DNA of 51,664 bases from PVC group bacterium (ex Bugula neritina AB1) (GTDB taxonomy: Bacteria > GCA-001730085): assembly GCA_001730085.1 (NCBI GenBank), contig MDLB01000102.1, positions 1 to 51,664 of the forward strand, written 5' to 3'. Positions 1 to 51,664 of this stretch are shown here, in pieces. The first letter of the stretch is position 1. Each line of letters begins with the position of its first letter. Under the pieces are notes generated by a model, which worked only from the letters and a program-made list of their open reading frames with translations, made no database searches and was not told the DNA's origin. Both the position numbers and the translations under genes were made by a program.

Positions 1-513
1 CTCAATCTCCGTCTGAATAGAAACGAACCAATCACCTGCATAATAAGTCACAGTGGCATTTTTGGGAGTACCTATTACTTCTTGGCTCTTGAAAAAATGC
101 ACCCAGCCTATTTTAGGAAGAAATACTTGTTTGTTTTTTATTTTGACACCTACAGGGTATCTAAATCCTGAGTCTGATTTTTTATGTTTGAATCTAGGGA
201 ATCCCCGTCCTTTGACTTTTTTCGTCAAACAATCCCAAATAGCTCTATCTAACATTTTCAACGTTTGATTAAGTGGTTGCGACGAAACCTCTTTTAAGAA
301 ATCATATTCTTCGCTTTTCTTCCAAAAATTATTTTTCCACCAGTCAAGTTCGTACCAGCTCAAAAGCTTTTGCTTGTTCTCCAGTCTTTCCTTTTGAATA
401 GCAAGAGCTTTGTTCCAAACAAAACGATTACAACCAAGATTTTTCTTCAAAGTAATTTCTTGTTCTTTACTTTTTAATTTTAATTTAAATTTAAAACTCT
501 TAACTTTTTTCAT
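1..513 (-). CDS. tnpB: TnpB (RNA-guided nuclease of IS200/IS605), N-terminal part
   Basis: Partial gene; the C-terminal half lies beyond the window. The ATG at 513 is preceded directly by an in-frame TGA, so the start is secure. The 171 residues begin MKKVKSFKFKLKLKSK and carry family hallmarks: a basic N-terminus, NRFVWNKAL (helix-turn-helix region), KGRGFPRFKHKK, and a beta-rich stretch with LPKIGWVHF and ATVTYYAGDWFVS. The RuvC catalytic residues are not in this fragment. TnpB proteins are RNA-guided DNA nucleases that help keep IS200/IS605 elements in place. I see no frameshift in the visible part, so this copy may be intact outside the window. Confidence 0.85.
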   Translation of the reverse strand, partial: MKKVKSFKFKLKLKSKEQEITLKKNLGCNRFVWNKALAIQKERLENKQKLLSWYELDWWKNNFWKKSEEYDFLKEVSSQPLNQTLKMLDRAIWDCLTKKVKGRGFPRFKHKKSDSGFRYPVGVKIKNKQVFLPKIGWVHFFKSQEVIGTPKNATVTYYAGDWFVSIQTEIE

Positions 514-651
514 TCACACACTTTAACATAGGCTCTATGGAAAATTAAAAAATATATTAAAAACCAAAGCTCTCCACATTTTTAATATCTGTGAAAAAGC
601 CTCTCATCCTCAACCTAAAGGAAGAGGTCTTCTCGGCTTGAAATGATAAAA
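1..651 (-). mobile_element. IS200/IS605-type tnpB element, left-end (LE) side, cut by window edge
   Basis: This is the 5' half of a tnpB-only element on the minus strand. It contains the first 171 codons of tnpB (1-513) and, upstream of the gene, a subterminal imperfect hairpin at about 599-628 (outer arms CCTCT/AGAGG). The hairpin is followed by GGCTTGAAATGATAAAA to 651. The same hairpin and tail recur at 21384-21436, which locates the LE. No Y1 transposase tnpA is visible. The exact outer boundary is uncertain, because the two copies agree only up to GATAAAA. The 85 bp between tnpB and the LE hairpin is AT-rich, and I see nothing else in it. Confidence 0.8.
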
Positions 652-733
652 AGATAAAAATAGTTCGAAAAAGCTTTTCACCCTCGAGATCTTTTCGCGC
701 CCCATTAAGTCGCTGAGATACTTTTAAAGATAA

Positions 734-1075
734 TTACTCAAAAAAGCGCTCTATTTTTTGATAAGTTTTAGCGCCAATACCCTTAACCTTAAGCAAATCC
801 TTTTTTGAGGCAAAGCCATGTTTCTTTTGATAAATAACAATCCTTTCAGCAAGCGTTGGTCCAACACTAGGCAAATTTAGCAAATCTTCTTGACTCACCG
901 TTTTTAGAGAATAAACATTAGGGCGTATCCGTTCTAACTTTTGCCAACTCGCAAAATCTTTCTCTTGCCAATCAAACAAGTCATAAGTTTTAGATAAAGA
1001 CCTCCACTGAAGAAAAGAAAGTGCAAGTGTAAAATAAAGTAAACCATTCAAAAGGATTTGATATCTCGTTCTCAT
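734..1075 (-). CDS. Membrane-anchored helix-hairpin-helix protein, ComEA/GspK-like
   Basis: 113 residues with an N-terminal hydrophobic segment (about 8-24) that acts as a signal anchor. The C-terminal (HhH)2 domain is at about 65-112, with two characteristic turns, LPSVGPTLAERI and VKGIGAKTYQKI, and the usual spacer HGFASKKDLLK. This architecture is that of ComEA-type DNA-binding proteins and of the small helix-hairpin-helix proteins linked to type II secretion and competence. Helix-hairpin-helix domains bind DNA non-specifically, and the anchor would place this one outside the inner membrane. Window neighbours include PilB/PilC-type genes, so a role in DNA uptake is possible but unproven. 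It lies downstream of the diguanylate cyclase with a 53-bp gap. Confidence 0.7.
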   Translation of the reverse strand: MRTRYQILLNGLLYFTLALSFLQWRSLSKTYDLFDWQEKDFASWQKLERIRPNVYSLKTVSQEDLLNLPSVGPTLAERIVIYQKKHGFASKKDLLKVKGIGAKTYQKIERFFE

Positions 1076-1128
1076 AATAATAAAGAAAATTCAAGAATTT
1101 TTTAAAGTTTCACTCTTAAAAAATATGG

Positions 1129-2013
1129 TCAAAAAATGACACAGTTTCGGCCTGATCTTTTAGCTTCATAAAGTTTTTCGTCTGCTTTAGAAATAAACTG
1201 AGAAATAGAATCTAGCTCTTCAGAAAAAACAGCAACACCAATACTAACTGTGACATCGATTTTTTGCCCTTCAAATTCAAAAACATTTGACTCAATAGCA
1301 TATCTTACTTTTTCAGCAACAAAAGAGCCCTCTTCCAAACTTGTATTTAATAAAAGCAAACAGAACTCTTCCCCCCCGTATCGAGCCAAAACATCTTCAC
1401 GACGAATAACCTGCTTAATAACATAGGTAAGAACTCTCAATACATAATCACCAGCTTGATGCCCATAGTTATCATTGATTTTCTTAAAAAAATCAATATC
1501 AATCATACATAGAACAGTAGGTTCAGGATTTAAGCGCTCACTTTGAATAGTTTTCTCAAGGATCTCTTCGAAGCGAGACCTCCTATAAATCTGTGTAAGC
1601 CCATCGATTGTTGACAGGCTATACAGTTCATCATGAAAATTTGTCTCAACAATATCTCTATCTAAAAATTTAAAAATGACTTTCCCAACGCTTATTTTGT
1701 CTCCACTACGTAAAACACTTTGATCAACTCTCTGAAAGTTCAAGTAAGAGCCATTTGTGCTTTGACAATCAATCATTGTCCAGTAGCCATCTTCGCCCTT
1801 CAAAAGGTTAATATGTTTCCTAGAAACTAAGATATCGTCACATATAATATCAGCAGCTTCATCCCTGCCTATAATCACCGAGTTTTTAGATAAAGAAAAA
1901 ACCTCTCCTATATTGGGACCAACTATGACAACAAGACATGGGTCACCAGGATCACCATCCACAGGGAAAGCATTTCTTGTGCCTATCTGTGTTTCTAAGT
2001 TACGGTGGGTCAT
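1129..2013 (-). CDS. FHA-GGDEF protein, probable diguanylate cyclase
   Basis: 294 residues with no signal peptide or membrane segment, so probably cytosolic. An N-terminal FHA domain (about 26-117) shows the phosphothreonine-binding motifs GRD (48-50), SRKH (63-66) and STNG (84-87). A GGDEF domain (about 130-294) follows. It has DIDFFKKINDNYGH for metal and substrate binding, the active-site signature GGEEF (212-216), and the product-inhibition I-site RRED (203-206) exactly five residues before it. The enzyme should condense two GTP to cyclic di-GMP, with activity tied to a phosphorylated partner read by FHA. No kinase is adjacent. The only other obvious c-di-GMP gene in the window is the HD-GYP protein at 20200-21210, which may be its antagonist. 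Confidence 0.9.
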   Translation of the reverse strand: MTHRNLETQIGTRNAFPVDGDPGDPCLVVIVGPNIGEVFSLSKNSVIIGRDEAADIICDDILVSRKHINLLKGEDGYWTMIDCQSTNGSYLNFQRVDQSVLRSGDKISVGKVIFKFLDRDIVETNFHDELYSLSTIDGLTQIYRRSRFEEILEKTIQSERLNPEPTVLCMIDIDFFKKINDNYGHQAGDYVLRVLTYVIKQVIRREDVLARYGGEEFCLLLLNTSLEEGSFVAEKVRYAIESNVFEFEGQKIDVTVSIGVAVFSEELDSISQFISKADEKLYEAKRSGRNCVIF

Positions 2014-2236
2014 ATCCTAAATAAACCTTTCAATCAAGCACTTTAATAGCTTCGAATCAAAGCATCATAAATAAATATCATAATAAAACGCATAAAGTAG
2101 ATCACTATCTCTCTCATCTCTTTATATTATAAAAATAATAATACCACATTTAAGCGAGTATCTGCATAATCTCAAGCTAAATCATCTCAATACATATAAG
2201 TTAGTTCAAAATAATCTCCGCCCATCTCTAAACACT

Positions 2237-2266
2237 TTGATTCCCTTTTATTTTTTGGTGTACAAT
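2237..2266 (+). promoter_or_regulatory. Candidate sigma-70 promoter for helicase operon
   Basis: TTGATT (2237-2242), an 18-bp spacer and TACAAT (2261-2266) lie about 70 bp before the helicase start region. The match is 4/6 and 5/6 to the consensus hexamers. The rest of the 323-bp divergent gap (2014-2336) is AT-rich, and I see no gene or structured RNA in it. Prediction from hexamers only. Confidence 0.4.
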
Positions 2267-2336
2267 AGAATTTGCTTCTGCAAAAACCTTCTCATATAAC
2301 TATGAATCTTACAGACTGGTTTTTATCAGAAATTTC

Positions 2337-4289
2337 ATGTTTTTTATATTTCAAATAGAAATGATACCTATGCATACCTTTGAGTACGATGATTTTCAAA
2401 AAAGATCGATGGACTGCATTGATCAAAACCACTCCTTAGTTATTTCGGCACCTACCGGAGCAGGAAAAACAGTTATTGCCGAATATGCTATAGAACAGTC
2501 CATGAAAGAAAGCTTAGGAGCAATATACACTTCTCCTATTAAAGCTCTGAGCAATCAAAAATATCGTGATTTCTGTAAGTCTTATGGGTCTTCGAATGTT
2601 GGGATAGTAACAGGCGATATTTCTTTAAACCCTTCCGCACCTATCCTGGTTATGACTACAGAAATTTTTAGAAATGCTCTGTTTGACAATCACGCGCGTT
2701 TCAACTCACAAAAGTGGGCTATTTTTGACGAAATACATTATATCGATGATATAGAGAGAGGCACTGTGTGGGAAGAGTCTCTTATGTTTTTTCCTGAGCA
2801 CATGCGAATGCTTTGTCTAAGTGCCACCATCCCAAATTTAGATGAGTTTGTTCAATGGCTAAAAAGTATTCATAGTCACTCCATCGACCGAGTTGTTGAA
2901 ACTCACAGGCCTGTACCTTTGAGCACTTATTTTCAATGTGGCCCCTATATAGGTCCTTCTTGGAAAAAACTTAAAAAAGCTCATCATGAATTTTTTCATC
3001 GACTTCAAAAAAACAATAATAAGGAACTTCAAACTAGAAATATTCTTGATAAAGTCGTTAAAGACAATCACTTACCCTTGATTTACTTTGTATTTGCACG
3101 AAAGTTAACCGAAGCCCTAGCTCAACAGTGCTATCATTTAAAACTCGTTAATTCTTCGGAAAAAGAAGCACTTAAAAATCTTTTTTTTGATCTTGTAGAA
3201 AAATATGAAGTTAGTAACGAACCTTCTGTGAAAAAATTAGAACCTTTTGTTTTAAATGGAATCGCCTATCACCACGCTGGAATGCTCCCCAGCTTAAAGG
3301 AGATTGTAGAACAGCTTTTCGCTTCCCGCCTGATCAAAATGATTTTCACAACCGAAACCTTTGCATTAGGCATTAACATGCCAGCCAAAGCTGTTGTTTT
3401 CGATGACCTTAGGAAGTTTTATGGGATCGGATTCGACGACTTGCGCACACGTGACTATTATCAAATAGCCGGCCGAGCAGGTCGCAGAGGATTGGACAAA
3501 GAAGGACATGTTTATGCCAGAGTCAATCCTCGTCGCATAAGATACGCCTCCATTCAAAAAATCATTAATGGGAATTACGAACCCATCAAAAGTCAATTCA
3601 ACAGCTCTTACGCAACACTTTTACACTTGTATGACAAATTTGGCGAAAAACTTTACGATATCTATGTCTCATCTTTCCACTGTTACCAATCAAACAAAAA
3701 GAGACAAAAAAATGCTCAACGCGACCTAAGAAACAAAGTCGCTATTTTAGAAAAACTTGGACATATTGAAAAGAAAAGACTCACAGTTAAAGGAAAGTTT
3801 TCTTCTCAAATGTACGGATATGAACTAATGTTAGGAGAACTTTTTTCAAAAAACATCTTAGAAGATCTAGATGAGGTTTCACTTAATATGATTTTATCCG
3901 CGTTGATCTATGAACCACGGAAAAGAGACATCTCCCCACCCTTAAAAGCTTCTTTCAAAGAGTCTCATAAACTTATCCGAAAACTTAACCGTTACGTTCT
4001 TAGAGAAGAGCAACGCAAAGAAATTTCGCCTCTAACTCGACAAGGGTATTTTCATTTAGCCGAAGCCATAGAAGCTTGGTCAAATGGCTCGACTTTTCTT
4101 GACCTTGAAACAAAGACACCTATCGAAGAAGGAGAAGTCGTGAGGAATTTTCGCATGGTTATCCAACTTTTGCGTTTACTAAAAAATTCCCCTTATGTTT
4201 CACCTCAATTTGTCAAAAAATGTCAAAAATCCTTGAAACTTATCAATCGTGGAGAAGTCAATGCTGAAAGACAATTACGCACACAGTGA
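2337..4289 (+). CDS. Ski2/Mtr4-like superfamily 2 DEAD/DEAH-box helicase
   Basis: 650 residues. SF2 helicase motifs are clear: motif I APTGAGKT (38-45), Ia SPIKALSNQKYRDF, motif II DEIH (131-134), motif III SATIP (162-166), then TTETFALGINMPAK and motif VI QIAGRAGRRG in the second RecA domain. The DEIH box, the spacing to TFALGINMPA and the winged-helix-like C-terminus are those of the Ski2/Mtr4 group (bacterial HelY-like), which unwinds structured RNA during RNA processing or decay. The start is uncertain: ATGs at 2337, 2361 and 2370 are in frame and none has a good SD. The core homology begins just after the 2370 ATG. It is the first gene of an overlapping set with the SpoIID-like gene and queA. 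The biological substrate is unknown. Confidence 0.85.
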   Translation: MFFIFQIEMIPMHTFEYDDFQKRSMDCIDQNHSLVISAPTGAGKTVIAEYAIEQSMKESLGAIYTSPIKALSNQKYRDFCKSYGSSNVGIVTGDISLNPSAPILVMTTEIFRNALFDNHARFNSQKWAIFDEIHYIDDIERGTVWEESLMFFPEHMRMLCLSATIPNLDEFVQWLKSIHSHSIDRVVETHRPVPLSTYFQCGPYIGPSWKKLKKAHHEFFHRLQKNNNKELQTRNILDKVVKDNHLPLIYFVFARKLTEALAQQCYHLKLVNSSEKEALKNLFFDLVEKYEVSNEPSVKKLEPFVLNGIAYHHAGMLPSLKEIVEQLFASRLIKMIFTTETFALGINMPAKAVVFDDLRKFYGIGFDDLRTRDYYQIAGRAGRRGLDKEGHVYARVNPRRIRYASIQKIINGNYEPIKSQFNSSYATLLHLYDKFGEKLYDIYVSSFHCYQSNKKRQKNAQRDLRNKVAILEKLGHIEKKRLTVKGKFSSQMYGYELMLGELFSKNILEDLDEVSLNMILSALIYEPRKRDISPPLKASFKESHKLIRKLNRYVLREEQRKEISPLTRQGYFHLAEAIEAWSNGSTFLDLETKTPIEEGEVVRNFRMVIQLLRLLKNSPYVSPQFVKKCQKSLKLINRGEVNAERQLRTQ

Positions 4290-5472
4290 GATTAAAAAGT
4301 TTTTTATCTATCTAAAGATTTTATTACCTAGTATCCTCTTTTTTTTCACTTTCATCCATCCCATATCAGCCAAGACAATCAAAGTTCTTCTGTCTGAATC
4401 TCCCTCCTTTCATTTGTCAGTCACAAGTCCTTTCAAGATCTCTGATATAAAGGATCGATCTGTTTTTCTTAAAGGAAATTACTTGCCAAACACAAAGGTT
4501 CACATAAATCAAAACTCCTCTGGTTTAAAACTAAACGGATTTCAAAAAACATTTAAAAACGGTTTGCTCATTGATGTTAAACATAGATCTTCTATTTCTA
4601 TAAATGGGTTACGGTACCGTGGAGAATTCGAAATCACTCTCAACCCTACCTCAAATATGATCCGTATCATCAACCATGTTGACACAGAAGATTACCTTAA
4701 ATCTGTCGTTGCACGAGAATCTCCATATTTTTGGCCTGAAAAATTATTACATGTGCAAGCTATTATCTCTCGTTCGTATGCTTATAACGCAATGAATAAC
4801 AATAAAAATGATGATTTCGACTTATTAGATTCAATTCATTCACAAGTTTATACTGGAAAATCTTCTGAAAACCCTAAGGTCAGTCGTGCTGTAGAACAAA
4901 CAAAAGGACAAGTTTTACTGTTTCAAAACAAACTTTTCTCTACTTTTTATCACTCATCTTGTGGCGGAAAAACCGAAAGCTCACATAATATTTGGTCAAC
5001 AAAAATGATCCCTTTAACCGGAAAGGAATGTGGCTATTGCGATGCATCCCCCGATAGGTCATGGAAAAAAACCTTATCGAATAAGTTTATCCAAAAAAGT
5101 TTGTTCAAAAAATTGCTTTCTCTTGGAGCTCAAAACAAACGCATTAAAAATATAAAAATCCTAGAAAGATCACCTTCCGGACGTGCTCTCTGGGTGAAAG
5201 TGACTTACAGCAATGGCAAAGATTTGTCTCTCTCTGGAAACACTTTTCGATTAAAAGTAGGACCAAATCTATTAAAAAGCACACTCTTTAACGTTAGAAA
5301 AAAAGGCAAATCTTTTATTTTTACAGGATCGGGTTGGGGGCATGGTGTAGGGCTTTGCCAGTGGGGTGCAAAAAAGATGTCTCAAGATAGTCGTTTTTCC
5401 GCTTCCGATATTCTAGAATATTACTATCCTCAAACACATGTTGACCATATCTCAAAAAGGCTCTCATCATGA
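4261..5472 (+). CDS. SpoIID/LytB-domain secreted cell-wall protein
   Basis: 403 residues from the ATG at 4261, chosen because GGAG (4251-4254) sits six bases before it. A GTG at 4249 would sit on top of that SD. The gene overlaps the helicase by 29 bp. A signal peptide (hydrophobic 14-37, cleavage near PISA-K) is followed by a SpoIID domain: DTEDYLKSVVARES with the conserved Glu at about 153, LHVQAIISRSYAYNA, YHSSCGGKTESS and the glycine-rich GSGWGHGVGLCQWGAKK. SpoIID proteins are lytic transglycosylases acting on denuded peptidoglycan glycan strands. In non-sporulating diderms such proteins are usually linked to septal wall remodelling or amidase activation. The product should act in the periplasm. 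No sporulation genes are nearby. Confidence 0.88.
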   Translation: MLKDNYAHSEIKKFFIYLKILLPSILFFFTFIHPISAKTIKVLLSESPSFHLSVTSPFKISDIKDRSVFLKGNYLPNTKVHINQNSSGLKLNGFQKTFKNGLLIDVKHRSSISINGLRYRGEFEITLNPTSNMIRIINHVDTEDYLKSVVARESPYFWPEKLLHVQAIISRSYAYNAMNNNKNDDFDLLDSIHSQVYTGKSSENPKVSRAVEQTKGQVLLFQNKLFSTFYHSSCGGKTESSHNIWSTKMIPLTGKECGYCDASPDRSWKKTLSNKFIQKSLFKKLLSLGAQNKRIKNIKILERSPSGRALWVKVTYSNGKDLSLSGNTFRLKVGPNLLKSTLFNVRKKGKSFIFTGSGWGHGVGLCQWGAKKMSQDSRFSASDILEYYYPQTHVDHISKRLSS

Positions 5473-6494
5473 CTTTATCCTATAACTTACAAGACTATTC
5501 ATTTGACTTGCCAGAAGAACTAATCGCTCAACATCCTATGAAAGATCGAGATCAATCAAGGCTTTTGATCTATCACTCCAAAACAAAAGAAATAGAGCAC
5601 GACACCTTTTCTGGCTTATATAAATATCTTGATGCAGAAGATCTCCTTGTTTTAAACGACACAAAAGTCATCCCTGCTCGTCTTTATGCTTGGAAAACAA
5701 CAGGAGGGAAGATTGAAATTTTTTTGATACGACCTATAATCGCTCAAACATGGTTATGCATGGTGAGTTCATCAAAAAAGATCAAAAAAGGACACTCATT
5801 AAAATTATCAAGTGATATCCAAGGAGAAATCATAAAAGAACTACCCCACGGCTATAGACATATTAGCTTTCATGGTGAAAACCTAGAAGAGAATTTAAGA
5901 AACCTAGGAAATATTCCCTTGCCTCCCTATATCAAAAGAGAACTCAATGAAGAAGATGCAACTCGCTATCAAACCATTTTCGCATCCAAAGAAGGTGCCG
6001 TTGCAGCACCTACTGCTGGATTACATTTCACAGACAACCTTTTCTCTAAACTAAAACAAAAAGGAGTCAATGTTGCTCACATAACATTACATGTAGGACC
6101 AGGAACCTTCAAAAAAGTGACTTGCGATGATATTAGAAGCCACCATGTCGATCAAGAGTATTTTGAAATCTCCAACGAAACTATTAACCTTTTAAAAGCA
6201 ACAAAGAAAAAGAAAAAAAGAGTTATTAGCGTAGGAACAACAACAACTAGGGTCCTCGAATCTTTGGAAACCCCTTGGGCCTCTACGAAAGGATGGACAA
6301 ACCTTTATATTCGACCTCCATACACTTATAAAGTTATAGATAGCTTAATAACAAACTTCCACTTACCTCAAAGTAGCCTGTTATTTCTCGTGAGTGCTTT
6401 AACTGGACACGAGGAAATCAAGTCCATTTATAAAGAAGCGGTTTTTGAACGCTACCGCTTTTATAGTTATGGAGATGCTATGATTTGTCTGTGA
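5469..6494 (+). CDS. queA: S-adenosylmethionine:tRNA ribosyltransferase-isomerase (queuosine synthesis)
   Basis: 341 residues, the normal QueA length. It transfers and isomerises the ribosyl group of S-adenosylmethionine onto 7-aminomethyl-7-deazaguanine in tRNA, giving epoxyqueuosine. Family signatures seen: FDLPEELIAQHP near the N-terminus, NDTKVIPARL, AAPTAGLHFT, ITLHVGPGTFKKV and GTTTTRVLES. Its ATG overlaps the stop of the SpoIID-like gene (ATGA), implying translational coupling. No tgt or other queuosine gene is in the window. Downstream lies a 561-bp gene-free region containing an inverted repeat. Confidence 0.97.
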   Translation: MTLSYNLQDYSFDLPEELIAQHPMKDRDQSRLLIYHSKTKEIEHDTFSGLYKYLDAEDLLVLNDTKVIPARLYAWKTTGGKIEIFLIRPIIAQTWLCMVSSSKKIKKGHSLKLSSDIQGEIIKELPHGYRHISFHGENLEENLRNLGNIPLPPYIKRELNEEDATRYQTIFASKEGAVAAPTAGLHFTDNLFSKLKQKGVNVAHITLHVGPGTFKKVTCDDIRSHHVDQEYFEISNETINLLKATKKKKKRVISVGTTTTRVLESLETPWASTKGWTNLYIRPPYTYKVIDSLITNFHLPQSSLLFLVSALTGHEEIKSIYKEAVFERYRFYSYGDAMICL

Positions 6495-6744
6495 ATATTT
6501 ATTTAGCACCTACAAATTAAATTTTTCAAATAAACAAAATTTTTATATACAAAGTAAATAAAATGTATGCTAAAATTAGCCCCTACACTTAAAAGTTAAA
6601 ACTTATATTTAATAGAGAGACCTCCGTATTCCAAAAAACTCTCATTGATAGTTTTAGTTTTTTAATTCGAAAAAGTATTTATACAAAATTTCATTCGATT
6701 TATTAGAAGTAATTTTTACAAGAGTTTGTTTTTTGAATATTTAA

Positions 6745-6925
6745 GGAGATCCTTACAAAATACCACATAAGCTTTCTTGCTGTTCTTTTAAAAAATTGTG
6801 TTATTTCGAAAAAAGCCCATATCTATTGAGAATATAAAATTTTTTAAAAGAACAAACTATTATAAATTTTCTTAAAATAAAGCATATCCTGTATTTTGCA
6901 ACAATCGCAGAAGGCAAAAGCCATA
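6745..6925. repeat. Interspersed imperfect inverted repeat, copy IR1 (in gap 6495-7055)
   Basis: This is a long imperfect palindrome in the 561-bp gap after queA. The left arm contains AAATACCACATAAGCTTTC and GTTCTTTTAAAA (6782-6793). The right arm carries TTTTAAAAGAAC (6842-6853) in opposite orientation and ends CTGTATTTTGCAACAATC. Read on the minus strand, 6827 down to 6745 aligns over about 80 bases with the plus strand at 31658-31740, sharing ATAGATATGGGCTTTTTT, AAAAGAAC, CAAGAAA and CTTATG. The resemblance is far above chance even at this AT content. A weaker relative may lie at about 6621-6680. The remainder of the gap is AT-rich without a gene. Confidence 0.6.
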
Positions 6926-7055
6926 AGTCCTATTATTTAAAAAATCTCTCTAAATAAAAACTTCATATTTTTGAGATAAATTTTACATTATTAAGCAATA
7001 TATATGCTTCTTAAATTAAAATATTTTTAATTTTTAAATATAAAGGAATTGACCA

Positions 7056-9581
7056 TTGTCTAAATTAAAAAAAATATATCTAATTACACTTATACAGATA
7101 TTTTTAATAAATGCTATTTACATTCCCTCTCTAGTTTCTCTCTCCCCCCAAAAAGGAATCTCTTCCCAATCTGCCACCTCAGATAACAACACTTTTCAAC
7201 TTGTATCTACTGTATCTAAACTTAAAAGTAATCCTCCCGCTAAATCTGACTCTCTCAAGACCCTTGAATCTATTCCTGAGACAAAAAACAAGAGTAAAGC
7301 TCAAAAACTGTGGAATTTTCTTCGTAAAGAGATTCCTTACGCCGCCATCTTTATGACTATAATTGCTACATCTTGTTTTACTCTTTTAATATTTACCGTA
7401 ACACTAATGACCATTGCCCATTATCAAAAGGCATCTTTCAGCTGGATGCTTCCTACTATAGGAACTATTGCCTCAACCCTACTAGGCCTTCCTATGTCCA
7501 TCCTTTCTATTAAATATTTTCATCGCTTTTTAGGAAAAAAAGATAAAGACCTTCACAACTATCAAGACAAGACAATGACTCGATATAAAAATAATTATAT
7601 CTATTTATACCAAAGCATTGCTATAACAATTATATCTATAGTTATGATAGCTCTAACTTATTATTTCTTTATAAAGGAGCAAAGGCTAGAAAGCATTATA
7701 ATAACTCCTTTAACTGTCGCATTTACTGCTTCATCTATTATATTTATATCTTTCAAACTTCTAAGAAACAATGACATCGATAACCCACCTCCTGCCTTTA
7801 AGAAAGTCCTTGCAGCAATCATCAGCATCATATGCGCCATCCCCACAACAGTTGTAATAGTTCTTGCTGCTAACTTTTTTCGACATAACCTCCCCCTCCC
7901 TGGAGCACTAACGATTACTATGACCGTTATAACTATACTTGCAGTCCCCACACTCATATTTCTTGGATTAAAAAATATGAAGAAAAAAAACCTTATCAAT
8001 AGACTTTCTGATGATTCCCCTCTCATCCCTAACGAATATTCACCTAACTTAACGCGTCCCCTGAAGCCTAAAAAGAAACCTATTACTTTTATAATGGAAG
8101 GCTCGCCTGCCTCCGAAGCTGATGATGATGAAAGAGAAATCCCAAGACATACAGAAACTCTGACCTCTACGCTCTTTTATATACTTTGCATAATCGTCTC
8201 CCTAGCTTTAGAATTTACTATGATAGTTCTTACGGCTGTATTCTTTCCTAAAGTAAACATAGTATTGCATATCACCTTTATAGGAATATGCGTGGTACTT
8301 TGTGTGCCTATTTTCTTCTCACTCTTTCAATTATGCACGGTAAAGGAGAGCCCAAATGAAACGTTAGTCATCTATCGCAACTTCCAATCTGACAGCAGCG
8401 AGGTTGATGACGAAGAAGGAAGTGACAACACCGAGGTTGATGACGAAGAAGGAAGTGACAACACCGAGATTGATGACGAAGAAAGAAGTGACAACACCGA
8501 GGTTGTTAATAAAAAATACAAAAAAAATGATAAAAGATCCTTATTATATTTCGACTCTGATGAAAATAGTCGCAGCTGTTTATCATCGACAATTTCCGAT
8601 GAAGATAGTGACGTTGAACCCAGTTGGACAAATCTATACTCTATATATTCAAAAAAAATAGCCTTAACTGATAATTATAATTCTTCAACTATAGCTTCTT
8701 ACCAAGATCAATCAGCACAGGATGCTTTCCAAGAAGATTTCTCATCTACGGATTCAAATGAATCCCTTTCTCAAGCTTCCCTTTTGGCACCCAAACAAAG
8801 CCCTAATAAAAAAAAGGATAAAAAAAAGGATAAAAAAAAGGGTAAAAAAACCCAAAAAATCCTACCCCTCGAAGCCTTTCCATATGTAGTATTAAAAAAA
8901 GTAAATAAACATTCCACTACTGCCAAGACAGGTGGATCAAGTATTAAACATGGAGGAGGCTCCCAGCCTAAAAACGAAAAAAGTACAAAAATCAACAACC
9001 CTTTACAGGCGCTCGCTGTTCTTTATAAAAAAAAAGAATCAAAAAAAGAAAAAGAATCAAAAAAAGAAAAGTCAACTGGAGGAAAGTCTGAAGCCTCATC
9101 TGGAGGTTCTGGAGGCTCATCTGGAAGTTCTGGAGGAAATTCTGGAGGCTCATCTGGAGCTTCTGGAGGAAAGCCTGGAGGAAATTCTGGAGCGTCATCT
9201 GGAGGTTCTGGAGGAAATTCTGGAGGCTCATCTGGCGCTTCTGGAGGAAAGCCTGGCGGCTCATCTGGCGCTTCTGGAGGAAATTCTGGAGGCTCATCTG
9301 GCGCTTCTGGAGGAAATTCTGGAGGCTCATCTGGCGCTTCTGGAGGAAAGTCTGGAGGCTCATCTGGCGCTTCTGGAGGAAAGTCTGGAGGCTCATCTGG
9401 AGCTTCTGGAGGAAAGTCTGGAGGAAAGTCTGGAGCTTCTGGAGGAAAGTCTGGAGGCTCATCTGGAGCTTCTGGAGGAAAGTCTGGAGGAAAGTCTGGA
9501 GGCTCATCTGGCGCTTCTGGAGGAAAGTCTGGAGGAAAGTCTGGAAGTTCTGGCGGAACACCTAAAAAGAAAAAGAAATAA
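7056..9581 (+). CDS. Large polytopic membrane protein with acidic, Lys-rich and Gly/Ser/Ala-repeat tail; function unknown
   Basis: 841 residues from a TTG at 7056, supported by an AAAGGA SD (7042-7047). I recognise no family. An N-terminal leader or anchor (about 7-30) ends in LVSLSP. About eight hydrophobic spans follow between residues 90 and 430. The tail (about 445-841) is soluble and low-complexity: three 11-residue acidic repeats EVDDEEGSDNT, a Ser/Asp-rich stretch, blocks of Lys (KKDKKKDKKKGKK), and then about 160 residues of SGG/SGA triplets such as GGSSGASGGK, ending KKKKK. The last 480 bp is purine-rich tandem DNA, so other frames stay open too, but only this frame is continuous with the membrane domain. 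It stands alone, flanked by a repeat-bearing gap and a convergent gene 14 bp away. Surface adhesion or a scaffold role is speculation. Confidence 0.7.
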   Translation: MSKLKKIYLITLIQIFLINAIYIPSLVSLSPQKGISSQSATSDNNTFQLVSTVSKLKSNPPAKSDSLKTLESIPETKNKSKAQKLWNFLRKEIPYAAIFMTIIATSCFTLLIFTVTLMTIAHYQKASFSWMLPTIGTIASTLLGLPMSILSIKYFHRFLGKKDKDLHNYQDKTMTRYKNNYIYLYQSIAITIISIVMIALTYYFFIKEQRLESIIITPLTVAFTASSIIFISFKLLRNNDIDNPPPAFKKVLAAIISIICAIPTTVVIVLAANFFRHNLPLPGALTITMTVITILAVPTLIFLGLKNMKKKNLINRLSDDSPLIPNEYSPNLTRPLKPKKKPITFIMEGSPASEADDDEREIPRHTETLTSTLFYILCIIVSLALEFTMIVLTAVFFPKVNIVLHITFIGICVVLCVPIFFSLFQLCTVKESPNETLVIYRNFQSDSSEVDDEEGSDNTEVDDEEGSDNTEIDDEERSDNTEVVNKKYKKNDKRSLLYFDSDENSRSCLSSTISDEDSDVEPSWTNLYSIYSKKIALTDNYNSSTIASYQDQSAQDAFQEDFSSTDSNESLSQASLLAPKQSPNKKKDKKKDKKKGKKTQKILPLEAFPYVVLKKVNKHSTTAKTGGSSIKHGGGSQPKNEKSTKINNPLQALAVLYKKKESKKEKESKKEKSTGGKSEASSGGSGGSSGSSGGNSGGSSGASGGKPGGNSGASSGGSGGNSGGSSGASGGKPGGSSGASGGNSGGSSGASGGNSGGSSGASGGKSGGSSGASGGKSGGSSGASGGKSGGKSGASGGKSGGSSGASGGKSGGKSGGSSGASGGKSGGKSGSSGGTPKKKKK
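8400..8498 (+). repeat. Three 33-bp in-frame tandem repeats (acidic EVDDEEGSDNT units)
   Basis: Three consecutive 33-bp units (8400-8432, 8433-8465, 8466-8498) encode EVDDEEGSDNT, EVDDEEGSDNT and EIDDEERSDNT. Units 1 and 2 are identical. Unit 3 has a few substitutions, and a partial fourth begins with GAGGTT. The near identity suggests recent duplication, and the number may vary between strains. Confidence 0.85.
9078..9555 (+). repeat. Degenerate 9-bp-based tandem array encoding Gly/Ser/Ala triplets
   Basis: A run of TCTGGAGGN-type units, grouped into longer 27-33 bp blocks (for example TCATCTGGCGCTTCTGGAGG), encodes SGG, SSG and ASGG motifs. Several blocks are identical, so the array is likely to expand and contract by slippage or recombination, always in multiples of three. 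Its local composition is much richer in G than the surrounding DNA. Confidence 0.85.
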
Positions 9582-9595
9582 AAATTTTTTTTATT

Positions 9596-10633
9596 TTATT
9601 CACCGAGAATAATGGAAATCCATCGGGTTGTTTCGTTTGTCTCTAGAGCCGCTTTGAACATCACCATAAGAGGAACAGCCAAAAGCATACCTATTGGACC
9701 CAGAATCCACCCCCAGAAAATCAAAGAAACAAAAACGACCATTGTAGAAAGCCCCAAACCTTTCCCCATCCAACGTGGCTCAATCATGTTCCCCATAACA
9801 AAGTTTATAACAACATAACCTAAGAGGATGATCAAAGCTTGTTTATAACCATTCTCTATAAAGCTCAAAACAGCAGGAGGAACCATGGCAATCAACGAAC
9901 CTATATTTGGGACGAAGTTCAAAATAAAAGCGAGCAACGCCCATAATAATGCATACTCTAAACGCATACAACAAACAAAAATATAAACACACAAGCCTGT
10001 TATAAGACTTATGATTAGCTTGATATTCATGTAGTACCTAATATCTTGTAAAAACTTTTGATAAGGGATAAGCCCATTCTCTTTCGACTCTGTTATTTTT
10101 TGTATCTTACGAGGAAGGGTTGACGCCTCTAATAGCATGAACATCATGATGATAAAAATCAACAAACCATTGGCCAACATATTCACCAAAGTGTTAAGCA
10201 TTTTAACAATGAACTTCATGACAAAGCCAACATTGATGGTGTCACTTAACTTCAATTGCAGATTTTGTATCCCAAATTGAGCCAGTTTCTTCTCTATCAT
10301 TTCATCAGCCTCAGATATATGCTGCCGGATCTCTGTTTCATAAAAAGTTGCATTATCAGAAAAACTCTGAACAGATGACCCTAAAAGCCCTCCTAAGACA
10401 AGTCCTCCTAAAAACAGAACGAGCACAACCACAATAAAAGCTATCCATTTAGGGCATCCCTTTTTTTGTAACCAAAACATTGGGGATGAAAAAATGATAG
10501 ACCCAAAAGCCGCTAACAAAAAAGGGCCGACAATAGCTTTCGCAAGCATCATCGCTCCTAAAATAACAATAACAGACGCAAAAGCGACAAGTCCTACCGC
10601 TAAACGTAAAGGCTCTCTTAAAGGTGTCGTCAT
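9596..10633 (-). CDS. AI-2E family (PerM/TqsA-like) membrane transporter
   Basis: 345 residues, typical for the family. Two N-terminal spans (about 10-50) and one at 62-85 precede a polar segment with possible coiled coil (about 90-130). Further spans follow, with the conserved NFVPNIGSLIAMVPPAVLSF and the C-terminal MEPRWMGKGLGLS and WGWILGPIGMLLAVPLMVM motifs. AI-2E proteins are inner-membrane permeases. Members have been linked to autoinducer-2 export or sodium/proton exchange, so the substrate cannot be told from sequence. It converges on the repeat-rich membrane protein gene with only 14 bp between stops and shows no operon partner. Confidence 0.88.
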   Translation of the reverse strand: MTTPLREPLRLAVGLVAFASVIVILGAMMLAKAIVGPFLLAAFGSIIFSSPMFWLQKKGCPKWIAFIVVVLVLFLGGLVLGGLLGSSVQSFSDNATFYETEIRQHISEADEMIEKKLAQFGIQNLQLKLSDTINVGFVMKFIVKMLNTLVNMLANGLLIFIIMMFMLLEASTLPRKIQKITESKENGLIPYQKFLQDIRYYMNIKLIISLITGLCVYIFVCCMRLEYALLWALLAFILNFVPNIGSLIAMVPPAVLSFIENGYKQALIILLGYVVINFVMGNMIEPRWMGKGLGLSTMVVFVSLIFWGWILGPIGMLLAVPLMVMFKAALETNETTRWISIILGE

Positions 10634-10856
10634 ATTTTACCTTTCGATACCGTTGTGAAGTATCTCACTAACTTTGTGAACTTTCTTAAAAATCAACTTT
10701 TTACTTAAGTTTATAAATTTCTTCCAAAATACTCTAAATACCTTCTTAAAAAGAATGTTTTACATGTTTTTTAATCTGTTCAAGATACCGTTCTTGAACA
10801 GATATCAACCTCTTTAAAAAAGCTCTCCATCAAAAAAAAACTTGTGATATATTTTT

Positions 10857-13727
10857 TCACGACTTCCTGACATATAAATGTAGAATTTGTAATATTTTTT
10901 TCTCAAGATTTTCTTTCAAAGAGAGATCTTGTTTCTCACTTTCTCGAAATTTAGATTCATTTATCTCATTAAAAAAACGTTGACTACCTTTAAAAGGCTC
11001 TTTTTGATCTAAAATTTTATTCATATCCACATCTCTTAAAATTGCAAAAATCTGCATGTGAATATAAAAAGAATCGAGGATCGTTTCTACTCTTTCAAGG
11101 ATAGAAACATCTCTCCTTTCCAAAAAAACATTGGCATATCTATCTACAGAAAAGAGTACGGGGAAAGATTTCCTAAAAAAATTCTTTAGAGACCTTGGTT
11201 CTTCATTTTTCTCAGGTTTAGCTTTCACAAAACAGCTAACCTGTCTTTTAGCTCGCTTTATTTTTTCAAGAACAATATCTTCTTTCAAGGTTTTTTCTTC
11301 AAAAAATCTTAATGTATTATCAAAACATACAAGGAACTGATCAAGACCCTTTTCAGAAAAGTTGTACATAACTCGTCCAAAATTATCTTGTTTATCTGTA
11401 TATTCAAACAAAATAAATAACGACATCAAACAGGCGTTCGAATACACAAGAACTATCTTATTAAGTGAATCACTGTCCCCATTTATCTTTTCTTTTATCA
11501 ATCCTTTTAAAATAGAAAAATTATCTCTAGCACCTTCAAAAACAGTGGAAAACAAGAACCCCAAGCTCAAAAGCTCGACATACTCAAAAGTAAGGATCGC
11601 TTTGATCGGCACATCTTTGTAATCCTGACTTTTAAAAGCTAACATCAAGTTCTCACCTACTTCTATACAACGATCACCTTTACTCTCTTTTGACTTTTTA
11701 GAAAAACCTTCTCGAACCAAATTTATTTTTAATAAGTTCAGTTTCGATGAACACAGTTCTAAAGTGTCCTTGGGGTTAAAGTTTTTACCAGGTGGACTCA
11801 GCCTTTTTTGTAAGAAAAACGGTTCTTCCTTATCAAGATTTTCGATAGTAGAGGAAAGTTCTTCAGTGAGCGGGGTTAAAGAATCAATAGCTTTTAAGCC
11901 ATGTTTTTTTAACCGTTGTATCTGTGCCTTAATACTATCTTGAGAAAAAAAATCAGACAAGTTTTGTGCCGTAACCTTTAAGTTTTTTCCAAACTTTTTA
12001 GGGTTTGATTTAAGCTCTTCACACCCCAAAATACGCAAATGCTCTAGATCAGCATAGTGCTGAGCAATCAAGTCAGATGTCCCTTTCCCTGTATTCGCAA
12101 CCCCTAAGCCAAAAAGGAATCTTCCCAAATCTTGATTTTTACTATCCTCTATGCCTTTTAAAATTTTTTTTGTTCCTAAGTCGGCCATCCCAGGCAAGTT
12201 AATCAAACTTTCGTATGTTAAGTCATACAAGTCCGCAAAAGAAGCTACCAATTGATTATCAACCAGTTTATCAATCAAGGATGGTCCAAATCCTTGAATA
12301 TTCATCGCTTTTTTAGAGATAAAATGCAGAAGTATCGCCTTTATTTTCGCGGAACAAGTTGGATTTTTACACACACCCCAATTTTTATCATCAATAAAAG
12401 CTTCACAAACAGGACATTCCTTTGGCATAGCAAAAGGGGCATTCCTTTGATCTTCCGAACCTTTAATCACTTCAACAACTTTAGGAATAATTCCACCTGC
12501 TTTTTCAACTTTGATTGTATCTCCAATCCGAACATCTTGTTGCAAAACAATTTTGGGAATGGGTTCATCTTTATTAGGAAGAATTTTATGCAAAATAACA
12601 CGGCTAACAGTTGTTCCGCTGATTTGAACAGGGGTCAAGTGTGCTACAGGTGTCAAATTCCCAGATTTCGCAACTTGGATAGAAATTTTTTCAACAGTTG
12701 TTTCAACCCTTTCCTCAGCAAACTTATAAGCCACTTGCCATCGAGGACTTTTATTGGTCGCTCCGATTTTTTCCCTAAAAAACAGCCAATCGAGCTTAAC
12801 AACCATCCCATCAATATCATATGGCACCTGTTTTTTTTTGCTTTCCCAAAGCAAACAGTACTCTATCGCTTCTTTGATCCCTCGACATCTTTTTGTCTCA
12901 ACCAGTTTAAACCCCAAATTTTTCAACCATTTCATAGATGACTCATGGGATTCAAAAGAAGAAACCTCACTCAAGCCAAGGTTATAAAACATAATATCCA
13001 AAGGCCGTTTCGCAACTTCCTTGGCATCTAAAATTTTTAAAGACCCGCCTGTTGCGTTTCGAGAGTTAGCAAAAGCGACAAGTCCCTCTTTTTCTCTGTC
13101 AGTATTAAATCCTTCAAATTTTTCACGTAGCATAAAGGCTTCACCCCGAACATCTAGACATCCTTCATCTTCTTTTTTCCAATTGGCAATAGATAAAGGA
13201 ACAGATCTAATCGTCTTTATATTGTTGGTGATATCATCCCCTACTTTCCCATCTCCTCGCGTAGCACCATGAATCAATTTCCCATTTTTGTACATCAAGC
13301 TCACAGCAACCCCATCCACTTTGGGCTCTACAATATAGTCCAAGGTTATAGAATCTAAATCAATTTTTTTTGAAGATACCGGACACAAAAAATGCTCCGC
13401 AAAAAGCTTTCTCATTCTCTTGTCAAATTTCTTTAAATCATCTTCAGAATAAGTATTATCCATACTAAGCAAAGGAACAGAGTGTCTTATCTGGACAAAC
13501 TCAGAAGATGGAGAACCAGAAACACGTTGAGTCGGCGAATCAGCGGTTAAAAGATCCGGAAAATCTTCTTCCAAAGATACCAACTCTGCATAAAGCCGGT
13601 CATACTCACGATCAGAAATCTGTGGATCATTGTACACATAATACCGACGATCGTGATGGCTGATCTCTTTTCGAAGTTCTTGAATTTTTTTTTCATTCTC
13701 ATTCAACATCGCTACAGTATACAACAC
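10857..13727 (-). CDS. ligA: NAD-dependent DNA ligase with long unrecognised C-terminal extension in place of BRCT
   Basis: 956 residues; LigA is normally about 670. It seals nicks in duplex DNA using NAD+. Domains in order: Ia (HHDRRYYVYNDPQISDREYD), the adenylation domain with nucleophile K136 in EPKVDG, TRGDG (157-161) and NSRNATGGSL, the OB fold, a four-Cys zinc finger (C438, C441, C453, C458), then helix-hairpin-helix to about 612. No BRCT motif follows. Residues about 615-956 are a helical, Phe/Leu- and charge-rich extension I do not recognise. The reading frame is continuous, so this is not an obvious frameshift. The start is a GTG at 13727 with AAGG seven bases upstream; an ATG at 13709 lacks a near SD and would give 950 residues. 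Confidence 0.9.
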   Translation of the reverse strand: MLYTVAMLNENEKKIQELRKEISHHDRRYYVYNDPQISDREYDRLYAELVSLEEDFPDLLTADSPTQRVSGSPSSEFVQIRHSVPLLSMDNTYSEDDLKKFDKRMRKLFAEHFLCPVSSKKIDLDSITLDYIVEPKVDGVAVSLMYKNGKLIHGATRGDGKVGDDITNNIKTIRSVPLSIANWKKEDEGCLDVRGEAFMLREKFEGFNTDREKEGLVAFANSRNATGGSLKILDAKEVAKRPLDIMFYNLGLSEVSSFESHESSMKWLKNLGFKLVETKRCRGIKEAIEYCLLWESKKKQVPYDIDGMVVKLDWLFFREKIGATNKSPRWQVAYKFAEERVETTVEKISIQVAKSGNLTPVAHLTPVQISGTTVSRVILHKILPNKDEPIPKIVLQQDVRIGDTIKVEKAGGIIPKVVEVIKGSEDQRNAPFAMPKECPVCEAFIDDKNWGVCKNPTCSAKIKAILLHFISKKAMNIQGFGPSLIDKLVDNQLVASFADLYDLTYESLINLPGMADLGTKKILKGIEDSKNQDLGRFLFGLGVANTGKGTSDLIAQHYADLEHLRILGCEELKSNPKKFGKNLKVTAQNLSDFFSQDSIKAQIQRLKKHGLKAIDSLTPLTEELSSTIENLDKEEPFFLQKRLSPPGKNFNPKDTLELCSSKLNLLKINLVREGFSKKSKESKGDRCIEVGENLMLAFKSQDYKDVPIKAILTFEYVELLSLGFLFSTVFEGARDNFSILKGLIKEKINGDSDSLNKIVLVYSNACLMSLFILFEYTDKQDNFGRVMYNFSEKGLDQFLVCFDNTLRFFEEKTLKEDIVLEKIKRAKRQVSCFVKAKPEKNEEPRSLKNFFRKSFPVLFSVDRYANVFLERRDVSILERVETILDSFYIHMQIFAILRDVDMNKILDQKEPFKGSQRFFNEINESKFRESEKQDLSLKENLEKKILQILHLYVRKS

Positions 13728-13889
13728 AAATAAACCTTAATGAAGTCTTAAAAAACCCAAGCCATTCCTTGTTATCTTTCTTTTGAAGCAACAGCAATTA
13801 TTCGGATACCCGATATTTTTGAGTATTCAAGATAAATCGAGACTGTTGCAGAATAGCTTATAGATTTAAAAAGTTGATAAAAATATTAT

Positions 13890-14729
13890 TCAGGGAAAAA
13901 GATCTTTGAGTTTTTTCTCATAAAAAGCTATCAAGTCTTTACGATCATCTCTTTTATGAGCACCTTTCAGGACAATTTCAATTTTTTCTTTAAGTTTTTC
14001 TCTAACTAATAACCGTTGATCTTCTTTAAGATTAGCCTTTTGTAAAAGGTTTTCCAGGCTTTTTATACGGAAGCGATCAATGCCCCAAATAGATCTAGAA
14101 AGCTGATCTTCATGTCCCCCATATTTAACGATTAAACTTTCATCAAGCAAACCTATCGGCTCCTCTAAAGAAATCCTCAACCACAGGTCATAATCTTCGC
14201 AAGCGAGTAACTCTTCATCAAAAGCTCCAAACCTTTCAAAAAGAGTTCGATGTATCATCACCGAAGACGGTGAAACCAAGCATAAACTTAGCGACTCCTT
14301 AAAAATCCACCCACCTATTTTCGCATGTTTTTTTTTAGGATTTGCCCAGCGACCATTTCGGATCCAATCCTCTTGTGTCTGTATGATTTTATAAGAAGGA
14401 TTTTTTTCTAACCACGCGAATTGTTTTTCAAGTTTCGAAGGTTTCCACTCATCATCCGAGTCTAAAAAAGCTAACCAGTCTCCTTCGGCAAGACTGATCC
14501 CTATATTGCGAGCCTCACTAACACCTCTCAAGTTCCTTTGGATAACTTTAAGGTCTTTTTGATAGTTTTTTAGAAGAGAAAATGTCCCATCGGTCGAGCC
14601 ACCATCCACAACAATCAATTCCAAAGGAACATGTGTTTGGGCAAGAACCGATTCAATCGCGCGACCTAAGGTTTTTTCGCGATTAAAAGTTGGAATAATA
14701 ACACTCACTCTGTGTAAATTCGTAGACAT
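13890..14729 (-). CDS. Family 2 glycosyltransferase
   Basis: 279 residues from the ATG at 14729, chosen because AGGG lies five bases upstream; an upstream TTG at 14750 has no SD. GT-A fold features: VSVIIPTFNREKTLGRAI at the N-terminus, LIVVDGGSTDGT, ARNIG, the metal-binding FLDSDDEW (DxD), and the acceptor-side motif CEDYDLWLR. There are no membrane spans, so it is a soluble or peripheral cytoplasmic enzyme. It transfers a sugar from a nucleotide-sugar donor, probably to a surface polysaccharide or lipid carrier. The donor and acceptor are not predictable. It is isolated, with a 162-bp gap before ligA and divergent from the pilB-like operon. Confidence 0.9.
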   Translation of the reverse strand: MSTNLHRVSVIIPTFNREKTLGRAIESVLAQTHVPLELIVVDGGSTDGTFSLLKNYQKDLKVIQRNLRGVSEARNIGISLAEGDWLAFLDSDDEWKPSKLEKQFAWLEKNPSYKIIQTQEDWIRNGRWANPKKKHAKIGGWIFKESLSLCLVSPSSVMIHRTLFERFGAFDEELLACEDYDLWLRISLEEPIGLLDESLIVKYGGHEDQLSRSIWGIDRFRIKSLENLLQKANLKEDQRLLVREKLKEKIEIVLKGAHKRDDRKDLIAFYEKKLKDLFP

Positions 14730-14808
14730 ATCAGCCCTAGATTGTATCAAAAAGTTTTTTTGTCAATGCTCAAAGAATTAGATTATTATAAAGTATCCCT
14801 CTTCTTTG

Positions 14809-14838
14809 TAGTAAACATTTTTTTACAATAGTTTACTA
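14809..14838. promoter_or_regulatory. Inverted repeat TAGTAAAC-n14-GTTTACTA in divergent gap
   Basis: A perfect 8-bp inverted repeat (14809-14816 and 14831-14838) with a T-rich 14-base centre lies about 80 bp upstream of the glycosyltransferase in the 511-bp gap between it and the plus-strand ATPase gene. It could be a repressor operator. Hairpin formation without a following T-run makes a terminator less likely. No function can be assigned. Confidence 0.3.
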
Positions 14839-15062
14839 TTTGAAAAAAGTTCATATCCTAAAATAGACCTATGATTTATGCCCAAATGAAAAAGCAAAAA
14901 AACGATAAGAAAGCTTATTCATTACTTTGAACCGGTTTAAAATATCTAAAATTTAGATCTTCTAAAAGTGAAATCATTTTTTTAAAACCGTAAAAAGTTT
15001 GTCTGGGAAGTGTTTTACAATGGCTCTATTACCTTCTCCATGCATTTCTTTTTGAGAAGATG

Positions 15063-15092
15063 TTGACAAAATAATCTTATAAACCCTATTCT
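15063..15092 (+). promoter_or_regulatory. Candidate sigma-70 promoter for pilB/gspE operon
   Basis: A perfect TTGACA (15063-15068), an 18-bp spacer and TATTCT (15087-15092) lie about 150 bp upstream of the first ATPase gene. The leader between contains GATTGTTGCGGAATACC (from about 15141), which resembles the terminal motif of the interspersed repeat family. The rest of the gap (14730-15240) holds no gene that I can see. Confidence 0.45.
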
Positions 15093-15240
15093 AAATACAA
15101 AGAGGTCTTTATCAAAAAGATTGTAAAGATCTCAATCAAGAGATTGTTGCGGAATACCTTCTACACTTCTGTGAAAAGGATTTTGTAGAAATCTCATTAA
15201 ACTAGAAATTTTTGATATTTAAATAAAAAACGAGGTAACT

Positions 15241-16881
15241 TTGAAAAAACTCATTGGGGAAACTCTTATATCTAAAGGAGTTTTGACAGAAGCTCAACTA
15301 AAGATCGCTTTATCCAAACAAACTGTCACAACTAAAAAAATTGGCCATATCTTAGTGGATATGGGAGTTATAACTCAAGTAGCTTTAGAAAAAGCTCTTT
15401 TAGAATCACAACAAGATTTATTAAATATCGAATTTGACCCCCAACTTCTCTCATTATTCCCAAAAAAATTTTTGCATCAATATACCGTCTTTCCTCTTAG
15501 AGAGTTAGAAAAAACCATTTTTTTAGCAACACCTGATACCGAAAGACTCGACTTAAAAGACACCCTGAACTTTATCACAAAAAATTCTGTGGAGCTTGTC
15601 CTTTGGCAAAAAGAAAACATTGAAAAAGCCTTGGATCATCATTTTATTTCCAACAAAAAAGATTCTCAACCAACAGTGTCTTTAGTCTCAGAAACACCGA
15701 CCTCTACAGAAGAAACCATATCTCCCATAGATCAACTCGTGAACCATATCCTTTCAGAAGCGATCAAAAATCGGGCAAGTGATATCCACTTAGAGCCTTT
15801 CCGGAAAAATATCCGACTACGCCATAGAGTAGATGGTATTTTGTATGAAATTTCATCTTTAGGAAAGGATATCTGGGACTCTCTCCTATCTCGAATCAAA
15901 CTGCTCGCCGATATGAATATATCCGAAAAACGCCTACCTCAAGATGGCCAATTTTCTTTCAAATCAGAAATCAAAGAAGTTGATCTAAGGGTCTCTTCTA
16001 TCCCAAGTATTTACGGAGAGGCGCTGGCTTTGCGAGTCTTAGATAAGCATCTGTCTTTTTTAAAACTAGACAATTTAGGCTTATCTGATAAACAAAGCGA
16101 AACTTGTCAAGATATTCTTAAGTTATCACATGGTCTGGTTCTAGTGACGGGGCAAACCGGGTCTGGAAAAACAACAACCCTTTACTCTTTGCTGAATACA
16201 GTGAACCACATGGATAAAAAAATCATCACACTAGAGGACCCTGTCGAATATCAAATCCCTAATATAAACCAAGTTAACGTGCAAAAAAATATAGGGTTAA
16301 CATTTGAAAAATCTCTTAGAGCCATTTTAAGACAAGCTCCAAATATCATTATGATTGGTGAAATCAGAGATAAAAAAACAGCTCAAATAGCTATCGAAGC
16401 CTCTTTAACCGGTCATCTTGTTTTAAGCTCTTTGCACACACAAGATGCTCCTGAGTCTATCGTAAGATTATTTGATATGGGAGCGCTTCCTTATCAGGTT
16501 GCATCTTCTCTACGAGCCGTAATATCACAACGATTAGTGAGACGTATTTGCTCTGAGTGCAAAGAAATCTATACCCCTCCTAAGACAACAAAACCTATCT
16601 TATTAAAAGGGAAGCCTATAACACTTTATAAAGGAGTGGGATGCGATAAATGTCTCAACACAGGGTACTATGGTCGGACAGCTCTTTTTCAAATAATGAT
16701 CCTCGATGAAAAAATAAAAGAACATATCTACAGTAAAACAAACTCGGACATGCTCCGTCAAATCCTTCAATATAAGGGGGTAAAAAGCTTGTGGGAGGAT
16801 GGTCTTTATAAAGCCAATTTGGGTTGGACTACACTATCAGAAGTCCAACGTATGACAACTCAAGAGGTGATGGAAAAATGA
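15241..16881 (+). CDS. GspE/PilB-type secretion or pilus assembly ATPase, paralogue 1
   Basis: 546 residues from a TTG start with GAGG five bases upstream. An N-terminal MshEN/T2SSE_N-type domain (about 1-135) precedes the ATPase. The ATPase shows ASDIHLEP (179-186), Walker A GQTGSGKT (304-311), the Asp box LEDPVEYQIP (331-340), Walker B IIMIGEIRD (369-377), the His box TGHLVLSSLHT (390-400) and a zinc-binding C4 site (C437, C440, C468, C471). These hexameric ATPases drive pseudopilus or type IV pilus extension at the inner membrane. The stop overlaps the next gene (ATGA), so the two paralogues are coupled. Whether it is type II secretion or type IV pilus cannot be settled without the pilin and secretin genes, which are not here. 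Confidence 0.93.
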   Translation: MKKLIGETLISKGVLTEAQLKIALSKQTVTTKKIGHILVDMGVITQVALEKALLESQQDLLNIEFDPQLLSLFPKKFLHQYTVFPLRELEKTIFLATPDTERLDLKDTLNFITKNSVELVLWQKENIEKALDHHFISNKKDSQPTVSLVSETPTSTEETISPIDQLVNHILSEAIKNRASDIHLEPFRKNIRLRHRVDGILYEISSLGKDIWDSLLSRIKLLADMNISEKRLPQDGQFSFKSEIKEVDLRVSSIPSIYGEALALRVLDKHLSFLKLDNLGLSDKQSETCQDILKLSHGLVLVTGQTGSGKTTTLYSLLNTVNHMDKKIITLEDPVEYQIPNINQVNVQKNIGLTFEKSLRAILRQAPNIIMIGEIRDKKTAQIAIEASLTGHLVLSSLHTQDAPESIVRLFDMGALPYQVASSLRAVISQRLVRRICSECKEIYTPPKTTKPILLKGKPITLYKGVGCDKCLNTGYYGRTALFQIMILDEKIKEHIYSKTNSDMLRQILQYKGVKSLWEDGLYKANLGWTTLSEVQRMTTQEVMEK

Positions 16882-18557
16882 CAAAAAGACCTTTACTTGG
16901 AAATATCCTTATATCCCGATGTATCATTACTCAAAAAGAGCTTAAAGAAGCCCTGCGAAAGCATTTAAGAGCATCTATCCCCTTAGGTCAAGCTCTCATA
17001 GATCTTAAATATGCAACAGAAAAAGATATTTGCGAAGCCCTTAGCTTTCAACATGACGTTCCCTCTGTTTCTTTGGGAAACACAGAAATCCTCAAAAGCC
17101 TTTTGGACTTGATGGATCACGACACTATCAAAAAATATAAAGCGATACCTCTTAAAGAGGAAAAACAATCTCTAACTTTGGTTATATGCGACATTATGAA
17201 CACGATGTATTCTGATGAACTAAGCTTTCTTCTAAACAAAAATATTGACTTTATGCTAACAACTCCTACCGAATGGTACAAGTGTCTCAAAAAACACTTT
17301 CCAAATGATACTGAAGAAGATATAAAAATAACCTCTTCACCAGATATATCTATGGAAAACTTAGAAAAAACCATTCAAACTGATACAGAAAACACACCTA
17401 TCATTGACCTCGTGGATCATATTTTACGGGAATCTATTAAAAATCTGGCTAGTGACATTCACTTAGAAGCTATGCCAGAAGGTCTTAAGGTTCGCTCTCG
17501 CCTAGATGGCTCACTCATCGAAACCTTAACTGTTCCTCCTGAGATAAGCTTAGCCATCACTTCTCGAATAAAAATCATGGCTAATATGGATATTTCCGAA
17601 ACAAGGTTGCCTCAGGATGGAAGAATCCTCTACCCAATAGACGATGTGTCCATAGACCTTCGGGTATCCGTTTTACCAACCATCCATGGAGAATGTATCG
17701 TCATCCGTGTTTTAGATAAAAGACACGTTGGCTTATCGCTCCACGACCTTGGGCTAAATGACTCACAAGAGGAAAAGATTTTAAAAAGCCTATCCTCCCA
17801 AGGTGGCTTGATCCTAACTACGGGTCCAACAGGTTCAGGAAAAACAACTTCTATCTATGCTTTATTAAAAACCCTAAATACTCCAGAGAAAAAAATCATG
17901 ACGATTGAAGACCCTATTGAATATGAAATCGATGGGGTTATTCAAAGTGCCACACACTCTAAAATCGACCTAACTTTCGCAAAATATCTCCGGCACCTTT
18001 TAAGGCAAGATCCTGACATTTTGATGATTGGTGAGATGAGAGATTTTGAAACCATTTCGGTGGCTATTCAATCCGCTTTAACAGGCCATTTGGTTTTAAG
18101 CACTTTGCATACAAATAATGCCATTGGCTCTATTGTTCGATTACTTGATATGAAAATAGAGCCTTTTCTCATATCCTCAACAATCAAAACCATTATCGCT
18201 CAACGACTTTTAAGAGTCCTCTGTCCTTATTGTAAAGAAGAGGCGTCCTCACCTTCTTCTATATTAGAAAAGTTGCCCTCTCAACGTTTGGATCTGAGTT
18301 TACGGAAAGTCTTCCTCCCTCAAGGTTGCGAATACTGTGATTTTTCAGGCTACCGTGGACGTACAGGGATTTTTGAAATTTTAACCATGACTCCTGCCCT
18401 AAACAGTCTGATTTTAGAAAAAGCCCCTGAAAAAGATTTACAAAAACAGGCTCAAAAAGATGGAATGACCCTCTTAAGAGAGGAAGGCTTAAAAAAGGTT
18501 TTTCATGGTGTAACAAGTTTATCAGAAGTGATCGAACAAACACAAGAAAGTGTGTGA
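16878..18557 (+). CDS. GspE/PilB-type secretion or pilus assembly ATPase, paralogue 2
   Basis: 559 residues from the ATG at 16878, which overlaps the previous stop and has AGGTGA seven bases upstream; the upstream in-frame ATG at 16824 is inside the preceding gene. Same architecture as paralogue 1: MshEN-type N-terminus (LGNILISRCIITQKELKEAL), ASDIHLEA, Walker A GPTGSGKT (316-323), IEDPIEYEI, Walker B LMIGEMRD, TGHLVLSTLHT and a C4 zinc site (CPYCKEE and CEYC). The sequences are clearly diverged, so it is an old duplication with both copies retaining catalytic motifs. Either both feed the same GspF/PilC protein downstream, or each powers a different filament. Confidence 0.92.
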   Translation: MTKRPLLGNILISRCIITQKELKEALRKHLRASIPLGQALIDLKYATEKDICEALSFQHDVPSVSLGNTEILKSLLDLMDHDTIKKYKAIPLKEEKQSLTLVICDIMNTMYSDELSFLLNKNIDFMLTTPTEWYKCLKKHFPNDTEEDIKITSSPDISMENLEKTIQTDTENTPIIDLVDHILRESIKNLASDIHLEAMPEGLKVRSRLDGSLIETLTVPPEISLAITSRIKIMANMDISETRLPQDGRILYPIDDVSIDLRVSVLPTIHGECIVIRVLDKRHVGLSLHDLGLNDSQEEKILKSLSSQGGLILTTGPTGSGKTTSIYALLKTLNTPEKKIMTIEDPIEYEIDGVIQSATHSKIDLTFAKYLRHLLRQDPDILMIGEMRDFETISVAIQSALTGHLVLSTLHTNNAIGSIVRLLDMKIEPFLISSTIKTIIAQRLLRVLCPYCKEEASSPSSILEKLPSQRLDLSLRKVFLPQGCEYCDFSGYRGRTGIFEILTMTPALNSLILEKAPEKDLQKQAQKDGMTLLREEGLKKVFHGVTSLSEVIEQTQESV

Positions 18558-18827
18558 GTTAGTCAAAGACCTCATATTGTAAAAAAACTCCCCAAAGGGT
18601 GTTTAAAATTGTCTAGGTAACTCTTCTATGCTATCATAAAGCTCATTTCGATTATAAAAGCTTCGATCAATTTCATCTCAGATTTTTGCAAAATATTGCC
18701 TCATACTTTTAATTAGAAGGACCTTGCGCGTAAGCTTTTTTTCGTTTGAAAAGAGCTTATTATCCCTTAGAGATCTGAGCTTTTATCATTAAATATTTTT
18801 TTCTTAAAAAAGATTAAGGTGTAATTG

Positions 18828-20072
18828 ATGCCAACATATTTTATCCAAACGATCGACAGTAATGGTCTTCAAAAAAATCACGATATTGTGGCAGATTCAG
18901 AAGCAGAAGCCCTCGAAACTATCAAGCAAGAAAAACTTTATATCCTTAAAATCGAAATGCGCTCACAAAAAGAGCCTGAAAAAGTCGGGGCTCTTTTTCG
19001 AAATATCAAAAAAAGCTCATTTTTTCATGTTCGATCTCCTTCTAATAAAGATATTTTCACCTTCACTTTTAAATTTGCAGCTCTCCTAGATGCCGGATTG
19101 CCGTTGTTGCGCTCATTGTCTATCCTTAAAAAACACAAGCAACTCCCCTCTATGAAAAAAATCCTTTCCGAAATAGAAAAAGATATCTCCTCCGGAGACC
19201 CTCTTTCTCTCTCAATGAGTCGCTACCCTTCCATATTCAAACCTCTATATGTCAGCATGATCCGTGCAGGTGAAGCTGGGGGTGTGCTACTCGTCGTCCT
19301 AGAAAGATTAGCTGAATTTTATGAAAGATCTTACCTTTTTCGTAAACGTGTCACCTATGCGATGTTTTACCCTTTTCTCATTTTTGCAACAACCATATTT
19401 ATATTTTTTATACTCCTTTTATTTGTGATCCCCAAATTCCAAGTGTTGTTTCAAGATTTAAAAGTATCACTGCCTTATGCCACAAAAGCTCTTTTAATGG
19501 TAAGCCAGTTCACACGTGAATATTTCTTTTGTATTTCTCTTTTCTCCTTTGTACTTATCTCCTTTGTGAGCTTTTCATTCCGCTTCAAAAGATATAAAGG
19601 GCTTTGGGAAAAAATCTCTATAAAATTACCTTTCTGGGGAAGCTTGATACAAAGTGTTGAAGTTGTTCAATTCTCACGTCTTCTCGGAACCCTTCTTCAA
19701 AGCGGAGTTCCTATTTTGCAAGCCTTCGAAATAGCCAAATCCGCAACCACTCATACCTTATTTAAGAAGGCCATTCAAAAAACGTATGATCAAGTGAAAG
19801 AAGGAAATACTATCTCTATCCCTCTAAAAGAAACCAAAGTCTTTCCAGAAGAAATGGTCGACATGGTTGAGGTTGGTGAAGAATCGGGTCAATTTGACAC
19901 AATGTTACTAAAAGTTGCCTTTCTTTACGAAGAAGAAGTGAAAAGAAAAATCGAAGCTATCACAAAAATGATCGAACCTTTGCTGATTTTTTTCCTCGCT
20001 CTTTTAGTAGGATTTATTGTTATATCTATGTTTTTGCCACTTGTATCAATGATGAACGCTCTTGGTAGATAA
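18828..20072 (+). CDS. GspF/PilC inner-membrane platform protein
   Basis: 414 residues from the ATG at 18828, with AAGGTG six bases upstream. A soluble N-terminus of about 60 residues is followed by two GspF repeats. The first spans about 75-200 (FTFKFAALLDAGLPLLRSL, then MIRAGEAGGVL). The second spans about 270-400 (FSRLLGTLLQSGVPILQAF, then MVEVGEESGQFD). Membrane spans lie at about 178-200, 225-245 and 380-405. GspF/PilC is the platform on which GspE/PilB hexamers act to assemble pilin or pseudopilin. A 270-bp gap separates it from the ATPases and contains a weak hairpin after the second ATPase (about 18584-18605, ACTCCC/GGGTGT). Confidence 0.92.
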   Translation: MPTYFIQTIDSNGLQKNHDIVADSEAEALETIKQEKLYILKIEMRSQKEPEKVGALFRNIKKSSFFHVRSPSNKDIFTFTFKFAALLDAGLPLLRSLSILKKHKQLPSMKKILSEIEKDISSGDPLSLSMSRYPSIFKPLYVSMIRAGEAGGVLLVVLERLAEFYERSYLFRKRVTYAMFYPFLIFATTIFIFFILLLFVIPKFQVLFQDLKVSLPYATKALLMVSQFTREYFFCISLFSFVLISFVSFSFRFKRYKGLWEKISIKLPFWGSLIQSVEVVQFSRLLGTLLQSGVPILQAFEIAKSATTHTLFKKAIQKTYDQVKEGNTISIPLKETKVFPEEMVDMVEVGEESGQFDTMLLKVAFLYEEEVKRKIEAITKMIEPLLIFFLALLVGFIVISMFLPLVSMMNALGR

Positions 20073-20199
20073 ACAATGTTACAATAGTTTTGTTTGATCT
20101 TCCAAACGACTTGCTTCTGAAAGAGTTTGGTCTTGTATCATTACGTGTGCTTTCTTTATAATGGGCCTCTGGTCCAAATATTTTTTGGGGATTTTGATC

Positions 20200-21210
20200 A
20201 TGAAAAATAAACCATTAGAGAGTTTTCTTCGCAACTCGATATGTTTAGTGATAGGACTTTCTATTCTCTCTTTTTTTGTTGCCAAAAAGCTTCACTCTCA
20301 GCTATTTATGCTTCACCCTCTTACGCATTTTTCGATCACGTTTCTTATCTTGTCACTTCTCTTGTATTTGATATATTTTTTTACCATGAGAAAGCTTCGT
20401 CATTCGGTCATAAACCCTGTCGAAAGTATCACAATAGCCAATGAAAACTCTGACCTCAAAAAGAATACGATAGAGCTTGTTCAACTTGAAAATAAAGAGC
20501 TGGCTACCGAAGACCTCCAAAATATCATTGAATTTAGGAACACTCTTTCCAAAAAAGTTGATAAAGTTCTTATAAAAGATAAATTGAACTCACCCTTGGA
20601 AGATATTTACACCGAAGTCACAAAGCTTACAGACGGTATTATTGCGGCTTTGGAACAAGCCAATGTCTACAATGACGATGATACAGGCTATCATATGAAA
20701 AGACTTGGCATGTATTCAAGAGTTATCGCAGAAGCATATGGCCTTCCCGAAGATTTTATATCAGAAATAGAGCGCTATGCCTCGTTACACGATGTCGGTA
20801 AGATTGGTATCCCCGATAGCATTTTAAAAAAACCAGGTCGCTTATCTCCTGAAGAATGGTTAGTCATGAAAAGACACTCTAAAATAGGTTACGATATCCT
20901 CCACTCCGTAGGTCTTAGCCCTTTAGCCCAGAATATTGCCCTGTATCACCATGAAAGATGGAATGGAATAGGATACCCTGCCGGCCTTAAAGGAGAGGCC
21001 ATTCCCATTGAGGCACGGATCGTAGCTATCGCCGATGTTTTTGATGCTTTGGTTAACAAACGGGTTTACAAGCCTGCCTTTACAAGAGAAAAAGTCGAAG
21101 AGATCATCCTTAGTGAAACAGGTACACACTTCGACCCCACCCTCGGACAGATCGCCTATGAAAAACTTGATGACCTCTACGCGATTTTTGAATCTAACTT
21201 AGATGATTGA
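20200..21210 (+). CDS. Membrane HD-GYP protein, probable cyclic di-GMP phosphodiesterase
   Basis: 336 residues from the ATG at 20200 (GGGGA eight bases upstream); an upstream ATG at 20161 without SD would add 13 residues. Two membrane spans (about 12-30 and 44-63) are joined by a short loop. A linker with likely coiled coil (about 80-150) leads to the HD-GYP domain (about 150-325). It retains the metal ligands and motifs: H165, HD (197-198), KIGIPD, HH (250-251), GIGYP (256-260) and D279. It should hydrolyse c-di-GMP to GMP or pGpG at the membrane. The last two bases of the upstream codon and the TGA stop meet the TTGA end of an IS remnant, so the natural C-terminus may have been slightly changed, but the domain is complete. 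Confidence 0.9.
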   Translation: MKNKPLESFLRNSICLVIGLSILSFFVAKKLHSQLFMLHPLTHFSITFLILSLLLYLIYFFTMRKLRHSVINPVESITIANENSDLKKNTIELVQLENKELATEDLQNIIEFRNTLSKKVDKVLIKDKLNSPLEDIYTEVTKLTDGIIAALEQANVYNDDDTGYHMKRLGMYSRVIAEAYGLPEDFISEIERYASLHDVGKIGIPDSILKKPGRLSPEEWLVMKRHSKIGYDILHSVGLSPLAQNIALYHHERWNGIGYPAGLKGEAIPIEARIVAIADVFDALVNKRVYKPAFTREKVEEIILSETGTHFDPTLGQIAYEKLDDLYAIFESNLDD

Positions 21211-21436
21211 CATCCTCACCTACCTAAAGGAAGGTCATTCTTAGATTTACTAAGCTATTTTCTTAGTAGCTAAGGGTTCTTGCTTCATAGAAATTCCTAA
21301 CGGATTTTCTCCACAAGCTTAAATTTTCATCTGCACGTTTTTAACGACTGCAGTTTTTTAGAAAGGAACATTTTAACACAGAAGCCTCTCATCCTCCACC
21401 TAAAGGAAGAGGTCTTCTCGGCTTGAAATGATAAAA
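21207..21436 (-). mobile_element. Internally deleted IS200/IS605-type element (MITE-like)
   Basis: About 230 bp with both ends but almost no gene. The right end (RE, minus strand) finishes GGATGTCAA with an imperfect hairpin CACCTACC-TAAA-GGAAGGTG, matching the copy at 51487-51510. The left end is the hairpin and tail at 21384-21436, matching 599-651. Between them only 22 codons of the tnpB C-terminus remain. The deletion joins tnpB sequence to unrelated DNA at about 21319. The element lacks any transposase and could move only in trans. Its TCAA terminus supplies the TGA stop of the HD-GYP gene. Confidence 0.8.
21250..21318 (-). pseudogene. tnpB C-terminal remnant (22 codons)
   Basis: The minus-strand sequence encodes [20 protein letters not shown] plus IA and a stop. 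It is nearly identical to the C-terminus of the tnpB copy at 51530-51664, with small substitutions only. It has no start and no catalytic residues. It survives because it forms part of the transposon right end, and probably part of the guide-RNA scaffold. Confidence 0.8.
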
Positions 21437-21563
21437 CAAAAAAAAATAAGAAAAATATAAAAATTTATCAAATTATTCTAATTTTTTTATATTATGAGGG
21501 AAAGAAAAGTCATGAGATGCTCTTTTATCTCAAATCTCTCTTTGTATCTAGGATTCTAAAGAA

Positions 21564-21599
21564 ATAAAAAAGGACAGTACTTCAGAAGAAGTACTGTCC
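21564..21599 (-). terminator. Rho-independent terminator of rpsB-tsf-pyrH-frr-tRNA unit
   Basis: A perfect 12-bp stem, GGACAGTACTTC/GAAGTACTGTCC, with a four-base loop (21572-21599). On the minus strand it is followed by a run of six to seven T. It sits 9 bp after the encoded CCA of tRNA-Glu. It is the strongest terminator in the window. Confidence 0.9.
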
Positions 21600-21607
21600 G
21601 ATGCACT

Positions 21608-21685
21608 TGGCATCCCCAAGGGGATTCGAACCCCTGTTTTCGGGATGAAAACCCGATGTCCTGGGCCAGGCTAGACGATGGGGAC
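21608..21685 (-). tRNA. tRNA-Glu (anticodon TTC)
   Basis: 78 bases including an encoded 3' CCA. The acceptor stem is GTCCCCA/TGGGGAT with discriminator G. The anticodon stem TCGGG/CCCGA encloses the loop TTTTCAT, giving anticodon TTC. The T arm reads AGGGG-TTCGAAT-CCCCT. It follows tRNA-Lys by 10 bases and precedes the terminator. Confidence 0.97.
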
Positions 21686-21695
21686 AAAATCATTT

Positions 21696-21768
21696 TGAGG
21701 GCAGAAGGATTCGAACCTTCGACAATCACCTTAAAAGGGTGGTGCTCTGCCAACTGAGCTATGCCCCC
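21696..21768 (-). tRNA. tRNA-Lys (anticodon TTT)
   Basis: 73 bases without an encoded CCA. The acceptor stem is GGGGGCA/TGCCCTC, the D arm contains AGCTCAGTTGGCAGAGC, the anticodon loop is CTTTTAA (TTT), and the T arm is GAAGG-TTCGAAT-CCTTC. A perfect TATAAT (minus strand, 21823-21828) lies about 55 bases upstream and could give the tRNAs their own promoter. Otherwise they are read through from frr, whose stop is 73 bp upstream. Confidence 0.97.
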
Positions 21769-21841
21769 TATTAAACTCAAAATAAATTTTTTATTTAACA
21801 CAATTAAGTGTAATGGATAAATATTATATCAAAAAATTTCT

Positions 21842-22402
21842 TTAAATGGTAGTTAAATCTTTTTCTTTTTTTTCAAGTGCCGTATCAATCTTCTTGATAA
21901 AGTTCTGAGTAGAGTCTTGGATGTTCTGCTCTAGCAACCTCTGATCATCTTCTGTTATCTCTTTATCTTTGAGTTGCTTTTTAACTTTATCGTTACCATC
22001 TCTACGTATAGATCGAACAGCAATACGCGCTTCCTCAGCCATCTTACGAACGGTTTTCACAAATTCTTTCCGACGCTCTTCCGACAAAGGCGGAATATGA
22101 ATCCTAATAATAACTCCATCATTAGAAGGAGTTAAGCCAAGGTCAGAAGCTAATATAGCTTTTTGGATACTTTCCATTAAACCTTGATCCCAAGGTTGGA
22201 TCATAAGCGTATCTGGCTCAGGCGTACTCAATGTCGCCAATTGATCCAATGGCATAGATGCGCCATAGCAATTCACCATAAGATTATCCACAAACGAGGT
22301 CGATGCCGTAGAAGTCCTTATAGCAGACATCTCACTATGAAAATTCTGAAAAGATTGCTCCATACGTTTTTCAATTTGCCGAATAAAAGTATCTTGCGAC
22401 AT
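21842..22402 (-). CDS. frr: Ribosome recycling factor
   Basis: 186 residues, the standard length. The three-helix-bundle ends (MEQSFQNFHSEMSAIRTSTAS and residues 125-180) flank the beta/alpha domain. Conserved pieces include YGASMPLDQLATLSTPEPDTLMI (positions about 46-68) and the hinge and C-terminal EERRKEFVKTVRKMAEEARIAVRSIRRD. RRF with EF-G splits post-termination ribosomes. An ATG start with GGGAGG eight bases upstream overlaps the end of pyrH, only 4 bp away. It is the last protein gene of the rpsB-tsf-pyrH-frr unit, a very common bacterial order. Confidence 0.97.
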   Translation of the reverse strand: MSQDTFIRQIEKRMEQSFQNFHSEMSAIRTSTASTSFVDNLMVNCYGASMPLDQLATLSTPEPDTLMIQPWDQGLMESIQKAILASDLGLTPSNDGVIIRIHIPPLSEERRKEFVKTVRKMAEEARIAVRSIRRDGNDKVKKQLKDKEITEDDQRLLEQNIQDSTQNFIKKIDTALEKKEKDLTTI

Positions 22403-22406
22403 AAAA

Positions 22407-23138
22407 TCAACCTCCCGTGATCAATGTTCCTAAAGTTTCTCCCTGAATAATATCTTTGAGTGCATTTTTTTGCCAAAGGTTAAAAACAATAATAGGCAGT
22501 GAATTATCCATGCACAGAGAAACAGCTGTTGAATCAATAACTTTAAGTTTCTTTTTTAAAACATCCAAATAGGTCAAAATTTCAAACTTTTTAGCATCAT
22601 GATGAGTAATAGGATCTGAATCATAAACCCCATTAACTTTCGTTGCTTTTAACAAAATATCTGCCTTAACTTCCAGCGCACGTAAAACAGCAGCTGTATC
22701 TGTTGAAAAATAAGGACTACCTGTTCCTGCAGCAAAAATAACAACGCGATCTTTCTCCAAATGTCTCATCGCCTTAGACCTAATATAAGGCTCAGCAATA
22801 GTGTCCAAACGTATAGCACTAAGAACTCTAGTGGGAACGCCCATGCTTTCCAAAGTATTCTGTAAAGCTATGGCGTTAATAACCGTCCCCAACATACCCA
22901 TATAGTCTGCTGTGGATCGCTCTATTCTTCCACCCTGAGTTGGCAAAGATCTTCCACGGATGATATTTCCTCCGCCGACAACTATGCTCAACTTTATTCC
23001 CAAAGAATGTATCTCGCGAATTTGCTTAGAAACATGGGCAAAAGAGTCTGGATCAATACTAGAGTTTTCTCCCTGAAGAGATTCTCCACTAAGCTTTAGA
23101 AGAACTTTTTGGTAAGGAAGAGTATCTTTACTTTTCAA
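22407..23138 (-). CDS. pyrH: Uridylate (UMP) kinase
   Basis: 243 residues from a TTG at 23138 with AAAGGG eight bases upstream; a GTG at 23147 (246 residues) has its SD too close. Amino-acid-kinase fold motifs: VLLKLSGESLQG, VVGGGNIIRGR, DYMGMLGTVINAIALQ and the ATP-site AAGTGSPYFSTDTAAVLRA. It phosphorylates UMP to UDP in pyrimidine synthesis. It lies between tsf and frr as in most bacteria and is probably regulated with translation genes. Confidence 0.96.
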   Translation of the reverse strand: MKSKDTLPYQKVLLKLSGESLQGENSSIDPDSFAHVSKQIREIHSLGIKLSIVVGGGNIIRGRSLPTQGGRIERSTADYMGMLGTVINAIALQNTLESMGVPTRVLSAIRLDTIAEPYIRSKAMRHLEKDRVVIFAAGTGSPYFSTDTAAVLRALEVKADILLKATKVNGVYDSDPITHHDAKKFEILTYLDVLKKKLKVIDSTAVSLCMDNSLPIIVFNLWQKNALKDIIQGETLGTLITGG

Positions 23139-23168
23139 TGGAAGCACCCTTTCCAGATTCCAAAAGAA

Positions 23169-23993
23169 TCAACCACCTAGCTGAAAGCGAACAAATCGCA
23201 CTATACTCAAGTCACCCAAAAGATCTTTGATCTTGACATCTGGATCTTTCACAAAGCTTTGTTCAAGCAAGCAAACTTCTGAATAATATTTCTCTAACTT
23301 ACCTAGAACAATCTTATCTACGATCTGCTGAGGCTTATTAGCACTTTGAGCAATAACAACTTCTCTTTCTTGTTGCAATACTTCCTCTGGCACTTCATCT
23401 CTAGTTAAAAAAGAAGGCTGAGCAGCAGCAATATGAATAGAGATCTCCTTAACGATAGATCCAACGTCATCATGAGAACCATTAATTTGAGCTAAAACTC
23501 CGATTTTACCACCCAAGTGAATATAAGCTCCTACGGAACCTGCTCCACTTAAATCAAAACGTGTGGCACGAATAAAGGTCAAATTTTCACCAAGAGTAGG
23601 GACCGCTTCTTTTGTCATCGCTGTAGCAGCTGCAAAAAGATCTGAATCTTCTTTAAGACCACCTTGATCATCAAAAGCACTAAGATCTCCATTGGAAATA
23701 AGCTCACCAACCTTTTGAGTCAACCCTACAAAAGTTTCATTACGGGCAACAAAGTCTGTCTCACAGTTGATTTCAACAAGCGCCCCTTTTGACTCATCTG
23801 GAGCAATATAGGCCGAAATAAGACCTTCATGAGTATCACGTTGTGATTTTTTTTCTGCTTTTGCTATACCTTTTTTGCGTAAGATTTGAACAGCCTGCTC
23901 CAAATCACCAGAAGATTCCTGAAGAGCTTTTTTGCAATCCATCATTCCTGCATTTGTTTTATCTCTTAGTTCTTTTACAAGTTTAGCATTCAC
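23169..23993 (-). CDS. tsf: Elongation factor Ts
   Basis: 274 residues. The UBA-like N-terminal domain has VKELRDKTNAGMMDCKKAL and the EF-Tu-contacting TDFVARN signature (as CETDFVARNETFV). A core domain follows with HIAAAQPSFL. EF-Ts exchanges GDP for GTP on EF-Tu. The start is a GTG at 23993; AAGGA at the end of rpsB is about ten bases upstream. The nearby ATG at 23989 is out of frame. It is six bp downstream of the rpsB stop, so the two are coupled. Confidence 0.97.
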   Translation of the reverse strand: MNAKLVKELRDKTNAGMMDCKKALQESSGDLEQAVQILRKKGIAKAEKKSQRDTHEGLISAYIAPDESKGALVEINCETDFVARNETFVGLTQKVGELISNGDLSAFDDQGGLKEDSDLFAAATAMTKEAVPTLGENLTFIRATRFDLSGAGSVGAYIHLGGKIGVLAQINGSHDDVGSIVKEISIHIAAAQPSFLTRDEVPEEVLQQEREVVIAQSANKPQQIVDKIVLGKLEKYYSEVCLLEQSFVKDPDVKIKDLLGDLSIVRFVRFQLGG

Positions 23994-23999
23994 TTCTCA

Positions 24000-25022
24000 C
24001 TATTCCTTTTCTGCTTCTTCTGTGTTTGTCTTTTTTTGCTCAACTGGTTTATCTGCTGAAACCGTCTCTTTTTTTTCCGAAGCAACAGGAGCTTCTTCCT
24101 TAGCGGAAGTCACTTTGGCAGATTTTTTCTCATCATTAGCTGATTCTTTCTGCTCTTTTTTCAAATTTTCCTGTTTCAATTTCTCCTGTTGAGCCTTTTT
24201 TTCTGTTTCTCGGTCTTTACGAGCTATTTCTGCAGCATAGGCTTTTTCTTCTTGGAGTTTTTTGCGCTGTTCTTGCTCTTTTTTCTTAAGGGCACGCTCT
24301 TCTTCTATCCGAGCTTGTTCTTCAGCGACTTTTTGAGCATATATAGCTTTCCCTCTTCTGACGGCTTCACCGATAGCTTCCAAAATCAATCCAGAGGCTT
24401 TAATAGCATCATCGTTACTAGGAATACAAATGTCTGTTTTAGAAGGATCACAGTTTGTATCAACAATCCCTATAACAGGTATTCCCAAAATTCTAGCTTC
24501 AGCAACAGCAATAGATTCCTTACCAACATCAACAACAACAAGAAGGTTGGGTAAGTTTTTCATATTCTGAATACCTTCAAGGTTCCTTTTGAGGCGTTCG
24601 CGTAATTTGCGTAATTTCAAAACCTCTTTTTTAGGGCGAAGATTAATAGTCCCGTCTTCTTCCATTTCTTCTATATTAATAAGTTTTTTTATGCTCTGAC
24701 GAATAGTTTCATGATTGGTTAACATACCACCAAGCCATCTTTCACAAACAAAAGGAGAATCCACAGCTATAGCTTTTTCTCTAATAACATCTCTTGATTG
24801 TTTCTTCGTACCAACAAACATAATATCTTTGCCACTTTGTGTCGTTTTATAAACAAGAGCACAAGCTTCTTGTAATTTTCTGACAGTTTGACGCAAGTCA
24901 ATGATGTGAATCCCATTGCGCTCACTATGGATATAAGGCGCCATTTTAGGGTTCCACTTTCGGGTACGATGACCAAAGTGTGCGCCAGCTTCTAAAAACT
25001 GCTTCATCATTAAACTTGCCAA
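24000..25022 (-). CDS. rpsB: 30S ribosomal protein S2 with long charged C-terminal extension
   Basis: 340 residues against about 240-260 usually. The S2 core (1-230) is clear: MMKQFLEAGAHFGHRTRKWN, ERWLGGMLTNHETI, and the PVIGIVDTNCDPS region. Residues about 232-340 are a Lys/Glu/Ala/Gln-rich tail with likely coiled coil (EEQARIEEERALKKKEQEQR) that becomes disordered. The start is a TTG at 25022 with a perfect AAGGAGG six bases upstream, and the following MASLMMK fits S2 N-termini. It heads the rpsB-tsf-pyrH-frr unit and has a good promoter 50-80 bp upstream. C-terminal extensions on S2 occur in scattered lineages; the role here is unknown. Confidence 0.96.
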   Translation of the reverse strand: MASLMMKQFLEAGAHFGHRTRKWNPKMAPYIHSERNGIHIIDLRQTVRKLQEACALVYKTTQSGKDIMFVGTKKQSRDVIREKAIAVDSPFVCERWLGGMLTNHETIRQSIKKLINIEEMEEDGTINLRPKKEVLKLRKLRERLKRNLEGIQNMKNLPNLLVVVDVGKESIAVAEARILGIPVIGIVDTNCDPSKTDICIPSNDDAIKASGLILEAIGEAVRRGKAIYAQKVAEEQARIEEERALKKKEQEQRKKLQEEKAYAAEIARKDRETEKKAQQEKLKQENLKKEQKESANDEKKSAKVTSAKEEAPVASEKKETVSADKPVEQKKTNTEEAEKE

Positions 25023-25075
25023 AACAATCCTCCTTGTAAAAATCTAAAAATACAAAATGCAAAGAATATCAGAGT

Positions 25076-25104
25076 ACTCTATCAAATATTGTCCTTTTCG
25101 TCAA
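25076..25104 (-). promoter_or_regulatory. Candidate sigma-70 promoter of rpsB operon
   Basis: On the minus strand TTGACG (25099-25104), an optimal 17-bp spacer and TAGAGT (25076-25081) give a start site roughly 45 bases before the rpsB TTG. The match is 5/6 and 4/6 to consensus. No obvious S2-binding leader structure was recognised. Confidence 0.5.
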
Positions 25105-25167
25105 ACAAAAAAAGAGAGAACAATACCCCATAGTCGTAGACCTTCGTAAAAAAAGCTCCGAACTTCT

Positions 25168-25195
25168 TAATAAAACTTCCTAAAAAAAAGGAAGT
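25168..25195 (-). terminator. Probable Rho-independent terminator after the 25230 gene
   Basis: On the minus strand ACTTCC-(T-rich loop)-GGAAGT is followed by TTTTATT. The 6-bp stem is short, but the position, between the end of the upstream gene and the rpsB promoter, suits a terminator. Confidence 0.4.
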
Positions 25196-25229
25196 ACCTA
25201 TCTTAAATCATAGAAAAACTTTAAAAGTG

Positions 25230-25778
25230 TCATCCCATATGCTTAGCAAATTTTGATAATTTTTTCCAATGTTCCTGAATCACTTCATACCCATTTTCTC
25301 TTTTTTTCATAAGAGATTCCTCATTCTTACTCAAAACAGTGAAGTTTATTTTTGAACTTAAAGATTGTTGCATCTGACTATACTGATCTTCACTACAAAT
25401 AAAAAAGAAGCTCACCTGAACTGTTGCGTAACTTGTTCGAAAACCAGAGTCATAAACATACGCACCTTGAACAAAGCCTTTTTCTTGATTTGATTGATAA
25501 ATAGGATCTAGAAATGGTTGTAACGAAAGAAGAAGATTATAAACCTTAGTCATTCCATTGTATATTGCCAATCGCCTCCCCATCATCTGATTTATCCGGT
25601 CCGAAGTATTTGGGTAAGGATACTTGCCCTTCCCTTCAACCTGCAACTCACATTGAAAAGAGCCCGACTCTTCTCTCACAGCGCAAACCTCCGGTTGTGT
25701 CACTTCACCACCCATAAGAGGCACAGAAGTACCAATCAATACAAAGGCGCTCACTATAAAAAAAATCATCCTATACAT
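25230..25778 (-). CDS. Secreted protein of unknown function, possibly LPP20-like
   Basis: 182 residues with an ATG start and GGGAG seven bases upstream. A signal peptide (about 1-24, ending PLMGG) lacks a lipobox Cys, so it is periplasmic rather than a lipoprotein. The mature part has VEGKGKYPYPNTSDRINQMM and RRLAIYNGMTKVYNLL, which is reminiscent of the LPP20/FlgT-like fold (a G-x-G, then a long helix with repeated Ala/Arg positions, then a beta segment). This resemblance is weak. It stands between rnc and the rpsB operon. I cannot give it a function. Confidence 0.55.
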   Translation of the reverse strand: MYRMIFFIVSAFVLIGTSVPLMGGEVTQPEVCAVREESGSFQCELQVEGKGKYPYPNTSDRINQMMGRRLAIYNGMTKVYNLLLSLQPFLDPIYQSNQEKGFVQGAYVYDSGFRTSYATVQVSFFFICSEDQYSQMQQSLSSKINFTVLSKNEESLMKKRENGYEVIQEHWKKLSKFAKHMG

Positions 25779-25864
25779 TTCAATTCTCCCTTTCTCGTAT
25801 AAAAAGCCGATCTAAAACCCCAAGATTTTCATATAATAAAACTCTTATAAAAGAACCCAGCGAC

Positions 25865-26545
25865 TCAAAGATCCTCTTTTAATTTAAAATAAAGCTTCTC
25901 GGAAGCATCTTGCTCTGCACCTTTTTTATTAAGCCCGCTTCCTTGCATCGCATACATTCGACCCACGGACACTTCAACAACAAAAACATTTTCATTATTT
26001 TCACAAAGTTGCGAAACAACTTTATATTCGGGAATCTTAGCAAACATTTGTTGAGAAAGCTCTTGTAACTTCCCTTTAAAGTTTTTATCAATTATTTTCA
26101 AATCATCATTGATAAAAATAGGCTCAAACCAACGATATATCAAATCTTTCGCAGAAAAGTATCCCCCATCCAGAAAAACAGCACCAATAATAGCCTCCAT
26201 CAAATCTGACAAAGTTGAATCAAGCCTCCGGTTCTTTTGATCTTTTTCTGGTAATAATACATACTCTTGAAGACCAAGTTCTCTAGCCATTTTCGCGAGT
26301 GATTTTTGATTAACTAGCGAGGATCGACATTGGGTTAAAAAGCCTTCTTTTTTTTGCGGAAAGAAATCATACGTCATCTGAGCAATAACAAGATCCAAAA
26401 CAGCATCTCCCAAAAACTCTAAACGCTGATTATCTTTCTCATTATTTTCATGCCCATACGAAGGGTGAACCAAAGCCATTCTAAGAAAAGAAATGTCTTT
26501 AAAGTCATAACTGATAAGCTTTTCTAACGAGCTAGTTTCTTTCAT
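25865..26545 (-). CDS. rnc: Ribonuclease III
   Basis: 226 residues from the ATG at 26545, the same length as classical RNase III. A GTG at 26629 would add a hydrophobic 28-residue leader unlike the family and is rejected; GAGG lies five bases before the chosen ATG. The catalytic domain has NQRLEFLGDAVLDLV and DLMEAIIGAVFLDGGY (acidic Mg2+ ligands). A dsRNA-binding domain (about 155-225) contains GKLQELSQQ and GSGLNKKGAEQDASE. It cleaves double-stranded RNA in rRNA maturation and regulation. The upstream 270-bp gap to mfd contains an interspersed repeat. Confidence 0.96.
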   Translation of the reverse strand: MKETSSLEKLISYDFKDISFLRMALVHPSYGHENNEKDNQRLEFLGDAVLDLVIAQMTYDFFPQKKEGFLTQCRSSLVNQKSLAKMARELGLQEYVLLPEKDQKNRRLDSTLSDLMEAIIGAVFLDGGYFSAKDLIYRWFEPIFINDDLKIIDKNFKGKLQELSQQMFAKIPEYKVVSQLCENNENVFVVEVSVGRMYAMQGSGLNKKGAEQDASEKLYFKLKEDL

Positions 26546-26633
26546 GCCTCCCTCAAAAAATATAGAAATAAATAATAGCACAAAGACTTTTACCAAAAAC
26601 TTAAAACAGTTTACCGGAAGAGATTTCACAAGG

Positions 26634-26760
26634 GTTTGTTCTTTTGAAAAAAAATAAATATACCCATGTAAGGAACGGATTTTTTCAAAAACACAAACTC
26701 TTTTAAAAGAGCCTCAAAAAGCTTGCTCTGTATTTTTACAAAACCTAGAAACCCTTACAA
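26634..26760. repeat. Interspersed imperfect inverted repeat, copy IR2
   Basis: The left arm GTTTGTTCTTTT (26634-26645) occurs exactly, in reverse complement, at 6846-6857 of IR1. The right arm 26676-26752 aligns with the minus strand of 6745-6813: TTTTTTC, ACACAA, CTTTTAAAAGA, AAAGCTT and GTATTTT occur in the same order and spacing. It lies between rnc and mfd (both minus), and the two arms could form a hairpin in the transcript. Confidence 0.55.
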
Positions 26761-26815
26761 AGCAACAAAACGACAATTATACCACGAGATGGCTCCAAAA
26801 TATAAATAAAGAGTT

Positions 26816-29800
26816 TTAAAAAGACCCAAGCAGCTTCAAAACAAATTTTAAAAGTCTATAATCATCAGAAACCTCGGGAGGAATCTTTTCAACTTTATGG
26901 TCATTTTCTTTAATGAAATCCAACATAGTTCGACGCCTAACAATACACCGATAGCCTTTTATCCCCGCAATAATTCTAATCTTCAAAAGATCCATAAAAA
27001 GCAACAAAGAGTCTGGTAAAACATCGCCATATCTTTGTTTTAAAGCAGCCTCCAATTCTTTTAAATCTTCTTCAGAAGCAACACTAGCTATGCTACGATA
27101 AATTTCAAGCCGCTCTTTTGTATTAGATATAAAACTCGGATCCATAAAAATATCAATTTTAAGATCAACAGAAGCTAGCGGTGGATCTTCGGGCTCACCC
27201 TTTAGCTTCTTGGTATATTTACGCAAAAGAGAACAATACATATCAAAACCAATACGAGCTATGTGCCCACTTTGCTCTGCACCTAAGACATTTCCTCCCC
27301 CACGTATCTCTAAATCTCTCATGGCTATCTGATAGCCCGAACCTAAATCCGAATATTCTTTAATAGCATGTAATCTTTCTTGCGATTCTCTCGTTAAACA
27401 TTTTTTCGGATCAACCATCAAGTAAGCATAGGCTTTCTTTTTATACCTACCTACACGCCCTCTCAATTGATACAATGTCGACAATCCAAAAAGATCCGCA
27501 TCATTAATAATTATCGTATTTACATTCGGAATGTCAAGACCTGACTCAATAATTGTTGTACTAATCAAAACGTCATATTTATGATCAAGAAAGTCTATCA
27601 TCACTTCTTCTAACTGATCCGGATCCATTTGACCATGACCACAAACAACCCTCGCCTCAGGAAGAATTTCTTCTATCACCTCTTTGAACTTTTGAATGTT
27701 TTTCACACGATTATGCAAGAAAAAAACCTGCCCGCCCCTCTCCAGTTCAAATCGAATAGCACTCTTTATCACTTTTTTATCAAAAAAACATATCTCTGTA
27801 TGAACAGGTAATCTTCTCAAAGGCGGCGTTTGAATCAGGCTTATATCTCTCATACCGGTTAAAGACATATAGAGCGTCCTAGGAATAGGCGTCGCAGACA
27901 TAACTAACACATCGACAAGATGCGAAAGTTTCTTTATTTTTTCTTTGTGTGCAACGCCAAAGCGTTGCTCCTCATCAATAATCAAAAGGCCTAGGTCTTT
28001 GTATTCGATATTTTTCTGCAATAGTCGGTGTGTACCTATCACAATATCAACTTGACCGTCTGCCAAACCATGTATGACTTCTTTTTGGTCTTCACGAGAG
28101 CGAAACCTCGAAAGCATCTCAACTTTTATGGGAAAATTTTTCATCCTCTGCTCAAAATGACGAAAGTGTTGAAAGGCCAAAAGAGTTGTAGGCACCAAAA
28201 GCATAACTTGTTTATTATTCATAACAGCTCTAAAGGTTGCCCTTATAGCAACTTCTGTTTTTCCATAACCGACATCTCCACAAATCAACCGATCCATTGG
28301 GCGAGACGATGTCATATCCTTATACACGTCTAAAATAGCTTTTTCCTGGTCTTCCGTTTCTGAATAGGGGAACGTTTCACGAAAAAGCTTTTCCATCTCT
28401 TTATCTTCTTTATAGGCAAATCCCACATTTTCATTTCGTCTTGCCTGTACTTTTAAAAGATCATGCGAAAAATTTTCGATCGCCACCTGCGCTTTCTTTT
28501 TTTCTCTCCCCCACGTGTATCCTCCCAGTTTATGAAGCTTAGGTTCTGAACCTTTCAAACCAATATATTTTTGAATCAAGTCCATTTGCTCTATAGGAAC
28601 ATACAAAGCATCATCACCTTTGAATAAAATTTTAATGTAATCCTTCATAATCCCATCGTTCTCCAAACGATGCAACCCGTCGTATTTAGCTATCCCATGC
28701 CCTAAATGTATAACATAATCACCTTCTTTTAACTCCAGCGACTGTCCCACAGGCAGGGTTTCATAATTTTTTTTTCTCTTAAAAGCTGATAATCCTAATT
28801 TTGGAAAACTTTGATCTATCATCCCAAGAGCAACCCCTGCTTCTTGAACCTCAAAAGCAGAAATAAAACTATTGATATCTTTACTGGAAAAATCCTCTCT
28901 TAAAATAAAAAAATCTTTCATTTTTTCTTCTAATTGATGCTCTTTTATCCATTTTTGTAAAAGCTGATAATCTTTTTCATCCCGAGCAATCAAAATCACA
29001 CGTAATTTCAACCTTTTCCAACGATCCAATGCCATCCGAAAGCTATCTGCATCATTAAATCCTTTTGTTGACAGCTCTAACGAAACGTTATTTTTAACCC
29101 AAAGAGAGTCTGGCGTTAAGGCAGATACTGTGATTTTTTTTTCAACATCTTTTTTGAACCACTCTTTGTTTAAGCGATAGCTTTTGTTTATCTTTTTTAA
29201 ATTTTTCTCAACCAGCATCGGGTTCAAAAGAAGAAGAAGATCCTTTTTTCGGATTAATTCCCAAAGGTTTGTTTTGCAAAAATCCAAATCTTCATCAGTA
29301 TCATAAGTCGGAAAAACCTTAACACTTGAAATTTTTTCTACAGCTTGATAAGTCTCAATATCTAATGTTTTAATAAAGTCGACTTGCGCCTCTGATAAGT
29401 CGATCCTCACAGGATCTCCTCCAGAAGGGTAAATATCAAAAACATCACCCCTTATAGCAAACTCTCCATGTCCTCTAACCTTATCAACCCTAATATAACC
29501 CATAGCAATCAAGTCATCTATAACAGCAGATCTTTCTAGCCCTTCCCCTTCCTTCAAAAGTAAAGCTTTCTCAACAAAAAAAATCGGATCTAATATTTGA
29601 TCAAAGAGTTTTTCGATAGAAACAATCCTAAAAGCTCTCTCTTCACTTCCTAAGGAGATCAACTTCTCTATAGTCAAGCTCGTGGGATCTTCCAATTTAA
29701 AATCTTTTCTAGTAAAAAGTAACGGCCTTAAACCCCAAAAACGAATCGCGTCTGCTAATTTTTCGCAATCTTCATCTTTTTCACAAATAATCCAAGTTGA

Positions 29801-29953
29801 CCTTTCTTCGTTACCATGAAGAGCAACGAGCAAGGCAGGAAGAAAAGAGCCATAAACTCCAGAAAGATGCAATGAATCTTTTGATTCTAAGTATTTTTGA
29901 ATTTTTATAAAATAAGGGGACTTAGCTAAGTCGGATAAAAAGATATTTTTCAT
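26816..29953 (-). CDS. mfd: Transcription-repair coupling factor
   Basis: 1045 residues, slightly shorter than typical Mfd (about 1150). An N-terminal UvrB-like module (about 1-330, with RGDVFDIYPSGGDPVRID) is followed by the RNA-polymerase-interacting domain (about 410-480, LKEGDYVIHLGHGIAKYDGL). The SF2 translocase follows: CGDVGYGKTEVAIRA (Walker A), DEEQRFGV (motif II), SATPIPRTL and QLRGRVGR (motif VI). A short TRCF C-terminal domain ends the protein. Mfd displaces stalled RNA polymerase and recruits UvrA. Its ATG overlaps the purN stop (ATGA), so it is coupled to purine synthesis genes, an arrangement without evident logic. Confidence 0.97.
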   Translation of the reverse strand: MKNIFLSDLAKSPYFIKIQKYLESKDSLHLSGVYGSFLPALLVALHGNEERSTWIICEKDEDCEKLADAIRFWGLRPLLFTRKDFKLEDPTSLTIEKLISLGSEERAFRIVSIEKLFDQILDPIFFVEKALLLKEGEGLERSAVIDDLIAMGYIRVDKVRGHGEFAIRGDVFDIYPSGGDPVRIDLSEAQVDFIKTLDIETYQAVEKISSVKVFPTYDTDEDLDFCKTNLWELIRKKDLLLLLNPMLVEKNLKKINKSYRLNKEWFKKDVEKKITVSALTPDSLWVKNNVSLELSTKGFNDADSFRMALDRWKRLKLRVILIARDEKDYQLLQKWIKEHQLEEKMKDFFILREDFSSKDINSFISAFEVQEAGVALGMIDQSFPKLGLSAFKRKKNYETLPVGQSLELKEGDYVIHLGHGIAKYDGLHRLENDGIMKDYIKILFKGDDALYVPIEQMDLIQKYIGLKGSEPKLHKLGGYTWGREKKKAQVAIENFSHDLLKVQARRNENVGFAYKEDKEMEKLFRETFPYSETEDQEKAILDVYKDMTSSRPMDRLICGDVGYGKTEVAIRATFRAVMNNKQVMLLVPTTLLAFQHFRHFEQRMKNFPIKVEMLSRFRSREDQKEVIHGLADGQVDIVIGTHRLLQKNIEYKDLGLLIIDEEQRFGVAHKEKIKKLSHLVDVLVMSATPIPRTLYMSLTGMRDISLIQTPPLRRLPVHTEICFFDKKVIKSAIRFELERGGQVFFLHNRVKNIQKFKEVIEEILPEARVVCGHGQMDPDQLEEVMIDFLDHKYDVLISTTIIESGLDIPNVNTIIINDADLFGLSTLYQLRGRVGRYKKKAYAYLMVDPKKCLTRESQERLHAIKEYSDLGSGYQIAMRDLEIRGGGNVLGAEQSGHIARIGFDMYCSLLRKYTKKLKGEPEDPPLASVDLKIDIFMDPSFISNTKERLEIYRSIASVASEEDLKELEAALKQRYGDVLPDSLLLFMDLLKIRIIAGIKGYRCIVRRRTMLDFIKENDHKVEKIPPEVSDDYRLLKFVLKLLGSF

Positions 29954-30507
29954 GATCTCATATTAGATAAAACTCTTTGAATAGCTATCGGGTATGCCCT
30001 ATGCTCTTCTTTTAAAACACGTTTCGCCAAGGTTTCTTCGGTATCTTCAATCCCAACCGGAATCCTAGCTTGCAGAATAATTTCTCCTGTATCAACACCT
30101 TCGTCAACATAGTGAATGGTGCATCCACTTTCCTTTTCTTTGGCATCAATAACTCTTTGATGGGTATTAAGTCCAGGAAACTTAGGCAATAAAGAGGGAT
30201 GAATATTGACGATTCTTCTAGAAAAAACATCCAAAATAGGCTTGCGAAGGATTTGCATAAATCCTGCCAAACAGACCAAGTCTATCTTTCTCTCCAATAA
30301 AGCCTCTGTCATTTGCTGTTGTTCTCTAAAGTGCAACACTTCTATATTCTTTTCTTTAGCTTTCTGTAAAGCTCTAGCATCTTTTTTATCACTGATAACA
30401 ACAACAACACTAGCATCTATACGAGACTCTTGACAAGCTTCAATAATAGCACTCATATTAGAGCCACGGCCTGAAACAAGAACCCCCAAACGAAAATCAC
30501 TCCCCAT
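29950..30507 (-). CDS. purN: Phosphoribosylglycinamide formyltransferase
   Basis: 185 residues from the ATG at 30507 (GGAGAG seven bases upstream); TTG codons further up are less likely. GART fold: LGVLVSGRGSNM at the N-terminus, the catalytic signature VNIHPSLLPKFPG with Asn/His, and HYVDEGVDTGEII containing the catalytic Asp. It uses 10-formyl-THF to formylate GAR, step 3 of purine synthesis. It overlaps purM by 11 bp and mfd by 4 bp. Confidence 0.96.
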   Translation of the reverse strand: MGSDFRLGVLVSGRGSNMSAIIEACQESRIDASVVVVISDKKDARALQKAKEKNIEVLHFREQQQMTEALLERKIDLVCLAGFMQILRKPILDVFSRRIVNIHPSLLPKFPGLNTHQRVIDAKEKESGCTIHYVDEGVDTGEIILQARIPVGIEDTEETLAKRVLKEEHRAYPIAIQRVLSNMRS

Positions 30508-31507
30508 CAACAATCTCTCCTAAATGACAAAAGGACTCTCCTAAAAAGTCCAATCTTTCTATTGTCCGATCGACCTCTGCCGGAGAAACAACAACGACCA
30601 TCCCTATACCACAGTTAAAGGTCATTTCCATTTCTTCTTCAGACAAAGCGCCTTTATCTTGCAAATAATCAAATATAGGCAACGAAGGAATATTCTCTTT
30701 ATTCAAAGAAAAGGTTAAACCTTTAGGCAAAACCCTTGGGATATTTTTCGATAACCCCCCTCCCGTTATATGAACAAGTCCTTTGATCGAGCAGTTATCC
30801 ATCAAGTCCAAAAGAGTCTTAACATAAACCCTCGTAGGTTTTAACAAAACGTCACCAACTCTCTCTTTTTCAAAAAGGAAGTCATCACCGGTCAGTCCCT
30901 GTTCTTCAAAAATGATTTTGCGAACCAAAGAATAACCATTACTATGAAGTCCAGAAGAAGGCAAGCCCAACAAAACATCACCTGCCTTTATATTTTTTCC
31001 TGTGAGCAAACGTGACTTTTCAACAACTCCAACAGCAAAACCTGCTAAATCGTAATCATCATTCCGATACATACCCGGCATCTCAGCTGTTTCTCCACCA
31101 ATCAAAGAACAACCAGAAAGCCGACACCCTTTCGCAACACCTTTAATAACCTCCAGCATCGCATCTTGATTCAGTTTACCAACCGCCATATAGTCTAAAA
31201 AAAATAAGGGCTCAGCTCCTTGAACAACAATATCATTCACACACATCGCAACAAGATCTATCCCTACCGAATGGTGATCATTCATCATTTGAGCAACTTT
31301 TAATTTTGTCCCAACACCATCGGCACCACTAACTAGAATAGGTTCCTTATATTTAGAAGTATCAAGCTTAAAAAGGCCGCCAAATCCGCCTAGCTCCCCC
31401 AAAACTTCATCTCTATAGGTTGAAGCAACCTCTTCTTTGATATTTTCAACAAAGGAGTTTCCAGCTTCAATATCTACTCCCGACTTTTTATAGGAATCTT
31501 TCTTCAT
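30497..31507 (-). CDS. purM: Phosphoribosylformylglycinamidine cyclo-ligase (AIR synthetase)
   Basis: 336 residues, usual length. Motifs: VSGADGVGTKLKVA (substrate and ATP site), DLVAMCVNDIVVQGAEPLFF, LIGGETAEMPGMY, LGLPSSGLHSNGYSLVR and ITGGGLSKNIPRVLP. It closes FGAM to AIR with ATP, directly after the PurL step. It begins the purM-purN-mfd unit; AAGGAA lies ahead of the ATG. Confidence 0.97.
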   Translation of the reverse strand: MKKDSYKKSGVDIEAGNSFVENIKEEVASTYRDEVLGELGGFGGLFKLDTSKYKEPILVSGADGVGTKLKVAQMMNDHHSVGIDLVAMCVNDIVVQGAEPLFFLDYMAVGKLNQDAMLEVIKGVAKGCRLSGCSLIGGETAEMPGMYRNDDYDLAGFAVGVVEKSRLLTGKNIKAGDVLLGLPSSGLHSNGYSLVRKIIFEEQGLTGDDFLFEKERVGDVLLKPTRVYVKTLLDLMDNCSIKGLVHITGGGLSKNIPRVLPKGLTFSLNKENIPSLPIFDYLQDKGALSEEEMEMTFNCGIGMVVVVSPAEVDRTIERLDFLGESFCHLGEIVDGE

Positions 31508-31657
31508 ATTTTAAAATTTCCTTGCATCTTAATTAAAATTTATAAGAATTAAAAATATTAAAAATAACTTAATACAAATTTAAATAAAAAAATTTAAAAA
31601 ATAGATCTTTGCGAATTAAAAATGCTTATAGTTAATTAATAACAATCTATCTATCCT

Positions 31658-31740
31658 ATAGATATGGGCTTTTTTAAAATGACAAAATCCTTGAAAAGAA
31701 CTCCAAGAAAACTTATGAGATATGTTGCAACAGCCTTCGT
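31658..31740 (+). repeat. Interspersed repeat, copy IR3
   Basis: This is the clearest single-arm copy. ATAGATATGGGCTTTTTT, then AAAAGAAC, CAAGAAA, CTTATG and TTGCAACAG occur in the same order as the minus strand of 6827-6745. It occupies the 250-bp gap between the P-type ATPase stop and purM. A short open frame across it (from 31665) is not supported by the other copies, which carry stops and length changes. Confidence 0.6.
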
Positions 31741-31756
31741 ATATGTCACAGTTTAT

Positions 31757-34700
31757 CTATGCCGAATCACCCACTTTATCTCCTAAAAAACCAGACATGT
31801 TATTTTTAGAAGAAGGATTCACATTCAATGATAAAAAGTTTTTGTCCAAAGTTTCAAACTTTTCATAAATATCCTCATCTTCACCTTCAACCCCAGCAAG
31901 TTCTTTTTTCTCTTTAAATGAAGCTATATTTTTGATTTGCTTTATAAAGAAAGCACCTGGCGAATGCAAAAGACTCATGGCCAAAACAATAACAAAAAAG
32001 GTATTCAAGGCATGTAAAACAGCAGCATAAACCGTAGGCAAAATCTGTGTAAAAATAAGAGACAGCATAATAATATTCCAAACTATCGCCAACCAAAAAA
32101 TACTACTCAAAATAACAACATAGGCTTTTCTAAAAGATTTCAAAATGCTACTCAGCCCAAAAAATAAGTTTTCCTTATTGTCATTTGTACCAAAACATAT
32201 ATCCCCGCTCTCAAGAGATCTCGCCCCCCAAAAAGAAACCCCAACTTGTGCCAAAAGCATAGCCAAACGATCATTAGCACCATCTCCCACAAAATATACA
32301 ACATTTGAATCTAAGCAATCATCTTTCTGATCCCTTAAGTCTTTTGTAATCATTTTTTCCAAGACATTAAAGCCTTCTTTTTTTATAAGATCTTTCTCTA
32401 TTAAATAGTCTCGGAAATCAGAATAAGAAAGAACAAGAGGAAGATCTTCTTCTTGTTCTAAGGCTTTTTCTAAACCCTCTAACAGTTTCTTTTGTTTAAA
32501 CAGGGCCACAAAAACAGCTTTGTCTTGACTTGAAGCCTCTGCTAAAGCACATTTTACCCCAACACTATGAGCGACTTTTTTAACGACTTTTATTGTATCG
32601 CCAGAAGAAATCATGCAAAAAATCTTTTTCGGGATCGACTCAACACGAAAAAGCAACCTCGAAAAACCATTGATAAATGTCTCATACCAGCTTCGTCGAA
32701 CTTTGGCACACTTTTCAACAAATGCTACTGCCCCATCTCGGATATTATTTTTTATCCTAATCAAACCTAAGAACTTTCCTTTTGAAACATCATACATAAC
32801 GATGCATGTCATGTCTTCATTGTCTTTATTTTCAATAGCTCCCTCTACTTCTGCAAAAGTTGCTTTTATCTTTAGATCTGCTGCATAGTATTTTTTAAAG
32901 GATTTAAAGTCTCCCACGTACAGTTTTTCCTCATTTAAAGGGCTCTGTGCTTCTATCTCTAAAGGGCTCTGTGCTTCTATCTCGAAAGATTTAGGCAAAT
33001 AGCGCATTAGCAACCCTTTATTGTCTGGATCTCTTTCAATGTGAAAACCTAAGTTAGCTTTATTTAAAGTATAGTTGGTAAGCATTGTTTGATCTTCTAC
33101 ACTCAATGTCTCTAAAATCTTTGTATAAATAGCCTGAGCATAAGAGTTATTTTCCTTTAAAAAACTTTCTGCCAAAGCCACCAAAAACAAAGTTTCTTTT
33201 TGCTGTTTTTCTAACACAGAACCCTCAAAAATCCACGGCCTTTCGGAATCAACTTCAAACCCTAAGGTTAAAGTATTACTTTTATCTAGAAAAACCACTC
33301 TAGGATAAACAAAGGCTGAGTCATTCTGAACAGTCACATTTTTTTGTGTTGCCAAACTATGTCGAAGAGCGCTAAATGTCAAAGGAATACCAATAAGAAA
33401 TGAACAAGGGCATAAGCTAACAAAAACAGCTAAAGCATTTTGCAAAGCAGCATTCAAGCTTTTATCATAGACATAGGTTGCTACTATTCCAGCAATGATA
33501 GCCAAGGTCAAAACCACTAAAATAAAGTACTGCCCAAGTCTTTCTGCAAAAAGACTTGTCCTGGACATATTATGAGAATTAAACCTTTTAAGAGAGTCTT
33601 GCAGTGTACCAATTTTCGTATCATCTCCCACTTTGTCTAATTTTAAAAGCACTCCTTTTAACTTATTAATATCATCATTTTTTAAATCGAGAGAATCTTT
33701 AGAGAGGTCTTCCTCTACAGCTTTTAAAAAAGTTCCTCCCCACAAAATATTATCGATTTTTTTATTTTTACTTCTTTCCTCTCCATTAAGTTCAAGTTCC
33801 TTAACATAGCAGAAGTGAGCATTCTTATCGCCTACAAAGCCAACAAGGACTCCATCAACACGAGGAATCCATGTCCCATATGGAACAAAGGCAACAACGT
33901 CTCTACCATCTTTAAGCCATTTCTCAACAACCGCTTCTTCAGTTTTGCAAAAAGAAGAGAGCTCTATTTCATCAACCGAGTGAATCAGAACTTGATTAGG
34001 TATTTTATTCTTTTTAACATTATCAAGAGCTTTCTCCTGCTCTTTAACTGCTCCCATCTTAATCGCTGCAGCCAATCTTATAGATATAGCGATAAGTGCA
34101 ACAATAATCATGCTAACATCTTCAAATTTAGTCAACACTAGCACTGTAAAAATAATCAAGGATATCCCTTGAACAAAAGTCATCCCCAGAGCCCTTAAAG
34201 GGTTATGTTTTTCACGGACCCTGTCAAAAAATTTAAAGATAGATTTCCATGCCTCATAGATAGGACGTATCGCATAAACAACAGCACCCACCCAACCCAA
34301 AACATTAAAGACCGTTCGAACTTCTAAAGGAATATAGAAATGCATGCCATGAAAAACATCTGTCAATATCTCCATAGCAAAAAAAAGAAAAACTAACAAC
34401 CACAAAAAACCAGTATTTTCGTAAAAATATCTAATTATATTTTTTAAAAAAGACATTTTAAATCTTTTAAGGGTTTTTTCTATAAATTTTTTAACTTTAA
34501 CTATTATAGGTATAACAAAAGGAACCATTAAAAATAAAAAGAAAGGAGAAACCTGAGTCAAGCCAAAAGCTAATCCTAAAATAGCCGTAACCCCAACAAA
34601 AAAGATCCAATGAATCTCGTAATACTTTTTCAAAAAAAACTGTTGTGAGCTGTTATGACAACACGCATCTTTTTTATGAGGCAAAACATTTTTCACATCT

Positions 34701-34999
34701 GAGTTCCTTTCAGTTGTTTTATAAGAACATTCTTTATGTGAATCATGATGAGAATGATTGCACCCCTTATGTTCATCAGGCGCATTACATTCTTTATGTG
34801 GGTCGCCATTCACATCAGCAGCCTCATGGTCTTGCTGAGTAGGACTACAATCAGTTTTATTAATCAATATCTTCGGAGACAAATTGCTCTTAACTTTAAC
34901 AAGATTGGAAGCAGGGCTCAAAGCGAAAGAAACAGAGTCAAACAAAAAAAAGTTTAATAAAAGAATCGTTATAATAAACTTTGGGTTTATTTTTCTCAC
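31757..34999 (-). CDS. Divergent P1B-like (heavy-metal) P-type ATPase with secretory leader and DxHKxC repeats
   Basis: 1080 residues from a GTG with AAGGA six bases upstream. A leader (7-26, ending SFALSP) is followed by a Cys/His-rich segment with three DxHKxC units (66-71, 75-80, 86-91) and HKKDACCH. Hydrophobic spans before the actuator domain lie at about 130-168, 196-212, 226-245, 274-291 and 294-311. The core is P1B-like, with CPC (530-532) and GDGAND (905-910), but hallmark motifs are changed: TGES is NGEE (405-408), DKTGT is DKSNT (572-576), the P1B HP dipeptide position reads SY (619-620) and TGD is SGD (799-801). The phosphorylated Asp and catalytic Glu remain, so it could still be active or be a regulatory pseudo-pump. 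Likely metals are Zn or Cd, by inference only. It splits the purine gene cluster. Confidence 0.75.
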   Translation of the reverse strand: MRKINPKFIITILLLNFFLFDSVSFALSPASNLVKVKSNLSPKILINKTDCSPTQQDHEAADVNGDPHKECNAPDEHKGCNHSHHDSHKECSYKTTERNSDVKNVLPHKKDACCHNSSQQFFLKKYYEIHWIFFVGVTAILGLAFGLTQVSPFFLFLMVPFVIPIIVKVKKFIEKTLKRFKMSFLKNIIRYFYENTGFLWLLVFLFFAMEILTDVFHGMHFYIPLEVRTVFNVLGWVGAVVYAIRPIYEAWKSIFKFFDRVREKHNPLRALGMTFVQGISLIIFTVLVLTKFEDVSMIIVALIAISIRLAAAIKMGAVKEQEKALDNVKKNKIPNQVLIHSVDEIELSSFCKTEEAVVEKWLKDGRDVVAFVPYGTWIPRVDGVLVGFVGDKNAHFCYVKELELNGEERSKNKKIDNILWGGTFLKAVEEDLSKDSLDLKNDDINKLKGVLLKLDKVGDDTKIGTLQDSLKRFNSHNMSRTSLFAERLGQYFILVVLTLAIIAGIVATYVYDKSLNAALQNALAVFVSLCPCSFLIGIPLTFSALRHSLATQKNVTVQNDSAFVYPRVVFLDKSNTLTLGFEVDSERPWIFEGSVLEKQQKETLFLVALAESFLKENNSYAQAIYTKILETLSVEDQTMLTNYTLNKANLGFHIERDPDNKGLLMRYLPKSFEIEAQSPLEIEAQSPLNEEKLYVGDFKSFKKYYAADLKIKATFAEVEGAIENKDNEDMTCIVMYDVSKGKFLGLIRIKNNIRDGAVAFVEKCAKVRRSWYETFINGFSRLLFRVESIPKKIFCMISSGDTIKVVKKVAHSVGVKCALAEASSQDKAVFVALFKQKKLLEGLEKALEQEEDLPLVLSYSDFRDYLIEKDLIKKEGFNVLEKMITKDLRDQKDDCLDSNVVYFVGDGANDRLAMLLAQVGVSFWGARSLESGDICFGTNDNKENLFFGLSSILKSFRKAYVVILSSIFWLAIVWNIIMLSLIFTQILPTVYAAVLHALNTFFVIVLAMSLLHSPGAFFIKQIKNIASFKEKKELAGVEGEDEDIYEKFETLDKNFLSLNVNPSSKNNMSGFLGDKVGDSA
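32937..32984 (-). repeat. 24-bp in-frame tandem duplication in the ATPase nucleotide-binding domain
   Basis: Two adjacent 24-bp units (32937-32960, 32961-32984) differ at one base and encode IEAQSPLE-IEAQSPLN in the nucleotide-binding (N) domain region. The near identity means the duplication is recent. Confidence 0.85.
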
Positions 35000-35295
35000 A
35001 AAAAGTCCTTTCTTTAGGAATAAATTTATTAATACCTTGAGATATTTTTCAAAGTTTCAACCAAAAATGTGCGCTACTTTACAACAAGCTCACATACCTT
35101 TTAGTTCGGGAAATATCTCAAAAAAGATTGCAGAAAACAAGATTGATAGATCGTTTTATCAAGACCTTCCTGTTTTCTATTTTAATATAAAAAAAAAACA
35201 TCATCCACAAAAAATATAAAACGTCTCTTAAAGAGGTATAAAATATTCCAAAAGTTCTTTCTAAATTAAAAGTCTTTATAGTCCAATCTCAAAAA

Positions 35296-37551
35296 TTAAG
35301 AACGATTCATTGTTCTCTCTAAACTATCAGACCAAAAATGTTCAAGTTCTTTCACAGAAAGATCCAGGACATCCTCTATTACAAGTCTCTCACCTTCAAC
35401 ATTTCCCAAAACGGTGACAGGCGTATCGTTTTTTAAGCATATATCCTGAATATCAGCAAGACTCGAAGGATCACAAGAAACAACAACTCTACTTTGAGTC
35501 TCTCCAAATAAAATAATATTAAGAGGTATCTCTTCCTCATTCGGTAAAACTATCTTTGCACCTAAAGAAGCCGACTCAGCAGACATACATGACTCAGCTA
35601 AAGTCACAGCAAGACCACCTTCTGAGCAATCATGTGCTGAATTTAAAAGACCTTTTTCTGAAGACAAAAGAACGGCTTCATGCAATTTCTTTTCCACAGC
35701 AAGATCTAAGGTGGGACATAGAGAAAGCTTCTCTCCCAAAATATTTTCGCTAAACTCACTCGAGCCTATTTCGTTTTTATTCTCACCTAATAAAAGAATA
35801 AGATCCCCCTCGTTTTGAAAAAACTGTGAATTAATACGCTTTGCAACTTCAGATTCTTGAACATTGTCTATCAATCCAACAACTCCAACTATAGGCGTTG
35901 GAAAAATGGGACCATCAACATTCTGATTATATAAGCTAACATTTCCCCCAATAATTGGAATATCAAGGTCAGAACAAGCTTTCGCAAGCCCTTTAACACA
36001 ATGATGAAAAACCCAAAAGTTCTCTTCATGCATAGGGTTCCCGAAGTTCAAACAATCTGTCCCGGCAATAGGCCTCGCACCTGCACAAACAACATTTCTC
36101 GCAGCTTCTGCAACAGCTATTTTGCCTCCCTCATAAGGGTCAGCATGACAATAGCGGCCTTGCCCATCGAGTTTCATTGCTAAAAACTTATTAGTATTCT
36201 TAATTCTTATAACAGCAGCATCCGATCCTGGACGAACAACCGTATTCGTTTGAACCATATGATCATACTGCTCATAAATCATTTTTTTACTTGCGATGTT
36301 GGGCGTAGCTAAAAGTTTTTTTAAGGTCTCTCCATAGTCAACCATCGCATTCACTTTTTCGCGATCAATTAAAGGGATTTTACTCAAGTATTCAGGCTTT
36401 CTTTCTTCACGCGTATAAACAGGAGCATCATCTGACAAAGCTTGAACAGGAACATCTGCGACAAGATTTTTGTTTTCAAAAATCCTCATCCTATCTCCCG
36501 ATTCGACCTGTCCAATATTTTTAACATGTAGGTCCCATTTCTGAAATATTTCAGAGACTCTATCAACATACTTTTTCTCAACTATAAGGAGCATTCTTTC
36601 CTGAGATTCTGAAAGCATTATTTCATAAGGAGTCATCCCTTTTTCTCTTTGAGGAACCTTAGAAACATCTATTGAAATACCCATCTTGCCACGCGCAGCA
36701 GTTTCACAAACCGCACATGTCAATCCAGCAGCTCCCATATCTTGAATCCCAACAACAAGATCTTCCTGAATCACTTCCAAACACGCCTCAAGCAAAAGTT
36801 TTTCCATAAAAGGATCCCCAACTTGAACCGCAGAGCGTTCCTCTTGAGAGTCTTCTGTTAAGTCATCCGAAGCAAATGTGGCGCCATGAATCCCATCTCT
36901 ACCCGTTGAAGCACCTACATATAAAACCTGATTACCGGCACCAGAAGCAGCCCCTCTGGCTATTTTGTCTGTCTTTAAAAGGCCTAGGCAAAAAACATTA
37001 ACCAAGGGGTTTGTTTGATACGAATCATCAAACATAACTTCTCCACCAACGGTAGGAACGCCGACACAGTTACCATAACCAGCAATCCCTTCGACAACCC
37101 CCTTTAATAAAAAACGAACATGCTTATCTTCTAAGGAGCCAAACCTAAGAGAGTTCATACACGCGATGGGACGTGCACCCATTGTGAATATATCTCTAAT
37201 AATCCCTCCAACACCTGTCGCGGCACCTTGATAAGGTTCTAATGCCGATGGATGATTATGGGACTCGACTTTAAATGCAACAGCCCAATCGTCTCCGATA
37301 TCAACAATCCCTGCATTTTCTTCTCCGGCAGGGACTAAAATTTTTTCATGTTTCGTGGGAAAAAGTTTTAAAAGGTTCTTAGAGTTTTTATAGCTACAAT
37401 GCTCAGACCACATAACGGAAAACAACCCTAACTCCAAAAGGTTAGGATCCCTATGCATTTTTTCAACAATCAAAGAATACTCTTGCTTGCTCAAACCATG
37501 TTGTTCAATAATATCCGCTGACATAGGCGCAAACTCTTTAGATTCAGACAT
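35296..37551 (-). CDS. purL: Phosphoribosylformylglycinamidine synthase, small-type large subunit
   Basis: 751 residues, matching the PurL of the PurLQS system rather than the 1,300-residue fused enzyme. Motifs: [16 protein letters not shown] near the N-terminus, [30 protein letters not shown] split over about 90-120, [22 protein letters not shown] and DCSEGGLAV. It converts FGAR to FGAM using ammonia from PurQ. It lies 77 bp downstream of purQ. The third subunit, PurS, is not seen in the window. Confidence 0.97.
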
Positions 37552-37628
37552 TTTTTCGCTTCCTTAGATCGATAGACACTAATTAAAGATTTTTCTTAGC
37601 ACAGGCTTAAAGCTTTGTTAAAAAAACT

Positions 37629-38303
37629 TTAGCTATTCTGCACATAATAAATCAAACTTTCAAAAATTTTTAAACCATCAGATCCAGAAAGGACCTCTTC
37701 GCTGCAACGCTCTGGATGAGGCATCATGCCCAAGACATTCCCTTGCTCGTTAGTCAACCCTGCTATATCGTCAAATGAACCATTGGGATTATCTATGTAC
37801 GAAAATAGTTTGCGAGATTTTGAAGCTGTGGATCCATCAACCGGAGGAAAATAATTTCCATCATGATGAGCTACAGGAATAGTGATTTCATCATTAATAT
37901 TATACTTGTTTGAAAAAGGAGAGTCATTAGCTTCAACACGCAAGCGAACATCCTTACAGATAAATTTCAAAGAAACATTCCTTTGCATCGCTCCTGGAAG
38001 CAATCCTGTTTCAAGTAAAATCTGAAAACCATTACAAATACCTAAAACAAGTCCTCCACTGAGAGCAAAGTCTTTAAGTGCAGGCATAATCGAAGAAACA
38101 GAAGCCATAGCTCCACAGCGCAAGTAATCCCCATAAGAAAACCCTCCGGGGATAACAATCACATCAACATTTTTGATCTGTGTTTCTTTGTGCCAAATAT
38201 AGGAAGCTTTTTGATCCACAACGTTTTGAATAACCTCAAAACAGTCTCTATCACAATTTGAACCTGGGAAAACAAGAACACCAAAAGAAACTTTTCTTTT
38301 CAT
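37629..38303 (-). CDS. purQ: Phosphoribosylformylglycinamidine synthase, glutaminase subunit
   Basis: 224 residues from the ATG at 38303; the longer frame to 38357 adds a hydrophobic 18-residue stretch foreign to the family. Class I amidotransferase: VLVFPGSNCDRDC, GGFSYGDYLRCGA, the nucleophile Cys in LGICNGFQIL, and the catalytic His/Glu in MMPHPERC. It releases ammonia from glutamine for PurL. It lies 105 bp downstream of rplT, so it may be read from the ribosomal operon. Confidence 0.96.
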   Translation of the reverse strand: MKRKVSFGVLVFPGSNCDRDCFEVIQNVVDQKASYIWHKETQIKNVDVIVIPGGFSYGDYLRCGAMASVSSIMPALKDFALSGGLVLGICNGFQILLETGLLPGAMQRNVSLKFICKDVRLRVEANDSPFSNKYNINDEITIPVAHHDGNYFPPVDGSTASKSRKLFSYIDNPNGSFDDIAGLTNEQGNVLGMMPHPERCSEEVLSGSDGLKIFESLIYYVQNS

Positions 38304-38408
38304 AATTAAAGAATTTCCAATGATATCAGCTGAAAAAAAACACCAAAAAGACAACAAAGTGGCTCAAGTTTCTCTTTCGAAGCTATCAAAGACGATTTTT
38401 CAATCATT

Positions 38409-38768
38409 TCAAGAAACTTCTTGATCTTTGACTTTTTTCACAATAAGGTCAAAACCTTTGGGATCATAAACCGCTATATCCGCTAACATCTTACGATTAA
38501 GCTTGATTTCGACTTGATTAAGACCATGAATAAGGCGACTATACGTCAAGCCTCTTTCATTTGCGGCAATTTTTATACGTCCAATCCAAAGCGAACGAAA
38601 ATCACCCTTTTTCTTACGACGATGTGCAAAAGAATAGGCCATCCCACGACGAACTGCTTCTACAGCTGTCCTAAACAAACGACTACGACCGCCCTTATAC
38701 CCTTTTGCTTTTTTAAGAACTCGTTTACGTCTACGACGAGAACTTACAGCATTGGTAGCTCTAGACAT
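38409..38768 (-). CDS. rplT: 50S ribosomal protein L20
   Basis: 119 residues, standard length. The basic N-terminal extension (SSRRRRKRVLKKAKGYKGGR) and the globular part with RSLWIGRIKIAANERGLTYSRLIHGL are typical. L20 is a primary assembly protein for the large subunit and in several bacteria represses the rpmI-rplT mRNA. Here it is separated from rpmI by 290 bp, an unusually long gap containing an interspersed repeat. Confidence 0.97.
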   Translation of the reverse strand: MSRATNAVSSRRRRKRVLKKAKGYKGGRSRLFRTAVEAVRRGMAYSFAHRRKKKGDFRSLWIGRIKIAANERGLTYSRLIHGLNQVEIKLNRKMLADIAVYDPKGFDLIVKKVKDQEVS

Positions 38769-38879
38769 TACTTTAGACTCCTTGTTACTTTATCTATTTC
38801 TAGATCATTCTCACTGGCTTAAACTCTATCTTCATATGAAGAACAGAAAAAAAATGCCCCTCTAAAGGCTCATAAAAAT

Positions 38880-38965
38880 TTCTGAATACCGAAAAAAATC
38901 TTCTAAAGAGAAAAAACCAACATTTTAAAAGTTAATCAGAATATCCCAACAGTCTTCAAGCAATC
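38880..38965 (+). repeat. Interspersed imperfect inverted repeat, copy IR4, between rpmI and rplT
   Basis: The left part CTGAATACC with downstream CTTCTAAAGAG resembles the left arm of IR1. The right part TTTTAAAAG followed by AGAATATCCCAACAGTCTTC resembles the right end of IR3 (GATATGTTGCAACAGCCTTC). It is more degraded than IR1-IR3. It lies in the 38769-39058 gap; the rest of that gap shows no gene. Confidence 0.4.
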
Positions 38966-39058
38966 AGCTAAAGATCATGGGAAAATATATTTTAACAAAA
39001 AAAACGTTTTTAGTTTTAATAAAAATAAGACTATACAACTATAAAAAACTGACCCCTT

Positions 39059-39259
39059 TTAAAGGTACGGACACATTTTTTTCACAGAACGAGACTCTTG
39101 CAAAGAAGCAACAGCAACACTACCTCGCATTTTACGTTTCCTTTTTGTCGTTTTTTTCGTCAGAATATGACTCTTACCAGATTTACTGCGCATAACAAGA
39201 CCAGAGCCAGTTAATTTAAACCTTTTAGCAACTCCAGACTTTGTGCGAATCTTGGGCAT
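39059..39259 (-). CDS. rpmI: 50S ribosomal protein L35
   Basis: 66 residues. [20 protein letters not shown] and [18 protein letters not shown] are L35 signatures. The ATG shares one base with the infC stop (TAATG), so translation is coupled to infC. Normal order infC-rpmI-rplT. Confidence 0.97.
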
Positions 39260-39807
39260 TAGACGTTCCCTTTCTTATCTTTTTTATCATTCTTATGTGG
39301 CACAAAAAAAGTAACCAGCATCCTTCCTTCCATAGAAGGGAGTCTATCTGGAACACCAAAATTTTCAACTTCTTTGACCACTTTTTCAAGTAATTGGCGA
39401 CCTATACTTTGGTAGCCCAATTCTCTTCCTCGAAAAATAACAGAAACTTTCACTCGATCCCCATGCTCTAAAAAGCGGATAATATTTTTAATTTTCACAT
39501 AAAAATCGTTATCTTCAATACGTGGTCGCAAGCGAACTTCTTTAACAACAATTATTTTTTGTTTCTTCTTAGCGTCCTTCGCCATCTTCTCTTGCTGATA
39601 TTTAAATTTACCATAATCTATTATACGGCAAACCGGAGGTTTAGCATTTGGAGAAATTTCAACCAACTCAAGTCCTACACTTTTGGCTTCATCCAAGGCA
39701 TCCGTCAAAGACATAACTCCCAACTGAGCACCTTTAGCATTAATAACTCTAACTTCTTTGGCACGAATTTGAGCCCCAACAGCCACTGACTTCATCTTAT
39801 TAGAGAT
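39259..39807 (-). CDS. infC: Translation initiation factor IF-3, probable AUC start
   Basis: 182 residues if started at the ATC at 39807. A strong AAGGAGG lies eight bases before that ATC but 20 bases before the first ATG (39795), and an in-frame stop sits just upstream, so ATC is the best-placed start. The N-domain has [10 protein letters not shown] and [24 protein letters not shown]. The C-domain has [37 protein letters not shown] and [12 protein letters not shown]-3 checks start codons in the 30S P site. Rare starts (AUU in Escherichia coli, AUC in Myxococcus as I recall) allow IF-3 to repress its own synthesis, and that logic would apply here. It follows thrS by 31 bp. Confidence 0.95.
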
Positions 39808-39838
39808 TGCTTTATCCTCCTTGCTTTAAACAAAAGTA

Positions 39839-41599
39839 TCACCATATGGCCTTGGATAAATGTGCATCCAAAACTTCTTGAACAGCTTCTTCAGAAGACA
39901 AAGCCCCTCGATCACCAACACCTCTTTGCCAAATAGAAACGGTATCTCCCGAAACTTCTTTATCTCCAACGATCCAAGCATATGGAACACGGTTTTCCCG
40001 AGACTCCCTCAACTTAAATCCAATTTTTTCATTGCGCTTATCAAAGTGAACACGCAAGCCTTTTCTTTTTAAATCTCGAACAAGCTTTTGGGCATATTCA
40101 TGATGCCTATCCGCTATAGGCAAAATATTAACCTGAACGGGAGCTAACCATACAGGAAAAGCTCCTGCATAATGCTCAATCAGAATTCCCATAAACCGTT
40201 CTAAGCTCCCTAGTATAGCACGATGAAGCATTACGGGTCTACATTTTTTTCCATTAGAGTCGATATAGGAAACTTCAAATCTCTCTGGCAAGGCAAAATC
40301 GCACTGAATCGTGGCACATTGCCAAACTCTATTCAAGGCATCCCTCAGTTTAATATCAATTTTAGGTCCGTAAAAAGCTCCATCTCCAGAGTTGATTTCA
40401 TAAGCAACATCTAGCTCTTTCAATGCTTCTTCTAAAGATTTTGTCGCATGATCCCATGTTTCATCATCGCCAATAGATTTTTCTGGACGAGTACTCAGTT
40501 CAACTTCAAATTTTTCAAATCCAAATGTTTTAAAAACATCCTGAACAAAAAGAATCACATCTATGATCTCAGATTTTAATTGTGAAGGCAGACAAAAAAT
40601 ATGAGCATCATCCTGTGTAAAGGTTCGAGCTCTCAATAAGCCATGAAGAACCCCGGATTTTTCATACCGATAAACTGTCCCTAATTCAAAAAAGCGCAAA
40701 GGAAGATCTTTATAACTGCGGATTTCTGTCTTAAACAAGTAAAGGTGCGCTGGGCAATTCATAGGTTTTATACCATACTCTTGGCGATCTATTTCAAAAA
40801 AATACATCGGATATCCCATCTGATAATGACCGGATGTTTTCCATACCTTTGTATTCAAAATGCCTGGGCCAAGAACTTCCTGGTAGTCACGTTTAATATG
40901 CTCTTCACGCTCAAACTGCTCAATAGCTCTTCTCAGAATCATACCGTTCGGTTGATACAAAATAAGACCGGCACCTATAGACTCATCCGTTGTAAATAGC
41001 TTTAAGCTTTTACCAAGCTTACGATGGTCTCGTTTATCAGCCTCTTCAAGCATCTTCAAATGTTCTTCCAGCTCCGCCTGTGTCTCAAAAGCAAGGGCAT
41101 AAATCCGCTGCAACATTTCTCGTTTTTCATCACCTAGCCAATAAGCGCCAGCAATTCTTGTCAACTTAAACACCCCTAGCTCTTTTGAGCTTGCCACATG
41201 TGGTCCTCGACAAAGGTCAACAAAGTCACCTGTATAGTACAAGCTAACATTATCAACACCCTTTTCAGAAACAAGACGTTCTATAATCTCAACCTTATAC
41301 TTTTCCCCCTGAGCTTTGAACATATCAATAGCCTCTGAAGCAAGGACCTCTTTTCGTTCAAAGGCATCATTACGAGCAATAATACGTTTCATTCGTTTTT
41401 CTATTTTTTGTAAGTCTTTTTGAGTAAAGGAATCCTCCCTATCAAAGTCATAGTAAAAACCATTTTCAATAGGAGGACCTATCCCTACTTTCGTTTCCGG
41501 GTAGAGTTCTTTAACAGCAATAGCCATTACATGAGCAAGACTATGTCTCATCCGTTCTAACGGTGTCATTTTATCTTCCAAGGCTTCTTTGTTTGCCAC
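39839..41599 (-). CDS. thrS: Threonyl-tRNA synthetase lacking the TGS domain
   Basis: 586 residues against about 640 in canonical bacterial ThrS. It starts directly at the editing domain (HSLAH at 19-23, DLCRGPH), then the class II catalytic core (ILYQPNGMILRRAIEQF, MNCPAHLYLF with zinc Cys, RFFELGTVYRYEKSGVLHGL, MLHRAILGSLERF) and the anticodon domain (WLAPVQVNILPI onward). The N-terminal TGS domain of about 60 residues is absent. The GTG start at 41599 has GAGG nine bases upstream and an in-frame TAA two codons before it, so it is not a mis-start. Editing motifs are intact. It heads thrS-infC-rpmI(-rplT). Confidence 0.96.
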   Translation of the reverse strand: MANKEALEDKMTPLERMRHSLAHVMAIAVKELYPETKVGIGPPIENGFYYDFDREDSFTQKDLQKIEKRMKRIIARNDAFERKEVLASEAIDMFKAQGEKYKVEIIERLVSEKGVDNVSLYYTGDFVDLCRGPHVASSKELGVFKLTRIAGAYWLGDEKREMLQRIYALAFETQAELEEHLKMLEEADKRDHRKLGKSLKLFTTDESIGAGLILYQPNGMILRRAIEQFEREEHIKRDYQEVLGPGILNTKVWKTSGHYQMGYPMYFFEIDRQEYGIKPMNCPAHLYLFKTEIRSYKDLPLRFFELGTVYRYEKSGVLHGLLRARTFTQDDAHIFCLPSQLKSEIIDVILFVQDVFKTFGFEKFEVELSTRPEKSIGDDETWDHATKSLEEALKELDVAYEINSGDGAFYGPKIDIKLRDALNRVWQCATIQCDFALPERFEVSYIDSNGKKCRPVMLHRAILGSLERFMGILIEHYAGAFPVWLAPVQVNILPIADRHHEYAQKLVRDLKRKGLRVHFDKRNEKIGFKLRESRENRVPYAWIVGDKEVSGDTVSIWQRGVGDRGALSSEEAVQEVLDAHLSKAIW

Positions 41600-41782
41600 A
41601 ATTTATAACCTCTTTGAGTGATTTAAATAATTAAAATAGTTTGAACAATCCTTTTGGAGCACTATTCAATGAATCCCGAATGATTTGTCTAAAAAAATGG
41701 TAACATTCACCCGAGCCGAGCAATTTAAAATTCAACAAAAAACATCTTTTCCAAACAGTTATTGATATTTTTTCTAGATTTT

Positions 41783-41859
<77 letters not shown>

Positions 41860-42109
41860 AACAAATCAAAAAAAATCGGTATATTTGATGCTAAATATGA
41901 ACCTAATCATAGTAAATATAAATGAGTTCCCATTCCAGGGGGATTAGGTTTATCGCGAATTCATTTAAAATATAGAGCAATATTTCTTTAATCTATAATC
42001 TATTAATTGTAAGACGAAAGATAGTAAAGTCTCTCTATTATTAAACTTAAAGCCGAGTTTCCTCAAGCCGCACCGCAACAAAATAACACTTAGCAGTCAT
42101 GAAATATCG

Positions 42110-42170
42110 TTTTGACAATGCAACCCTGATTTTAACACAAAAGTTTCTTATCCACCACCTATCAAGCTTA
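42110..42170. other. Possible decayed IS left-end fragment in gene-free region 41860-42667
   Basis: The 808-bp gap between tRNA-Val and nrdA holds no convincing gene. ATTTTAACACAAAAG followed at the same distance by TCC-ACCACCT (about 42129-42160) resembles the stretch just inside the left end of the deleted IS at 21370-21400 (ATTTTAACACAGAAG then TCC-TCCACCT). The hairpin itself is destroyed. A 63-codon open frame here is not supported by any family resemblance. Low confidence. Confidence 0.25.
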
Positions 42171-42582
42171 AAGAGATAAAAACTCCTAATAATATTACCC
42201 CTGAACTCTCTAATGAGTTTTTCAAAAGAATAACGCATTAGAATTCTTGCCGTTCATTCAAAAAGTCCTATTCCATTTTCATAGACTTTTTCTTTTAGAA
42301 AAAGATTAAAAAGGATCTGACATCAAAAAAATTTTTGAAATTTTTCCTAAGATTGCAAAACTCTTTAAAACCATTGCAAATGATCAACTCAACACTGTAA
42401 AGGAGAACTTTAATCTTGCGAAAAATAACCGTTTTTCGTAAAATCACAGGAAGCCTCTAAAGCTTTGAGAAGTTTTATTTTTCATAACATCTTTTGTTTA
42501 AAACTTTTTTTATAAAAAATATTACGTTTTCTAAATTTAAAAACGCATTTTTTTTATGCTTACTTTCAAGTAAACATAAAAA

Positions 42583-42630
42583 TATACTCTATATATAAAC
42601 AAACAAAAAATAATTGTGCTTATATAAAGA
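42583..42630 (+). promoter_or_regulatory. Candidate nrdAB control region with two NrdR-like boxes
   Basis: ACTCTATATATAAAC (42586-42600) and GTGCTTATATAAAGA (42616-42630) resemble halves of the NrdR-box consensus (ACACTATATATAGTGT) and lie 30 bp apart, close to the three-helical-turn spacing usual for NrdR box pairs. TATACT (42583-42588) could be the -10 element. A short inverted repeat TTACTT-TC-AAGTAA is just upstream (42560-42573). High local AT content makes chance matches easy. Confidence 0.35.
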
Positions 42631-42667
42631 AATAGTAAAAACAAATAAATTTGATAAGGTTACGCAC

Positions 42668-45406
42668 ATGAAAAACATGCAAAAAATCATCAAAAGAGAT
42701 GGCCGCAAGGTCAATTTTGACCCAGCTAGAATCGCCAACGCTATCCATAAAGCCTTTTTATCTGAAAATCTTTCTAACGAACCTCTTGTTAAAGCTTTAA
42801 CAAAGCTCGTGATAGAAACCCTTATAGAAAAATGGGGACATCAAGGAATCACTGATGTTGAAAACACACAAGATGTCGTAGAAGAGATCTTAATATTAAA
42901 GGGATATCATAAGGTTGCAAAAAACTATATCCTTTATAGAGAAAAACATAAACGTAAACGTCAAGACAAAGTTCTTTCTAAAATAAAAAATAAAAAACTT
43001 CGCATCTCTTTACTTTCAAACGAATATGTCATTTATGATGTTGCCTTCACACAAGAAAAACTAGAGATGCTCTCAAAAAATCTAAAAAATGTATCAATCC
43101 CCGACATACTAATGACCATTCATCAAAATATTTACGACAAAATAGCGATGAAAGACTTTCAAGCCATCATGATTAATGCAGCTAGAGAACGAATTGAAAA
43201 GCATTACGATTATTCATATCTTTCGTCTCGTATTTTGCTAGATAAGCTTTACACTCAGGTCATCAGAACAGGCTTCACCTCCTCTTTGCTTAAACAAGAA
43301 TATCAAAATAGCTTTGAATCTTACGTAAAGAAGGGTATCGACTTAGACCTTCTCTCTCCTGAGCTTCAAAAGTTCGACCTAAAAGCTCTTTCAGAAGCCC
43401 TTGCCCCTGAAAGAGACTCTCTTTTTATGTACCTAGGGTTACAGATATTGGAAGACCGTTATCTGCTAAGAGACCGTAGTTCTCACCACTTAGTGTACGA
43501 ATTGCCTCAATGGATGTGGATGCGTGTCGCTATGGGTCTTGCTCAATCTGAGCCAGACAAAAATTCTCGTGCCATTGAATTTTATAACGTCCTTTCTAAA
43601 ATGGACCTCATTTCTTCAACCCCTACATTATTCAACAGTGGTACAACTCATAGTCAAATGAGCAGTTGCTACATCAACACTGTAGACGATTCCTTACAGG
43701 GTATTTTTAAAGTCTTTAGTGACAATGCAAGCCTTAGCAAATGGGCAGGAGGGATTGGAACAGATTGGACCCCTGTGAGATCGACAGGAGCTAAGATTCA
43801 AGGAACCAATGGTCTTTCTCAAGGAACTATCCCTTTTTTAAAAATTTTTAATGATATTGCTTTAGCCGTAAATCAAGGAGGCAAAAGAAAAGGTGCGATG
43901 GCTGCATACATGGAAGTATGGCACCGCGACATTGAGCACTTTTACGAGCTTCGGAAAAATACAGGTGATGAGCGTCGTCGAGCTCATGACATAAATACCG
44001 CTTGCTGGGTACCTGACTTATTCATGAAAAGAGTTCAAAAAGACGAAGATTGGACACTCTTTTCCCCATCAGAAACACCTGACTTGCATGGCCTTTATGG
44101 ACAAGCTTTCGAAAAAAGATATAAAGAGTACGAAGAGCAAAACTTGTCTTCGGCTAAGACCTTAAAGGCTCGCTCTCTTTGGCGCAAGCACTTAACTATG
44201 TTATACGAAACAGGCCACCCTTGGGTAACATTTAAGGATCCTATAAATGTTAGAAGTCCTCAAGACCATTGCGGGCGGGTTCACTCTTCGAATCTATGTA
44301 CCGAAATTACCTTAAATACCTCTACGGAAGAGACCGCGGTCTGCAACCTAGCAAGTCTAAACTTAGCAAACATGATCAAAGACAAAAAGCTTGATAAAGA
44401 AAAAATAGCAAAAACTGTGAAAACAGGGATCAGAATGTTGGACAATGTTATTGATCTAAATTTTTATCCAACCAAAGAGGCTAAAAACTCCAATGTCAAA
44501 CATCGTCCCATTGGCTTAGGTCTAATGGGCTATCAGAATGCTCTTTACGACTGCGATATCCACTTTTCATCACAAGAGAATTTGGACTTTGCGGATGAGT
44601 CTATGGAGTTTATTTCTTATCAGGCCATTTTGGCAAGCTCCGAACTTGCCAAAGAACGAACGCCTTACTCTTCTTACAAAGGAAGTAAATGGGACAGAGG
44701 AATTTTCCCCTACGACACCATTGCTCTTCTCGAAGAAGAAAGACAAGAACCCATCTCCATAAGCAAAAAACAATCCCTAAACTGGGAAAAACTTAAGGAG
44801 CATGTTAAAACTTACGGTATGCGAAATTCAAACACCATGGCGATTGCACCCACTGCGACAATCGCTAATATTGCGGGGATAATGCCTTGTACAGAGCCAA
44901 CATACAAGAATATCTATATGAAAGAAAACCTTTCAGGAAACTTTATTGTCATCAATAAACACCTTATCGATGACCTCATGAAAGTTAATTTATGGAATGA
45001 AGATATCCTAAACCAAATCAAGGTATACGACGGATCTATTCAAAATATCTCTGATATACCTGAGCATATTCGTGAAAAATACAAAGAAGTTTTTGAAATA
45101 GAGCCTCTATGGATTTTAAGTGCAGCTGCTCTAAGAGGTAAATGGATAGACCAGTCGGCTTCAACTAATATTTTTGTAAATACGACCAGTGGAAAACAGT
45201 TGAGTGATATATACACTTTAGCTTGGCAACTGGGACTTAAAACAACTTACTACTTGCGCAACAAAGGTGCATCTCAAATCAAAAAAACAATCAACCATAA
45301 AGTTGCTCAAAAATCCAACGATCAAAGTGTGCTTGAAAAAAATAATAAGTACGGTGAGGTATCTGCATGTCTCATCGCAGATCCAGATTGTGAGGCATGT
45401 CAATAA
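42668..45406 (+). CDS. nrdA: Ribonucleoside-diphosphate reductase, class I, alpha subunit
   Basis: 912 residues from the ATG at 42668 (AAGG eight bases upstream); an upstream in-frame ATG at 42614 lacks SD. An N-terminal ATP cone (about 4-95, starting QKIIKRDGRKVNFD) implies dATP feedback inhibition. The catalytic barrel has the redox Cys pair C334 (QMSSCYI) and C559 (AVCNLAS), the thiyl-radical Cys C544 in SNLCTEI with the conserved Asn and Glu, and the C-terminal shuttle pair C908/C911 (CEAC). It reduces NDPs to dNDPs with NrdB. The two genes are 33 bp apart and form an operon. Confidence 0.97.
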   Translation: MKNMQKIIKRDGRKVNFDPARIANAIHKAFLSENLSNEPLVKALTKLVIETLIEKWGHQGITDVENTQDVVEEILILKGYHKVAKNYILYREKHKRKRQDKVLSKIKNKKLRISLLSNEYVIYDVAFTQEKLEMLSKNLKNVSIPDILMTIHQNIYDKIAMKDFQAIMINAARERIEKHYDYSYLSSRILLDKLYTQVIRTGFTSSLLKQEYQNSFESYVKKGIDLDLLSPELQKFDLKALSEALAPERDSLFMYLGLQILEDRYLLRDRSSHHLVYELPQWMWMRVAMGLAQSEPDKNSRAIEFYNVLSKMDLISSTPTLFNSGTTHSQMSSCYINTVDDSLQGIFKVFSDNASLSKWAGGIGTDWTPVRSTGAKIQGTNGLSQGTIPFLKIFNDIALAVNQGGKRKGAMAAYMEVWHRDIEHFYELRKNTGDERRRAHDINTACWVPDLFMKRVQKDEDWTLFSPSETPDLHGLYGQAFEKRYKEYEEQNLSSAKTLKARSLWRKHLTMLYETGHPWVTFKDPINVRSPQDHCGRVHSSNLCTEITLNTSTEETAVCNLASLNLANMIKDKKLDKEKIAKTVKTGIRMLDNVIDLNFYPTKEAKNSNVKHRPIGLGLMGYQNALYDCDIHFSSQENLDFADESMEFISYQAILASSELAKERTPYSSYKGSKWDRGIFPYDTIALLEEERQEPISISKKQSLNWEKLKEHVKTYGMRNSNTMAIAPTATIANIAGIMPCTEPTYKNIYMKENLSGNFIVINKHLIDDLMKVNLWNEDILNQIKVYDGSIQNISDIPEHIREKYKEVFEIEPLWILSAAALRGKWIDQSASTNIFVNTTSGKQLSDIYTLAWQLGLKTTYYLRNKGASQIKKTINHKVAQKSNDQSVLEKNNKYGEVSACLIADPDCEACQ

Positions 45407-45439
45407 GACATCGAGGGTGAATATAAGAAAGGAAATTCC

Positions 45440-46504
45440 ATGTCAACAAAGTTAGAACAATACATTCAAAGTAAAGATAATCCTAATACGCGTAATGCGG
45501 AAATCATCAATCAGAGAAAAATTATCAATGGTAAAGATGATGGACTCATGCAAATTTCGCCTTTAAAACACCCTTGGGCTGATGAACTTTTTCGGACCAT
45601 GTTGAAAAACACTTGGATGCCTCAAGAGGTTCCTCTTGCAAAAGATGTCGAAATGTGGAATGACCCAAATGCGCTAAATGAAAGAGAGCGAAATGTTTAC
45701 AAAAGAAGTTTGGCTTTTGTTTCGAACCTGGACGGTCTTCAAACCAATAACCTTGTGAATAATATTGTTCGCCACATAACTTCTCCAGAAGTTTCTTTGG
45801 CTATTGTTCGTCAATCTTTTGAAGAAGCCCTACACGTTCACAGTTATGCAACGATGGTAGAAGCTTTAGGTTTGGACCCCGACGAGATTTATGGAATGTA
45901 CCGCAGAGATATGCAGCTTTATAGCAAAAATAAAACTGTGTTACAAGCCATTAGTAAGATTGATGATCCCCTCTTCAAGACAGGAACTTTTGAAAATGAT
46001 CAGTTATTTTTAGAAGCTTGTATCAGTAATATCATTTTAGAAGGTATCTATTTTTACAGTGCTTTCTTGATATTTTATGTTTTACGTAGAAACAACAAAA
46101 TGCCTGGAAGTGCAGAAATGATCCAGTTCATCAACAAAGATGAAGATATGCATTTGAGGATTTTCACCCATATAACAAATACAATCAAAGAAGAGCAACC
46201 TGAGCTTTGGACAAGTGATTTTCAGGCTCGGATTCGACAAAACTTTATCAATGCCGTAGAAATGGAGTATAACTGGGGTGCAACATGCATAGAGACTGGA
46301 ATCTCTGGCCTTACTCCTTCCAACCTAAAAGAATACCTTCAGTTTGTCGGAAACATGAGATTAGAAAGCATTGGACTTGCACCTGAGTGGAACAGCAACA
46401 ACCCCTTCCCTTGGATCGATGAGATCACACAGAGCAATATGATTGAAGTTAACTTTTTTGAAGGAACTGTAAAAGAGTACTCTATCGGAACTTTAGAATG
46501 GTAA
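45440..46504 (+). CDS. nrdB: Ribonucleoside-diphosphate reductase, class I, beta subunit
   Basis: 354 residues. Ferritin-like fold with all expected metal ligands by motif: D98 (NLDGLQ), E129 and H132 (FEEALHVH), E201 (LEGIYFYSAF), E235 and H238 (DEDMH). The radical Tyr is present as Y136 in HVHSY, so it is a tyrosyl-radical (subclass Ia/Ib-like) protein, not the Phe-bearing chlamydial type. The C-terminal tail, which docks into NrdA, ends IGTLEW. A strong SD (AAAGGAAA) precedes the ATG. Confidence 0.97.
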   Translation: MSTKLEQYIQSKDNPNTRNAEIINQRKIINGKDDGLMQISPLKHPWADELFRTMLKNTWMPQEVPLAKDVEMWNDPNALNERERNVYKRSLAFVSNLDGLQTNNLVNNIVRHITSPEVSLAIVRQSFEEALHVHSYATMVEALGLDPDEIYGMYRRDMQLYSKNKTVLQAISKIDDPLFKTGTFENDQLFLEACISNIILEGIYFYSAFLIFYVLRRNNKMPGSAEMIQFINKDEDMHLRIFTHITNTIKEEQPELWTSDFQARIRQNFINAVEMEYNWGATCIETGISGLTPSNLKEYLQFVGNMRLESIGLAPEWNSNNPFPWIDEITQSNMIEVNFFEGTVKEYSIGTLEW

Positions 46505-46550
46505 AGTCAAACTATCCACTTTTTACGATCTTCATTTAGAAAATTTTTGA

Positions 46551-46591
46551 TGAGGTATTTGAAACAATCTTAATATGTTACAAATACCTCA
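46551..46591. terminator. 16-bp hairpin between convergent nrdB and serC
   Basis: Arms TGAGGTATTTGAAACA (46551-46566) and TGTTACAAATACCTCA (46576-46591) pair at 15 of 16 positions around a nine-base loop. It lies between the stops of nrdB (plus) and serC (minus), so a bidirectional terminator is the simplest reading, although neither side has a clean T-run immediately after the stem. Confidence 0.5.
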
Positions 46592-46650
46592 CAAAATAAG
46601 GTATTTAGAAAAAAACCTAGAGGGCTAAATAGAAAGAAAAGCTTCCTAAA

Positions 46651-47724
46651 TCATTTTTCAAAATTAAGCATCATCTCAACAAGAGCTTGAACACCTTCAA
46701 TAGGCATCGCATTATAGATACTAGCTCGCATACCTCCAACAGACCTATGCCCTTTTAAATTCACAAGCCCTTTTTTCTCAGCTTCATCAATGAAAGCTTT
46801 TTCTCGCTTGGCATCCCCAATCACAAAAGGAACATTCATCAAAGAACGGTCTTTTTTGTTCACGGCTGAAGAGAAAGTTTTAGATTTATCAATAGTTTCA
46901 TACAAAAGAGCCGCTTTCTTGCGATTATACTCACCCATAGCGGAAGGGCCTCCATGCTCTTTTATCCATTCAAAAACAAGACCTGCCATATAAATATTAT
47001 AACAAGGGGGAGTATTCATCATTGATCCCGCTTCAACATGTTTTTGATAGTTGAGTAAAGAGGGAGCCTTTTCATCGGCATATCCCAAAAGAGACTTTCG
47101 GATGATAACAACCGTAACTCCAGAAGGTCCTATGTTTTTTTGTGCCCCAGCATAAATCAAATCGGCCTTAGAAACATCCATGCTCTCAGACAAAATATTA
47201 GAGGACATATCAACAACCAGGGGGATATCTCCTGTATCCGGCCAAGCATGGTACGTTGTCCCATAAATAGTATTGTTGCTTGTTATGTGAACGTAATCAA
47301 TATCTTTAGGAATATTTTCCCAATCTGTTTCAGGAATATAACTAAAATTTTTATCTGAAGAATCTCCCACACAAAGGATTTCTCCATATTTTTTAGCCTC
47401 CGCAATAGCCTTCTTAGCCCAAACGCCCGTATTAGTATACGCTGCCCTTTTAAATTTTTTCATAAGATTTAAGGGAACCATTGCAAATTGCAAAGACGCT
47501 CCTCCCTGCAAAAATAAAACTTCATGTGTTTCAGGAAGATTCAAGAGCTCTCTTAGCAAAGACCTTGCGTTTTCAAAAATCGCAACATAGTCATCAGATC
47601 GATGAGACATCTCCATTACAGAAAGTCCTTTTAACCTATAATCTAACATTTCTTCAGCAGCTTTTTTCAAAACAGATTCGGGTAGTGTTGATGGACCAGC
47701 GGAAAAATTAAAAACACGTGCCAC
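46651..47724 (-). CDS. serC: Phosphoserine aminotransferase
   Basis: 357 residues, standard length. A PLP fold-type I enzyme: VFNFSAGPSTLPESVL, EMSHRS, FLQGGASLQF, VDMSSNILS and the PLP lysine K196 in YAGAQKNIGPSG; the C-terminus has SVGGMRASIYNAMP. It makes 3-phosphoserine from 3-phosphohydroxypyruvate for serine (and possibly pyridoxal phosphate) synthesis. The start is a GTG at 47724 with AGGAGAA seven bases upstream. No serA or serB is adjacent. Confidence 0.97.
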   Translation of the reverse strand: MARVFNFSAGPSTLPESVLKKAAEEMLDYRLKGLSVMEMSHRSDDYVAIFENARSLLRELLNLPETHEVLFLQGGASLQFAMVPLNLMKKFKRAAYTNTGVWAKKAIAEAKKYGEILCVGDSSDKNFSYIPETDWENIPKDIDYVHITSNNTIYGTTYHAWPDTGDIPLVVDMSSNILSESMDVSKADLIYAGAQKNIGPSGVTVVIIRKSLLGYADEKAPSLLNYQKHVEAGSMMNTPPCYNIYMAGLVFEWIKEHGGPSAMGEYNRKKAALLYETIDKSKTFSSAVNKKDRSLMNVPFVIGDAKREKAFIDEAEKKGLVNLKGHRSVGGMRASIYNAMPIEGVQALVEMMLNFEK

Positions 47725-48035
47725 AATAAAGTTCTCCTCTCAAAAGAATTTTTCAATCTAAACGACTGATGTAAAATATTCTAATCACTTTTCTAAATTT
47801 TTTTAAAAAAGTCTATAGGATATTTCGTAAAAATCTCAATATATTATGATAATGGATATTTATTTTCAAATTAAACTTTGAAAACTTTACAAAACTTCTC
47901 TATTTCCCTACATTTTTAGAAAAAAATGAAAAATGGGGTTTTCATTATAATAGGAATATTGTACCATAATGATGTCTCATATAAGCTTCTGGACAATCTT
48001 ATATTGCTTATTGGGAATAAGCTTTTAAAATAGTT

Positions 48036-48175
48036 TGAGACCGTTGAGAAATACCACGCAAACTTTCTTGATTGTCTTTATATAAAGTTTCTTCCAATAA
48101 AGCTCTACGGGGCGTTTTTAACCTCTCTCTTTTTATGGTTTTAAAAGAACGCATATCTTCATAAACATAAACCTT
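48036..48175. repeat. Interspersed imperfect inverted repeat, copy IR5 (in gap 47725-48245)
   Basis: The left arm GAGAAATACCACGCAAACTT followed by TCTTGATTGT matches IR1 6756-6783 (AAATACCACATAAGCTTTCTTGCTGTT). The right arm carries the exact 12-mer TTTTAAAAGAAC (48139-48150) that IR1 has at 6842-6853. The order and opposed orientation are as in IR1. The remainder of the 521-bp divergent gap between serC and the dehydratase gene shows no gene. Confidence 0.55.
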
Positions 48176-48245
48176 TTTTTAACGTAAAAAGAGCAGTTTG
48201 AAAATCTAAAAGGACTAATACAAAAAACATGCAAAGGGCTTTATT

Positions 48246-48536
48246 ATGACAAAACTTAGCACGGATAACATCAACCTTATGTTGAAAAAAACTGCAGAGT
48301 GGACTTATTTGAATAATTCATTAGAAAAGCACTTTACCTTTAAAAACTATAAGCAAGTTCTTTCTTTCGTGAATAAAGTCGCCCAAATCGCACATGAACA
48401 AGATCATCACCCCGACATTTCTTTTGGTTTTAACACTTGTTGTGTTACCTATACGACCCATAGTCACAAGGGTGTCACAGACTTAGATTTCAAAGCTGTT
48501 GCATCAATCGACAAACTTAATGAATTTTCTTCTTAA
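48246..48536 (+). CDS. phhB: Pterin-4a-carbinolamine dehydratase
   Basis: 96 residues, the family length. HEQDHHPDISF (50-60) carries the catalytic His pair, followed by VTYTTHSHKGVTDLDFKAVASID, the expected C-terminal pattern. The enzyme dehydrates 4a-hydroxytetrahydropterin, usually to recycle the cofactor of aromatic amino acid hydroxylases. No hydroxylase gene is in the window, as is common for stand-alone bacterial copies, whose role may be in pterin metabolism generally. AGGG lies seven bases before the ATG. The Lpt-type gene begins 12 bp after the stop. Confidence 0.92.
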   Translation: MTKLSTDNINLMLKKTAEWTYLNNSLEKHFTFKNYKQVLSFVNKVAQIAHEQDHHPDISFGFNTCCVTYTTHSHKGVTDLDFKAVASIDKLNEFSS

Positions 48537-48548
48537 GGAAAAGAAAAA

Positions 48549-49625
48549 ATGCTCCTCATCGATCGATATATTATAAAAAAAGGGCTACCTCCTTTTTTTT
48601 ATTGTTTATTTTCATTCATTTTCATTATTGTTTTTATTGATTTATTTGAAAATCTAGATGAAATTTTACAAAAAAAAGTTCCAATCATTATCATTTTCCG
48701 TTACTACAGTTGCCTCCTTCCCTCATTTATTGAGAAGTCAAGCCCTCTTTCCACTTTGCTTGGTGCTATTTTTGCGTTCAATAACCTTTCTCGATTCAAT
48801 GAGCTGACCGCTTTAAAAGCTATTGGAACAAACCTTTTACGGGTAACTATCCCCTTTCTATGTTTTGGTCTCTTAATCGCCTTTGGAAATATTTTTTTAA
48901 ACGACTACATAATCCCTAAAAGTTCATCTCAACTGACATTTATTAAAGAAAAATATTTCCAAAAAACATCATCCTCTGAAGAACTTTCTTCAAAAAAAAA
49001 ATGTGCTATCAAAGTTAATCAAAATGCTTTCTTGATCCAAGAGTATGACCACTTGTCTAAAGAGATGTCCAATGTGACCATTTTACAGTACGGAAAAAAC
49101 AAACAGATGTCTAGAAGAGTTAATGCAAAAAAAGCGACTTGGAACGGAACTCAGTGGCTTTTTCACGATGGGGTTATTTATAATTACAAAACAAAATCTC
49201 TGACAGACCGAAATGTTATTCATTTTTCTAAAAGCTTTTTAGATATTTTTGAAAAACCAGAAATTTTTGAAAGAAGTGTTGACGCAGAGGTTATGAGTCT
49301 AAGAAAGCTTTACAAGCATATACAAACACTTAAGTCATACGGGCAAAAAACCAGCAAAAAAGAAGTTTTATTTCATTCTCGGATAGCCTTCCCTTTCGCC
49401 AGTTTTATCGTTTTATTTGTTTGTATCCCTATCATTTTAAAAAAGAAAACATCGATCATGCAAGGTATTATGCTAAGCTTAGCTATAACATGTTTTTACC
49501 AAATGTCCTTCTTTGTAGGTCTTTCTTTTGGTAATAGTGGACTCGTATCTCCTATCATTTCAGCATGGATAATCAATATCCTTTTTCTTGTGACAGGATC
49601 GATCAACTATTTAACATTAAGGTAA
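48549..49625 (+). CDS. LptF/LptG-family permease of the lipopolysaccharide export ABC transporter
   Basis: 358 residues with the YjgP/YjgQ layout. Three N-terminal spans (about 12-33, 52-80 and 97-118) precede a periplasmic beta-jellyroll-like domain (about 125-270, with SKEMSNVTILQYG and ATWNGTQWLFHDGVIYN). Three C-terminal spans follow (about 277-297, 304-325 and 331-355). LptF and LptG with LptB2 extract LPS from the inner membrane, so the organism is likely to have an LPS-bearing outer membrane. Only one of the usual pair is here, and F versus G cannot be told by eye. AAGGA overlaps the preceding stop, so it is coupled to the dehydratase gene. Confidence 0.88.
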   Translation: MLLIDRYIIKKGLPPFFYCLFSFIFIIVFIDLFENLDEILQKKVPIIIIFRYYSCLLPSFIEKSSPLSTLLGAIFAFNNLSRFNELTALKAIGTNLLRVTIPFLCFGLLIAFGNIFLNDYIIPKSSSQLTFIKEKYFQKTSSSEELSSKKKCAIKVNQNAFLIQEYDHLSKEMSNVTILQYGKNKQMSRRVNAKKATWNGTQWLFHDGVIYNYKTKSLTDRNVIHFSKSFLDIFEKPEIFERSVDAEVMSLRKLYKHIQTLKSYGQKTSKKEVLFHSRIAFPFASFIVLFVCIPIILKKKTSIMQGIMLSLAITCFYQMSFFVGLSFGNSGLVSPIISAWIINILFLVTGSINYLTLR

Positions 49626-49829
49626 AGTTATTCCACAATAATATATTTGATATTAAAAAATCATAAAAAGACTAGTTCCATCAGATCTCTAATAAAGCTT
49701 ATGTCATACTTTTCAACAATCTCCGTTTGCCATTTCCAGTAAAGATCTATGGCAACCGTGATCCTATCAACTTTACTACAAATAATAAAATCTCTTTATA
49801 AAAATTTCAGAGGAACAGGCCTCAAGCTT

Positions 49830-51281
49830 CTAATTTTTTTTATAAACCACAAACGAGCCGAAAGAGGTGTCTTCTAGTTCTATATCTTTTTGACAAGACA
49901 AAAGATCATCGCGAACTTTATCAGCATTTTTCCAGTCTTTTTGGCCTCTCAGAGCTTTCCTTTGTAGCAAAAGATCTTGTAACTTTTTTTCAAAATCATC
50001 AGATACTTTTGTGTCTTCTCCAATAATAATATAAGGTTTCTGAAAAACGTACAAAACAGATGCTATTTCATGAAAAATCTCTAACCACCCCTGAAGCTCT
50101 CCTCTCTTATCATCTGCAACATGGCCTGACTTCATAAGAAGGTTTGCTTGCAAAACAATCTCAAACAAACAAGAAACAGCGATAGAGGTATTCATATCAT
50201 CATCCATTCCGTTCAGCCATTTGTCTTTGATTTTTGTCATAGGGTCAGTGGTGATAGCTTCTGTTTTTTGTGTCAAAAACAGTGCGGCACTTTTCAACAT
50301 CATGTATCCTCGATGACATTGTTCCTTAACTTTATCAAAGCTATCATTATTCAAGTGCATAGGAGATCTATAGTGAGATGTGAGTAAAAAGAATCTTAAC
50401 ACTTCGGGGTCATAGTCTTCGTATAATTTTTTTAACGTCAAAGTATTGCCCAGAGACTTCGACATCTTTTCTTCTCCACTCCTCAAAAAACCATTGTGCA
50501 TCCAATAACGTGCAAAACATTTATCTGTACAGCTTTCAGCTTGAGCTATTTCATTTTCATGATGAGGAAAAACTAAGTCAGCACCACCCCCATGTATGTC
50601 AAAAGTTTCACCCAAGTGCTTAACCGCCATAGCTGAACACTCTATATGCCAACCGGGGCGCCCTTCTCCCCAAGGACTTGCCCACTTAGGCTCATTACTT
50701 TTACTCGGTTTCCACAAAACGAAGTCTAAGGGATTTTTTTTGCGAGTATCTACATTAACTCTTTGACCTGCCTGCAAATCTTCCAGTTTTTTACCAGATA
50801 ACTTCCCATAAGATTCTGAGGCATTAACAGCGAAAAAAACCTCTCGATCATCAACAACATAAGCATACCCCTTGTCAATCAAAACTTGGATCATTTCGAT
50901 CATTTCTGGAATATGCTCTGTAGCCTTCGGGTACTCATCTGCACGCAAAATCCCCAAAGCATCCATATCCTCAAAGTACCTGGCTATAAAACACTCACTA
51001 ATATCTTTAGATGCATGAAAAATATCTTTGTCCTCATCAAAAAGATGTTGCGCTTTACCAATTATTTTGTCATCCACATCTGTAAAGTTCTGGACATAGC
51101 GAACTTTATATCCTTTATACTTCAAGTAACGCCTAAGAATATCAAAAACAACATAGGCCCTAGCGTGTCCTAAATGACACTCATCATAAACGGTGACACC
51201 ACAAACATAGATAGAAACATGTCCCTGTTTGAGAGGAATAAAGTCTTTTTTAGATCGACAAAGTGTATTATATATTTTCAT
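49830..51281 (-). CDS. cysS: Cysteinyl-tRNA synthetase
   Basis: 483 residues, typical length. Class I signatures: the HIGH-like HLGH (36-39) after zinc ligand C27 ([19 protein letters not shown]), [15 protein letters not shown] and [19 protein letters not shown] with further zinc ligands, and KMSKSLGN. The C-terminal anticodon-binding part (about 315-483) is complete. It charges tRNA-Cys. It is monocistronic here, with a 204-bp gap to the Lpt gene in which I see no gene and about 250 bp to the IS at the window end. Confidence 0.97.
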
Positions 51282-51486
51282 TTTAACTATTTTAAACCTT
51301 TATATAAAAAATATACAGATAAAATCACTATAGAGAAATCGAAACCTTCAAAAAAATACGTGTAAAGCTTCTTTCATCAAAGCATAATAGCATTTTACAA
51401 CCATCTTAAAACAATTAAGAGATTAGTGATTGAATGATTTTATATGTTTTTCCCTAAAAAACAAACCCGTATTAAAGTTCTTACAA

Positions 51487-51664
51487 TTGACATCCTCACC
51501 TACCTAAAGGAAGGTGATTCCTAGATTTACTAAGCTATTTTTTTAGCAACTAGGGGTTCTTGCTTCATAGAAATTCCTAACGGATTTTCTCCACAAGCTA
51601 ACAAGGCATGCCCTGCCTCTAAGATATTACGCCCCGCATTACGGTCAGCGTTTGCACTGTAGCC
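51487..51664 (-). mobile_element. IS200/IS605-type tnpB element, right-end (RE) side, cut by window edge
   Basis: The right end reads GGATGTCAA on the minus strand (boundary at 51487), with the same imperfect hairpin (51498-51517) as the deleted copy at 21207. Upstream of it is the last part of tnpB. The 3' end of tnpB plus the RE is where TnpB guide (omega) RNAs are made in this family; the guide would then be the flank beginning TTGTAAGAACTTTAAT. The rest of the element is outside the window. Confidence 0.8.
51530..51664 (-). CDS. tnpB: TnpB, C-terminal end
   Basis: The last 44 codons of tnp[21 protein letters not shown] contains the third RuvC acidic residue in the diagnostic [10 protein letters not shown] motif, followed by [20 protein letters not shown] and IA-stop. 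No frameshift is visible. It is in the same orientation as the N-terminal fragment at 1-513, but the two do not join directly: roughly the middle half of a normal TnpB would be missing between them. Confidence 0.88.

Follow-up and report, generated by a model that had tools for sequence, protein, structure and literature searches.

How far can a pump of the P1B type depart from its hallmark motifs and still be a working protein? This question is raised by an ATPase gene in a 51,664-nucleotide stretch of contig MDLB01000102.1 from a PVC group bacterium (hereafter the window, meaning that whole stretch). An initial annotation of this DNA had described an intact frame of 1080 codons with altered motifs in the catalytic loops and key residues spared, and had proposed a functional shift rather than decay. 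The intact frame is confirmed: 31757-34999 on the minus strand is open from a GTG start without a stop, encodes 1080 amino acids and has a normal codon-position G+C (0.44/0.31/0.29). Features of the gene and its product, in 5' to 3' order, are as follows:

31757-34999, minus strand: P1B-like P-type ATPase gene (open frame, Pfam, TIGR01525, AF2 model)
35006-35010, minus strand: Shine-Dalgarno-like AAGGA 5' of the GTG (read from the sequence)
34919-34984, minus strand: signal-like hydrophobic helix (aa 6-27; hydropathy), followed by FALSPAS; the paralogue has the same layout, with GLAPSS
34655-34849, minus strand: Cys/His-rich stretch (aa 51-115), putatively metal-binding, without counterpart in the paralogue
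33776-33787, minus strand: A-domain loop NGEE (aa 405-408; context LNGEER), canonically TGES (alignment)
33404-33412, minus strand: canonical CPC in M4 (aa 530-532), CAC in the paralogue (alignment)
33272-33286, minus strand: P-domain phosphorylation motif DKSNT (aa 572-576), canonically DKTGT (alignment)
33143-33148, minus strand: N-domain N618-S619 at the P1B His-Pro site, Ala-Pro in the paralogue (L-INS-i alignment)
32957-32965, minus strand: N-domain P-L-E (aa 679-681; P679, E681) at the Gly-x-Gly site (alignment)
32936-32988, minus strand: in-frame 24-bp tandem duplication inside the N domain (2.2 copies, 96%), giving EIEAQSPL twice
32624-32689, minus strand: first P-domain insertion (~aa 771-792, ~25 aa), common to the paralogue (spacing)
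32594-32605, minus strand: hinge SGDT (aa 799-802), an ordinary variant (alignment)
32315-32497, minus strand: second P-domain insertion (~aa 835-895, ~60 aa), common to the paralogue (spacing)
32270-32287, minus strand: canonical GDGAND (aa 905-910; alignment)
32000-32014, minus strand: HALNT in the last core membrane helix (aa 996-1000), common to the paralogue (alignment)

The neighbourhood is that of an ordinary chromosome, with rnc, mfd, purN, purM, the ATPase gene, purL, purQ, rplT, infC and thrS on one strand throughout (purQ and rplT were named from their own sequences). The ATPase gene is flanked by purM (30497-31507) and purL (35296-37551). No metal-related genes adjoin it – an absence that counts against reading the product as a metal transporter. 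The gap downstream of the gene contains an AT-rich imperfect tandem repeat with a period of ~40 (31528-31600). In the unrelated genome G016 (L102:1549-7826), the place between purL and purM that the ATPase gene has here is taken by a 494-aa glutamine amidotransferase/phosphoribosyltransferase gene; it is probably purF, in the order purQ-purL-purF-purM-purN. Elsewhere in the window, 15241-20072 (plus strand) carries two adjoining T2SSE-family ATPase genes and then a T2SSF gene, which are parts of a type II secretion system or type IV pilus.

The protein scores above the cut-off of Pfam E1-E2_ATPase (PF00122; 49.5 bits, cut-off 28.1) and below those of the NCBIfam profiles for P1B (TIGR01525; 98.7 bits, cut-off 346) and P-type ATPases (TIGR01494; 54.9 bits, cut-off 62.3). 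Its sequence matches in the PDB are CopA-type pumps (E about 1e-11). An AF2 model (pTM 0.66; core pLDDT mostly 70-90, the N-terminal 225 residues poor) has ATP7B as its best PDB match (E = 4.6e-24), and CopA, ZntA and other P1B structures also match. The predicted fold is thus P-type, with support from AF2 that is partly dependent on, and so not fully independent of, the 26-sequence input alignment, which was made of P1B pumps. The order of membrane, A, P and N domains is likewise that of P1B heavy-metal ATPases (TIGR01525; CopA, ZntA, ATP7B).

To place the altered motifs, we compared the protein with 77 P1B ATPases drawn from all fetched loci, excluding the genome's own two, in an L-INS-i alignment. 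This set was initially filtered by the pattern D[KR][ST]x[TS]; an HMM-based repeat without the motif filter gave the same answer, with DKTGT in every other P-type frame covering the site. DKTGT is present in 77/77 references and DKSNT in none, which makes this one of the claimed changes that are exceptional; the D, the K and the last T are retained. The A-domain loop presents a more qualified case. Its first position is T in 70/77, S in 5/77 and N in 2/77 references and its G-E core is invariant, whereas the last of the four residues may be S (57), A (9), P (8), F (2) or H (1; n = 77). Two references carry NGES, and only the window protein carries the complete NGEE. The hinge, which had been counted among the altered motifs, is ordinary: about half of the references (~35/77) also have SGD.

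The P1B nucleotide site is changed as well. The initial annotation had rightly reported the loss of His-Pro, which is His in 77/77 and Pro in 75/77 references, but its placement was one residue off, the residues there being N618-S619 rather than SY. Beyond what had been described, the Gly-x-Gly of the ATP pocket – Gly in 76/77 references at both positions, and kept as Gly-Gly by the paralogue – is also lost. A paper on ATP7B counts H1069, G1099 and G1101 as indispensable to the binding of ATP (PMC7418023), and all three are replaced in the window protein. These replacements, together with a DKSNT found in no other sampled pump, count against a working transporter.

The remaining catalytic apparatus is retained, as had been claimed for CPC, the phosphorylatable Asp, the dephosphorylating Glu and GDGxND. 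In the P domain, D572, K573, T576, T578, G800-D801, K827, G905-D906-G907 and N909-D910 are all kept, so that GDGAND and the GD of the hinge are both in place; the A domain keeps G406-E407, and the CPx motif of P1B pumps is present in M4. The statement that the changes spare the key residues is thus only half right: the catalytic Asp, Lys and Glu and the Mg-site residues are there, but the protein lacks the His and the Gly-x-Gly that bind ATP. Across columns conserved at >=88%, the window protein keeps 26/43 positions and the paralogue 31/43, against a reference median of 42 and minimum of 34, and the figure of 26/43 also counts against a working transporter. Because DKTGT and His-Pro/Gly-x-Gly, two tested defining features, are both absent, the protein is P1B-like and not a P1B member, although any activity it has would be of the P1B kind.

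Further departures from P1B pumps lie outside these motifs, and neither they nor the paralogue figured in the earlier description. Two insertions in the P domain occur in 0/77 references: from D751 to G800 the spacing is 50 aa in the window protein, 51 in the paralogue and 24-27 in the references, and from K827 to G905 of GDG it is 79, 80 and 15-23 aa, respectively. The second insertion is modelled by AF2 mostly at pLDDT 76-88, falling to ~60 at its 3' end. The C-terminus is longer than in P1B pumps. In the last core helix, HALNT replaces the MxxSS, DVGxx, HNxSS or HEGST of the references. P1B-4 ATPases (CoaT/CtpD type) are defined by SPC in M4 and HEGGT(X)5N in the last helix (PMC10800456). 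The likeness of HALNT to HEGGT extends to the initial His, but the window protein has CPC rather than SPC, ALNT rather than EGGT and no Asn at the next conserved position (HALNTFFVIVL), and we rejected assignment to P1B-4 on both motifs.

The N-terminus is also unlike the P1B layout of eight helices and a cytosolic N-terminus. A signal-like helix and two extra hydrophobic segments precede MA, in a region where model confidence is low. Counted to the A domain, the signal-like helix is followed by six more hydrophobic segments, an odd total that would place the A domain outside; one of the segments thus probably does not cross the membrane. Between aa 41 and 125 the window protein has 6 Cys and 9 His. 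An 841-aa multi-helix protein encoded at 7056-9581 (plus strand) has a signal-like N-terminus that ends in SLSP and, at its C-terminus, a long tail of Gly-Ser-rich repeats; its N-terminus and those of the two ATPases (FALSPAS, GLAPSS) may have a lineage-specific signal in common.

The genome (1.9 Mb, 108 contigs, 97.6% complete) encodes exactly two detectable P-type ATPases. The second, a 1076-aa paralogue on a different contig (G000:C94; L033:10120-13350), is 24% identical to the window protein over 889 aligned positions. It shares both P-domain insertions, HALNT, WN, SGDT, an N domain without the His and the signal-like N-terminus. In contrast to the window protein, it keeps TGES, DKTGT and Gly-Gly, has CAC for CPC and Ala-Pro for His-Pro, lacks the Cys/His-rich stretch, has a longer C-terminus and passes the TIGR01494 cut-off. 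The two form a clade with 99% SH-aLRT support (stem 1.93; tips 2.61 for the window protein and 2.28 for the paralogue). With both sequences on very long branches, the tree cannot assign them to a P1B subtype; the pair is a long-branch, lineage-restricted and strongly derived P1B offshoot. Since the paralogue has canonical TGES and DKTGT, NGEE and DKSNT are most simply explained as changes in one copy that followed the duplication.

The paralogue keeps 31 hallmark positions; the window protein has 22 of these (71%) and has lost nine, whereas identity between the two outside the hallmarks is 22% (Fisher p = 2.6e-8). Retention so far above background argues against drift since the duplication. 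The proposal of a functional shift rather than decay is upheld to that extent, by hallmark retention, similar tip lengths and oddities common to the paralogue; the shift itself is only plausible, the sole relative being canonical at TGES/DKTGT and no orthologue having been found.

Searches for that orthologue covered several datasets. One of two scans of GTDB r220 contigs returned no relative and the other only canonical P1B pumps, many from Bacteriovoracaceae; a viral scan of IMG/VR returned no relatives. A profile search of 386 genomes yielded no orthologue, its best foreign match being a canonical pump (E = 1.5e-14). No match at E <= 1e-18 came from the phyla of G206, G016, G284 and G357, which were picked for an Mfd that ranks with the most similar ones, and G001, the one other genome sampled from the same phylum as this bacterium, has no P-type ATPase detectable by TIGR01494. 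A non-exhaustive search of the open-access literature found no description of a DKSNT or NGEE P-type subfamily. Within the sample searched, NGEE/DKSNT is a singleton, an isolated oddity. The departures are exceptional in this sample but come from a single sequence, and because the claim rests on one genome from a barely sampled phylum, we regard it as a lead and not a discovery.

We tentatively favor, at somewhat under an even chance, an intact transporter of transition metals, embedded in the membrane and one of the two members of the derived P1B offshoot, with altered and perhaps slow catalysis. Consistent with this reading are the hallmark retention, a branch length like the paralogue's, the 99% clade, the common insertions, the match to P1B structures, the kept P-domain residues, CPC, the Cys/His-rich stretch and the presence of only two P-type ATPases in the genome. 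The main competing explanation, possible though clearly less probable, is a pseudo-pump with weak or no catalysis that persists in another role, as a buffer or sensor of metal or as the paralogue's regulatory partner. It would account for the loss of the ATP-site His and Gly-x-Gly, for DKSNT and NGEE, for a Cys/His-rich N-terminus in the window copy alone, and for complementary losses – CPC with altered ATP chemistry in one protein versus TGES/DKTGT with CAC in the other. A dead enzyme, however, could dispense with the phosphorylatable Asp, the Mg-site Asps, Lys827 and Glu407, all of which are kept, and the location of the two genes on separate contigs speaks against partnership with the paralogue.

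Recent decay, in which function was lately lost from a still intact frame and the altered motifs and 24-bp duplication represent early damage, is unlikely. The nine lost hallmark positions, the losses private to the ATP site of this copy and the near-perfect repeat inside the N domain fit such a history; the duplication may stem from recent slippage or from the assembly. A frame open over 1080 codons, a normal base composition by codon position, a ribosome-binding-like site and hallmark retention far above background do not fit it. We give very little weight to a split-function P-type system in which the paralogue (TGES, DKTGT, CAC) would supply catalysis and the window protein (CPC, Cys/His-rich) the route for the metal or a regulatory function, perhaps in a heteromer joined via the common P-domain insertions. 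Just as improbable is a P1B heavy-metal pump of the usual kind whose substitutions are tolerated: SGD is common, NGES is present elsewhere and Asn is common at the matching position of the D-x-x-x-T loop in other HAD-fold phosphatases, but the invariance of DKTGT and His in the references, insertions without precedent and scores that fall well short of the curated P1B cut-off and also miss the P-type one all oppose it.

If the protein is a transporter, as we favor, the Cys/His-rich N-terminal stretch might gather metal, which would then be bound in the membrane by CPC in M4 and probably by W974-N975 and H996-N999 in the last two helices. CPC with His996 and Asn999 could form a metal site resembling, not matching, that of P1B-4. 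Asp572 would be phosphorylated and Glu407 of NGEE would drive dephosphorylation, as in the ordinary cycle; both steps could run because Asp572, Lys573, Thr576, Asp801, Lys827, Asp906, Asn909, Asp910 and Glu407 are present. With neither the adenine-site His nor the Gly-x-Gly of P1B pumps, the protein would have to hold ATP in a reshaped N domain, and turnover would therefore probably be slower or differently regulated. Candidate substrates are Zn, Co, Ni or Cu. The analysis itself shows the intact frame, the predicted fold, the kept phosphorylation and Mg-site residues, the insertions common to both proteins and a retention that resembles selection, whereas substrate, direction, catalysis and expression are inferred.

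Both DKTGT and the His-Pro of P1B pumps are regarded as signatures that are nearly absolute. A gene that is intact, lacks both and still keeps the chemistry of phosphorylation would test which parts of the signatures are needed, and the pair suggests that P1B-type ATPases can accept sizeable insertions in the P domain.
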